In this document: in pieces, positions 1-64,000 of the stretch
How positions within the stretch are numbered: position 1 is the stretch's first letter
Layout of the letters: each line of letters opens with the position of its first letter
NCBI GenBank assembly: GCA_039619475.1
Contig: CM077115.1
Coordinates: forward strand, 499,617,352-499,681,351
Origin: Icerya purchasi
Taxonomy: Eukaryota; Arthropoda; Insecta; Hemiptera; Monophlebidae
DNA: 64,000 bases
Reading direction: 5' to 3'
Position numbers and translations under genes: made by a program
Notes under the pieces: generated by a model
Told to the model about the DNA's origin: nothing
Databases searched by the model: none
Seen by the model: only the letters and a program-made list of their open reading frames with translations

Positions 1-530
1 TACAGTAGGTTAAGAAATGCAATAAATCACGAGTGCAAATGTCTCAAGGAGCAATGTGCAGAAATCGGAAAAGACGTGGCGCAGGGACATGTAGATACAG
101 CATATAGGAAAATAAAACAAAATTGTCGAAAACGTACAGAGCTCTTCATAGCCGGGTAATTTACAGGCAAGGTGATCCTAGGAAATCGGGCACGCACGGA
201 AAACTTCTGTGGAAGGCCTCTTAAGTAGCTAGATCGGTTCTGGAGACGGAGGAACGAAAATATTAGGTAGAAGATGAGGATAGGATACTGCGTGAAGAAT
301 TTGATGCAGCTTTTCAATTCCTACCGAATAACAAGGTGACTGGATTTGATAATATTTCAGCAGAGTTGTAGAAAAACAAAGAGGTATTATTTAAAATGAC
401 TTTCGAAATAATGTTGAGTGGACATGGCAGCTAGAACACTGTTTCTCAGTAATTATACCCATCCCAAAGAAGAAAGCATTGAAAACATGCGCAGATTACC
501 GCACTATCAGCCTGATCTTTTTTTTTTTTT
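1..530 (+). pseudogene. RTE-like LINE reverse-transcriptase fragment
   Basis: Conceptual translation across several frames gives stretches typical of the endonuclease/reverse-transcriptase LINEs common in insect genomes. First comes a linker with YSRLRNAIN and KEQCAEIGKDVAQGHVDTAY, then REEFDAAFQFLPNNKVTGFD, which corresponds to the usual N-K-APG-x-D-x-I-x-A-E-L segment at the start of the RT domain. Near 420-510 a segment reads like W...SVIIPIPKK...CADYRTISL. Stop codons and frame changes interrupt it throughout, and no long frame survives. The remnant appears to run off the left window edge, so the upstream endonuclease part is not visible. A 16-T run near 520 marks where similarity fades; I could not follow the domain reliably beyond it. 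The family call is from protein motifs only. Confidence 0.72.
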
Positions 531-2400
531 TTTTTCATTTTTGGGCATGTCGGCTAAGAAAGTTTATCCAATCCAAAGGTGTATGCCAGCATTAATGATT
601 ATATAGGAAAAATATTAGAAATGGAGCATATAAATGCGCTAGCAAAGGACTAACCGAAAGAGAAGGAAAAGAAAGAATGCTGTAAGCACTGTAAGGCGCA
701 GGGAGGCCAAGACGCAAAAGACAAGAATACAGTATCACACGTTCTGAAGAAATAAAAGGACATTCAGGCAAAATGCGATTATTAATTTATTTTGCTACGT
801 TGTATAGAATAGTTCTGCCAAACTAAATGAAATATGTAAATTGTTTTTCACTTGAAAAGCCTATATTTATATATGTTCAGTCGTGTATCTGTAAGTATTG
901 AGGCGGTAAATGCGGGTAGAACTAATGATCAATAAGTTCTTTATTGATTAGATTTACCTCTATTGTGAACGAGACAAATCATTCTGAGTCCCTGTAGATT
1001 TTACCTTCTTTCGTCGAACAAATTAATTAACAGATTCTATAATTAGCTAACGAATGAAACGTTCGTTGAATTAGTAATTAAGAAAAATTTATACTAAAAT
1101 GATTTTCAGAATTAACTGTGTCAGATTTATGTATTCCTAATGTTTTCAAAGTGCATACAGCTTCCATCATCAAAATAACAATTAAAACAGAATAACATAA
1201 ATACGGTCGTATATACTTGTATTAAATAAAATATGAAATTACAATTAATATATTACAGATAAAGAATACAAAAAATATCAGTTTCGCTGACAATTAAAAA
1301 ATAGAATGCGGTTTGGTTAATTTCGTATCGCATATTTCTGAGTGCAGTAATGTAAATAACTGTTTTAATGTATACTATACTTTCGGTTTACCCGTAATTA
1401 CGAAATTATCGGAATTTACGAAACGTAATATAATAAAATAAACGTTTCAGGCAGCAAATCGACACTTTAAATTTTTGTTTTATAAGTACCAAATATGAAT
1501 TTCAGTTATTTTTTCTCAAGCAGGAATTTAAATAGAAATAATTTTTTTTCATATAGTTTTTTCATAGAATTTTTATATACATAAATGGTCTTTGGCAGAT
1601 ATTTTAGTTTTGGCTGTTGTATGTTCTATATGCTTTTTTCGCTTTTTGTATTTACTCAAGGAACCCTAATTTCTGTGGGTTTTTCAGATATTAAAGTTTT
1701 TCAGTTTCTATTTTTGTTTTTTATTTTTTTTCCGTTTTATTTATACTCTTAAATGACCGAAAAAGTTTGAAAAAATAATTTAAGTTCGTCTATTTTTAAA
1801 ATTTGCATTTGTTTCGAATTCCTCAGTTTTATTTTGTAATGTAAACTAGGCGTAAAAAAACAACTAAAAAATTACGTTTTGTATCATTTCAACGATCTGA
1901 ATACGTTTTACGTTTTGTGAGTGTATAGATTCGAATTTTACTTCCTGTTTACACATTTTCGATGAAAAACAATACTCCGAGTTTTATTTTAGATAGAAAT
2001 ACTGATAAAAATTTTCTAAACTAATATTATTATAAATACGTATATGTAAAGTTATTATTTACAAAATATATAATACAGTGAGAGTTTAGTGTGTACTTCA
2101 ATCTAATCGGCATCGTAACAAAAAACTAATGTAAACCTTTTTAAAACTTCTAAGTAGTATATACATACTGCGCATCTGTTGAAGGAATAACAATATAAAT
2201 TTTTTATTTTTGAGTACATCGGAACGCAAGAACTAGTTCATTATTTTCGGAAGAATAATGTAAAATTATCACTTGTCGGATACATATTCGATATTGAATT
2301 ACGAGTATCCCAGAATCCCGAAATGTTACACACAGTAGTACTGTTACCGATGTCGAAATGGACTGTATAATGTCAGCTGCGTAAACAAATTTACAGTTTG
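531..2400. other. AT-rich stretch without recognisable gene
   Basis: No reading frame with a recognisable domain, no tRNA-like structure and no clear terminal repeats were seen. The first 230 bases may still belong to the LINE remnant to the left, but I could not place them in its protein. The rest is low-complexity A/T sequence with short T runs. Confidence 0.5.
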
Positions 2401-2408
2401 TATACGTT

Positions 2409-2703
2409 CAAGGGCGTCGCCAGCCGATGAGCCAGGAAGGGGCAAGATGAGTTTCCAGCCGCCGGGGGGGGGGGGGGGGGCAAGATGATAGAAAGAAGAT
2501 ATGAGTTATAGGAAAAATAAAATTTATAAGTTGTAAAGGCTTAATATTTTATTAAACAAGAATAAAATCTTAATTAAAACATAAGTTTTCCAAATTTTCC
2601 ATGATTACGCACCTATGAATACTCATCAATGCCAGTTGATTAAAAAGTTTCAAGGCTCCAAGGGGGGGCTGCCCCTCCCTGTCCCCCGCTGGCGACGCCC
2701 ATG
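2409..2703. mobile_element. hAT-type MITE with perfect 8-bp target duplication
   Basis: A 295-bp non-coding element bounded by inverted repeats: the left end is CAAGGGCGTCGCCAGC, and the right end read on the opposite strand is CATGGGCGTCGCCAGC. It is flanked on both sides by the same 8 bases, TATACGTT (2401-2408 and 2704-2711). Ends starting with CA plus an 8-bp duplication are the hallmark of hAT-superfamily insertions. The interior has a run of about 18 G near 2463 and no coding capacity, so it must have been mobilised in trans. GC-rich ends contrast with an AT-rich core. Confidence 0.88.
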
Positions 2704-2711
2704 TATACGTT

Positions 2712-3704
2712 GTTCATGTAATGGTACATTAAAGAAGTAATTAAACATTATCGTGAATGGCGGCGTTTAAATGAGAATAAAGAGAACTAAAACGAAAAGG
2801 AAAAGTTACAATCGGTCGATGTGATAAAAAAAGAAAGACAGAATAGTAAAATAGTTAATACGTACACATAGTTAGATATATAAAATTGTGTTTATAAAAC
2901 AATCGATGTTTCTGATTTCAGTGAATTCCAGTAGTGTGTTGATATCATTTTTCATTTCACTGGCTGATCTGTTGGTACTACTGTTCTTTTTTTCTTGAGA
3001 ATTTTACCTTTTGTAGCGGAACCAGAGTTTTATGATAATACGGATCGTCCCCGAATGTAGCTCGATTTTAAGTATACATTTTTAGGATTGGTAATTGTGC
3101 AATTACAGTGCCATCAGTTGACAATTTTTAATGATTTCTTTATTATGGCGATAAAAAATCACATTATAAAAAGAAATACTCCGAAAACTATTACTCACGA
3201 ATCCTATATTATTAATACAATAAAAATGTTCACACATTATTGAAATACAAAGCAATTTACAACGGAAAATTTTCTGTTAAAACTATTGTTTGACAGAGAT
3301 ATAATTTTTGATGTTTTTTTTTTTTTTTTTTTTATTTGTTTATTATATTATATTCAAAAATAATTTGTTTTTCGGTTTAATTCTTCGAGGTATTTTAAGC
3401 CCAAAAATACAGCGGAAATAGTAAAAAAACTGAGTGAATTTGATATGCCAACAATCGTTATAAATTGGCGCTGAAAAATGGAAAATTTCTTTACGTGTGC
3501 TGCAGTCAAATTGCATTCGATTACTAACCTTGTAAACTTATACTCAAAATCGAGCTATATTCTCGGATAAGCGTCGTTGAAAGCATACCTCCCGGGCCTG
3601 CTCGTCACTACTGTAAAGGTAGTTTTTCCCAATTCCTACAGAGAGCGTATACGTCATTATGCAGAATATCAATATGTAAGAAATCAACAATGTTGTAACT
3701 AACG
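2712..3704. other. AT-rich stretch without recognisable gene
   Basis: No coding signal or terminal repeats were recognised. It contains an 18-T tract near 3315. Confidence 0.5.
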
Positions 3705-3712
3705 TAGTTGTA

Positions 3713-5699
3713 CAAAGGCGCACTCAGGATTTTTTTTTTTGGTCAGGGCTAGAATTTAGAAGATGAGTTAGAGGGTGGAAACTCAGTAACTCGACTAAGT
3801 ACCTATCTATTTCCGTGGTCTGTAAATTACAGTAAAAAAAAAATACAATATTAACGAATTTTATTTTTTAAAAAATTATAAAACTAACGAATTTTATTTA
3901 AAAAATAATAATAATAATAATAGAAACGTAACATCATGTTTGTAATAAGCACAAATTAGGTAAGCATACGAATTTTATTACAAAAAAATTAGGTAAAGGT
4001 ATATTATACTTGTAATATAAGCAAAAAGTAAATATGTTTGTTTTTTAAAAAAAATTAAGTAAAACCAGACATTACAAAACGAAATTAAGTTTTCGAGGAT
4101 TTTTTACAAAGATATCTAATACCTCGTCGGCAATTATAATTATTTCATGGTGTATATTCAATATCGAAAGTCTATTAAGACGAACTTGACCAATGTGATT
4201 TCGCAAATACGTCTTCAATCTTCTCAACGTCGAGAATGATCTTTCTGCGGTGGCCGTAGTATTTGGGATGGTGCAGAGGATGCGTAAGAGTGTATTTACA
4301 CGGCCAAATATGCATAGCGTTTTTTGGAATTGAAATATCTTGATTGGAACCACAAAATTTGATGTACCACAGCTGAATACCTAACTTTAACGACGATTCC
4401 GAGTATTGGGGAAGGTTTTTTGAGTAAAATCAACAAAATTCCAGAAATTGCTTCATTCGATTTTGATCGATTGGTAGTCCGGTAGGAAATAGACAAGAAA
4501 AACTGGAAAGAATAGTTTTATGCTTTAAAAAACGTGCATTGAATTGTTGGATAAACATGTCTACCCAAGGCATATAAATATTGGAATGAAAATATTCGTC
4601 TGTATTTTCTGCTGAAACGTTACTTCTCGTAGTTTGCTGAGTAGTTGGGCGAGGAAATTCGATCATAATATTCAACCTTTGCGCAGTATTTTGAACAGTT
4701 TGAAATATTTCTGCAAAACACGCTTCAGCATTTTCTCTTTCAGTCATAACTCTGTTCGTATTGCAATTTTAGCCAAATCAACAACTTTCGATAAATCCGA
4801 ATCTTTTTCTTCTAACTTTTGGCTCAAAGGTAAAATATAACTAAGCAGCTTTTCGCCATAGTAGAGATATTATAAATTCCGATCGAATTATAAAAACAAT
4901 AGGAACTACTTGAGGAATCTCTATCATCCCATTTCGAGATCTATTCAAGGGAAACAATAATTGGGTGAAATAACTGAACGAATACTAAAGTAGCATCGTG
5001 TCGCTCGACTCATCTAGTTGGACCTAGTTCTTTTAGATATTTTTGTTCAAAAAATACGGCTATCTTTCCCACTACAGCGATGCATGAATTGAAAGAATTT
5101 CAACGGCATCCGAAACCGCAAGATTCAGACTATATGACATGCAATGGACGTAAATCGCGGTCGGATATTCTTCAGATATAATGGCTTGAACGCCATTAAA
5201 CTTACTACTCATGGTAGCTGCTCCATCATATCCTTGGCCACGAATATTATTAGGATCGATGTTATACTTGTGCAAAGTTGACAGAATCGCGTCAGCCATA
5301 TTTCTACCGGTTTGCTCCACGATTTTTGTAAAGAAATTATTTTTTTCGCAAATGGAGTATTTAGCACCCTGAAAAGGACTATTTCAATAAAATAATTACG
5401 AAATTCAGATTTTAAAGAAAGGTTAAAATACGGGGGATGCGCAACAAAGTTGGCAACGGAAAAAACAAATAATACACATGATAAACAAAAACAACAACAA
5501 AGAACGGACTTACTCATCAATACTAAATACAACCCAACGAAGGAACGTAAAACAAAATTATTTTACATTTCTACATCGAATTCATTTCCTTTTTTCTGTA
5601 CTATCCCGCTTTACGCTACAAAATTAATTTTGGAAACAATTTTGGAGATTTTTTGGGGGGAGCAATGGCCCCGTGGTACCCGCCTTGAGTGCGCCAATG
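3713..5699 (-). mobile_element. Decayed hAT transposon (long copy)
   Basis: A 1,987-bp element with inverted ends: left CAAAGGCGCACTCAGGA, and right (opposite strand) CATTGGCGCACTCAAGG. Flanking 8-mers TAGTTGTA (3705-3712) and CAGTTGTA (5700-5707) differ at one base, consistent with an old hAT 8-bp target duplication. The transposase remnant lies inside on the minus strand, so the 5' end is at the right. The same ends, and the subterminal sequence next to them, recur in the shorter copy at 20577-21264, which supports the boundaries independently. The N-terminal part of the transposase gene appears deleted. Confidence 0.88.
4072..5340 (-). pseudogene. hAT transposase remnant (DUF4371/ZMYM1-like)
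   Basis: The transposase would have bound the element's ends and cut and pasted it. What remains, in N-to-C order, is a catalytic-core piece around 5072-5320 containing IRGQGYDGAATMSS (the D of YDGA matches the hAT catalytic aspartate) and IYVHCMSYSLNLAVSDAV; then a helical insertion region at 4430-4747 with EYFHSNIYMPWVDMFIQQF; then the C-terminal hAT dimerisation segment at 4072-4353 with TTATAERSFSTLRRLKTYLR, whose AERSFS carries the usual third acidic residue. The pieces lie in different frames with stops between them. The N-terminal zinc-finger half is missing, so the copy is dead. Full relatives are usually 600-800 residues. Confidence 0.87.
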
Positions 5700-5707
5700 C
5701 AGTTGTA

Positions 5708-6534
5708 CGTCGTAATGATTTGTGAAAAAGATTATTGTCCGTGTAAACATCGACGTAAATGTAATTAATCGGCTTTTGAAAACAATTTCTTTGGCGTAAT
5801 TATAAATTGTTTAATTGTATAGTAAAATTGGTGAAAACGAGATTAGATGAAAGTATCGGAAGTTAAAATGTTTCGCAATACGAAATAAACTATAAAAAAA
5901 AAAAAAGTAACTGTATTCCACCGAAAATGTTTGAAAGCAAAAAAATTTGTAACTTTTTGGTATAGCAATGATGGGATAATGATTTTTTAATTTTTGAAAA
6001 ATAATACATTTCTTATTTTTTGTTAAAATACGAATATTACTCGCACAAAGAATTTATCTTAAGGACAAACTTTTGTTTCTATATGCGATTTCGCTGCTAT
6101 GGGTATCGAAATATTACTTCATAAGATATGTTATTCTGCAATCGCATTCGATTACAGTTTTTCTTACAGCGGATGTGCGATATAATATATTCTGGAACCG
6201 GAAAATGCTCAGGTTGCATTCTTATATTTTTATAGAGGGGGAAATGTTCGAGAAGGCAACTCTCTATTCGAACGCTTTAGAATATGTTAGACGTTCTACA
6301 TTACTCGTATGACACTAACGTAAGTATTGAAAATTATAGGAAAATTGATAAATTTCAATTTGGACGAAAATTATATTATTTGGAACAACGGCGTTGATAG
6401 GAGAAGGAAGGGGGTAGGGGTAATTATAATGATGAAATATGAAGATGCTAGTGCGATATTTACAAAACGTGAATATACATATATGGGAATTTGTAAGAAT
6501 ATACACGATTATATTTAATATTTTATACCGGAAC
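5708..6534. other. Intergenic, downstream of the receptor gene
   Basis: No domain-bearing frame was recognised. Short open frames (for example 6073-6312 on plus) have no familiar motifs and AT-driven composition. Confidence 0.45.
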
Positions 6535-6540
6535 TTTATT
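6535..6540 (-). promoter_or_regulatory. Candidate polyadenylation signal of the receptor gene
   Basis: AATAAA on the minus strand (TTTATT on plus), about 280 bases beyond the receptor stop codon. It is the first canonical hexamer I found downstream; the spacing fits a short 3' UTR, but such hexamers are frequent by chance in this AT-rich DNA. Confidence 0.35.
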
Positions 6541-6821
6541 AAGAAAATACTAAAAAAAAAAAAAAGTGTCGGTAGTTAGAACGGTATTTTAAAAATCGTA
6601 ACGGAGTCTAACTTGAAAAACCCCTTTGGTACGTTACGGATCTGGAAAAGAAGAAGGCAAAAAGGAAAAAGACGGTCTGAGGGGATATGTACAGTTGGAA
6701 TTGTTTACTTTTGAATAAATGAATTTCGGGTTCGTTTTTTACGGGATTTTCGTTGCAATTTGCTACCTGAAAACGAGTAATAGGAGTCGATGTAGCGATC
6801 GGGAAAGTTGGTTAGTAAACG

Positions 6822-7958
6822 TCAAGTGTTGTCGCCGTTGCTGATGGTTACCTGGTGCGTCAGAACTGAGTTTGCGTACCGAAACGAAACGCTGTTGGCA
6901 CGCGTAGAAGTGTTATCTATGCTGATGGTTCGTTGGTGTTTCCAGCAGATGAACAGGTGACGGTTGAAATACTTTCGGAATACACCGCTAATGAAGTAAA
7001 GCGCGATCGGATTTATGCACGAATTGATGAAACTTAGACAAAACGCCAGTATACGGAAAGAGCTCCAGAATTCGTCGTAATCGCTCTCGGATGACGGATG
7101 CAGATGGAACCAGAGCATGAATACGTGATACGGCAGGAAGCACACCATGAACATGATGACGAAACATAGGACCATTTTGGCCACCTTCTTCCTGGCCCTT
7201 ATTTGCGCTGATTGCCCTTGTATTTCTCCCGGTATATTTCTCGTGGTCATTTCTAAATGCTTCGCCATCATAATATAGAAGCAGGCTATCACGCTTAACG
7301 GCACCGCGTAATAGGTGAGAAATTTGAAAAGCACCACGCCTTTTCGATAAGCTCGCCCGTAAATTTCCGGAAACGGCCAACAGTAGAGGATTTCTTGTCC
7401 GTCTGTTAATTTGGTCGATTCTAAATGTGAGAAGACGACAGAGGGCAGCGACAGAATTATGGCCACTATCCAGATGGCTATCGCAATGGCTATGGTGAAC
7501 GGCTTAGAGGAGATGCGTCTTCGTATCGGGTTCGATATGGCGCAGTACCGTTCGGCGCTTAAGGCAGTCAGCGTGAATACCGAGACCCCGATCGAGATGT
7601 CTTTGGTAAATTCGGACACTTTGCATATAAACAGTCCGTACGGCCACGATTCGAACGTGTACATAGTCGACGTGAAGGGAACGCAGGTGAGAATTAGCAG
7701 GAGATCGCCGAGTGCTAAACTGATTATGTACGTGTTCGGTACGTTTCTCATGTTGCGATGTCGAGCAAATATGATTATAAGCGTTCCGTTGCCCAGTACT
7801 CCGACCAAGAAAATTATCGCGAAAAGTATCGGTACCATGTACGTTTCGATTCGCTGATGATACGGAATATAAACTTCACTGTCGTTGCTCGCACAAGAAA
7901 TATTCTGCATTTCGAGTGAACTTTGCCCATCTATCGGGTTTTCGTTTTCTTTATACAT
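6822..7958 (-). CDS. CCHaR: CCHamide neuropeptide receptor (class A GPCR)
   Basis: Plasma-membrane receptor predicted to bind a secreted CCHamide peptide and signal through G proteins. The 378-residue protein has seven hydrophobic helices: TM1 with GNGT (N57), TM2 LALGD (D85), disulfide cysteines C112 and C193, ERY (136-138) after TM3, and FLPYH (274-278) in TM6. TM7 carries NPIALY (316-321), a spacing typical of bombesin-like receptors. Then come helix 8 FRKYFN, a palmitoylation candidate C338 and a Ser/Thr-rich tail. NIPGEIQG before TM6 and RNVPNTYIISLAL in TM2 are close to insect CCHamide receptors. The extracellular N-terminus has glycosylation sites N19 and N25. I chose the ATG at 7958 because a good splice acceptor lies 16 bases upstream; the open frame extends to 8036 but that part reads as intron. 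CCHa1-R versus CCHa2-R cannot be decided. The whole coding region is in one exon, with no breaks. Confidence 0.88.
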   Translation of the reverse strand: MYKENENPIDGQSSLEMQNISCASNDSEVYIPYHQRIETYMVPILFAIIFLVGVLGNGTLIIIFARHRNMRNVPNTYIISLALGDLLLILTCVPFTSTMYTFESWPYGLFICKVSEFTKDISIGVSVFTLTALSAERYCAISNPIRRRISSKPFTIAIAIAIWIVAIILSLPSVVFSHLESTKLTDGQEILYCWPFPEIYGRAYRKGVVLFKFLTYYAVPLSVIACFYIMMAKHLEMTTRNIPGEIQGQSAQIRARKKVAKMVLCFVIMFMVCFLPYHVFMLWFHLHPSSESDYDEFWSSFRILAFCLSFINSCINPIALYFISGVFRKYFNRHLFICWKHQRTISIDNTSTRANSVSFRYANSVLTHQVTISNGDNT

Positions 7959-7973
7959 GGTTGTTTTTCTGTC

Positions 7974-8003
7974 CTGAAAATGAAAAACAAGATGGAAAAG
8001 ATG
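7974..8003 (-). other. Splice acceptor before the receptor coding exon
   Basis: Reading the minus strand, a pyrimidine-rich tract ends in TTTTCAG at 7974, and the exon starts at 7973 with GACAGAAAAACAACC before the ATG. This implies at least one upstream, probably non-coding, 5' exon not identified in the window. Confidence 0.6.
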
Positions 8004-10773
8004 TATTAGTATTTTCAAGGATAATTTTTTTTCCAATTATTTTTTTGGGGGGATTTAATATTATCATTTTTTTTTTCCGGTTCAGGTTTTATTTCATTTT
8101 TGCCTTTACTTTTTGTTTTTTTTTTTTTATATTCGGGTAAAATGAAGAAGTTTTTTAAATTCCATCGGAAGTATCAGTAACCTCATTTAACTATTGTTAA
8201 ATTTAGAGAAATATCGCTATGTAAATCTGAAAAAGGTTAAAATAAGCAATGTTGACACAGAATTAATTTTGATTCGTAATTTCACGGCAAATGCAATAAT
8301 GATCTTTGAATACAAATATATATATATATATGTTGAAGATGTAAATTGGATACATTTTTTTTCATTATTAGTCCGAAAAAGCTGTAATTAAATAAAATTC
8401 TTACAGTTGAGGAAGCAGTTTTATATCAAGATTTTTCGAACTTGCAACAGGTTTTTTAAAGCTATTTTTTCAGATAATTTCGATTATCTGCAGTAATTTC
8501 AAGTTTTAAATTAGAGTCTCCACTGTCATTTTATTCAGCTATAAATATGATTACTCAACTGTATTAAAACTAGTAGTAGTATTTAAACGTTTCTGGTAAC
8601 TGGTGTATTGCCGACATTATGCAAGTATATGCATTGTATGAGTTTATCTTTTTTGAAAATAAACAATTATTTTGATATATGCGTCTAACACATAACTGTT
8701 AAAAAGCGCAATGAATCGTCCATATTGTAATTATGACTAAGTAAGTAAATAATATGCAATAATTATTACACATTCAAGAAATCCTGTGTAATATATTCCT
8801 CGACATTGGTGTATGTTAATCGTAAGATTCGGTAAAATCGTCCGAAAATAGTATTGAGATTAACGGCACGTAATTTTCTGATAATTATGTCGATTAATTT
8901 AAATTTAAAAGCTCATATCACTTTTATGAAAACGTAATTTTTCATGAGTTCTCCGAAGTATTTGTCTTAATATTTAAACGACACGAAGTTTTTTAATTTA
9001 AAAAAGTTCTTAATTAGTTTTATTTTTATAAAGTTTCGTAATTTACTAGAATGACGTAAACTCTGAACTACTGCTACGTCGAGTTACCCGGAACGGTATT
9101 AATATCAGGCTGAGCGAGTAACAGGATATTTGTTGTAGATAAATTTTATAAAAAGTGGTAAACAAAAATATGTACTATATTTTAAATTTAGTAATTTTAA
9201 AATATAAAATTATTGTCGTAGAGTTGTTAGTGTATACTACTCAAATTCAAACTGAACTTTTGAAATATTACAAACACCGCGATTGTAAGGTTTTTAAGTA
9301 TAAAGCGTCTCTTCAGATTAATTTGTTAGTTGACTTTTTTCCAGTGCTTAAAAAGAATAATTACCATTTACACAGGTGTAAACCGTAAATTGTTAGTGAG
9401 TCGCAAAACAGTTATATCAATTAAGGAATTTGTAATATGCAGTGCGATTTTTCAACGCAGTCGCGGTAACTGAGAAAAAGCATTTAAGATTTAAATGAAA
9501 GTTTAAGAAAATTATATAATATTTGTTTTCTATAAATCGATCGGTTGAAGAAGTTTCGTCCTCGTTTGATGCATAAATACTTCGCAGATACGAAATAAAC
9601 GAAATAGAGCCTAAAGTGATGAAAAATTACACTGTAATCCCAATAAATGAAAATGTGGCGGTGTTACAGCCACCGAATTGTATTTATTATAAATTAATCA
9701 GTATGCTGAAATACGATAAATGAGCAAACAAAAATGATGGTTAAGCTGATAGAAATAAAAATACCGTAAATGTATTGGGTGGTATTACTGTAATACGGTG
9801 ACAGTTCTTAAGTGGTTAATGAAAAAAACGGCGACTGCTGACTGTGATTTTCCAATAGTTTAGTTGAGAAGCCCTCGCTGGCGAAAAAGAGGTAGGAATT
9901 ATAACGAGGTTTACGAAGATAATATTAGCCACTTGATAGGCGAAGTGTGATTTTCTGTTCGGTAGATTAATTATTCACATCGGTGTATGAAAATTTTATA
10001 GATATTAGGGAGTCGATCAAGTTAGTCTTAACGTTTAGGTTTACGAATTAGTCGTTTGTGGCGCTATCTCTTTTATTAAATAGGCGACGAAATAAATATA
10101 TACTGTACTGTTTTTAGTTGTGATAATTGTAATTTCGCTCACGTATAGATTGACGAAGCTTTATCGGAAGGTTAGAGTGTGTGTGTGCATCGTGAGAAAA
10201 TATAGCTTTAAGCTCGAGTACACTGCTCGTGGGACAATAGGCTATGCGTATAGAGACGTATGCACATCATTAGATAAAAGGCACAGGTAGCGAAAAGTTC
10301 GGTTTACCGTGATTTACTGTTGAACAACGTCGATAAGGGGTAGCGAACGAACGAGATTGGATGAAATATATGTCGGTCTTCGTGTCGTATTAAGATTTTA
10401 GTTTTAATCGCTGGCTGCCCTGCAAGATATAGTGGAATGTATTATTCCGGTACACTTTGCTCGGTCCATATTACGACATGTGACGTAGTTTTATGTGTAA
10501 TAATACGAATTCCGTGGTATATTCGTCCGGTAAATTTAATAACTCATTCTGTAGTTCACTCTGAGAACAGCAACTGTTTAGATGCGTAATAGTCAAAAAT
10601 TAAAAAGAAAAATATTAAACATTATTAAAAGTTTGATTACTGAAAAAAAAAACAACTTAAAAATAATCATATTTGAAAAATAGGAAGCAATTTAATTAAT
10701 TGTGTAAATTACCAAAGAATCTAGCTTGGTTTATTGTTTTTCTAGCAAGGTACAGTGTAATGAATTTGAACTA
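8004..10773. other. Gene-free AT-rich DNA, probably intron or 5' flank of the receptor
   Basis: No coding domain was recognised on either strand. Given the acceptor at 7974 on the minus strand, part of this stretch is probably intron of the receptor gene. I could not find the upstream exon. Confidence 0.45.
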
Positions 10774-10816
10774 ATATCTATATATATATATATCTATATC
10801 TATATATATATCTATA

Positions 10817-10876
<60 letters not shown>

Positions 10877-10905
10877 TATAGATATATAGATATATAGATA
10901 TATAT
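10774..10905. repeat. (TA)n microsatellite with interspersed CTATAT/AGATAT
   Basis: About 130 bases of TA dinucleotides. TATCTATA interruptions lie on the left and the complementary TATAGATA interruptions on the right, making the whole tract nearly self-complementary. Confidence 0.95.
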
Positions 10906-12009
10906 CCTGTTTTGTTTCCTTTCGTTTTTGAAAATGATTTGATTCATGTGTGTTATTGGTTATAATTAATATTATTCTCTAAAAAAGAAAGAAGAATATA
11001 GAGACACATTCGAAACATTTTGACGTTTTTATATACATTTTTATGGAACCCATCAAAACGGAGAGCTCATGTATTTGTGGTATCGTTCTTTTAAAAATCA
11101 AGCGATACTGTTTAATTTCATTTTTTTTTTTTTTTTTTTTGCGTTTTAAGTTATATGAAATTAAAAGTAGCGCCAAGTCACAATTACGGATTTCATTTCT
11201 ATCTAAATTTTGTAATCCTGAAAGTAGAATCAATTATTCAAAATTGAAATGTGGCAGCTATGCGTGCGTTGTATACATTTACAGAAAGTGGTAAATAAAT
11301 TATTTAATTATCAGTAAAGAAACATATTAGACCAATGCTGATGTCGCAGATTTTTGGTTTTCGTCGAATTACAAAATTGCATGCAATTGGTACCGTTGCA
11401 TGTGGGTTAATAGTTTTGTTGTGGTTCTCGTCAGTAAGCCACAAGGCTTTCTGACACAGTGACGGAATGCACGCTCTCATTATTCTCTTTAATCTGGTCA
11501 TAGGCGAAAGTTCCACGCTGTATTGTCTGAATTTAAAAATTCTAGACAATTTTCGAAAATAATCTGAAACATTGTTTGGAAAGAAGTTCTATTAAACATT
11601 TTCTCGCAAAAGGATATTTTTTTTATCCCTATCTGTGTAGTTATCCTAAAAGTGGAGCCGGTTTGCCAAATCAGAATTGCAGTTAGCTAATCGGCAGGCG
11701 GGGGCAAAACGGTCAACGAATATTTTTCGCTTTTACTCGTTAACTTTTTTTTTTTTTTTTCAAGCAGACGTTAAAGAACTATTTCTAAATATTCTAACTT
11801 TATATTTATTTGATTGTTTTTTTTTAAATAATAGGAGTGGGTTAGAATTTTAAAAATTAAGTGCCCTTTTAAGAAAAAATACAAGTTCAGTCAAGCATGA
11901 TGTTTCATGCGCTGAGGATTCCGTAGGTTAAGTTAACGATAACTAATTTACATTTACATAATACTAAATTCAAAAAAAAAAAAAAAAGAATCTGATTTTT
12001 CCCGCTGCA
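10906..12009. other. No gene recognised
   Basis: AT-rich DNA with poly-T/poly-A runs (around 11120, 11742 and 11972). The small open frames on both strands around 10979-11294 are mutual shadows over a T-run and have no familiar motif. Confidence 0.45.
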
Positions 12010-13735
12010 AAGAGAGAGAGAGGCACTTCATGGCAGAAGCATTTGAATTCCTTCGATTGTTTCTTCATGTGGTTTAAAGTAGACATGGAGTTCTGTAATG
12101 GCATGGTCAACAAAAGGGTAAAATATATTTTGGCAGTTTCTCTCGGAACATTACTTATTTGTTCGTTTTTGGACTATGTCATTTGAACTCATCTGCTTTG
12201 TTTGCTCTCGAAAAAGACCGAGAATTGACTTTCGAGCCGAATATTTTGTAATGTCGTTGTTGTAGTTTTTGCATAACTGCAAGCGTTGGCCAAATCGATA
12301 TTAACTTTTTGCATTGCTTTGTTTAGGTTTGTTGTATATGAGAACATTTTTCTCAGTATAACTAGCAACACAATAAACTGGCAATTTTCTTTGGCGATTT
12401 GCAATTGGACTACTTGAGGGGCGATATTCCTACCAGCAATTTTTTACAGTGCCTCAAGTGTTGCGTGTATTGCGGAAAATATTTGAGCAAACCGTTTTAT
12501 AGCCGCATGCTTTTCAGTTCAGCACATCTCACAAAGAGAGATAAGCGTTGAATGAGATGAGGTAATCTGATCAGTAATTTTCTCCAAAAGGCTGTCTCGA
12601 AGTGAAGATTTTCGAAAAAAAAGAGTTTATTGTACTCTTTATGGTCTCTGTACAGTTGCGAATCGTAGGTACTTCATATGACTGCGCTAGAAGTAAGTTG
12701 AGAACGTAAGCCACACAGTGCACGAATTACGCTCTCGGGTATTTTAATGAGAGTTATTGTTTTCACGCCTCGTAATCGGCCGCTTAGTACTGCGGCGCCT
12801 TCAAAGCCTTGTCCAATGAATTTATCCATATCGAATTTGTATAGAGTATACGAGATGCGTTATAATTTTCGTTGCCAATGTGTGTACTTAAGCTGAAATA
12901 TCTTCTACATAGAAAAATTAAGGAAAGTCCTTCCAGATAACTGATTTTTCAGATCGTAAATATAACGCTAGTTGTTCTCGCACGGATATGTCTTGAGTTT
13001 TGTTTGCCAATACAGTAAAAAAAACCTGTCTATTTGGCTCTTTAAAGTGCTCGCACTTGAATAACATTACCGCATAGTTCAATCACTTGATTCTAAATTT
13101 CTGACCAAGTATAAAAGGCTCTATTGTGTATATGCTTTTTTGTAAGTAAATGACTCTTAAGTGCTTCATCGCCAGATCGTGCACGAAAACGGAGACGTAC
13201 CTTGAAATTTGCCGTCATTGTGACTAGGTTAGTTTACTCCAACTTCATAATTATGGCTTCCCTCTTAGGGCCATTTCCTGTCTTCTGTACAAAAGGTCTG
13301 TTTCTACAATAGCTTTTAGTCTCTCGTGGTTATCTTTAGCAACTTTATAACACCTTTCTATGGATTCCCCGAGATCAATAGATTTGCCTTCCGCGAACTT
13401 TACAAAGTTTGCTGCTTGCTCTAAAGCGAATTTGTAGTATTTTGTATTTGCGAATTAACCAAAGTTCTCTAAAGCGTTTTTCCAGTTAGTAAATGACTTA
13501 TTAACAAGGATTCCAAGATCTTGATAACCATGTCCGGCTTGCGCTGATCCAAATAGAACATATAGTTCGCAAAGTGCTGCCCTATACGACATTTAAATAC
13601 ACAAGCCATGAGTGCCTCGCAGTCCAACGACGTTGAAAAGAAAAATTCCTTTTGCCAGTGACCGGAAACTTGAAAGTATCCGGTAGTTTCCAAGGCTTTC
13701 AGCTTTTTTCCTCATTATTATTTGAAGGACTCTAG
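12010..13735 (-). pseudogene. Second hAT transposase pseudogene (TTF zinc finger + DUF4371 type)
   Basis: A full-length but decayed hAT transposase, different from the one at 3.7-5.7 kb. From the N-terminus (right end) it shows a zinc-finger-like segment around 13469-13690, then FTNWKNALENFG, FALEQAANFVKFAEGKSI and LYRRQEMALRG, the usual path from a TTF finger into DUF4371. Next come VREQLAI and FDMDKFIGQGFEGAAVLSG, which aligns with the GQ-x-YDGA-x-x-MSG catalytic motif but has E in place of the catalytic D. Then RDSLLEKITDQ, and around 12189-12404 helical C-terminal sequence. Stops and frameshifts occur throughout. I did not find convincing terminal repeats, so element boundaries are approximate. 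Confidence 0.8.
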
Positions 13736-16700
13736 AGACAATTTAACAAATAAGCTTGGACATTTTTTTCCATTCAACTAACTTAAATAAAAAGTATAAA
13801 AAGATTCGAACTATTTTAAATCCAATTCAAAACGATAATGCGTAGTCATATATTACGATAGTGTATTCGGTTAATATTCAGGCTTTTGCATGATATAAGG
13901 GGAGGGGGGAGTCAATAACCTAATAAACCCTTCTTTATATACGTCGATGTTACGAATACAACTTTTTTCGATAATTTAATTTCGTACGATCGTATTTTTT
14001 ATTTCTCTTTATTTTATTTTATTGTATTTTTCTTTTTCTGTTTTATTTCTCATACAACCGCTCGGTTCCCTATTTCGCTACCTTAGTGTTTATATTCGAC
14101 TGTAGTTTAATCGCTCGAGTCGTAAGCAGATCAGTTTGTTCCTTTTACAGTTTGTGTCCTCTTCAAGTCACTTTATTTCTATTTTTCAACTTTAATCTCC
14201 CGTTTTCAACGTATTCCCGTATCGTCGCTTTGAATAAGCGGATTCTTTTTATGTTCAGTAATCTTCGGGGGTTTTTTTTTTTTTTTTCAATTTTCATTCT
14301 AACCACTTGAAAATATTTCATCCGTAATTTATTAACTTACAAAAAAAAAAAAGCCGCTCTTGCCGTATGTTCTTCGAAAGAACGAGAATATGCTAAATCT
14401 TCGTGGCTCTTACTTGTAATTTTATTTGTGTCCTTTTCGAGAGCTTGATTTTACACGTGACCGACCTGGTTAACCGGTTCCGAGTGAATTTAGGTTTTTG
14501 CACTCCGCCGAAGCTTTTAGTCCTTTTTTCACTTTCTCCTTCCAGCGACGTTACGCGCGATTTAATGTCGTTCGTAGTTCCGGATTGCGCGGATACATAC
14601 CGGGGGAACGTTTAAGTGCGTTTTAAACTGAACTCTAAATTCAAAGAGCGGATGCCGGTAAAAGTTGGTTAACTTTTGACGTGTTTTCATTAAAATTTTA
14701 TATTTTCAGTGTTGCTGCCGTGTTTATTAACGACACAGTTTTACACATGCGAGCCGTTTAAGATTAATGAGTGAAAATTCCCCTCAGTCAATTTTAAAGC
14801 TTCGTTAATCAATCTTTGATGGTAAGTTTCTTTTTTGTTTTTTTTTTTTTTGAAAACGCCTAAGGGCTTCTAGTATACCAGCACTTTGCGGTATGTTGAT
14901 GAATATCGTTTTGTACGAATAATTAAAAGTGATGCTCGCTAGTTCTTCGGCAATAGTATGCCGCGGTAAAAACATACGGTCTTTTTTGCCCGGTCGGATA
15001 AATCGTCTGCAGGTATAACTCTACTCGGAGCGGTGGTACATGCCTGCAGACGCGATTATGCAGGACGCTGTTGTTAATTTATGCGCACATATGTCGCAGT
15101 GTCTTTTCGCAGTTAACTTTTGATGCAGCAACTAGCCTCGCCGAAAACCATTCCTACTTTTCTAATTTATGCTCGAGCGATATCTGCTTTGAATACGAGA
15201 GTCACCGACAATTAAATTATCGTGAAACATCGCACCGATGTGTCATTTTGAAATGTAATGGACACACTTTTTTCTTTCCGTCCGTCTTGTTCTCTGTTCC
15301 GTATGTTAATTAGGTCGTCATTATGAATGGGAACTGCTGAAAAGGATAGCGGGGCCATCGTGGGTCATCTATAAATTTTAAACATTGTCGAAATTCTTTT
15401 ACTGACATTTCGAAATGTTCGTTCGGCGAGCACTTGGCAATTTTCTCGGCGGTAGCTTTTTTTTTTTAATGTACGTTTTTTTCGCGGGAAAGTTAATTTC
15501 AGATGAATAGGATTTTCGAGTGCTCTAATCGGCCAGTAAACGTGTACATTTAAATTTCGAATTAGGCAGAAATCATCGAAATTTCATAAAAAGTCTGGGA
15601 AAATTGCATTTTTTATCGAGAGTTACGCACTACTGACGGTGTAAGTATAGTTGCGTTTTGTTAAGAATATTTTTGAGAAAATTTAAATCGCTATTCGGTC
15701 GATTCTCAAATCGGGTAAGTCTAGGCTCAGTCGATTTTTTTTTCTTTTTCTTTTTTTTTTTTTTTTAATGGACTTCGACGTTCCACTTAGGTACTTTAAC
15801 TGAGGAAATTAGTTACACCTAAGATCTTGTATACATAAATATTACATTGGTGGGTCGTCAGTCAGTATCGAATGAGATGGAAGTGGACTTTCTTAATCGG
15901 GCAGCGGCAACCACAAACATAAGGCACGATCGGTTTCCGGCTTGGCGCAGTCGTCGCAGTAAGTAGGATAATAAGGTGCATTCTAGTTTTATTGGACACG
16001 GTAAGTATATATAATCGGTTTTTTGTCGAGATGCCACGAAACCGAGAGGTTTTATTAGGCGGAAATCAGTTAGATATAGCGAAAACTATGACGCAAGAAT
16101 CAGCGAATTCATGAATCGAAAATTCCTGATGAGAAGAAATTGATCGCATTCGATGTATGTGAGAAATGTAACAGGGCGTTTAGGTTCCCCAGCCGGTGTA
16201 ATTAATCTTTATGAGATTCCAACGGACTTTTCTATTCTTCGCCTTAAAAAATTAAATAAGTTGCCGGAAAAGATACACAAGGATTCGCGTAATAATTAGA
16301 ATTACCCATTTTAACCAGAAGTCCGCGTCTAGTAAGGTTCAGTTTTTTTAGAATGGTTGTGGTTTCGGCCGAGAAAATGGAAATATAACTTCGGGGAGTT
16401 TGAACTTTGCAGACAAAAGTTGAGAGTGCGAATTGAGAAGGCAACCGTCGGTAAAGTTTAAAATACCACAATATGGTGGTGGGGACCCGGTGGTCCTAGT
16501 AAGCAACTTGGTTAACTGTTGTATCGGCTTGAAGAAAAAATTTAATTAAAGTATTACGTAAGTATGAAGTTTAAATTTCGCGTTGAAGCGCAACATCTGG
16601 TTAATTCCGAAGGAATTTCTACGAAACGAATTGATTTGACAAGACGTTGCGTTAAATCATACAGGTTTTCCTTAAGCGGTAACAACCTTGGCAGTTACTA

Positions 16701-17837
16701 ACGTAGTTATATCGTCAGTGGTGGCTGCTCGAATTTTACTAATAAATGGTTAAGAATTAGATTTATTATATTTGTTCTTTCTTCCCGTAACCGCACTTTT
16801 AAATGATAAGATTTTAAAAAAACTCTTTAAAAACTGTTAAATTCAGTTACAAACGTTATATTTTTATTATTATACAAACATAAATGCGTTCAATTTACAC
16901 AAAATATATAACATCAATTATAAAACTTATTACACGTAAAACATTAAAAATTAAAAAAATCTTCGGTAATGAAGTGATGGGGATTTCTTTGGCTCGGGTT
17001 GCCGTCTCTTCTCACTTCTTCTTTAAAAATTCCCATCGTCTAATCTACTTCCGCTGTGCAAAGGTTTTCATCTCAGATTATGGTATCGGATATGTACCGT
17101 TTCCTCTTTCCCTAACAATTGTTCTTTCTATCCGTCTGTCCAACCTAGTCTTCCTGCCAATCCGTGGTTCTCTTTGTTTCCTTCACTTCATCGTTCGGTT
17201 GTTGTCTCCGTTATTCGTCTGCGTTCTTAAGCCATCGATTATCTTTCTCTCGTTTTCGTTTTCGTTTGGTTGTCTCTCCATATTGTCCTCTTCACTCAAA
17301 CGAAGAGCATGTTCGCCATGCGGACCATTAGTTTATTAAGTGTTAATTTATTTCTGCTGAGTGTTCTGCTTTCTACTTCAGTTTGCTGAGATTTGGTCTT
17401 CCTACTCTATATTGCGCCTCTTATGTCCTAAATTTTCCCGCGCCACACATTGTTCCTATTATCTGTTCTTCTTTCTCCTAACAATATCTGACCGTATCAA
17501 GATATAATTGATTTCTTTCTATTCTAATTGTTTCTGGGTAAAGGTGCCCGGTTGAAAGGCCCAAAAAAAAGGAAAAAAAAAGAGCTATAAAACACTGATC
17601 GTCGTCTACGTTTTCAGACAGCCATTCCATTATTTGTTTATTCGATAATAATAAAGTAACAAAAAAAAACAAAACAGCTAGGTATAACACTATTATTAAA
17701 ACATCCAAACTATATTCCCGAGCAGTAACTTAAACAAATAAAAAAACAACAAAACAAAAACGAAAAAAACAAATATAAGAAATCGAACAAAAAAATTGAA
17801 AAAAGTTGTGTAATGCCACAGTGGTCACCTGAAAAAT
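13736..17837. other. Long gene-free stretch
   Basis: About 4 kb with no recognisable domain. A 151-codon open frame at 16884-17339 (plus) is low-complexity Ser/Leu/Phe-rich and unrecognised. Parts around 14.4-15.4 kb are somewhat richer in G and C than their neighbours but show no coding frame. Confidence 0.45.
15004..15052. repeat. Short inverted repeat CGTCTGCAGG / CCTGCAGACG
   Basis: Perfect 10-bp arms (15004-15013 and 15043-15052) separated by 29 bases, with a further A/T base-pair extension around a one-base bulge. It could form a cruciform; no terminal duplication was seen. Confidence 0.75.
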
Positions 17838-18003
17838 GTAGACCACGTGCATAAAAACAAATATAATAAATTATACTAAATTCAGATAATATGGGCTTGA
17901 TGGATCAATGGGGCGGGGTACATGGGGACACAGACCAATCAGTGCAACCACATGTCATTGATAACAAAGTTATCTCGCGTGGTCTACAAAAATGTAGACC
18001 ACG
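17838..18003. repeat. Repeated TGTAGACCACG motif with a perfect inverted pair
   Basis: TGTAGACCACG occurs at 17838-17848 and again at 17993-18003. The latter forms an 11-bp perfect inverted repeat with CGTGGTCTACA at 17978-17988 around a four-A loop. Each TGTAGACCACG is followed by TG, giving a CACGTG E-box core at two sites. Confidence 0.85.
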
Positions 18004-18399
18004 TGACCGCTGCAGGGTTAAAGGACATAGCAGGGTTAAAAAATGCCCCCAAACCAATCGTTATAAAAATTATACCATTGTGTCAGGCATCGAAAAATAC
18101 TATCATCCTGAAAGTTTCAGCCCGCTACCCTTTGAGGAGCACCTCTAGGGGCAAAAATCTAAAATCGAGTTTTTTGACGATATCTTGAGAACCAATTGAC
18201 CTATATTATTCATGTTGGGTTCAAATTGAAGATATTCCAAATCACTACAATTAAAAAATATTATCAGACTTATTCATTAACAAAACCTAACCTAAAAATC
18301 CATTTGAAAATTTCAAACCGCTATAAAAAAAGGTCTAAAACAAACACCTCGCTGAAAAAATTATATATCATGTATTTTGTGCCAAACTACCCTCATGAA

Positions 18400-19650
18400 T
18401 TTTTTCAGATTTTATAAAGGGTTGGACGCACCTTAAAAATAATAGAAACTTTATTTTTTACATTTTCAGCCATATTTAGCTGCTACGAGCTGATGAAATT
18501 TTTTTTTGACCTCAGATTTATACAGAATGACATAATAAATACATTCAGGTATTTTGGACACGAAGTATATGAAACGAAACATTTAAATCTCATTTTTCTG
18601 CTGGTTTTTTGGTTGGTTTTTCATTTTTGTGGCTCACAAAATACTGAAATAATCCGATATTCGTCTTAATTTTCAACTACAACGACTTATAAATACGCTC
18701 CAATATATTAAAAACAAAGTATTTTACGAAAAACTATCCAATTGAATTCATTCGGATTTTTAGAAGTTGTAAATACCCTTTAAAAACTAAAAAAAAACGT
18801 TTTTTTTTTTTGCATTTTTAACCACATTCAGCTCCCGTAAGCTGCTGATAATTTTTTTTTTTTTTTTTTTGGCATCAAATTTATACAAAATGAATAAGTA
18901 CTTTTCGGTATTTTGGACACAAGCAATATAGAACGAAACATATAAATCACATTTTTCTACTGGTTTTCCATTTTTGTGACTCACTAAATACTAAATGATC
19001 CATATTCGTCGTGACTTTCAAGCAAAATGACGTATAAGTATCCTCCAATGTATTAAGAACAATTGAATTTATCTAGATTTTTAAAAGTTGTGGACATTCA
19101 TTATAAACTAAAAAACCCATTTTTTTTGGCATTTTTGGTCGGATTTAGCTTCTATAAGCGGTTGAAAAAAGTTTTTTGGTCTAAAGTTTATACAAAAAAC
19201 TTTACAAGTACTTTCCAGTATTCTGGACATAAGGAATATGGAATGAAAAAATTTTAACTTCTTTTCCTACTGGATTTTGACTGGATTTTTTATTTTAATA
19301 TCTTAAAAAAAAACTGATGCGACAAAATAATAAATGAGATCAACAGTTAAATCAAAGAATAAATTATTTCGGATACTTTGTTCACATGTTATGATTTTTT
19401 ATTTATTTTTTTTTTAAACTTAAACGATTTAACAGTTCCTTACAATATTTTAAATATAAATAATATGAAAAGATACATTTAGAAACTAATTTCCGTCTTG
19501 TTTTTGGATCGGTTTATTCTTACAATGATGTAAAAAATAAAGTAAATTGGAAATAAGCAATAGAATTTGTATCCTTTTTTTTTTTTAACTGCAAATATTG
19601 TCATATATTTTAAATATAAAGAATATACAAATAATTAATATAGTAGCTGA
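18400..19650. repeat. Decayed tandem array, about 310-360-bp units
   Basis: The phrase TATTTTGGACAC followed by (G/A)A(G/A)(T/C)AATAT(A/G)-like sequence and GAACGAAAC begins near 18550, 18909 and 19219, the third copy more diverged. The same order of submotifs surrounds each: TTTATACA(G/A)AA, TTTTTCTNCTGG, TGGCTCAC or TGACTCAC, TTTTTAGAAGTTG, GCATTTTT, and AGCT(T/C)C(C/T)(G/A)TAAGC. Two further, much weaker copies may follow to about 19650. No coding frame runs across units. Confidence 0.8.
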
Positions 19651-20576
19651 TAATCTTAATGTACAGTTACAACTCTAATCATGTTCATCGCTGTCTTCTT
19701 GTATAACTGGTGTATGATATACGGCATCGAAAAGTTTTTGTAACATGTTCAGCAGGTTTTATTAACATTGATAGATTTCGCGCATGTGATAAGTAATATA
19801 TTATTGCAGCGATATGTGCATAAAAGCCAATGGTTCACATACCATTAGCACACTGTTCAGTAATATCTGTGTCCAATACTGTTCAGTACTGTTCGATATA
19901 TACTGTATGTAGCAGTCATACGTCTGACTACTCATGTAACGAGATCGTACTTAAATTTTGATAACTTCTGGTGATCCCTTCAGGTACCGAAAATCGATTT
20001 CTTCCGAATCGCCCATCATTTCACCTAAATATGAAATTACGAACTGTCATTGATAAATGCCAGTAAAAATTAATTCCAAATTTTTTTCCGTCAACTCTGG
20101 AAAATCCACGACGTCCGCAAATGTCAATTTTTGAAAAGAAACTTTTAGGCGATTCCACCCCCGTGTCACCACCTGCAAATACACCGCATTTTCTGTATTA
20201 TCGTTAAGATAAAACTTCATTGGTGCTTAAAAGGTAAACAACAAATCGTGAACCAAATTCATTATAGAGGGAGGATAAACGACCGGCGTGTTGAAAGGTC
20301 GTATAATCACGAGGACAAATAATATTGCAGTGACAGCCACTATTCCGGATATATAGGTAGTGGGTGATCATTCAAGATAAAGGAAGAAAATGATATGATG
20401 GAAACCTTATGAATATCAAAGAAGCAGTGTCTTATTGTCAGTGCGGTGGGTAGACAACATCATTCAAATATCGTAAAGGACATATTGAATGCAAACTCGA
20501 TCGTTATTAATGGAAGAAATTAGGGAATACCTGTTTGATGAAGAAGAACAAGATGGTTCCTATTTGTGTTTCCGGA
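19651..20576. other. No gene recognised
   Basis: AT-rich DNA without a recognisable domain or terminal repeats. Confidence 0.45.
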
Positions 20577-21264
20577 CATTGGCGCACTCAAGGGGGGTGC
20601 CACGGGGCCATTGCTCCCCCCAAAAAATCTCCCCAAATTTTTTCCAAAATTAATTTTGTACCGTAATGCGGGATAGTACAGAAAAAAGAAATGAATTCGA
20701 TGTTTGTGTATGGTAGTGACGGGTAAGTTCGTTATTTCTTCGGATACGGATCCGGAACTGCATCCCGGATACGTATCCAACGGACCCAAGTGGATCTGAC
20801 ATTTTACACTCAACACTAATACTAGTTTGCGCTCTTGAATATACACCATGAAATAAGTATAATTGCCGACATCTTTATAAAAAATCCTCGAAAACACTTA
20901 ATTTCGTTTTGTAATGTTTTGTTTTACTTCAATTTTTTTTTTAAAAAAACATACATATTTACTTTTTGCTTAATGTTATATACCTTTACCTAATTTTTTT
21001 TAAATTAAATTCTGCGCTTACCTAGTTTATGATTATTGCAAACATAATGTTACGTTTTTATTATTATTATTATTTTTCTTTTTGATAAAATTCGTTAATT
21101 TTGTATTTTGATAAAATTCATTGATTTTGTAATTATTTATTTTTTATTTTAATTTACAGACCACGGAAATAGATAGGTACTTAGTCGAGTTACCGAGTTA
21201 CCACTCTCTAACTCATCTTCTAAATTCTAGCCCGGACCAAAAAAAAATCCTGAGTGCGCCTTTG
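20577..21264. mobile_element. Internally deleted hAT derivative, perfect 8-bp target duplication
   Basis: A 688-bp element whose ends (CATTGGCGCACTCAAGG left; CAAAGGCGCACTCAGGA right on the opposite strand) match the hAT copy at 3713-5699 in inverted orientation. Flanking duplications are identical: TTTCCGGA at 20569-20576 and 21265-21272. The left 120 bases match the long copy's 5' end. The right 430 bases match its 3' end, including the last few transposase codons (a stretch matching DVLDIFVKNP). About 130 bases in the middle (roughly 20700-20835) have no counterpart in the long copy and may preserve sequence that copy has lost. It is non-autonomous. Confidence 0.92.
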
Positions 21265-21644
21265 TTTCCGGAGTTTACATATATTAGTATTTACAGGACA
21301 AAATTATGTTAGATTCCACCAATTTGTATTGCTAATTCTCATTCAGGCGTGTGTTGCAAGCTCGCTCGCACAGTGACACATGTGTGGTCAAGCTCGCACA
21401 TGCGTAATTGAAAAATTGTCTTAAAGAGAATTTTAATTGTAATTTATGATTCAATTTTGATGTTTATAACCGTTCGTGAGTTATTGATTTTTATTTGATA
21501 TTTTTGCCATTCTGAACCACCTAATTGACGTTCCTCACATTATATGTGTATGGAATCCTAAAAAGGAATGGTGTTGCGGAAAGCGTGACGTGAAATTGAT
21601 GTCTAGGAAAAAGGTGTTGCTGTTCAAAAGAATAACACTGTCAA

Positions 21645-21751
21645 TTTTCCTTGTTCTATACGAAGTATAGAAGTGATAAATCTGGAGGGTCCGGGGGTAT
21701 TTCCAGACGGGGTCAACGGGCGGAGCCCCTTTCAGTGCACGAAGAGTCGAG

Positions 21752-21800
<49 letters not shown>
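21645..21800 (+). repeat. Dispersed repeat module ending in (TA)n, copy 1
   Basis: Starts at a TTCTATACGAAGTATAGAA palindrome, continues with GGGGTCAACGGGCGGAGCCCC and ends in a TA tract (about 21757-21800). An incidental translation reads FYTKYR ... SRRGQRAEPL. The minus strand at 42.96-43.12 kb reads FYTKYR ... SKRGQGAQPL and also abuts a TA tract, so this is a dispersed repeat and not a gene. Confidence 0.72.
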
Positions 21801-21808
<8 letters not shown>

Positions 21809-22944
21809 GCTCGTAATGTTATTAAATGATAAAAACAACGAGACTTTTGTATAGTCTTAATGTTAGTTAAAATGTCGCAAGCAGCTTTTGTAGCGTGAAA
21901 TGAAATGAGGAATGTAGAGTGGAAAAATGGAAAATGTGAAAATTAAATTCAGCATGTAGAATACTCTTTCATAATGCTATTGCCTGAAATTAACTAATAA
22001 TGATTCCTACCGTAAAACAAAGAGTTTTCGCTCATTGAATTCTGCGGAAGCGAAATTCGTTCACACATTTTCCCTTAACCAATAGCATTCTACATCATGC
22101 ATTCCACAGATTATCCTATTAGCCGGAATTTAAAGGAGCTAGCGGAGAATTCGAAGGCACAGGAATTCTTCTAATCTTTTCGTGTTCTTTGAGATTCTGT
22201 CTTACGAACGGGAATGCTGCCAATAACTGGGTAATACAAAACCCGGATCGGTTTTGTAGACAGGAATTTTTTTCATCCTTATTTGAGTCTTTTATCTGAA
22301 AATATTCATTCTGAACTAACGGATTTTTTTAACGATAGGAAAAATTGATTGCTGTACTTAGAAAAAAGTGAGAGAAAAAAAAAGAAGAAATTCAATCCGT
22401 GGAACTTACCAAATGGACGTTCCTAAGGAGAAGTTTTTAGTAATTTTTTGTCGACAAAAATTTTTATAGCCTTGTTCTAGAACGTTGTTTACCAAAGTCG
22501 GATTTTGCTTAATAGACTATTTTCCACGTTTTAGTTTAAAACGAACGTTAGAACCAGTATTTTTAAGCTTCAATTTTGTTAGCCAACATTTTCTCTTCTA
22601 TCAGTGGTAAGAATAATTTTTACCTTTTCTTAACGTCTAAAATCGTAATATATCGGGTGAGATCCATTTTTGCTTTTTAAGGCTGCATTCGTTTTCGAAT
22701 TATTTAACATAAATCACAATCTAACTTGAATTTACGTTTTATGAAGGAATGCGGTGTCGTAGGATTTTTTATAGAGATAATCGTTCCCGAAATTAGAAAG
22801 ATACCCCAATAGCAAGCTAACGTTTCACCTTAAATTCAATCTTCTACTAAAATTATAGTGTTCAATATGTTCAAACCATATATAAAGTGTTTTTTTTTTT
22901 TTTTTTTATTTATAAATATGCTTTTAAAATTAATATAATTATAT
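21801..22944. other. No gene recognised
   Basis: No coding motifs or element ends were recognised; it contains a 17-T tract near 22893. Confidence 0.45.
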
Positions 22945-23090
22945 TAGTAATATATTAAAAATTATAACACCAACATGTTTTTCGGAGACACTGCTCCATA
23001 ATCACGGTGAATATTATACTATATTCATTATGATTATGGAGGAGTGTCTCCGAAAAACACGTTGGTGCTATAATTTTTGATATATTACTA
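22945..23090. repeat. Hairpin repeat with 60-bp inverted arms
   Basis: Arms 22945-23004 and 23031-23090 are complementary at 56 of 60 positions by eye, with a 26-base loop. The core of the arm contains TTTTCGGAGACACTGCTCC. This is typical of a foldback MITE; I could not identify a target duplication with confidence. Confidence 0.88.
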
Positions 23091-23164
23091 GTCAATTTAT
23101 CGCTTGTATAATTATACATTCACACCGTATTGGACAATAAGCAGTATGAATTTCAGATATATTA

Positions 23165-23760
23165 AAACCTATTTATTCTTATAGTACTCCGCTTTGGTTC
23201 GTTCGCATTTAGAATTTGGCTCGTTGATTTGGAATCCTACATCTGCTGATTTAATAAATAGAATCGAAAGAGTGAAGATAAAGAGTTTATAAAATACTTA
23301 CTCTATAGATTTTTGTTAAATTCAGTGATGGGTATTTTGAATATACGGAAAAACACTTAGACAATTAAACAGTAATAGTCTAGCGGGGAGGAGGAAGGAG
23401 ATAGCGCTTCGTTTTTTGCATGATCTGTTGGTAAAATAAATTGTCCCAATCTCTCGGAGAAAATATTTATTAAATTACCCATTTCAGGTGTCCGAACAAC
23501 GTAAAGCTGAGTTGTCCTATCTGCTTTCGTTGGTAATATCTGCATGTGTGCGTATGTGTGTGTTAACTAGTACTTTACATAAATTATTTGCGCACGTGTA
23601 TGTTTAGTGTATATATATATATATATATATATATATTCCTTTTAGCTATGTATTGTCAACCGTACGATTTATTTTATTTTATTTTTTTATCATACTGCGC
23701 TGTGCAGTAATTGGCGTAAACTGTTGCACTGGCAAATTGCAAAATAAATAAATAAATAAC
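23165..23760 (+). pseudogene. 3' end of a LINE (RT thumb region) with (AAATA)n-like tail
   Basis: Translation around 23185-23290 reads SALVRSHLEFGSLIWNPTSA followed by INRIERVK, a close match to the post-catalytic RT segment LVRSHLEYxSxxWxP...IxRIERVQ of insect LINEs. Further along, SLAGRRKEIALRFLHDLLV matches the following L-x-x-RR...F-L-H-x-I-L region. Stops and frame changes break it. The remnant ends in AAATAAATAAATAAATAA (to about 23758), a tail style seen in CR1/Jockey-group LINEs. No upstream palm domain is present, so it is a 5'-truncated insertion. Confidence 0.72.
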
Positions 23761-25944
23761 CCTTTAAATGAAAGAATAAAATGAATCTATTACTGCTGCA
23801 AGTAGTAATAGTAGAACCACTTTTTAGGCTATATTTTTTAAACTAGTTTCCAACAATTTTTTTAGCTATATTTAATATCCATTAACTCGAAATTGACTTC
23901 TAGCTGTACGCTACTGCGAAGGATGTTATTCAAAAATCTGCTTTTTTTTTTTACATCGCTTAAAGAAAGTTCAATATTTTTATTTTTATAATTGCTCGCG
24001 AGATTTATCGAGAACGCGTATTACACGCTGTTCAAATTGGGTAAAATTAGGTAGATGTTAAATAAAAGTAGCATTGTCAGCGTATGTATAGATATACATT
24101 ATGTGGAGCGCCCGCTGCAGTTTAAGATACTTGTATAATTGTTTTTTTTTCCGTTTTCTTTTTTTTTTTTATATCAGTTTACAAATATAAATCTAGGCTC
24201 CATCTGGACCATTACGGCACCTACACTCATTGGAAATTATAGAAGGCGGTGCAGTCTGTTGGATATTGCAAAATTCAACACTGCCCAAACATAATCCGGG
24301 TTGTTCGACAACAGATGGTGGAGCGAGGTATAATTAGAAGTACGGGAAGTATGCCGTCACCATTTCAGCAGATACTCTACGGTTGGCGAGCCATGAACCC
24401 GCAAAGAGCACAGGTAGACGGAGGGGGAGCTCCTTTAAAGACGTAGCTGTGTGACAGTGCAGTATGCCTCAGGCGCAGTCTCGACAGGATCAAGAAATCC
24501 CTACGTGACATGGGGAACGGCGGCCACCATGGGTCGGTGTTCGACTTTATGGACCTGAAATATTTAATAAAGCGTTAACATTTGGACAATTTTAGGTGTG
24601 TCGGGGTATATACACCTATATCTATTGTAGTATCAGTACATCGCTGAGATCTGTACCTTGTTCCTCCACTGACCGACTGTTACAATTTATTCTGTTCGGA
24701 TGAGTAGCGTATGGCGGACGCGGTATTATTTTTTCTATCCATGTTTAGGCTGTTCAATCCCATAATAGAAAAAAGAAAATTGAAGTATTCTTTCCGAATA
24801 CGATCGGGCGTATGTTCAAATTAAATGAAAAAACTGGTTGTCTAGGCATTTTATAATGAAAAAAAGTAACAAAAACAATTAAAATGTTAACAACAACAAC
24901 AACTACGACAAATTGGAATAATTAAATTTTTCTAATTGGCTCAATGGACTAATGCACGGAAATTTCTAATTACGTGTATCGCGTTTTGTGAAATAATTCG
25001 TGACAGAAGCAGCTGGAAACTTAAATAATATCATAAATTATTATTGCGGTAACTGGTTGACGACTGGAATTAAGCAGTAAGAGCATGCACTACTAAGAAA
25101 AACCATCAACTGTGACCATTATGGCTGTGCCAAGATAATTTTGTGACGAAGTTACAAGCAATAACATTTTTTTTTATTTTTTCAACATTTCTCCCTCGAC
25201 ATATCTAACATGGATGTGTATTCGTTAACTATCGAAGTTTCTGCTGTTCGAGATTTAAGAAATACGGTACTAGATTCCATTTTTTTCGCGGAAAATTGCG
25301 AACATTAAGGGAAAAATTGGTTCTCTAGGAGCTAAATAAAAATAAAAAGAGGAAAGGCTATTGCCGCAAAGAAATCATCAGCTAATGTTTTCTATTTCCT
25401 TCTTTACTATTTGGTAAAATATTTCGCCCTCTGAACACCTATTTTATTTTTGATCATTCTTTTATATTGTGAATATTGGCGCGAATTCATAAATGTCGCG
25501 GAATATTTCATCTTTCAACCTTCTAGCTGACCTCAAATCAGATTACTTTATATTATGCTGTTCGGAATAGTCTTAGCCAAATTGTGCGCCGAAATCATGA
25601 TCCAATAACGATAATAATTTAAATAGTACACTTATTTTAAATGGTTTTAAATCTGCGAGGGGCCGGGGTCGAAAAAAATTAAAATAAAGGTATTAACGTG
25701 TTTTTCGAATTGTTCATAAAATCATTATTACAATTACTTTTTTAAGTAGGCTATGTTACAATTGTATTAATGACACAATGTTATTTTTACGCCGGGGGCA
25801 ATACGGCGGGAAAAAAAGTTGCAAAAAATCCGTTATGAAATAAATAAAATTTTTTTACTAGGTTCTGAGAAAGCGTAATTATTAAATCTTTATAAAAAAA
25901 AATGTAGTTAATGTTTTGGAGGAAACTCTTAAAATTAAAATGAA
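23761..25944. other. No gene recognised
   Basis: Mostly AT-rich. A segment at about 24190-24560 is distinctly richer in G and C, has a 65-codon open frame on plus (24249-24446) and is followed by AATAAA near 24571. I do not recognise it. Confidence 0.4.
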
Positions 25945-26245
25945 CTGAAAAGGTTAAAAATGAAAATGTGCTTAACAGAGTGGCGGAAAGTCGCAGTTTA
26001 TGGAACGTTATCAAGAAACGTAGGATCATAATGATGGAACATATACTGAGAAATGATGCAATATTAACCAAAATTATAGAAGGAAAAACAAGGGGATCAG
26101 ATACAGAGGAAGACCAAGAAATAGAGTTACATGTCGCAAATAATTAAAGATATATGACGTGTACAACATACAACAAATTAGGAATAGGATCGAATGGACA
26201 AAACCAACCAAAACGGTTCAGTGATTGATGATTGATGATGAAATT
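25945..26245 (+). pseudogene. C-terminal end of an RTE-like LINE with TGATGA tail
   Basis: Translation in shifting frames gives NVLNRV...RSLWNVIKKRR, then GHILRHD-like and ILTKIIEGKTRG, GRPRNRV and a final segment ending in YDVYNIQQIRNRIEW. This is the conserved C-terminus that follows RT in the endonuclease/RT LINEs common in insects (I-x-x-RR-x-x-M-x-GH-x-LRHD ... EGK-x-x-G-x-RGRPR). It is followed directly by TGATTGATGATTGATGATG, matching the TGATGA-type microsatellite tails of RTE elements. It is a truncated insertion. Confidence 0.75.
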
Positions 26246-27163
26246 TACTCTTTTGTTACGGAAGAATTATCATCTGGAAATTCAGGGCTTGCCCACATGG
26301 CGTATATATATATATTGTTATAGTTTAACTCGAAAAAAGTATTTTATTACGTTTTTCACGATGAAATCAAAAAGATATTATAACCATTTAATGTATCGAT
26401 ATCAATTAATTTAACTTTTTGTTCTTGTATCGCCCGGTTTCCTGGAACTCGTTACAAATAATACTCGATATTAAATTATATTTTTCCGACTATCGTCCGG
26501 GCAGATCGTCTGCTGTAAATTAATTTGCTAATTTGAATTAAGTTCCTTTCGTCCAATAATCGAAATTAATTGTAATCTGACCAGGATGTATAAATAAATG
26601 TATTCGAAACTAATTTCAACATCTTACATGTATTACCTGTATTAGAATTTGTCTCGTCTTTTTCAGAGTAGAAAGTCGATAGCCGAGCAAGTCACTAAGG
26701 TTCCTAATGTCAAGATCAAAGTGTATCTCTAATCGTAATCGGCACATGAGATACCTCAAAACTCGACCAAAATACTACTCGAGGTCGTGTAAATTTTTGC
26801 GGAGATTAGAACGAAGAAGGGAGCGACGAAATATAGGTGTTTATTTCTTCGGACGAAAAATACGACATTCGGCATAGTCGTTTCATTGCAGACGGTGATA
26901 CCGTAATATTTTGTTGATTTTTAATCTTTCACGAGTAGGACTACACTTGTAACTGATTTGGTTATCAATACGCAATTCCAGTTGCGTATATGTCCGTTTG
27001 TCATTGCCTTCCAGCATTACCGATTATTACTTGTTTTTTAATCATTTTTATTCGCGGCCGCTGGAAACTTGTGACTTCGATGCGGAATGGTTCTACTCGG
27101 CCATCGCGACGTTTTGTATCCGCGAGTTTAATTCGATTTCTGTATATGTGTAATGATTTACTT
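26246..27163. other. No gene recognised
   Basis: No domain-bearing frame or repeat ends were recognised. Confidence 0.45.
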
Positions 27164-27794
27164 TAAGGGGTTATATCTGTTTGAAATTTTTTTTTACATT
27201 TTTTTTTATTGGCTTAAATTACGCTAAAACATCCCTAGATTTATAATCAATAACGTCCAAGCATGCAAAAAGATCGTGCGGTTGGGGGACCCCCGCCAGG
27301 AACGGAGTTCCTTACGCTATTTTTTTGAACTTTAAACGTGATTTAATATGCAGATTTCTGTTAATTCTATTAGTGTATTTTTGTCACGCCAAAAAACGCT
27401 ATCCTCTTTCATTTAACTCTCTCTCTCTCCCTCTTCCTCGCTCTTTCTAATTTGTATATTTTATTTTTTATCATTTTTTCAATGTGAAAATGTAAAGTAA
27501 GAATTTGAATCGAAAAATTTCATTTAATAAATTAAATATAAAATAGTGAATTATAAATTATATAAAATCATTTGACGCGATATAAATCCCGTATGAATTA
27601 AAACAAAAACAAAAAAATAAGTTTAAATTAAATTTACACGTGTTTAGAATTGAGGTTATACAGCTGACCGCGCACAATGCTTGCTACTCGAATCTCGATA
27701 CTCGCACGCACACACATACATCCGTGTATAATAGAAAGAGACAGAGTGAAAGAGAAGGAGAGCGAAGGCCGCCTGTTTCGTTATAAAAAAAGCA

Positions 27795-28545
27795 AATTTC
27801 GACTACTTCTCTTTTCGGGCTCGTTACGCTAATTGGTTGGTATACTGGTGAAGTGTTGGATGTTTGTGCCAAATCAAAGTGTTGTGAAGTGTGTGAATAT
27901 TGGAAGAAAAAAGAAGGAACTGCAGAATATGAAGTAGGTTTTGCCGACCATGAATTTCATTGCCAAGCAAATCATGAGGGTTCAGCGGGCAAGATGAAGG
28001 TTGACGCCGTCATTGCCATGTTCCAGCGCTTTGAATCACTTCATAATGTGAAATACGTCAATTACATTGGTGATGGGAACACGAAAACCTATAAAGGAAT
28101 TATGGACGCCAATCCGTATGGAAATGTTTCTGTTGCTAAAAAAGAGTGTATCGGCCATGTTCGAAAGAAAATAAGAACTCGCCTTCGTAACAGGAAAAAA
28201 AAAAATACCAAAGGCCTCGAGGGCCGAGGTAAACTGACGGGTGAGTCCATTATGAACTTACTACTTTTTACGGACTCTGTCCTGGATATAGCGACTGATA
28301 TCGCTGCGATCACTTTCAACGACGGGTTATCAGGCTTATGTTCTATCTACGATGCAATAGGAATAATAACGGTTGGACGTCCAGTATTCGATTTTTGCAT
28401 AGAACCGGACGCTCAAGGCCGCTGAGCGCTCCATTTCCGAGATAGAGAAAACGGCTAGACGCAACCTTACATCGGCGAGAAAAGAGCTAGAGGAGCAGAA
28501 TATGACTTTGGACGGGCAATTATACAGTGCTAGGATAGCAGGGTG
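27795..28545 (+). pseudogene. Mutator-like transposase remnant, copy 1
   Basis: Part of the insect Mutator-like transposase family (the domain often named Mutator-like transposase). Visible in order are LVTLIGWYTGEVLDVCAKS, then KCCEVCEYWKKK (paired cysteines), CQANHEGSAGKM, and VKYVNYIGDGNTKTY (the D of GDG is the family's conserved acidic residue). Next are KKECIGHVRKKIRTRLRN and GRGKLTGESIMNLL, followed immediately by ATDIAAITFNDG, which normally comes more than 100 residues later. An internal deletion therefore joins the two parts in frame near 28263. After the stop near 28423 the conserved tail (ARRNLTSARKELEE) continues in another frame. A 190-codon frame survives, but the protein lacks the middle of its catalytic region. 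Confidence 0.85.
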
Positions 28546-28721
28546 AAGGTAAAAAAATGATTATTGGCCATATTGTTATGATCTCGAAAAGTTATAGCGT
28601 TTTTCAACTTTAAATGTGTTTTCCTCGAAACGATGCTTTTGAAATCGGCACGCAGCAGAACTCGAAGAGTTTTCATCCGATTGACTTGAAATTTCAACTG
28701 TAGCTTCTTCCTTTGATTATC

Positions 28722-28877
28722 TAGTGAAGTACACACGATTTTAACGATCGGTAAATAAGAAAAAAAAAATACAAACAATTTAAGTCGATTTTTTTCGTGG
28801 AAAACGCAATTTTTTGTTTAAACAATCGCCATTTTGCAAAAAAAAGTTCTATAACGAAGATCGTGTGTACTTCACTA
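28722..28877. repeat. Perfect 18-bp inverted repeat inside the MULE
   Basis: TAGTGAAGTACACACGAT at 28722-28739 is exactly complementary to 28860-28877, with 120 bases between. A similar GAAGTACACACGATTATT occurs near 38203 in the other MULE copy, so the motif belongs to the element's 3' non-coding region. Confidence 0.88.
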
Positions 28878-29388
28878 ACAAAACTCATGTAGTTTATGAA
28901 AAAAAAAATTTATGGTTCCGGATGGTGATCCAAGGGATTTCTACTGCGTGCCGGGGAGATACTTTTTTAAATGTTGTTTTTAGTTTATTGATCATTAGCC
29001 GCCATTTTGTAAATTTATGCCAATAAAAAGAATGTTTTCATATTCCTGAAGAGTTGCTTAATATATCATTTGTTAATAATTATTTAAAATCGAGTTCATA
29101 AAAAAAAAAATGAAAAATGGCCTTTTTTTAGGCCCCTTAATTCAAATATTGTAAAATTTAATTAACTCTTGTTTTTTGGAATTAACGAAAATACACTTGT
29201 AAACTGAAAATAAAAACAAATACACATTAGCAAAACTTTTAATTTGAGTAAAAATTAAATGGCATAAAACTGTGCTACTTGTAAGCGTATAGTGCAGTTA
29301 AACTGGTGGAGCCTTCTGCTATTAATGGACTGAACCGTTTTTTCACGTGCATACGATAGTGTATTTGGAGGGGTTTTCAGCGCTTTAC

Positions 29389-29503
29389 GAGATCAAAACA
29401 TTTTTATTTCTGACTCGAACAAAATTAGTTAGAACAAATTTCACTAATGTATTCTAAATATGAAAAATTTAGTCTAATTCAGAAATAAAAATGTTTTGAT
29501 CTC
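29389..29503. repeat. Perfect 25-bp inverted repeat
   Basis: Arms 29389-29413 (starting GAGATCAAAACATTTT) and 29479-29503 are exactly complementary, with a 65-base spacer. Probably a small MITE or foldback remnant. Confidence 0.92.
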
Positions 29504-31874
29504 AGTTTCAAATAATCTTCCTGGAACTTATTCTATCGCTACATGTGATTTTAAGGTTACTTTCAACTCTATGTATGTCGTTCAAACGGTAGAGGATGAG
29601 TAGTTTTACGTAAATATTTATTTCGGGCATACCAGCAAAAGTTTTTTGAGGTTAATTTCACAGTTGAGTACAAAAAAACCTAAAAAATACGTTAAAAAAT
29701 ATTTATCCGGATTACTTTTCGACCTCGCAAAGATACGGCTAAGGGAAACTGTAAAACACATTTTTTAAGGTTAGGGCCTCAAAACTTTCGGGATCGTATT
29801 TTTTTTGACAAGACAAACATTTGGGGCAAATTCCAATTAAACCCTTAGAGTCGGAGTAGTATACTCGGAATCGGTCAGTAGGGTCGGGACGGTTAATAAT
29901 GTTAATGTCTATAATTATATTTAATATTCTTATTTTGGAGTGTTATTAAAAATGTATTAAAAACAATTAAGTAATGTTACAAACATTTTTCAGGAACCGA
30001 GACGAGGAGGTTCTAATCATCGAAAACCTTTCGCTTGAGTTTCGCCGCTGAATGCGTTTCTCTAGGTTTGTCAATGCGATTTTGTGAATTTTACCTTCAT
30101 TTACGATGATTATTTTGGCATGAATAAAATGATTTTAGTGAAACGTTTTTTGATAAGCTATTTAAGGTATCAAAAAAAAACAAGTCTTTTTATTCGAGTT
30201 TTGTTTTTTTTTTGTTTTTTTTTTAATTTTTTTTGGTATGTACACTTTTTTTTTCCAATAGAACGCGGTGCGATAAAAATAATAGCGATATGAAGAAGAA
30301 TAAATGTGTGTCTTTACGTCGAAATTTATGAATTTAGCTCGGCTTGAAGAAGGCGCAACGAATTATGCTAGTAAGCTAAACGAGACTGGTGGTCCATTTT
30401 TCCGCTTTTCCAAGTGGACGGATGGAGAATGCGGTTTATTTACGCAGTCATGCACTGACTAACCACTCAAAAAAATTGTTCATCCATAAATTTTTGTACG
30501 GTGCACTTTATGAACAGGTTCGCGCTGGCCTGAATTTTATCTTTTTTTCCAGTCTTTGAAGAAACTTTTGAAAATTTTACTCGCTGACCACCATTGACCG
30601 TTTATAGCGGCCGTATTTGAACAAAGATAAAATTTTGTTCGGTGTAGCTATTGTGAAAAAAACGGTAGCACGGGCGGTAATTTTATTTTCGCTGTCACGG
30701 TAATGAAGATGAAGTGGACGATTTGATTGTTCCCGGCAAACAGATAGTTCTACATGGGAAGCATTAGGCGTCGGCTCTAATTTGTTGATTTTTACTGAGA
30801 GATGAGAAAGTGTTCGTTAATTTAGTAGGTAACGTTTAACTTGGGACTGATTAGCTTTTTAATTTATTTGTCCAGGTAGAAAGACATTGAGCTCATTTGA
30901 TGGATGTGTTCTTAATTTAGCTTCTCGTCGCGTAAACGGTGTTTAAATAATGTGCAGCATTTGCTCTGGATCAGCGTTTCGAGGTCGAACCGGTGAGACA
31001 TTTTTACGCAGAGAGAGATAATATGTGTTTAAGCAAATTCAGAAAACTAACAACAAAAGTAAGCCGGTATAAAATCCAACGGATTGGCAATTTTGTTCAC
31101 TCTTCAGTGAAGCACAGAATCGAATGTGTAAACGAACTTGAAGCGTATTAAAAAATATGTACGAACTGCTTTTATGAGGTTCAAGGAATATAAACTAACT
31201 CAAGACAAGTTAATCGGACTCTATTGATAAATAATAATAAACTATAGATCTTAAATTTTATGTTCAAACAAAAACATTTACCATTTTTTTTTTTTTTTTT
31301 AATTTTCACTTTTATTACATTCCACGGCATTTTTCTAAAAAAAACAACACTGTAAATAACGACAAATTTTCCCTCTTCTCAGTTTATGTTCATTAAATTT
31401 ACGTCATATTTCTCCGGGTCTTTTTATCTTCTTTCGGCGATCCACTTGTAAATAATTTGGTATATTGAGTGAATTATGACGCATTTATGAAAATATTTGT
31501 CATCAGAATTAAAACGAAATTATAAATTAATCTTAGAGGATTTTCAAGTTTCTTACCTTAATCTATTCAAAATGTGTTACGCATCACATTATTTTGTTTA
31601 TTTCTGTTCGATTTTTTCCTTCTAGTCTTCGTTTCCTTGCGAATAGAGCGTAACAATTTAATAATTACAGATTAATTTTTCAAAACGCAAATTAACGTAT
31701 TTTACTTGTGAAATTTTTCTTGCCGCATTTTTTTATAAAATTTCAATTTTATAGAGGAACGGAAAAAAAATAAAACGATTAAGGAAAAAAATTACACAAC
31801 TAATAGGATTTCACTATTATTCAAAATTGGAAAATTTTTTAATTAAACTTTATCATTAGAAAATATATTAAAAA
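29504..31874. other. No gene recognised
   Basis: About 2.4 kb without recognisable domains or element ends; T-rich around 30180-30250. Confidence 0.45.
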
Positions 31875-32160
31875 TATTTATATAAACACCTCCCAAGTTG
31901 GATTACCGCTCCCTAATTTACAGTAGTGCTAAAGAAAATGTCCTGAAAAAACTGGACACCGTTCAAAATTCAGCTCTAAGACTCATTACAGGAGCATATT
32001 TCTCCAAATTTTATTCAACTATATGAGAAATACCCCAAAACTCCGAAGCCATTGGGAATACGATGCCTACATACAATTCTTTTTTAACCCCAAAACTCCA
32101 AACCATTGGGAATACGATGCCTACATACAATTCTCCCCCCCCCCGGGTATGTCGACAAAG
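31875..32160 (+). pseudogene. LINE RT C-terminal fragment (I/R1/Jockey type)
   Basis: Translation reads PPKLDYRSLIYSSAKENVLK, KLDTVQNSALRLITGAYF and then a degraded segment. This matches the K-x-DYG-x-x-x-Y-x-SA...LKKLD-x-x-QN-x-x-LR-x-x-x-GA region found downstream of RT in I/R1/Jockey LINEs. It is short and ends in a run of ten C at 32135. Within it, a segment of about 47 bases is tandemly duplicated (about 32033-32079 and 32090-32134), each copy containing CATTGGGAATACGATGCC. Confidence 0.72.
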
Positions 32161-32198
32161 GATCTTCGCCCAGAAACGACACGAGGGAGAAGGATCAG

Positions 32199-32401
32199 TT
32201 AAATGTAGATTCGGTCAGCTATTGATAAGATAAAAGAACTGAGGATAGGAACAACGGAGATCGACGGAAACGATAACATATACGGGGCACAATAAGGAGT
32301 AGAGAGTTTGAGTGATAACAGATTGGAGTACAAAGAAGTGCGTTCATTCACGAGGGATGGACATTCAAAGAAGATATGGTCAGGATCACAGACGACTTTC
32401 G
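32199..32401 (-). pseudogene. LINE RNase-H/zinc-finger region, distal half (split by Transib)
   Basis: Minus-strand translation gives KVVCDPDHIFFECPSLVNER, matching the C-x-x-DxxHxFFECP zinc-binding segment after RNase H in insect LINEs, followed by a Leu/Ser-rich tail. The left part of this LINE is at 35452-35610 on the same strand (SLRRSVIIPIIHLRLNHTLL, then LSPCCPLHSD). Removing the 3,050-bp element between them restores the normal order of the zinc-finger region (cysteines of CCPLHSD followed by CDPDH), showing that one LINE was interrupted. Confidence 0.75.
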
Positions 32402-32440
32402 CACAATGGGGTATTTTCGCAATCTGGGCGGCCAAAATTA
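32402..32440 (+). repeat. Transib left terminal repeat with RSS-like layout
   Basis: Heptamer CACAATG (32402-32408), then a 23-nt spacer (32409-32431), then CCAAAATTA at the nonamer position (32432-32440). The RAG recombination signal is CACAGTG, a 12- or 23-bp spacer, and ACAAAAACC. Confidence 0.75.
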
Positions 32441-32706
32441 TTTTATCATTTTAATCCATATTTTTAATGTTAATACATAATATTATAGACTTATTAGGAA
32501 TAAAAATAGGTATATCATAAAAAATCTGTTTCTTTGTTGTAATAATTGTTGCTTATTTTATACTATCTCGAACTCCTATACAAGTATATGGTGTAGATTT
32601 TGTTCGTTAACTAATGAATACACACGTGATAGGTTTTTGTACATTTTTTATTACTACTTTTTCATATTAAGAACCAGGCGGAATAAAATAATATATTTTG
32701 TTAATT

Positions 32707-35179
32707 TCAAGGCGAAGTGTTCCATGGTTCTTCGCCTTCGTCTGTGAAATCTGATTCCTCATCCGATAATTCATCGTCAGATAGAGCACTTTTGAAAGGC
32801 TCAGCTGGAAGCAGCATGGCTATCGTTTCTTTCAAAAAACGCTCGTTTTTTTTTCTTTGGTATTGGTCTCGTTCCTGTTATAACCGGATCTGAACTCAGG
32901 AGTAGTCTGTTTAGCACATCCATATTGCAGGCTACTCTTGAAAATTTCCTTGCAAAATTTTGTCGGTATAATCTGATGTATTTATTTCTTGCTTCTGCAG
33001 CTTCTTCTGACAACTGGCCAATTGGTAGTAACGCCTCTTCTATCACTTCTGGCCCATATATTAATATCTTATGCAAAGTTGGTGTAAAGATTTACCTACA
33101 GTTCTGCCGTCTCCTTTGCATAAGCTGAAAACTTTTCTTTGTTGATCTTATGTCTACTCGCTAGTGTTTCTAAATTTACTTTCAGGCGGTATATAAAATT
33201 GACGTCAATATTCGTAATATCTGCAGCCAATTTGTGGTGTCTAAAAAACCTTCGACTGTTGTTGCCGTCATTAGTGTTCCCGAAATTAGCTTTTGGTATA
33301 TCCACGATGAGGCCCATCTTTATTCGGAAATCCTCTTGGATTTTTAACTTCTTCTCTTTTACTATCTCTTTATCATTATCCGTTCTCAATTGCCACTTTT
33401 TAACGGGTAACTTGTAAGAAATATGCAGAATCATTTAAAAAAAAACGGATTCTAGCATGTAAAAGTGATAGACCGAAATCAAGGGCTTCCGGATTAACTG
33501 GCTGCTTTACTTCTAAACTATTAAAATCCTCGGAAGTCAAGTCGCAAATGTAGCATCTCATTGTTAATGATGTGTTGGTGGCAGCATTACAAATTTTTCC
33601 GTCTATCATTGTAAGCATTATTAAGTGCTTTACTGAATATGTTTTAGCTCCTAACTTTACTTCGGTATTTTGTAATTTATTTGCAGCATTTTAAATATAA
33701 CTGATTTCCTCTTTTGTAACATCTGTGGTTTCCTCGATAAATCTTAACCTAATAGAACGGCAATAACGCGGTGAAGAGGGAGTTGGATTCTGCCAAAGTA
33801 TCTTATTATTTGTGGAGCAAATAAGTTGGAGATGCACAAAAGAACTTTGAAATAAGTTTGTATCAGAGTTGAAATCGTTCTCAAATTTTTGTTTGTATTG
33901 AGCTTGCTGTGTCCCATCACAACCTCACTTGCACATTAATACTAATGCGCTACGCTCTTCTTTGTTAGAAGGTAATGTTTCTTCCACGTAAGTCAATAAT
34001 CGCGTAACCGTATGATGCACTAAACTCTGCAATTTAATTTCTACATACGTTTTAGTTACCCGGTATGAATGCTTTTCTGGGTAGCACTCTTGCTTTGCTT
34101 TCTGTAGAATACTATAGCATGGGTACATTATTTTATTTGTGCTTCTTACTATTTCGTACTGTTTTCTTGAAAGATCAGCTTCCGCAAACATGGATAAAGC
34201 CTGCGTAGGAGTAAGTTGTCTAGCCGTGGTGTGTTTATCATGGGAAAACGCCTTTTTATATTTGGTAGCTCTTCCCCTACTCTCATTAGTGCCGTTGGGC
34301 TTAGTATATTGTGAACCTTAACTTCACAATCCCGACGCCCTGTCAAGGGTATGGAACTCACTTTACTTTTTTACTTACTTAGCTCTTGTTGGTGTTGCGG
34401 TGATTTATTTCAGTACGAACGAGGCATCTCTTTTCCCACCTTCACCTAACTTTGATTGAGTGGCATGAGTGATCTAACTCGATATTTTTGCGCAAGTGTT
34501 CAGTTTTCTGTCTTTTGCTCCTTTCACTCGATTCAGCAAATAATTTATTTGGTCGCAATACTATTTTTGATACTCTTGGAATATTAAAAGTGTCCTCTAG
34601 CCACTCCTTACTTTTTTTGAGAAAGGTATGTTCTTTTCTGAGAGCTTCAGCCCATCGTTTTTTAATATCAGCTTCAAAACGAGAAAAATCGTGCTTTACT
34701 TTTTTTCTTATGAGTATTCATCCATTTGAAGTAAGTGTTTTTCCAAAAGATCCAATTTTTTGTTAATATCACTTAAATTTGCTTGTTGCATAATAGTGAA
34801 TAAGTAATTTTGAGTTACAACTCTGACTTCTGCTGATTCTATAACAAAAAATAAACTACTCGGAGTAAAGAGTGAAATTTTTTAATTTTGTAAACTTATT
34901 TTTAGCGTTCTTGAATAAACTATATCAATAAAAACTGTAAAAATCCGCAAAAAAAAATACATGTATTACAAAAATTGTTAGCTTTTCATGAATACCAAAA
35001 TTTATGCCGGGTATTGCCCGGAAGTATAACCAAAAGCTTCAAGAATAAAACTCACTGTGAAAAAATAATATTAAAAAATATCAATTATTCAAAAACACTT
35101 TATGTAGTCAGTTTTCGGATTACAGATTTAATGAAATTAAATAAAAACGGACTTACTTACCCGCTCTATCATAATCCAT
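32707..35179 (-). pseudogene. Transib/RAG1-like transposase pseudogene
   Basis: RAG1-family DDE recombinase of about 700 residues that would cut at the element's own ends. Seen in order: MQQANLSDINKKLDLLEKHL; MFAEADLSRKQYEIV; CDGTQQAQYKQKF (D codon 33916-33918, position of RAG1 D600); MLTMIDGKICNAATN (D codon 33601-33603, position of D708); zinc pair CYIC; FGLSLLHARIRFF; KMGLIVDIPKANFGNTNDG; HKILIYGPEVIEEALLPIG; then LSEEAAEARNK (second-last E, codon 32993-32995, position of E962); FARKFSRVACNMDVLNRLLL; and an acidic tail ending EEPWNTSP at 32707. Family assignment comes from alignment by eye to RAG1 core. Damage: an in-frame TGA at 33925-33927 where tryptophan is expected, frameshifts at A-runs near 33430 and 32850, and others near 33090 and 34300. 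A first exon at 35161-35179 is likely. Confidence 0.82.
34839..35160 (-). other. Probable intron in the Transib transposase gene
   Basis: On the minus strand a donor CGG|GTAAGTAAG at 35160 and an acceptor TTTTTTGTTATAG|AAT ending at 34839 delimit 322 bases. The upstream exon, ATG GAT TAT GAT AGA GCG G (35179-35161), joins in frame to exon 2, with no stop before MQQANLSD. This suggests a two-exon transposase with start MDYDRA. Confidence 0.5.
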
Positions 35180-35412
35180 GTTTTTCACGTGGCACAATTC
35201 ACAAGAAAAGATAATATTATATGTCCAATATAAGCTAACGCGTAGAAGAACAAAAGATTATACGTGCACTCAAAATAACTATCAACTTCAGACTGACCAC
35301 AGCAGGAAGAAATTTAGGTAAGATTGAGAAATGTATTATATTGTGTATTCCGGGAATATCTAGCTTTCTGAGAATCATTGGTTTTCCCACCTGGGTTAAA
35401 TTCTAGAAAATT

Positions 35413-35451
35413 GACTTTTGGCTGCCCAGATTGTTAAAATACCCCAATGTG
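35413..35451 (-). repeat. Transib right terminal repeat with RSS-like layout
   Basis: Read on the minus strand: heptamer CACATTG (35451-35445), a 23-nt spacer, then CCAAAAGTC at the nonamer position (35421-35413). CCAAAA falls at the same distance as in the left end. Confidence 0.75.
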
Positions 35452-35610
35452 CGTTGTCAGAATGAAGAGGGCAACAAGGGGATAAAGCGAAATGAAAAGG
35501 ATGACGTGAAGAAGGAAGAAGAGTATGATTCAGACGTAAATGGATAATAGGGATAATAACGGAGCGGCGAAGCGAAGGAAAATCGTGAAACCAAGGCCGC
35601 GTGTCCTTTC
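35452..35610 (-). pseudogene. LINE RNase-H/zinc-finger region, proximal half (split by Transib)
   Basis: Minus-strand translation reads PWFHDFPSLRRSVIIPIIHL, RLNHTLL and then LSPCCPLHSD before the element border. This matches the R-x-x-x-x-x-x-RLR-x-x-H-x-x-LP...C-x-x-C region of I/R1-type LINEs. It is the upstream half of the fragment at 32199-32401. At about 35610 it abuts another LINE fragment in the opposite orientation. Confidence 0.7.
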
Positions 35611-35611
35611 A

Positions 35612-36170
35612 CGAAACCATTGCACACTTGAACCGACGCAAAAAAATGGACTCGTCCTTAACCAGACATATCAGAAAGGTGACTCGCTCAATTTGGAAAA
35701 ATGAGTGGAATCGAATCTCTCCAATCGAAAACAAATTACGCCGCATCAAAAACGAAATTGCCGACTGGGAAACCAACTATTGATCAAAAAGACAAGACGA
35801 AACAGTTATTTCGAGACTTAGAATAGAGCCACTGCTCATTTAGCCACAAGTACATCCTCGTCAAGGAGCCGGCGCCCATTTCTGCGCAGAGACTTTCTCG
35901 GCGAACTACCTTTTCACATGTAAAAACTGGGAAACACAGCGGACAGCCTGTGACATGATAGGAAAACCTATATTAGAACACTTCTTTACAACGATAGACT
36001 AAAATTGTGAAAATGTATTAACATACCTAAAAAATGTAAATATGTATAATATTATCTAGATAAGTTAACTATTAAGACGTAATATATTCGTCGTAAACGG
36101 CTCCATTATCGAGTAACAATAAATAAATATATTGAAAAAAAAACAAACACCGATAAGGTTATAACTGTGA
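35612..36170 (+). pseudogene. 3' end of a second LINE (RNase-H tail and zinc finger)
   Basis: Plus-strand translation reads FHETIAHLNRRKKMDSSLTR, then SIWKNEWNRISPIENKLRRI, and after a stop ETVISRLRI and YLFTCKNWETQRTACDMIGK. This is the W-x-x-x-W...NKLR-x-IK...R-x-x-x-V-x-x-RLRIGHT...C order of I-type LINEs; the GHT segment is corrupted. A short 3' UTR with AATAAATAAATA and an A-rich stretch follows near 36120-36150. Catalytic RNase-H residues are not included. Confidence 0.75.
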
Positions 36171-36737
36171 GGCTTCGGTCCTGATAGCGCGTACTGGTTT
36201 CCGTAAAGCGTGACATGAGGGGCGCTATTTTATTCATCCTTAGTCCGGAGAGAAGTATACTCACGAGAAATCGGCATTCCTTGATGCGGTCTATTACCCT
36301 CTCGGATGGATCAAAATTAGATAATAATTTTTTATTTATTTACATATAACTTTTTAAGGAAAAAATGTTGCATTCTGATCATGTCCTCATCAAACAATTC
36401 TGATGTACTCGAATATATTTTCATTTGAAGACAATTTATATTATTTATCACGATGTTGTCCGACTAACTTTTTTTAGGCATTTTTCTCCAAAACTGTTTT
36501 GTTTTCTCTTGCCATGGTTTCTCCGCATCGCAATGTCCCGACACTATACGAGATAATATTTGTAATGTTTTAAACGCCAGAATATTGCTCCAACTTTTTC
36601 ACGTTTTCTTTCAGACGCACGGAATGAACATTCTCATCAGTACCTATTATTATATTTACCGAATAGAGATATACATATATTTCATTTTTCCTTTCATTTT
36701 TATCTCAGTAAAAATTTATTACCGCTGGCTTAATTAT
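36171..36737. other. No gene recognised
   Basis: Spacer between two LINE remnants. The first 51 codons of the open frame starting at 36585 do not resemble LINE protein and are taken as chance extension. Confidence 0.45.
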
Positions 36738-37346
36738 CTAGAAGCCATATCCAGCCCTAAAACAAGAAATACAATAAGCACTCAAATTCTTCGTATGATC
36801 ATCGACATACAAAAGTCCGAGGGCCAGGTGACGTTTATGTGGGTCCCTGGTCACGCAGGAATACGAGGGAATGAACAAGCGAACGCAATGGCACAATCAG
36901 CACTACGAGCTCCGCAGAACAGATACTCGCCTCCCCCTTCATCCATGGCACAATTCTTTCTAGCGATAAGCAAACAAGAATGGAAGGGACAATGGACCGC
37001 CTGTCAGACTTTTCTGGCCCAGGTAAAGACAACGATCGAGCCATGGTGGCCTCCAACAAATTGTTCCCGCAGAGAATTCAGTATAATCAGCCGACTGCGG
37101 ACAGGCCACACCGCAATCTCGCACGACCACCTTCTAAATGGGACATCTCCACCAACACAGTGCCCTTTCTGTATGGGAAATTTCATGCCAACCGTTCAAC
37201 ACTTATTAATAGAATGCACAGCATTCCTATCAACTAAGAAACTCTTAACATATAAAACACTTCCCGATATGCTATCAAACACCCAAACAGCAATAGATTC
37301 CGTCATTAATTTTCTTAACATAAACAGGATAGCTAAAACTATATAA
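36738..37346 (+). pseudogene. 5'-truncated LINE: RNase H and CCHC C-terminus, frame intact
   Basis: About 202 uninterrupted codons to a natural stop: LEAISSPKTRNTISTQIL, VTFMWVPGHAGIRGNEQANA (RNase H, with N where the GNExAD catalytic D is usual), ISRLRTGHTAISHDHLL, and the zinc-binding CPFCMGNFMPTVQHLLIEC (C-x2-C-x9-H-x4-C). RT and endonuclease are absent, so this is a dead 5'-truncated insertion although its remaining frame is clean. It is followed by a short 3' UTR and a pure A35 tract (37424-37458), which looks like a preserved poly(A) tail and implies a comparatively recent insertion. Confidence 0.83.
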
Positions 37347-37420
37347 CCGCAAATCCCGTTTCGGTATGTCGTGATAGCCACAGCAGTTAAATACGGCATA
37401 CTGAAGATCAGGGAATATCA

Positions 37421-37423
<3 letters not shown>

Positions 37424-37458
<35 letters not shown>
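37424..37458 (+). repeat. Poly(A) tail of the LINE insertion
   Basis: 35 consecutive A residues, 77 bases after the LINE stop codon. Confidence 0.9.
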
Positions 37459-37464
<6 letters not shown>

Positions 37465-37905
37465 GATTGAATCTTTTTAAACTTTCTTCGATTTTTCTTT
37501 ATCAGTTGTTTCTAATGTCATCGGTAAAAAAAAGAAGTTAATTAAACTCTGGTAATTCCGTATTTTCATTTTATTTCATGCATTTGTCGGCAGGGACTAT
37601 CCTTTCCATTCTAGCATAATTCCGAAACCACTTCTTGGTACTACTTGTACCTCAAAGTTATCTAGAAAAAAATGTTGTAATCAGTAGTTTCAAAGGCTCA
37701 CGACATAAATACTTTATTTTCTATCCTAAACTTGATTTTCTCTGTAAGCTTACCGGATGTATATTTCAAAAGCGTAATATGCTTATCTCGTATGTATTCC
37801 GACCGACCCGTGTCGCATATTGTTTGATCAATTTTTATAATTACTTAAAAGAATAAAATACAAAATATTAGACATTAATTGTATGATTTTCGGCGTGTTT
37901 CATTT
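37459..37905. other. No gene recognised
   Basis: AT-rich spacer between the LINE tail and the second MULE copy. Confidence 0.45.
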
Positions 37906-38599
37906 GAGGGGTTACACTTATTTAAATGCCCAAAAAGAATAGGCATTTTTTGGGATTTTTTTTTTTTTTTCGTAATACAATAAAACAATCAAAATGAAAT
38001 TTTAAGGATCTATTACACATATAATGAGGTGTAGAATAAATATTTTTAAATTTGTTTTTTTCTCAAAATGGCGGCAGTACAGACGTTTGGAGTAGCATGT
38101 CTTTTTTTGGAGGAGGTCTTCGGCATACAGAATAACTTTTTGTCATCTGTACCTAGCACAAACATTTTTTCTTCTTCATAATTTACACTAAATTCGTCAG
38201 AGAAGTACACACGATTATTAAAAAGAAAAATCGTTTTTCGCGGATTGACATAAATTTGAACCTTTTTTTCTTTCTTTTTTTAAAAAAAATTGACGTTTTT
38301 TGAAATCGATTTGCTACGTGAAAAATTTAAAATAGGATCTTGTTGATTTTTCAAAGTTTATTCCACTATCTTAGGACTATAAAGCAACTCTTTCAAGTTA
38401 AAATTTTCGTCCTCGGTTTCTTTCCACGAGGATTTTACGCCCTGCCTAACGTTTTCGCTCGTTTTCGATGATGAGCGGTTCGCGGCTTTCACGCGGAACT
38501 CATCGATTTCAGAGCAATAATTGTATACAGTTCATTACCGATTATTAAATGCAACACTTCCATAATTTGGAGTAATCCTTGAAAACTATCCTTGTATAA

Positions 38600-39463
38600 A
38601 ACTGTATAGCTATGTCGCATTATCTAAGGTACGTTTGTCTTTAGATCAGGGGTGGCCAATCCAAATGATTTTGCGGGCCATTTTGGAAATGTATCATAAC
38701 TCCGCCGGGGTCGCATATAAAATCATATATCTCCATATTAGATTTAGACCCACTATAGAAATATTTTTTTATAGTGCAAAATTGAAACATAATGAGTTAT
38801 TATTATTGCGTTTACTATTATTTTTACATGTAATTCCAACATTACGAGTTCGCAGAACATAATGTTTTACTACTTTGGCCATCTCGCGGGCCGCAAAAAT
38901 GTTCAAGGTGGGCCGCGGGTTGGCCACCCCTACTTTAGATATTGTTTTAGGCGCTGCGGTCCAAACGACTGAGTTGGAAGACTCGTTGCTAATTGTGTGT
39001 GTACGCTGCGAGGCATCGTGAAAGTAATTCTTCGACACTCGAATCATCAGAAATTTTCTTCACAATTTTCAATTGGTAAAACTGGTTTATGCGAGTATTC
39101 CTTAAAGCTGTGTTGTTGGCGCGAGTTCTCTGTCAAGAGCACCAAGAATCTTCTCCAGCTAGGAGACATATTTCATGCTGCGCATTTCGATCCGTAGAAA
39201 TTTTATTCCGCAGGTCCTCAATTAAGTCTGGGTGTCTGCGAATAGTCAGCCCATAGTAAATTGGCAGCTCGTCAATCAACTTCGCAGTCAGCTTCCCTTT
39301 TTAAATTTCGTAACCAAAAACCCATTCTTTTTTGGACGTGCCCCGTACATTCTTTTTTTACAATTGTTACATCATTACATGGCTTGCCATCAGCGATCTC
39401 TCTGTACGTTTTAGAACCTTCGTCGCCTATATAATTTGTGTAACGAGTATTGTAAGCGTTCAA
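38600..39463 (-). pseudogene. Mutator-like transposase remnant, copy 2
   Basis: Minus-strand order: TRYTNYIGDEGSKTY, KKECTGHVQKRMGFWLRN, KLTAKLIDELPIYYGLTI (in another frame), a degraded CLAAYTH stretch, and SSNSVVWTAAPKTISK near 38940-38990. Coding sequence resumes as SKDKRTL on the far side of the nested MITE. It parallels copy 1, but retains the region deleted there (linker to NESFN-x-x-VW). Many stops are present. The open frame spanning 38769-39047 is a chimera of transposase and MITE. Confidence 0.8.
38647..38932. mobile_element. hAT-type MITE nested in the MULE, perfect 8-bp target duplication
   Basis: A 286-bp element starting CAGGGGTGGCCAATCC and ending GGTTGGCCACCCCTA (inverted, one terminal mismatch). 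It is flanked by identical CTTTAGAT at 38639-38646 and 38933-38940. CAGGGGTGGCCAA ends are a widespread hAT MITE signature. The duplicated octamer is part of the MULE's transposase sequence, so this insertion is younger than the MULE copy. Confidence 0.94.
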
Positions 39464-39681
39464 AGAAGTTTCGAAGCATCTAAGATTGATTTATAAATTT
39501 AGTTTTGAGAGTCATTTAAAAAAATTTTTGAACTATAATTGCTATGAGATATCAAATGGTTTTTTACATCATTTAAGCCAATAAAAAAAAAAAAAATGCT
39601 TAATTTTTTTCCCAAATGGAGTGTTTTTTTTTTTTTTTTAATAAAAGAGAGGTGCTTCTTTATTTCGAGAAGTAGCAGTCG

Positions 39682-40259
39682 CAAGGCCGTGTTCACGGGG
39701 GTGGTTACCCCCCCCCCTACCCTATTAGAACTGAAATAGTTATTATAAATACACAAAAATCTGAAAAAAATCAAAAATTTAAAATAAATATTGATGATTT
39801 TTTAGGGCGTTTTTACATTAAAAAAAAAAAAAAAATATATATATATGCTCCATATTTTTAGGCACTTTATTAATAATTTTATGCAAAATTTTTCATTACG
39901 AGTATAATCAATAATACATGTAATTTTTATTAATGTTTATAATTCATTTATGTAAATTATTAATATATAACTCAGAATGATGGAAATTATTAATAGTATA
40001 AATATTAGTGAAAAATGAATTGTTATTAAATATTTAAAGCTTTCACGGTGACTACTCATAATAAATAATTTTCGGAAACAACTGTGTTTTAAAAGATATT
40101 CATTCGCTTAGTAAGCTGGTCGAAACGTTAAGCGAATAAATATCTTTTAAAACACAGTTGTTTCTGAAAATTGATTTATTATGAATTGTTATTTATAAAA
40201 TAAATATGCGAAGAAAATCCCCCCGCCCCAACCCATTTAAAATTCTGGTCACGGCCCTG
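39682..40259. mobile_element. hAT-like non-autonomous element with central hairpin
   Basis: Left end CAAGGCCGTGTTCACGGGGG; right end on the opposite strand CAGGGCCGTGACCAG. They share CARGGCCGTG and are followed by C/G-rich runs. Flanking octamers AGCAGTCG and AGCAGCGG agree at six of eight positions, consistent with an old hAT duplication. The 578-bp interior is AT-rich and non-coding and contains the hairpin at 40058-40182. Confidence 0.68.
40058..40182. repeat. Hairpin with about 53-bp arms
   Basis: Arms 40058-40110 and 40129-40182 are complementary with two mismatches and one single-base gap, around an 18-base loop; the arm core reads AACTGTGTTTTAAAAGATAT. The 13-mer ATGAATTGTTATT occurs directly repeated at 40015-40027 and 40181-40193, so the hairpin may itself be an insertion inside the larger element. 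Confidence 0.88.
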
Positions 40260-42330
40260 AGCAGCGGATAAATATTCTAGAGCATTATTACGTTAAAAAC
40301 ATTTAAACACCAGGCATGGGCTGATAAATTTTTTTTCGCCCCCGAATGGTTCCGGGTATTTCGAGATTTGCCGCAGTTATGTCTACGGCTCTCCCTCACC
40401 TGCTGTTAGACAGGACGTTTGAAATTTAAACAGAGTGCAATTTCGAGATGTTTTTCCATCGACTGGCACTCGTTATTCGAATTATTATTTCGTTTATGAT
40501 GGCGGGCATCGTTCGAATTTTCAATATACCGCAAAACTTGGGAAATGGTCGAGACATCTATTTGTGGCCGGAAAAGATTGCAAATATTACAACAGCAATG
40601 TCGTCCGGTAGAAAGCAACGAGCGAACTGTCTACACGACAATGGAAAGGTTGAAAAAGTGGAAAGATGAGGTGAAAAATATTTCATAAAACGTGACAGGT
40701 TTTATTATTTTTCTTTTTTTTTTGTTTATTTTTTTTCGGATATGCTAAACGTCTCCAACGTCCATTGGCCGTAATCTCGTAATTCTAATGAAGTTTTCCC
40801 CAACTGCTGTTGTTGGTAGTATTATTACGCCTAGCGGAAATTCTAAAGTATGTCCAATATTGCTAAAAAGACCTGGGGGGGGGTGTTAATATACCTTTTT
40901 TTTCTTTTCTTTTTCCCTTGATATGACGTCTTAGTCGGAGAATTAACGAGCACAGTTGAAGAATATTTTCGTATCGTTCGGAGATAATGTATGTTGCTAA
41001 ACGCGTACTAATGCTGTAGTCCTTTTGTCAAAGAGACACCGACAAGGAACAGGAAAATGAGCTTTAATGAAATTTACAATTACGCGTTTTAGAAAACGAA
41101 CCCCGGTAAGAAAAAGGCTTAATGTAGTTTTTGGAAAAAGACGTCACGCGACAAATACAGAATTGCAGCCCGACAAACAGACTGCAGGCCGCCTTGATAA
41201 ATTCATTTGCCGTAACGACAACATATTTTCCGGTTCCCCTGTTAACGGACATTAAGCAGATTATTTATACGGCCATTTTCTTTTCCCCGCCTCTTATCCA
41301 CTTCATCACTCTCTATCTTGTAATATCCAGAACCGGACAGCACACATTGGCCGCGTATTCGTTTTTACCTGTAACGGCGAATCTGTAACGGGCCCGTAAT
41401 GATATTTAGCGGAACTCCCTTCGAATGCTTTCTGTAATGCCCTCATATTTATCTTATTTATTACCGTTAACGGTTCGCTTCGCTTTCGTGGGAGTCATTT
41501 CCGATTCATGATGATAAACATCATTTTTCTTCGGATGCGCGTAGACGAAATTTCAGTTTATTGCGAAGCTATTAGAAAATGTTGTCCTTATTTTTTATTT
41601 CTTATATCCGCTACGATGTGCGCAAATGGTCGCAACCTTCGATTCGGAATTCGAAGTGAGTAGCGAATTCGAAAAAGTTCTTGCGGTCAGAATTTACAAA
41701 GGAGCACTATAAAATCAGTGAACAGCGAATAGGTTGTAGAAACAGGTAATAAAATAGCCTATTCAAGTATTTAACAATTTATACGGTAAATGGCCGCGCC
41801 CGCGTGACTTCCTTTTTTTTTCCCCCTAAGAGGAGGCAAGATTGAAACGTTATTTTGACTTTAAAAAACGCAATTCATTATTTCATTAAAAGCAGGAAAT
41901 TTATTTTTTAATTAATTTACTGTTGATTTTATTATGAAAATGTTAAAAATTTTTCAGTTGTGAATAATTTTAATTGCGCCAAAAATAAACACATTATTTT
42001 TATTTTATAAAGATATTGTAAAAAAAAAAAAAGTTTCTCTTTTAGTGCACATTTTCTTTTTATACACACATTTTCTTTTAATGCAAACATTTTTTTTAGA
42101 TGCACACAAGTTTTCTTTTAAAGCATAGATTTTATCACTGAATGAAACCAGTCTCATTTTTCATACGTTTTCAGCGTTAACTTTTTTTTGTTTTAGCAAC
42201 GATCTTCACTAATGACCCCCTATGCAAATGCTCATGGCGCTTACGAAATTTATTAAAACGGGAGGAAAATAATTTAAATGAAACATTCCAGTACAGTACT
42301 CATTCACACGTGTGTATATATATATATATA
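40260..42330. other. No gene recognised
   Basis: About 2 kb without supported coding sequence. Between 40.4 and 41.8 kb base composition is more even, but no frame has familiar motifs. A short TA tract (about 42313-42330) borders the next element. Confidence 0.45.
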
Positions 42331-42979
42331 TTAATTACAACGTAATTCTCAGGCTGACCTCCATTACAAAAAAATGTCCCAAAAAATGTCGCAATTTTAT
42401 GTAACGTTTGCAATATTTTAATTTTTACCGACTCCCAAAAACGTTGGTAACATGTTGTTTTTTATTATTTTTTTTATGTTAGTTCACGCATAACTCATAT
42501 TTATGTAGACCAATTTTATTGATTCTTTGTTCATTAGAAAGAGTACCATTTAACTTAGGTATCATGTGAGAAATTATGAAAATCGGTGAACATAAACTGA
42601 GTATTCGTCCAAAAACGTGAAAAAATGTGGTCCCTTTGGGTAATCTTTTTTTCTTATTATTTTTTATTAGAATAACTGAGACGATTGACTTAATATACTA
42701 TCAATTTGCCAAATTACCGTGGAAATGCATTTCAATATAAAGAAATTGATTTTTTTTTTTTTTTAAGCGTAAAATATTAAGAATAATGTGATAGAAAAGT
42801 TGAGTTTTGGCAAGAAAAAAATTCAAGTGTAATGCTAAAAATTGTAAAATAAAACGTTTTTTTTTTTAAAAATTAAGATTTTTGTGATTATGTTATTTTT
42901 CTTTCGTGTCGATTCCGGTAAGAATGATGTTGTAATGGACATGTAAGCAGGAAGAGTGCGAGGTCAAAGTGGCCGAGTT

Positions 42980-43012
<33 letters not shown>

Positions 43013-43322
43013 ACAGGGCCATTCTGGCCTCACAAGGGGCTGTGCCCCTTGACCCCTCTTGCTTACATTTCTATCTCTTTCTCTTCTATACTTTGTATAA
43101 AATGATCCAAATTTCAAAATTTACAACGTAATTCTAAATCGGTCCATATGAATATAATAACATAATCACAGAAATTCTATAAAATATAACAAACGTTACA
43201 TAAAATTGGGACATTTTTTGAGGCATTTTTTTAGGACATTTTTTGGGACATTTTTTGGGACATTTTTTCGAGGCATTTTTTCTAATGATGGTGGGGTAGC
43301 CTAAAAATTACGTTGTAATTAA
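42331..43322. mobile_element. Foldback-type element inserted in (TA)n, with 12-bp repeats in its ends
   Basis: Both ends read TTAATTACAACGTAATT inward (42331-42347; 43306-43322 inverted), followed by AGGCT and then repeats of AAAAAATGTCCC: two copies on the left and about six variants on the right. Both sides then resume AATTTTATGTAACGTTTG. It sits directly between TA tracts (to 42330 and from 43321), consistent with TA target use. It is 992 bp long, with no transposase motif. An internal module at 42960-43117 is shared with 21.65 kb. Confidence 0.78.
42960..43117 (-). repeat. Dispersed repeat module ending in (TA)n, copy 2
   Basis: On the minus strand it reads like the module at 21645-21800: TACAAAGTATAGAAGAG, then GGGGTCAAGGGGCACAGCCCC, then a TA tract (42982-43013). 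Incidental translation FYTKYR ... SKRGQGAQPL. Confidence 0.72.
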
Positions 43323-44325
43323 TATATATATATATATATATATATTGATACGGATTCGGTATTTACGACGTTATCTAGTGATGATGTCGAGTTAGAAATT
43401 ATTCTCTGATTAAAATCGTTAATTTTCGATTTCTCGGCATCATCGTATTGTTCGTTGTCGGCGAAGAATACGGCCGGGACATTTACACGGCCAGGTAGGT
43501 AATTTCCGATTTTCGTCGAATTTCGGGTAGTGTTAAGGGGTGGTGTAAGTGTCCTGGCGTGTGCGGTCTGCGACAGAAGGATAGCGTCTGTCGGCCGCGT
43601 GAGCCGTGTGAGAAGATCAGCGCTGTAGAGGCTATTTGTGAATAATTGGTAAGGATTTCGGTAATGTACCGTTAATTAATAATATATGGAGCCGATTTAG
43701 GTAGATAAAAGTCGCGAGTCGTCGTCGTTGAATTACCGTTTAATTGTTGTAGCCGAAAGTCGCGGATAGTGGTTAGTCTTCGTTTACCGTTTTTATACTA
43801 GTCAACGCTAAGCCGTGTGTCGCGGGTTTTGAGTCATTCTAGTCCGCATCACCGTATCGCCTTGGCTAATCGTGTTTGATTTTTTTTTTTTGATTTTGTG
43901 AATAAAAAATAATTAAGCAATCTAGTCAGGATCTGTGTTTGGTTAATGTTATTTTCGTGTGATACGTTTGTACATTTTATCGTATTTTTTTTCTGTATGA
44001 ACACGTGGTGATCCACCGTGAGATCTCCCTTGCGGAGAAGTGCTGCGGCACCAGTGAATCTTGTGTTTCTTTTGATTTATTTCGGTGTTTTAAATGAGCG
44101 TGCTGTCCCAACGGATAAACCAAATAGAAAAAAAAACACACACAATAAATAGTTTGTGGACTTTGAAAAGTCTAAGCTCGACCGAGAGCTGGTCAGTTCG
44201 TGACACGTTGTGCTACTGGCGCCCGCGGGTTATAGCTTTTCGCGAAGAGTAACATCTAGTCGTCTACACGAAGGTTTTTTTTTTATTATAATTTTGAAGC
44301 AGGGACCAGAAAGATTCCAAATCGT

Positions 44326-44329
<4 letters not shown>
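43323..44329. other. GC-richer spacer, no gene recognised
   Basis: Between two TA tracts lies a kilobase with many CG dinucleotides and donor-like GGTAGGT / GGTAAGG sequences, but no open frame with motifs. It might be an untranslated exon, promoter or LTR-like sequence; nothing decides it. Confidence 0.35.
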
Positions 44330-44380
<51 letters not shown>

Positions 44381-44400
44381 TATTGCATATTTATATATGT
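44330..44400. repeat. (TA)n microsatellite
   Basis: About 60 bases of TA dinucleotides with minor interruptions. Confidence 0.95.
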
Positions 44401-45169
44401 ATAAAATTCGTTCCTTCGGACTTCATTATAGAGAGTACCCTCTGAATACGTTCCCCGTACTGATGATAACTCTATATAATTTTTATAGCAGAGTCAAGCC
44501 TTAATCGGATTTCTGTTGACTACGTAATTTTTCGCAAAATAAAGTAAATGTCTTTTTGATAAGAGAAGGCTGCGGTTACAAATTTCGTTTTGGGACATAC
44601 AGAAACGCTGCAAATTAAATATTACTGCTGGCGTAAAAAGAGATATAAATGAGAATCAGAAAAAAATTGGTACTCGTTTTTGGCTTCGTTTCTGATAGAA
44701 GATAGGACACTATCAGCTATTTCGTCACGTCTAGCGAAGTTTTGCTGGTACAGCTGCACTTATAACGATAAATACAATAAAAATGAAATGATGCTGCTGT
44801 TGCAGTAACAGCCTATTAATGAATATACGATTGATCAACAATTTTTTTCAGTTGTATTTGGCCTGTTCCTTTATCCATTGCAGAACAAGATTACAGATAT
44901 ATAAAGTATCTAATTTAGATTAAAATTTCCTGCTTTTTTTTAGATTTATCACTCCCTTTTATTAAAAAAAAAAAAAAAAAAAAAAAATTGTTTGGCTTAA
45001 TCTCTGTCAGGTGTAAAAAAGTAAACTCACTTTTCACGTTTGTCTGCCTTGCTAATATCAGCAACTACTGGACCGATTTTGTTCCGGATTGATTTCTGAA
45101 GGATGTTTTAGTGAAAAATTAATAAGTTTTTGGAATAATTCAGTGTTCACTAACGAAGGGATTTTCGGC
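44401..45169. other. No gene recognised
   Basis: Contains a 23-A tract near 44965. The segment around 45018-45130 (CAGCAACTACTGGACCGATT) resembles sequence often found inside non-autonomous Helitrons, but no element end was found. Confidence 0.4.
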
Positions 45170-45735
45170 ATTGCAGTGAGAGAAAAAAGGGTGTAGAATG
45201 CGCTTGAAAAAATGAAGTATCATCAACACATATGCGATCACACAAGCATATTAGAAAATTATTACATTGTTTAAGCAATGGTAGATGTATCATCAACACA
45301 CATGCAAACACACAAGCATACAAAGCAACTTAGTAGGGGTTAGGAAAATTATAAGTGGCTGGTTAAAGCCTTCCTCCGAATCCAATGTTTTGGCTGAGTA
45401 TTGTTGCAGGGCAATGGGTATTCCTGTATTGATGTCTGCAGAGAAAGCAGGTGATTGATTTGAGGTGTGGTGGATATTGAGATATATAGATTTTGGTTTG
45501 TAACAGTGAATATGTAGCAAACAAAAGGATGTAGATGGAGCAGATTGTAGAATATGTTAGGATGATGGTAAACTTTGTTCGAGAATTAGGGGAAAAGAGT
45601 GTGTAGTCAGTATTATTTTCTTTATTTATTTAAATTTATATTTCCTTAAAAACTGCCCCTGCAACAAACAAAAAATAAGCTATGCAACTCGCAAACAGCA
45701 GTGTTCCAGAACGCAGGTTTTTTATCTACTAGAAG
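45170..45735. repeat. Dispersed repeat shared with 58.2-58.7 kb
   Basis: Shares many blocks in the same order with 58230-58705: GATGTATCATCAACACACAT, GCAAACACACAA, TTAGAAAAATTATAAG-like, GTGATTGATTTGAGGTGTG, AGCAAAAGGATGTAG-like, and finally TGTTCCAGAACG followed by GTTTTT(A)TCTACT. Copy 1 also has a direct repeat of about 70 bp (GTATCATCAACACA at about 45218 and 45288). It lies immediately upstream of a Jockey ORF1 remnant and could be its 5' region. Confidence 0.75.
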
Positions 45736-45739
45736 CACC

Positions 45740-46165
45740 ACGCCAAAAGGCAAACGATGTGGTTCAGTGTAAAAATTGTTAACAGTACGGACACACCGAA
45801 AAATATTGTACATGGCAAGCACGCTGTGTTAAATGCGTGTTAGAGAACATCATACGATACAGTGCCAAAAGCCTCAAATCCAAGAATGTAAATGTGCTAA
45901 CTGTGATAGAACACATACTGAAAAACTGGAAAGCTTGCCCAGTATATCGAGAAAAGCTAGTAGCTCAGACTATGGTCAAGAAAGTGACGGTTTTGGAAAG
46001 AATGTATCAAAAACCACAAATTGCAATTTCTGCTCCTACATTAACAACCGCAACTTCACAATTGTCTCTATAGTTAGCGCAACTAAAACAACAATTCAGG
46101 TAATCACAGTCAAAATCGGAAAAACAGCCTTTGAAGGAAAGAGCAACGAACGACATCGAAATACT
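45740..46165 (+). pseudogene. Jockey-type LINE ORF1 (gag-like zinc knuckles) remnant
   Basis: Translation in two frames gives three CCHC-like knuckles: CKNC-x-QYGHTEKYC, then WQARCVKC followed after a shift by HHTIQC, then CANCDRTHTEK. This is the pattern of nucleic-acid-binding ORF1 proteins of insect Jockey-clade LINEs. In the alternate frame the text continues ILKNWKACPVYREKLVAQT, the usual C-terminal continuation. Frameshifts separate the knuckles. The 5' half of ORF1 is not recognisable. Confidence 0.82.
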
Positions 46166-46429
46166 TAAGGAGCTGCCACGGGAAGCAGTACTGTTCATAA
46201 CATAGTTGTTTAACAGTATGTTTTCAAAATGTTCCTGCAATATTTTAAACGACACGGATTGTCATGTTGAAAAAATCAGACAAGCCACAAGAATTGGTAA
46301 CATCTTAAAAATTTCGCTGTTACCATCTGTGGCCAAATTATGTGAAAAGCTACTCTTTTAAACCAGATACATAGGATAAGCTTCCAGATATCATCAATTT
46401 AAAAAAAAACACACACACACATTCCGTGT

Positions 46430-47165
46430 TGTGCACGAAGATGCAAAGTCCGCATTTCATTCCATACAGGCTAGTGTACCACAGGACAATGTTATTGAAC
46501 CGGTATTGTATACTCTCTATACTTCTGATATTCCACTCTCAAGCGATATATTTAGAGCCACCTACGCTGATGATACTGGCATCATGGCAATAGGACAAAC
46601 ACAAGTCGAAGCGGTTATGATTCTCCAGCATCATTTTGACCGAGTTGTGCGGTGAATGTAGGATTGCAAGAAAAGAGCTCAACGAGCAGAAGACAGTTCA
46701 CGTTACACATACACTTCGCTCAGTCGACTTACAGAACCAGATTAGTATTAACGGCATCCAAATACCACAGTCTAGATCAGCGAAGTATCTCGAATTGAAT
46801 GTCGATTCACGACTCATGTAAAGACGCCTATCAAACACAAAAAGTTAGAACTGAAGCGGAAGCTTAGTTAGATGTATTATTAGCTAATTGGCAGAAAATC
46901 CCCACTTATACTATGTAATAAACCTCTTCTGTATCAAGCGATCTTGCGTCCAATTTGGACATGTGGAGTCGAGTTATGGAGATGTACTTCCCGATTGGAC
47001 AGAAATGTCATCCAACATCAATGAAATTCTTCGTGCAATAACAAACGCTTGTTGGTTTTAGCATAACGAGGATATCTATCGCGATCTCCATATGAAGCTG
47101 GTTGACGATATCATTCGTGACCATCTGGCCATGAAAAACGGTTGCATTATAAATATAGAGGCTAT
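46430..47165 (+). pseudogene. Jockey-type LINE reverse-transcriptase remnant
   Basis: Continues after a deletion of the ORF2 N-terminal part. Clear RT palm: ASVPQDNVIEPVLYTLYTSD and ATYADDTGIM (YADD catalytic motif intact). Then LNEQKTVHVTHTLRS, INGIQIPQSRSAKYLELNVD and, with frame changes, a thumb region resembling KRLQIKHKK...MYWLLGRKSPL...LRPIWTYGVELWG. Only about 400 bp separate it from the ORF1 remnant, whereas complete Jockey elements have well over a kilobase of endonuclease and RT there, so an internal deletion removed that part. Confidence 0.87.
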
Positions 47166-49624
47166 TTAATTATTTAACGGCACCAGGCGCCTCAAGTGCG
47201 CATTTCCTCTCGATTTCGTTATGTAATTATTTTTAAAACATTATCCCCTATAGTAATATTTTTGTTAAATACCAGTGAGAACTAGTCATTTGACTAGTTC
47301 CGCAACATGTTATATATTAATAGTTTATAAGTACTGATTATTTAAGTAGAAACTTTAAATGGCTCAGATTAACTCCCTTAAGGGGTGGTCTATTTAAAAA
47401 AAAAAAAATTATTCGTGTAAAAATCCATTTACAGACTATATGAGTTTAATATATTTAAATATATGTATATACATGCACATATAAATATTATATGTCCGTT
47501 TCTGTATAGGGATAATTTTTCGTTTTATTTATGTGCGTTCTGATAAACCTATCGAAAGGAAATTGTTTCAGCCATAACGAAAACTGCTTGACTATATATG
47601 GTGTCTAACTTCAATAATCACTTTTCCATTTCCAGTACCTTATTCCGAGCTAGGCCGGAATATGGCATTCGTTCGAATTTTTCGCGCTCAACAAATTAGA
47701 TTACATTCAATCCTCATCCGGCGAGGTATGTTCCTCCACCACTTCCAGCTTTGATTCATTTGTGTTCATCTTTTCCGCCTAGTACCTGCTCAAATTTGTA
47801 TCGTTCTCTTCTTCTTTAATCCTAAAATTATTATATACTTTTTTTTTACTAATTCCTTTTTCAAATGCACTGTATGTGACATCGCGAAATGTTAACGTAA
47901 TTTTTACTGTAATTAGATAACATCGGGGGTAAGACGGAACCACGAACGGATGTCATATGCGTCTCTTCAACCCTGTTCCATTAGAATAAAATGAAATTGT
48001 TTTTGTTCTTTCGTTCGTAACATCGCCGGCAGAAAGAACCGCGTGATCAACAAGCTCTAATTAATTACTTTATCGCGCGGGATTTAATTCGATTATTTAA
48101 ATTGTTATTATTTTTGACGAAAGCGATTTATTTAAAGTTTCCGTAAAAATGAAAAAAAAAAACCGTTTTCGTTCAGCTAAATATGCGCATAAATCGAGTA
48201 GGCCGTTCTGAATTTAGCGAAAGCGGTCCTTAAATATGCCCAAAATTTTTCTTATATATCGAATTGATTACATCGGGCCCCTGCTACAAACCTCAGTCTG
48301 CACCCTAACCGCGTAATATCCTAACCATCAGTAGTTGCCCTTTGAATAAATTTCCGACTCCTTCAAGTCGCCGATTAGCCGTTTCAAACTATTTTCCCGA
48401 CTACATTAGAGCTAATTTACGTTTAAGCGGGACCCGCGTTATTCTAGCCGCTTGCATTAATTGCGCATCACCTAGTTCAGGCATGCAATTCAAAATCAAT
48501 TGATTGGTAATTACAGTTTCGATGTATATTTTTTCTGTAAACGACCTCCCACCGAATATCGATTAGAAGAACTCTTTTTTTTTCCTACTATTGTTTCGGC
48601 CGTAGAAATAGTTTAGATTCCGTCAAACGTCTTCCATCTTTTTTCGGCTCGTCTCGAGTTTACCCGCGATTTTATTAAAACCTCGACGGTTCCGCTATTA
48701 TTCATTAACGGGACACTATTCAATGTAAATAGCGTTATAATTGTGCAGGAAAGGAATTTTTTAATTGCATACTACGTGACCGCTGGTCCGAAAAACAATT
48801 TCACTCGTACAGAGATCACTGAATATTTCGAACACGTTCGCTATTTAAAATACTTTCGCAGAAACATTCATCGCCACTAGCCAAGGTGACAAGACCGTCT
48901 GACCGTCTCCTATTCTTATTTCCCCGTTATCTCCAGTTAAGGCCGCATCGGCCCCATTTTACATATCGAACTAATCCGTTCACACGGAGATCACATTTAA
49001 ACGAGAATGCCGGAATTGTTGGTCTTAGTTTTTCATACCTATTTTCGAAATTAAATTCTGCGACTAAAATGCTATTCTAAAAGAACGTTTTGATTCTTTA
49101 ATATTTTGACGTATGAGGCGCCGTTGCTTTTTAGCGAGGACATTTAAAGTTGTTCATAATTTAATATAGCAAATGGCTACTTTGTAGAATAACTGGGGGG
49201 GGAAATCGTAAAATTTTATGATGCAAAAATAAGTACTCGAAATTTTTTCTTTTTGACCTATTATTCCGGGCAGTATCTGGGGAAGTCGAATCTCAAGAAG
49301 AAAAAAACTGACTCGCAATATTTTCTTCCAATTCGTATTGAGATTAATACATTATGAAAACATTTCGAAAAACCTTGTCAGCGGTCTTCAGGGTCCACCT
49401 TTAATTTTAGAGCTTGGCGACTCGAGTTTTTTTGATCGGATTTGCAGCATTTTTTTTTCTTTCTGTATTCCAGAAAAATTTTGTTTTCAATGTATGGCAT
49501 AATTCGTGAAGACGTTCGCGATGAAGGTATAGAAAAATTCCAGAAGGTAATCAAGAGTCAGGTGCGTTATCCTTAGACGGTTCAAACATAATAATTCGTC
49601 CTAGGTAGAAGACTTTATAACGGG
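47166..49624. other. No gene recognised
   Basis: About 2.5 kb without supported coding sequence. Part of 47.6-49.0 kb is less AT-biased, but frames lack recognisable motifs. Confidence 0.45.
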
Positions 49625-49720
49625 TAACTCCTAATTTCGTCTAATTCCCATTTTGCCTAATTCCAACTTTGTCTAATTCTTAATTTGTCTAATTTCTACT
49701 TCGCTTAATTCCCATTTCGC
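49625..49720. repeat. 16-bp minisatellite, six units
   Basis: Six consecutive diverged 16-bp units of the form CTAATTCCCATTTCGC, ending at 49720. Differences are mostly at the third quarter of the unit and at the final T/C. Confidence 0.88.
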
Positions 49721-51754
49721 TTAAAAATGAAATTGCACAAAAAAAAAAAAGTAATAATACTTGGGAAAAATTAACTCGGTAACACCGGCATGCTTCGTCG
49801 CAGGGGATAAAAAAAAAAAAAGGAAAATATCGGTCAGAGAAACAAAGGCGATTGACAAATAGGCAGTTGAAAAGTGGAACATGTGATTTTTGGGCACTCG
49901 GCGGCATAATTAACGTTGCTCAATGGTAGTGTACGAAAAAAATTAGTGCAAAACTTCTCGAAAAAATGACTTCCCTTCCGATTTCTTATCTGATCACTCC
50001 TTTTTCAACGTGAAACAAATCACCACATCTGTGTACCAAATGGTTTACAGCAATGTATCGTGAAGTCTCAATTTGCTGTGACTTTGAGCCGGACTTGTGT
50101 ACATTATCATACTCAAGGAAACTATTCTTCAATAGTTGATGTTCTTCTTGGTAATTGTCACTTGCGTACGAAACAAAAATTTCGAATCATTTTAGTATAA
50201 TAATGGATGTATCATCTATAAAAAAGAATTGAATAGGCGCGGTTAGCTATCCCCATCAATTTTTAATTTAACATTAATTTCGAAATGGATTGGTCAAGAA
50301 GATACCGAACGGGTCAGTTAGTAAATGGTTGTCAAATCGAAACTGCAACATTTTAAATATAAAAAAAATGAATGAAAAAATAAATTTAATTAAAAGGATG
50401 TCAATGTCAGGACAATTTAATTCGGTAATCTAAACGCTATTGATTCGCATCGCAAGTATAGTTGAGCTGTGAGAGGTCATAAGGACACAGTTGCATTTTT
50501 GTTTATTTAAATCAGTCGGTCAGCTGAATACCATTATTTACTATTTGCCGACCTGTTATTTTTGTCTTCCTGTTTTTTAATACTTGATCTGCTCTTAAAT
50601 GTCCAATTTTGATTGGTCTTGGTTTATTTCAATTTTTACTGAGTAGTCGATGCGTTACTTGTATACCATCTACTATTCTATTCCAGTTGTAGCGATTAGC
50701 GTTAGAATTATTTTAACATTTTTGCCTTCTTTTTCCGTTAGATCACCCTGGTTACCGAGTTGTTTACTTAATCACTTCTTTAATGATTTATCTCAAATAG
50801 TTTTTTAGTTTTAGAGTCAATTTATTTTATTTTATTTTTAATTCCTCATTTTTTTATTTATTTATTTTTTCTATTTCACACTGTTCCGCTATAAATGTTT
50901 TTTTTCTTTTTTTTTATTACAACATTGTTTAAAATAATAATCACTTTTACATACTATAAATTATTGCCACGATGACAGATAATAACATTAAAGCTATAAA
51001 TGTAACTGATTTTTCTGTTCTTTTAGTTGATTTATTTTGAATGTTATTAACTGCCTTTAATACTACGCTAATTTTATTTACGTCTTTTTATGTGTTACTC
51101 AAATCTTTGTTTCCTTTCAATGCTTTTTTTTTTTTTTAAATTCATACGTTCAACCTTTCGGTATAATCATATAAAAATTTAATATTGTAATTGTGCATTG
51201 ATCATTAGGTATATTAACTTGTAAATTACATTAAGTAAATATTTTCTATAATAACAAACGAGGCAAAATTTTAATTTCTTTATATAAAAATTATAATTAA
51301 ACTTCAAACAAACAGAAAACAGCAAAAATTAAAAATTAAAGATTACAAAGATCTAAAATATACAATTAAGTCATTAAGTTATACTTAGTAAATCCGCGTT
51401 AACTTTTTCATTTATTAATTTTTTAAATATACTTCCCGCTTAATTTTAAGATTGAAAAAAAAAAAAATTAAAAATAAATTCCCAAACCGGAAAAAATAAT
51501 TATGTGAAGTTTGTTATTTAATAAGGAATTCAGATAAAAAAGTTAGAGTATATATTGTTTCCAGTTTGTTATAAAAGCATTTGTTCACTTACAAATCATT
51601 CTTTATTTGAAGTACTTTTCTCTTTTTCTGTTTTTCTTTCTGGAATTCCATATTTCAATGTACATATTACACTAAATATCAATGAGGTTTCTATATACTG
51701 ACTAACAAAAGACACCGGGTGAGATTTGTGAAATACAGTATTCAAGATCTCTTC
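49721..51754. other. No gene recognised
   Basis: Very AT-rich with A-runs at 49739, 49808 and 51458. No motif-bearing frame was seen. Confidence 0.45.
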
Positions 51755-51850
51755 CTTTCTCATTTAATCCAGATTGATTTCTTATGGACTCCTGGTCACG
51801 CTGGAATTGAAGAAAATGAGTTAGTTGACTCATTAGCTTGGGTCTATTTT
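51755..51850 (+). pseudogene. Small LINE RNase-H scrap
   Basis: Plus-strand translation gives IQIDFLWTPGHAGIEENELV followed by DSLA, matching the W-x-PGH-x-G-x-x-GNE-x-x-D-x-LA active-site segment of LINE RNase H, including the final D. No adjoining domain is recognisable. An 80-codon open frame on the minus strand over this region is its shadow. Confidence 0.7.
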
Positions 51851-52630
51851 CTTCTTCCGACAGGTTTCTTACTATATTTCCATTAATCAAAATACTATTC
51901 TTTTTTCTATTGCTGCGCATTTTTAAACTCTTGCTTTTCTTCATTCTTTAACCCGCATTATTTTTACTTGTCCATTCAACCTTGCCTTCCTCGCTGTCCC
52001 CGGTTTCTTGACTTCTCTTCTATACGTCGCTTTAAATCACATTTTCTTCGTTTTTATGCGTCTTTTTAATTTAAATTTACCCGAAAGGAATCACGCTAAA
52101 AGCTAAAATTAGTTCCATTCATATTTATTAAAATATCCTTTAAAAAAAAAAAATAATAATTTCCTTAAAATATTTCCCTTTAATTATGGTCGCTATACAC
52201 ATATTATAATTGTTTTCATATATACATAACGATGCATTTATAAAAATATTATTGTTCGCATTTGTAATATTATTTTTAACATTTTCACAAGTACTGATTT
52301 ATTTCACTATCCAAAAACCCCACAAATTTCGAGATTATTTCGAAACGAAACGGATCCTCATTGGAAACGTCTTACGACTATTGTCCCGTACGCATGCCTG
52401 CTTTTTCTTTTTTTTTTTTTCTCTTTAATTTACTGAATAAACGGAATCCTAAATTTAGGCGAAATGGGACCGAACCCCACAACAACATTTGGAACAGGTA
52501 TGCCTGAGGAAAGCTGGTTGTCCGACGTTAGAAGTGTAAATATTTTAGTGTTTATTTTTCACCAGACAAATAGATATTATCGGCGACTCGCATTTTTGTG
52601 CAGCACTTTCTGACTGCATGTTTAAATTTA
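51851..52630. other. No gene recognised
   Basis: AT-rich; short frames without motifs. Confidence 0.45.
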
Positions 52631-52670
52631 CTTATTAGGATTCCGTAATAACTTACGGAATCCTAATAAG
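52631..52670. repeat. Perfect 18-bp palindrome
   Basis: CTTATTAGGATTCCGTAA (52631-52648) and its exact complement (52653-52670) around the loop TAAC. Confidence 0.95.
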
Positions 52671-52679
52671 ATGGTACAC

Positions 52680-53212
52680 AAATGACAAAAATATCAAATA
52701 AAAATCAATAACTCACGAACATCTTGACTTATAAACTTCAAATTTGGAACATAAATCCCAATTAAAATCTTCTTTAAAACGATCTATAACTTAAAGATTA
52801 CCGATTATCTTGGGCGGCAAAAAACCCCCAAAACCTTCTAGAATATATAATATGGTACATAAAACGACCTCAAAAATCACTTAAAAAATCATAACTCATC
52901 GCCCGATAAACCTATAAAGCTGAAATTCAAAATCTAAACTAAACTGCAGGAGTCCTTTCATAAAATCAAAAAATTATGCTACAAAAGTTGCCGAAAAGTT
53001 GAAAAAGTTATAGAAAGATCAATATGATGGCCAGTTAATCTTGAAACATCAAGACAATTTTTTGTTGGACGGAGATGAAAAAAATGTTTCTCAAAGACAT
53101 AAATAATCTTTACATAAATATAATTCTAGATGAAATAAAAAATTTGTTTAAATTTCAAATTACAGATTTAAACGGGTATCAATAGACGGGCGAAGCCGTG
53201 GGTAACAGCTAG
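52680..53212 (+). mobile_element. Helitron-like non-autonomous element, 3' end
   Basis: Ends GACGGGCGAAGCCGTGGGTA followed by ACAGCTAG and then T: a short GC stem about ten bases before a CTAG terminus, which is how Helitrons end (CTRR) when inserted in an AT dinucleotide. Upstream sequence has the repeated phrases ATAACTCACGAACA and ATAACTCATCGCCCGATAAA typical of such insect repeats. The 5' TC terminus could not be fixed; the left limit is approximate. Confidence 0.55.
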
Positions 53213-55340
53213 TTAATAAATAAAGTACGTCTTCATGATTTTTTTTGACCATTTGTTTATTCTATTCGTGCGCTAGGCTCATGCGGAGCGATATAAATTT
53301 ATTAAGTCGACTCTGTTCTTTAAGAATAAATTTCAAAAATGAGTATTTTTTTCTTCAATATAAACCATCTAACTTTACCGAACGAAAAATTGTAATTTTA
53401 AGCTGAAGTTCGTGAAAAGAGCAGTTAAGAAAAATGAAATTATCTGCAGAAAATAGCGAAAAAGTAATTTCAGCTAGAATAATAGAGCGGAAAAAGCTAT
53501 TTAATAATTAGTTTTTTCTCGGAACGGTAGCAGTCGATGTAAAAAGATTTAACGCCAATAGAGCCGGAAGGGATATTTTATTTTTACAGTCAATTTAAAA
53601 GATTTTCCTCTCGCCGCTGTAAGCTAGCTAAGAGCGAAATGAAAAATAACATGTTAAAAATAAGATAAGTAATAATAGCAGTTTGCACGGTTCCTCGGTC
53701 GTTCAAAAATGGCAAGCAGACGGGAGAGAAGTTAAAGACAGGTGTGATAAAAGTAAAGTGCGAAGAGCAGAGTTACCTGTCATCGCGTTTCCGCGAATAA
53801 AAAATACGTTGCAGTTATAGCGTTCGTAAGAAAAACTTTTTAGCGAAAAGCAGTTTCGGCAGTAATTTCATAAAAATTTCAGCGTTCATAAAATAGCAGA
53901 CGATAAATTAGGCAAGCTATAGTTGTAGCAGATATTTAAATCAGTTCTGAAACGTGCGAGACGTGTATATTTAAAAATTAGAAGTGTACATTCCTCTTTT
54001 GATAAAGCGGGTAAAAAAGTGATTTCGAATTTTCCAAACATATCGATTTACGAGTAGAGGAGAGTATTCGATAGATATTTTCGAAGACCCTAGTCAAGAG
54101 ATTTTTGAAAGTTTTTGACAAAAAACATTCAGTTATTTTTCGGAATTAATTTTCCAAACAGACTAAGCACTCTGTCGATTGGTGGAGACTGAGTCCACCC
54201 GCTATTAGGCAATTTCCTAAGAGACCCAACAGAATCTTAATATAAACTACTGAGGTAAGATCTTGGTAATAATTAACCGGCTGAAAGCATCATTGCAATA
54301 TTAATTAAAAAATAGTCGTTTTAATACGAGACAGCTGTGATCATTGTAAATAGCTACCTAATTAAATTCGAATCATTTCAAAAAATTTTCCATTGATGTT
54401 TTATTATTTTTCGATATTTTATTATTTTTTATATATCTAAAATGTAGAGTCCGGTGCATCCTGAAATCTTATATTATCTGCAAAAGCGGTTGTTGGCGAT
54501 TTTATACTCTTTTAGGTAAACTGCGAAATTACCTGAGTTAAAAAGTAGTTGGATTGTAAGTTTTTATTTTCTAATCTAATTTTAGTATCGGATATCGACG
54601 TCTCTGTGGGTCTGCCTGTACCATCTTTTTTATGTTGTTCTTGTTAGGTTTCCATTGTTTTTCTTTTCTCTTCTTTAATTATTTCTTTTTTGTATTTGCG
54701 TATATGATTTATTAGCATCTTTTTTTTCTTTTTTTTTATTATTTTATTCTATCTTAAGTTTCTTGGGGGGTCTTGGAGGTCAAAAAAAGTGATTTTTTGA
54801 TAATTTTTTTTGGGAATATGATTAATGCAAGTTTACATAATTGGTACATGATAAAGTAACGGCTGAAGAATATTGTGTTAAATTTTCATTGAAAAATATA
54901 AAAAATTAAGCCAATGGCAGCAAACCTTCGTAGGCGCCTCGAAAAAAAGTTGTTTTGCGGTGCAGCACATAACTCAACACTGGATTATCGGAAATGAAAA
55001 AACCAAAGTTTTTTCATTAGTTAATGAGTTTCTGTAGATAGAAACGGTGAGTTTTTTTATTTTTGTTTATTTTTTAATTGTTGGTAATGCTTGGAAGTGA
55101 AAATACCGATTTTCGAGTAGAAATTAGCCATTTGTTATTGTAAAATAAATAATAATAATTAAAAAAAAAAAAAACTCAACGTTGCTACCTTGCAAATTGT
55201 CTATAAAAATAGTGTACCAAATTTCAGAACGATCGGTGCAGTAGATTTTGAATTAATGAGTGCGCCGGCTTTGAAAACGTTTCGAGAAAAATGCGTTTAA
55301 AGGTTTTTATAGTATAAAATCACAAATTAAACGTCAATAA
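53213..55340. other. No gene recognised
   Basis: No coding motifs. The right-hand part (about 54.8-55.3 kb) may be the 3' non-coding region of the MULE fragment that follows on the minus strand. Confidence 0.4.
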
Positions 55341-55349
55341 GATTTTTGT

Positions 55350-56160
55350 CTACACTCAAACAGAATCATCAATACCAGGCCCATAAAATGAAGAACTTTG
55401 ATTTAGAATGTCCAAATCATCTTCTTGCTCTTGCCTACGACGAATTCTCTCTTCTTTGGTATGTTCCGCTGCTCGCTCATCCGCTTTGCTTATTCGTGTA
55501 TTGTCTACTGATTGCGCCCATCCATGAGAACTTGGGCCTGTTTCAAAAACGTCAGGAGAGCTACACAGCCTTCATTGGAGGTAGAGGCAGCCACAGGAGA
55601 TGCAAACTCAACAATAATTGTCGAACCACTCTCAGTTTTTGGCGAAATTTTCCAAATAAGTTGGTTGATACTTTCATTATTGTTTTGAGAGAATCCGCCA
55701 ATACATCGCTCTAGGAGAGCATCTTTGCTCAAACGTTCATAAATTGGTGTTTAATCCCTTCTAGAACATCACTTGGTAGAGCAGAGTAAGAGTACTTGAA
55801 TAAACGCAATTCGTTTGCAGCTGCGGCTCTCTGCCATTCACACCATGAGTTTTCTCCGCTTGGGCAGTTTTGCTGTGGGTGTTTATCAGTTGAGGCGTAG
55901 TGATAATAAATTGCCCAAATGGCCTTCTTCATTTCTTCTACAGAATGAGAATTGTAATGGATGGCACGACCATAGTAAAGCGTTAGTTTATCAATCAATT
56001 TAGCAGTGAGCTTGTCTTTACCGGAAAGTGTTTTTCTTTGTATTTTTTTTGCAGCCTTAGTTTCAGTATCTATTACACCTTTTTTTACTAAATCGCGCAA
56101 ACGGGTCCCCATTCTCTTCTGGGCGTGTCCTACACATTCTTAACATACAAAATCTTTGCT
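55350..56160 (-). pseudogene. Mutator-like transposase remnant, copy 3
   Basis: Minus-strand order: ECVGHAQKRMGTRLRDLVKK, TLSGKDKLTAKLIDKLTLYY, GRAIHYNSHSVEEMKKAIWA, IYYHYASTDKHPQQNCPSGE, NSWCEWQRA, then after a frameshift SKDALLERCIGGFSQNNNES and INQLIWKISPK, followed by a degraded tail. It covers the region deleted from copy 1 and best shows the family's middle. The 127-codon segment at 55729-56112 is open; the upstream part including GDG is absent. Confidence 0.86.
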
Positions 56161-57931
56161 CAGCTCAGCGTTACTTGACACACAATTTTGCGCTTTCCGC
56201 CGCAAGCACAAGCCAGTGCCTCGACCACTACCACTCAGACACAAACGCGTCTCTATCCCGATGCAGCAGTGCATACGACCGGACTTACAACAGAACACAG
56301 GGATTTTTGGTTTTAGCGGAGTAAGCATCCTCGACACGACAAAGCAGCGATGCAGCCTAGAACGACGTTTGAGAGATCGTGAATAGATGAACAAACAGAG
56401 ATTAATTTCTAACTGAAATGTCGTCAAGAGATAGCACTATGCGTACCGAATCCGTCTCAATGTATAGAGTTATAAACACCTACCTAACTGCGTAAATCTT
56501 TTTCGAAAAAATCAATTAAGGGATTATACAAAAGGGACAAAAAAATATGCTCTTTAATCCCGCTGTGCGCCAGGGCCAGGTAGTCGTCTTCGTTCTTTTA
56601 GTAGAGTTAGAGCGGCGCACAGTTATAATGTCATATCTTTGTCAGTTTTGCTTCGATCTATTTGAAATTTTGACACAGTATTCTTGTGATGTTGTACATT
56701 TATTTTATGAAATAAAAAAAAATCAATTTTTTTTTTACCCTCAAGGCCCTACTCTCCACTTAATTTGATTAACTTGTTTCATCTGAAAACTTGCAGAAGC
56801 TATATAACGGCTATTGCGTAAACGGGTCTATATGATACAGTATTGTATATGCCGATTATTGGTTTTGGAGTGGTATTGATTTTGGAGTAGGTTAAAATAG
56901 TATCTTTTTTTTTTTTTTGTGTTGTATCAAAATTAATCACTGTACAGCGATCTCGACTTATTATGATGTTTTTTTTTTTTATTTTAAAGGTTATATCTTG
57001 TACATGTTTGTTATATTATTATTCTAAAATATTTAATTTCTTTACTGAAAATTATATTAAATTTTGTTGATTTAGTTTTATTTCTTTATTTTCTGTAGGA
57101 ATCTCTTCTTATTGTGTTTTCTTGAGGTATAAGGAACATTTGTGTTTTCAAAAGATTCAAGTCCAGACCTAGTTCACTTAGTACTGCATTTATTATTTCC
57201 ATTTTTCTGTAATTGCCAGTTTTTGGGTGAAGCCAGTTCTGTAGAACTTTCTTTTCTGTATTAATATTGATGTTTGTGTAAGATGTTTTTTTTCGTGATT
57301 TCGAGGTTTAAATAATATCTGATTATTTTTTCATGTACCTTTCCTAATCTTAAAAGCAGAGTTATTATTAATATGCATTTACATTGCTTAGATTCTTGTC
57401 TGGCCTATTTATTAGTTTTATCGTTTAATTTTTCAAATATTTGGAAATGACTTTTGAAGTTTAAATTTTTGCAGAAATTGTTCTTTATATTTTTCGGGTA
57501 TTTTTATGTATTATTTTATTCTTTTTTTTTTTTTTTGAAAAATTCAGCTAAATTCTTCTAGCAAACCAAGTCTGCCTCTGTATAGATCTTTAGAATGTAC
57601 GTGGCATGATGCATTAATTTACGGAGAAATCGTTTACGCAGAGACATAAACCTAAGAGTACTATTTAAATAAACTTTTTCAAAAAATGAAGTAATCGTAA
57701 AGATTTACACATTAGAAAACAGCGGCAAACGTTTAATGTGTAGGGCGTATAAATATTTGTACTATATTGGTGTAGAACGAATGAGTTCCATTAGTTCCAA
57801 GTATAGTCTTGCATATAACTATATTGCATGTTTAATACTATAAGAACTACAATAATTTACGAATTAAGGTAATGAGGAAATAAGAAAAGTTCTTAATGTA
57901 GCTATAAAAGTTTTATTGTTATCAATGTTTT
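56161..57931. other. No gene recognised
   Basis: No domain-bearing frame. TTAAGGGATTATAC near 56517 resembles the MULE end sequence but has no partner that I could find. Confidence 0.4.
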
Positions 57932-58107
57932 CGGGCGCACGCAAATACACTGCTAATATCGATACTTTGTGTACTGACCGTCAAGAGAAAGGAGCATAAA
58001 ACATACTTTATAGAATCATCGGGCGCACGCAAATACACTGCTAATATCGATACTTTGTGTACTGACCGTCAAGAGAAAGGAGCATAAAACATACTTTATA
58101 GAATCAT
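57932..58107. repeat. Perfect 88-bp tandem duplication
   Basis: 57932-58019 and 58020-58107 are identical by eye, starting CGGGCGCACGCAAATACACT and ending TATAGAATCAT. No coding motif. Confidence 0.96.
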
Positions 58108-58229
58108 TAAGAACCCGTAAACTGTCGATGAAAATAGACATAGGATTTTAGATAGTCCTAAAAACTGTGAGAAAGGTAAAAATATTATTCAACTCTTATG
58201 CATCTACAGTGTAGTAACTTTTTCACAAA

Positions 58230-58705
58230 TTATTTGTAGCACAAATCATTACATTGGTTAGGCAATGAGAGATGTATCATCAACACACATGCAAACACAC
58301 AATCACACAAAGCAAAAATTAGTAGAGGTTAGAAAAATTATAAGTTGCTAAAGCCTTTCCCCGAATCTCTGTATTCATCGAGTGCTCCTCGTCTTCATGC
58401 ACAGGTGTCTACAGAAAAAGCACGTGATTGATTTGAGGTGTGATGGGGGTTGAGATATGTGGTTATTGGTTTGAATAACTGAAAATGTATATGTACAACA
58501 AGCAAAAGGATGTAGTTGGTGTAGAACATGGAGGCGTGTTGTTGAACTCTTACCGGAGAGTTTGATGTAAAAGAAGGTGTTTGGTCATTTGATTAAGTAT
58601 ATTGACTCTTAGTTAGCTGAGTAAAAGGAGGCGTGGTCATGCGACTAAATACTCGCTCCTGATGGGCTATTGTTCCAGAACGAACGTTTTTATCTACTGC
58701 GGTCG
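58230..58705. repeat. Dispersed repeat shared with 45.2-45.7 kb
   Basis: Same ordered blocks as copy 1 (GATGTATCATCAACACACAT, GTGATTGATTTGAGGTGTG, AGCAAAAGGATGTAG, TGTTCCAGAACG, TTTTTATCTACT), here not followed by Jockey coding sequence. The middle is diverged. Confidence 0.75.
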
Positions 58706-61700
58706 GCTCTTTCTCGAGGCGAAAATTTATTTTTATAATATAAATTTTAGCAGCAACTCGATGTAGTTGATTTTATAGCGAACGGAGTTTATCGTGATAA
58801 CAGTAGAATTATAAACGTGCCGGCGAATTAAGTAGTTGGCTGCAATGATTTTTTAATAATTAGTTCTTCGGGTGATAAAGCGAATGACATCCAAAAGGGA
58901 AAGCAGATTTGTGTAACTAGCGATGCAATTATTATTAGTTTAACAATGGAAATTAAACGCGCCTCTACTTAGTTAATATTAACAATAATATGAAATGAAC
59001 TTGTTACGAATAGTTTGAAAATTTGTTGACAAAAAAACTAACTGCAGATTACGAGAGCGAAAGATTCAACCAATTTTGTAGTAACGGCGTACAGCGATAA
59101 TTGAACTTTTTGCAAAAAAGAAAAATGAATTATTTATTTTTTCTATATCTAAATTTACTGGAATTACTTCTAGAAACGTTTTTACTGTTTAAAAAAAAAC
59201 AAAAAACGATGAATTTACCTGAACCCCGAGTTAACTGAAAAATGTTCCTGAATTCATCTATTTATTTTGGTTTCAACGGAGAGAAAGCTTTTTAATAAAG
59301 TCTATGACATTGTAAACAGCCATTTTACCGGAACTAGCCGAAATTCTGTTAAGTGGAAACGACTTCTCTTCTAAAACGCTATTTTCGATAGCAATTTTCG
59401 AATTATCACCTGAAACATGATTTACAGTTGTCTGTTTCTTCCTGGCACCATTCCCTCGTTCAGAATGAAAACACTCTTTCTATTCAGAATCTTAGAACGT
59501 TAGTGGCAAGCGTTCTGCATTTCTATAGAATATTTTTTAACCGGTGATTTCAACTGGGAACAAGGTTACTTTCTCTTTGTTTGTTTTCCCCAAAATGGCT
59601 ACATTTTTTCTGCACTCCTCATTAGTCGGTTTTTACGATTTATTTTTTATTTTTTTTAGTTCTTTTTAATTTAATTGTTGCTTTGGAAATTTATATTCAC
59701 CTCAAACGGTTGCCAGCGATACAAGAATTCGGATCCATCGGTAAGATATTGTTTTTTTTGTTGCTTTTTTTGATCGATTAGACAATGATCATCTCTCACA
59801 TCGACAGCTGTCACGTAATTTTTTCCCTGAAATCATTTTTAGAACCGTTATTTTAACTTAATAGGTGGCTAAGAAAACCGCAAAAAAACTTGATTTCATT
59901 GTTTCTTACATTATTCAATTGGATCAAAAATAAAAGTAGGCTAAAGACAAAGCCGTAGCCTTTACAAAAGCAGTTTGCTCCAAAGTAATTTGGATCTTAT
60001 GCGAACATGTACACCGTATGAAACAAATTTTTATTTATATCGTTTATTTTTATTTACATTGATTATTTTTATTTACTTTTATTTATTGTAAGCAAAAATA
60101 GCAACAAGAACAACAACAATAACATTAAAGAGACACATAAAAATCTAAAGTCAGTTAAACACCGTAACGAAATGAGCAAATTCCGAAAAACTGTAGTGCC
60201 TCTTGCCGATGAAAATTTCGGACGTAATAACCTGTGAGATCAGTACGTCCGTGTTTCGATTTTAAAGTGTACCGAATGATGCAATCATCTTTTTGCTTTA
60301 CAGTACAGAATGTTGTATTCTTGAAGGGGCAAAATTTAAACCTTACTGCCTGATTTTTCACAGTTCAATCAAGTACAGGCATTCGTGTAAAGTGTCCTCT
60401 AGGCCATCTCGTCTCCTTTATCCTCCTTTTCAATCTACATAATTCCTCTCATACGTTCTCTTACTCATCACCATTTTCTTCGTCGCTCTATCCAAATTGA
60501 TTTTTATATACAAATTTAAAATGTGGCGCCTGAAAAAATTTTTCAATAACCCCGCGTTGTCTGCCCCCTCAAGAAAACTGGCGTATAAAACAAGGTAGAG
60601 TGTACGAAAAGCTAAAAGCAAACAGCTGTAAAATGATTAGTGTATAAATCGAAATTCAAAAAATTTTCAAAAAGGAAAGAAGAGAGAGAAATAAAGGTGG
60701 GTTTCCTCGGCACTAAGGATCTTTCATGTAGGTTGCAAGGTTTTCGTGATGCTACAACCATAACAACTTTAGGCGGATAAACAAAAGTTCAGTACTGGAA
60801 CAGTGAGTGCCACACCTCATGCTGCATGGTATGCAGTTGCACAAAAGCTTCCTGAATAATTTCCGATATTGTAAACGTCGAGGGCATAAATTGCATAAAA
60901 ATTGCAGGAGCTGGAAAACATTTAATCAAAAAACTTTACGGTTAGAATAAAAACATCTGTATGCATCGGCAGAAGTATCGAACTAAATGACTTCAAGTGT
61001 TATGGAAAGGAACGAGACAGGGCTACGTTCTCTCACTTCAATTTTTTAATTTATACAGCGAAAGCAATATGCAGTATGTGTTCGGAGGTTGGAGAATTTA
61101 AATATAGGTCTTAAAACGTTAAGTAATGTGGTCAAACAGAATTTATGAGTTTAATTTTATTAGCATTAATTGCGGAAGAAATCGGTATATGTTTTTAATT
61201 TCAATTATTTTTTCATCATGAAATTTAAAGTTATTTTTGCACTCCACGTTTTATCGATTTTTGTTTTTTTTTTTTTTTTTTCCATCCGCTATTTAACGTT
61301 TAAAACGTTTTCACATACTTCGCAATGTTAAAATCTATGATTGTTTTAGGCACTGTTAATTCGGTTTTAGCATAATGTTCACTTCTGTCCTCAAAATAAA
61401 GTCATAATAATTTCTACTGCCTTAAAAATTCGAATTTGCAAAAATGCTTTTATGTGATTCCAGTGGACTCCGGATTATGGTTTTTCGCGCGAAATTATGG
61501 TTATCAAAATTCTCCTTTAGTTTCAAAAAGACCGCGAATTTTTAATTTTTTGAATCCGTGTTTACCTTCTTTTCCTCCTTAAAGTTCGAATTTTGACTTT
61601 ACTCGAGCTCATGAGTTATTTACATGTGAATTTTATGTTTCACTTGCGTGAAAAGTCCGAACGTACCCGCTTTTAATCGTTAGAGTAAACATTTTAGGAA

Positions 61701-62544
61701 AAATTTTAATTTTAAATTTCCCGCGCCATACTTTTATTCAAAAACATCGTGTTTTCCGTAATTTTTCGAAAGTATCTTTCAACCACTTTGTGTTTCTCCG
61801 TTTTAATTATTGAATTTAATTATCGAACGTACGATTAGTTTTACATGTGTAGCTTCATTTCGGATTTTTCATTTTAAAATAATGTGAAATTGATTTTCCC
61901 AGCCCAACCCTTAAACTTTGAAGTTTTGTGAAAGCCTTTGTATAGCATTTCAGTGGATTATGTTAGAAAATTGCACGAAAAGTTCAAATTTATAGAGCGC
62001 CTACCAGTTTCGGAGAACTTCTGAAAAACCTCTTTATGGTACCCATTAAAATTTGATATTTTTATGGAAAGCTTCCTTATTTAGCATTTCTGGCATATCG
62101 GTTATGTTCATATAAGGGATTTAACTACACACCGAGTATGCAAACGCATTATCGGCTACAGCGTTTATTTTTTTTCATTTTTACCGAAATTTTTATCTCT
62201 TTGAAGTTTGAAAAAATACAAGTAATAAGAAAAGAAATAGCGCTAGATACTGTTAAAATGAGGTTAAGAATCGATTTATGTTATCACTAAAGTAAGCAGA
62301 AAGATGAAAATAGAATAATTTGAAAATAAAAATAAAATACGAGTTGGTGTTTATGTTACCGTCAAGTTAAGCGGGAAAATATAAACGAATGGTTATGGTA
62401 TCATTTAAGCAGAAAGACGAAAACAGAATAAGCTGGAGAGAAAAATAAGTGGGTGCAGCAGTGTGACAATGTACCGTATTAGTACATGTATGTTATAAAG
62501 TGTGCAAAAATTTAACATCTGTACATATATATATATATATATAT
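58706..62544. other. Long gene-free stretch
   Basis: Nearly 4 kb with no recognised domain, repeat end or RNA gene. Small open frames on minus at 60155-60361 and 60430-60621 have no familiar motif. A TA tract (about 62524-62544) borders the mariner element. Confidence 0.45.
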
Positions 62545-63781
62545 GATGACTCAATGAAAATTACCACATTTCTTTTTTTAATAACTTCAAAACTATTCCA
62601 TGTATAAAAATGAAATAAATTTTATTTAAAAATATAGATTATACAAATTATTTATGGAATATGACATCTTTTAAATGATGGCGGTTTTGGCTTACACAAT
62701 CGGTTAATCTTTTTACCAAATTTTTATATACTTCCTTCAATGTAGCGGGTGAAATTTTCAAAATTTCTTGACGAATCCGCGCTTTTAAATATTCTAAATG
62801 AAGGGGCGTATTTGATAGACACGGCTCTTTAAATATTCCTGTAAAAAAAATCAGAAACCGTCAAATCGGGCGATCGCGGAGGCCAGGTGAAATCGGAAGA
62901 GGAAGACAGTAAGCGAGTACCAAATGCTTTTTTCAACAATTCAAGCGTTTTCCCGGCCGTATGGCACGTTGCACCGTTCTGCTGGAACCAAGTTCGGCCT
63001 AGACGATCTCTACGGCGAAGTTGAGGAACGAGAAACGTGTTTATAGCGTACTCCGTTGACTGTATCGGTAAAAAAATAAGGCCCGATCACTCCTGACTGC
63101 GCTACAGCACACCACACCATTACGCGTTCACTTTGTAGTGGCTTCTCGTAAACTAACTTCGGGTTATCACTCTACCAGTAATTACAATTTTGTTTATTAA
63201 CAAACCCAGAGAGCTCGACTCCAGTTTTTGTAACATCGTTTCAGCGAAGGTTAAACGTTGCCCGTAGTCGATTTCTTCCAATTCTTGTTTTGTAATTAGT
63301 TTTTATGGGTGATAGTCTAAGTCACTTACCAATATTTGACGAACAGATTCCCTCGATAATTGTAAAGGAGCAGCGTGACGACGAGCAGAACGATATTGTT
63401 CTTTATTGCTTCCCAAAGTCGTTCAATGTTTTCAGGTGTACGAATTGATCTTTTCTTACCCGGACGTTTTTTATCAGTCGCCTTAGCCGAATTACGAAAA
63501 TTTTCAACCCATCTCATGACAGATTTCTGCGATGGTACAGGTTTACTAACCGACACATTAAACTCGCGATAAAAAACTCTTTGAACATTCACACGTGATT
63601 TTTCTTGAAAATACAGTGCTACACAAAACGAACGTTCTTGCGCAATATAACAATCCATGGTGACTGACAACATATGCTAAGAAAACTCTATGGTTAGTTC
63701 TTCCAATAGAGCGTGCACTCGTCACTGTAGCAGTGTTGCCACCAGTACTATTAAAAAAAGAAATGTGGTCATCTTCACTGG

Positions 63782-63783
<2 letters not shown>
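62545..63783 (-). mobile_element. mariner-type (DUF4817) element inserted between TA tracts
   Basis: Inverted ends share ACCACATTTCTTTTTTTAAT preceded by CA(A/G)TGAA(A/G)AT(T/G): left near 62552-62585, right near 63747-63780 on the opposite strand. Both ends abut (TA)n tracts, consistent with the TA target of Tc1/mariner elements. About 1.24 kb long, with the transposase remnant on the minus strand. Exact ends are blurred by the microsatellite. Confidence 0.82.
62648..63658 (-). pseudogene. mariner/IS630-like transposase pseudogene (DD41D-like layout)
   Basis: TA-specific transposase of about 335 residues. N-terminal DUF4817 helix-turn-helix: MDCYIAQERSFCVALYFQEK, VFYREFNVSVSKPVPSQKSV, RWVENFRNSAKATDKKRPG, RTPENIERLWEAI. 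Then in shifted frames LQLSRESVRQILVSDLDYHP, TKQELEEIDYGQRLTFAETM, SGFVNKQNCNYW, and catalytic WFQQNGATCHTAGKTLELLK and WPPRSPDLTVSDFF, ending VSQNRHHLKDVIFHK. There are 41 residues between the QQ(N)GA position and the D of TVSD, as in DD41D (rosa-like) mariners. The catalytic aspartate in QQDGA is replaced by N, and the segment with the first aspartate (before ELSGF) is shortened. Frameshifts also occur. The copy is inactive. Confidence 0.85.
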
Positions 63784-63852
<69 letters not shown>

Positions 63853-63862
63853 TTATATATAT
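63784..63862. repeat. (TA)n microsatellite flanking the mariner
   Basis: About 78 bases of TA repeat with TATTTATA interruptions immediately at the element's border. A matching TA tract lies at the other border near 62524-62544. Confidence 0.95.
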
Positions 63863-64000
63863 ATTGAAGTATTATAAGTAACTGAGTCTTTGGAAATGAA
63901 ATGACTTCGATGAATTTCACAAATTAGAGAGGTTTTGAGAAGTCGATTGGTCAGAGTAACATCGTCAAGAAAATTCTACGAAACGAGCGGTGTTAAAATG

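Follow-up and report, generated by a model that had tools for sequence, protein, structure and literature searches.

A decayed Transib DNA transposon occupies positions 32402-35451 of the 64,000-nt stretch of Icerya purchasi DNA analysed here (contig CM077115.1; hereafter the window). We assign a probability of about 0.85 to a reading in which it is the remnant of an autonomous element whose live form encoded a RAG1-core-like DDE transposase, had its ends recognised in bipartite fashion and inserted into CGNCG-like targets. The element comprises 2936 bp, mostly taken up by the transposase gene, plus a 106-bp insert and the 8-bp repeat of that insert (Table 1).

Table 1. Features of the window element, in window coordinates, and the F2 loci read.
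Feature	Position	Strand	Remarks
Left target-site duplication remnant TCG	32399..32401		target CGTCG from L051; 3/5 bases left
Left terminal inverted repeat	32402..32437	+	heptamer CACAATG 32402-32408, 23-nt spacer 32409-32431, CCAAAA 32432-32437
Transib transposase pseudogene	32801..34815	-	split across several frames; HzTransib matches, P0001 match
Catalytic E codon (EEAAEARNK)	32993..32995	-	aligns with HzTransib E436
Second catalytic D codon (MIDGK)	33601..33603	-	aligns with HzTransib D225
First catalytic D codon (GCDGT)	33916..33918	-	aligns with HzTransib D126
106-bp insert of a high-copy repeat within the gene	34274..34379		8-bp repeat TAGCTCTT at 34266-34273 and 34380-34387
LRPNK, a decayed form of GRP in the presumed nonamer-binding domain	34544..34558	-	GRPNK in copies L010 and L013 of the window family
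Right terminal inverted repeat	35416..35451	-	read inward: CACATTG 35445-35451, 23-nt spacer 35422-35444, CCAAAA 35416-35421
Right target-site duplication CGTTG	35452..35456		one change from CGTCG; 4/5 bases left
F2 loci	L034, L035, L037-L040, L042, L043, L045, L049-L052		

The terminal inverted repeats are short and open with CAC and an RSS-like heptamer, as is characteristic of Transibs. The left end reads CACAATG, GGGTATTTTCGCAATCTGGGCGG (23 nt) and CCAAAA; the right end, read inward, reads CACATTG, GGGTATTTTAACAATCTGGGCAG (23 nt) and CCAAAA. The two ends are identical at 32 of the first 36 positions and at only 6 of 23 after the first 37, and inverted matches of such quality are expected by chance about 3e-7 times per 5 kb of the window's composition. 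Compared with a vertebrate 23-RSS, both ends have a spacer of 23 and hold the CAAAA core in register; the copy is 23/23 and shows no 12/23 asymmetry. At spacer 23 the RSS nonamer ACAAAAACC is matched at 5/9 positions on the left and 6/9 on the right, scores that 7.8% and 2.2% of all window 9-mers, respectively, equal or better. Judged from the letters of this element by itself, the nonamer is weak, and its backing comes from other families.

The copy sits inside a non-LTR retroelement, fragments of which flank it at 32199-32396 and 35457-35608 (minus strand). In locus L051 a paralogue of the joined flanks (242/295 identical, 82%) lacks the element and displays the junction, GGCTT-CGTCG-TCAGG in L051 versus GACTT-TCG, the element and CGTTG-TCAGA in the window. 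We interpret the junction as a duplication of the target CGTCG whose right copy carries one change and whose left copy lacks 2 nt, a loss that we infer because just 3 extra nucleotides are present instead of 5. The 5-bp GC-rich target-site duplication of Transibs is decayed in the window and clean in another family, F2. Further end fragments of non-LTR reverse transcriptases, with a CDPDHIFFECP motif, lie near window positions 637-780 and 17275-17512, and a 292-aa open frame at 36468-37346 (+), residues 101-145 of which match the end of an RNase H family (E 6.5e-6), is probably another non-LTR remnant.

Two pieces of the enclosed gene, 33096-33434 and 33925-34317, match HzTransib with E-values of 1.2e-7 and 1e-22, and a gene piece of a sibling copy does so at 5.4e-39. 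The pseudogene aligns, with stops, to residues 2-546 of its closest relative, P0001. The active-site D, D and E of a Transib/RAG1-core transposase are still legible; their HzTransib numbers, D126, D225 and E436, are those in the accessible part of PMC6941560. The repeat to which the 106-bp insert belongs is younger than the Transib it interrupts, lacks a terminal inverted repeat and has tens of near-identical copies among the genome matches listed; a comparison of the insert with Rfam and tRNA gave no match. An earlier note on this DNA had placed a heptamer, exactly 23 nt and CCAAAA at both ends and had called the copy dead. Its end coordinates proved exact, every matched stretch of the gene contains stops in addition to the insert, and the element is confirmed as a dead Transib DNA transposon.

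That note had also taken the gene for a RAG1-like Transib transposase, in agreement with a search of the PDB using a profile of 50 relatives. HzTransib was the best solved relative (3.3e-161), and the RAG1-like proteins came next, amphioxus RAG1L at 2.1e-10 and vertebrate RAG1 at 1.4e-6 to 4.4e-4. Nothing else scored under E 0.7 in this search, and sequence comparison brought up no other transposase superfamily. A different superfamily (e.g. piggyBac, Merlin or hAT) whose ends start with CAC by accident has next to no probability; it is refuted by the HzTransib and RAG1 matches and by the 5-bp CGNCG duplications. With a single sibling piece as query, RAG1L scored 0.001 and RAG1 0.5-1.7, with unrelated myoglobin between them at 0.18; another gene piece gave a weak DUF790 match (0.0028), and Pfam RAG1 matches, at E 0.005 for the window gene, fell short of the curated cut-off (15.4 of 25 bits). 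A RAG1 link from single sequences was dropped; the link is drawn from the profile and the fold.

Further copies of the window's family, F1, were sought in the host genome, which spans 1.10 Gb in 41 contigs. DNA matches are 83-93% identical among the 40 of 2388 candidates scored, most of which are the 106-bp repeat; by its sequence, F1 is a small, old family. The window's termini recur in other copies: among 13 ends read from nine copies, eight have the heptamer in place with at most one change, in three the heptamer has decayed but the inner repeat persists, and two (the right ends of L009 and L010) are broken off inside. The spacer is 23 in 9 of the 11 usable ends, the exceptions being L009 left (15) and L013 right (26). 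Left heptamers elsewhere in the family are CACAGTG, the RSS heptamer, in two copies (2/6 left ends), CATAGTG and CCCAGTG; because two other copies show CACAGTG there, CACAATG in the window has probably decayed from the family heptamer. Scanning the genome with the F1-heptamer pattern returned 5 matches, versus 0 in the reversed control. A long insertion at about 4024-8728 interrupts the L009 copy; its open frames, 991 and 463 residues long, suggest a non-LTR retroelement that is complete or almost so.

A protein search of the genome with P0001 yielded 82 matches; the 30 loci cut out sort into at least six families beyond F1. F2, with 13 copies read, is about 1.75 kb long, contains the C-terminal third of the gene only and has ends of the form CACTATG-23-CCAAAA, the spacer being 23 at 12/13 left and 10/13 right ends. 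Its CGNCG-like duplications are identical 5-mers in 10 of the 13 copies, agree at 4/5 bases in two and at 0/5 in one. F2 represents a non-autonomous Transib that has amplified with this third of the gene, and its copies are 83-97% alike. In F3 (heptamer CACAGTG) the L030 end has spacer 23 and the box is lost at the L033 end; two pattern matches, C1:567213622 and 567215732, each with spacer 23, look like both ends of another F3 copy. F4 (CACTATG) shows one end only, with TCAAAA at 23, and F7 likewise one, with TCAAAA at 12 and also at 23; their second ends were not found within the small stretches examined. The spacer is 23 at 4/5 ends in F5, the fifth having 20, and at 5/9 ends in F6 (CACAGTG).

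Over all seven families the spacer is 23 in 43 of 55 ends (F2, 22/26; the rest, 21/29) and differs in 12, the two broken-off F1 ends being excluded. Each family in which both ends were seen (F1, F2, F5 and F6) has a 23/23 consensus. A genome scan for TGGGGTATTT, 6-24 free bases and CCAAAA gave 92 matches, a total that proves little because it is barely above the 77 of the reversed control. The distribution of lengths is informative, the control having been compared by total only: 65 matches fall at spacer 23 (51 F2-like, 14 other), and the remaining 27 occupy ten other lengths, of which 14 is the commonest with 8 matches.

A shared spacing could reflect descent only, if the seven families had a single recent ancestor within this host and 23 had never been exposed to selection. 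The GGGTATTT block and GG-CCAAAA are recognisably homologous between families, as common descent predicts. However, the family representatives share only 35-62% amino-acid identity (38-65% of residues differ), and in a FastTree tree they are interspersed with beetle and moth proteins instead of grouping in one clade; the tree is rough because it was built on decayed fragments. Moreover, the spacer middles are unrelated in sequence, and the lost spacings (15, 20 and 26) look like private decay. We consider descent alone improbable.

Per-position conservation separates the two parts of the signal only when families are compared. Within F1, conserved positions amount to 38/42 in the heptamer, 122/138 in the spacer and 54/54 in the nonamer at left ends, and to 29/35, 110/115 and 41/45, respectively, at right ends; F2 behaves similarly. 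Between representatives of F1-F6, CAC, G7, G9, ATTT (positions 12-15) and CAAAA (32-36) are identical in 6/6, whereas at spacer positions 16-28 never more than four of the six agree; F7 agrees with this pattern. Families must be compared for the bipartite pattern to show, because inside a single family the spacer is conserved no less than the signals. The earlier note's proposal that the family keeps an RSS-like end architecture is strengthened by six other families, with two qualifications: the three parts of the end are conserved to about the same degree within families, and ends of this kind have already been published.

These data also bear on a rival in which the core alone recognises the end as a single unbroken 36-nt site and the A run falls where it does by chance. 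All 36 nt are conserved between the ends and inside families, as such a site would require. Against it, the 13 nt at 16-28 vary between families while their length is fixed and CAAAA stays. On the other side, the likeness to the RSS nonamer is modest (5/9 and 6/9), F4 and F7 are represented by one end each, 12 of the 55 ends depart from 23 and the total of the genome scan barely exceeds its control, all of which count against the bipartite reading. Overall we regard the continuous site as unlikely, with an appreciable share of the probability.

A further argument against a site read by the core only comes from the protein. In an AlphaFold2 model of P0001 (pLDDT 83, pTM 0.67; compared by VIA-align), a helical region lies ahead of profile position 170, where the match to HzTransib starts. 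In the structural comparison the HzTransib alignment begins at model residue 166 (HzTransib residue 21), whereas 12 of 30 vertebrate RAG1 rows begin as early as model residues 91-103 (from mouse RAG1 391 onwards). A conserved GRP, found in 12/12 relatives typed, occupies model residues 90-92; an equivalent of the nonamer-binding domain (NBD) with GRP is present in Transibs according to the accessible text of PMC9435367. The match is only suggestive, since the alignments are of whole chains and the rows covering the NBD have an rmsd of 5.3-7.2 Å, above most rows without it. The GRP stretch scored -2.9 bits against RAG1 in the profile alignment, and a profile restricted to the N-terminal piece retrieved no RAG1 from the PDB, the best match being MetJ at 0.62. 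The model suggests that P0001 and its relatives carry an additional domain at the position of the RAG1 NBD. In contrast, the solved chain of HzTransib from Helicoverpa zea (PDB 6pqn, 6pqx) begins at model residue 146-166 and so is without the NBD-like stretch. HzTransib ends have little or no nonamer, as described in the part of PMC8289069 available, which fits the idea that the NBD holds CCAAAA, in a comparison of two cases that is no proof.

On the bipartite reading, the presumably single gene would yield a RAG1-core-like DDE transposase, two molecules of which would bind both ends, each in two places. The catalytic core would contact the CAC heptamer together with the GGGTATTT block behind it, and CCAAAA, about three helical turns further inward, would be read by an NBD-like domain at the N terminus; the distance to the box would be fixed because this domain holds it. 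Presumed cutting at the heptamer would be followed by pasting into CGNCG-like sites, giving 5-bp duplications. Kapitonov and Jurka are said to have set out the Transib nick, hairpin and 5-bp stagger in 2005. This chemistry, a nick at the heptamer, a hairpin on the flank and a 5-bp staggered paste, is described in the accessible parts of PMC6941560, PMC7204232 and PMC8355894.

In three families, F2, F6 and F7, another A box lies at spacing 12, which is 11 nt short of the one at 23; at the F2 right end it is best matched at 11. The three form no single supported clade (F2+F6 support 0.109; F7 elsewhere). In F6 the box is at 12 in 8/9 ends and at 14 in the ninth, after a 2-nt insert; the inner box of the nine ends is at 23 in five, at 25 in one, decayed (shifted to 24) in two and missing from L026 left. 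L026 (1117-3292; C2:119703365-119705542) combines a left end CACAGTG + 12 + CCAAAA with a right end CACAGTG + 23 + CCAAAA, the 11 nt between the two CCAAAA boxes being deleted on the left; a single such deletion converts a 23-type end into a 12-type one. Its duplication, TAGCG/CAGCG by eye, allows deletion before or after insertion. A 12/23 arrangement as a family trait was rejected: four sister copies were read, and the asymmetry is private to L026. A speculative reading, which we consider improbable, is that some Transib ends are nested RSS-like signals, in which one heptamer serves A boxes at 12 (or 11) and 23, one helical turn apart. If either box were usable, a 12/23 pair might derive from a symmetric double-boxed end by a single slip, and such ends offer a concrete, testable path to 12/23 asymmetry.

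Seven divergent families in one genome amount to a natural test of constraint, in which the constraint falls on CAC, ATTT, CAAAA and the length of 23 nt and the spacer middle is free, and they supply a ready collection of end sequences. The literature consulted, available in part and with subscription papers outside its scope, yielded no account of Transibs in this host or of double-boxed ends. As RSS-like ends of Transibs have been published before, the kind itself is known, and seven 23-spacer families in one host are additional data. Fruit fly and mosquito Transib families with RSS-like ends were reportedly described by Kapitonov and Jurka in 2005. With these the present elements share the RSS-like heptamer, the spacer, the A-rich box, what is presumably a single gene and 5-bp duplications. 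The accessible part of PMC8355894 gives Transibs symmetric spacers of 20-22 and, in a few, 12/23 pairs, as against the 23/23 consensus here; that of PMC6941560 mentions some Transib signals with RAG-like consensus heptamers and nonamers at various spacer lengths. Amphioxus ProtoRAG has the CACTATG heptamer of F2 and F4, as far as the available text of PMC8289069 goes, and 5-bp GC-rich duplications, but differs in its spacers (27/31) and in carrying RAG1-like and RAG2-like genes. RSS-like Transib ends are one argument for a transposon origin of V(D)J recombination. With the vertebrate 23-RSS and RAG1 the elements share CACAGTG (F1 left, F3 and F6), spacer 23, the CAAAA register, a RAG1-like core and, as the model suggests, an NBD-like domain. 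They differ from the vertebrate V(D)J system in that 12/23 is not a family trait and the nonamer matches at 5-6/9; the element, mostly transposase gene, probably also differs in having no RAG2.
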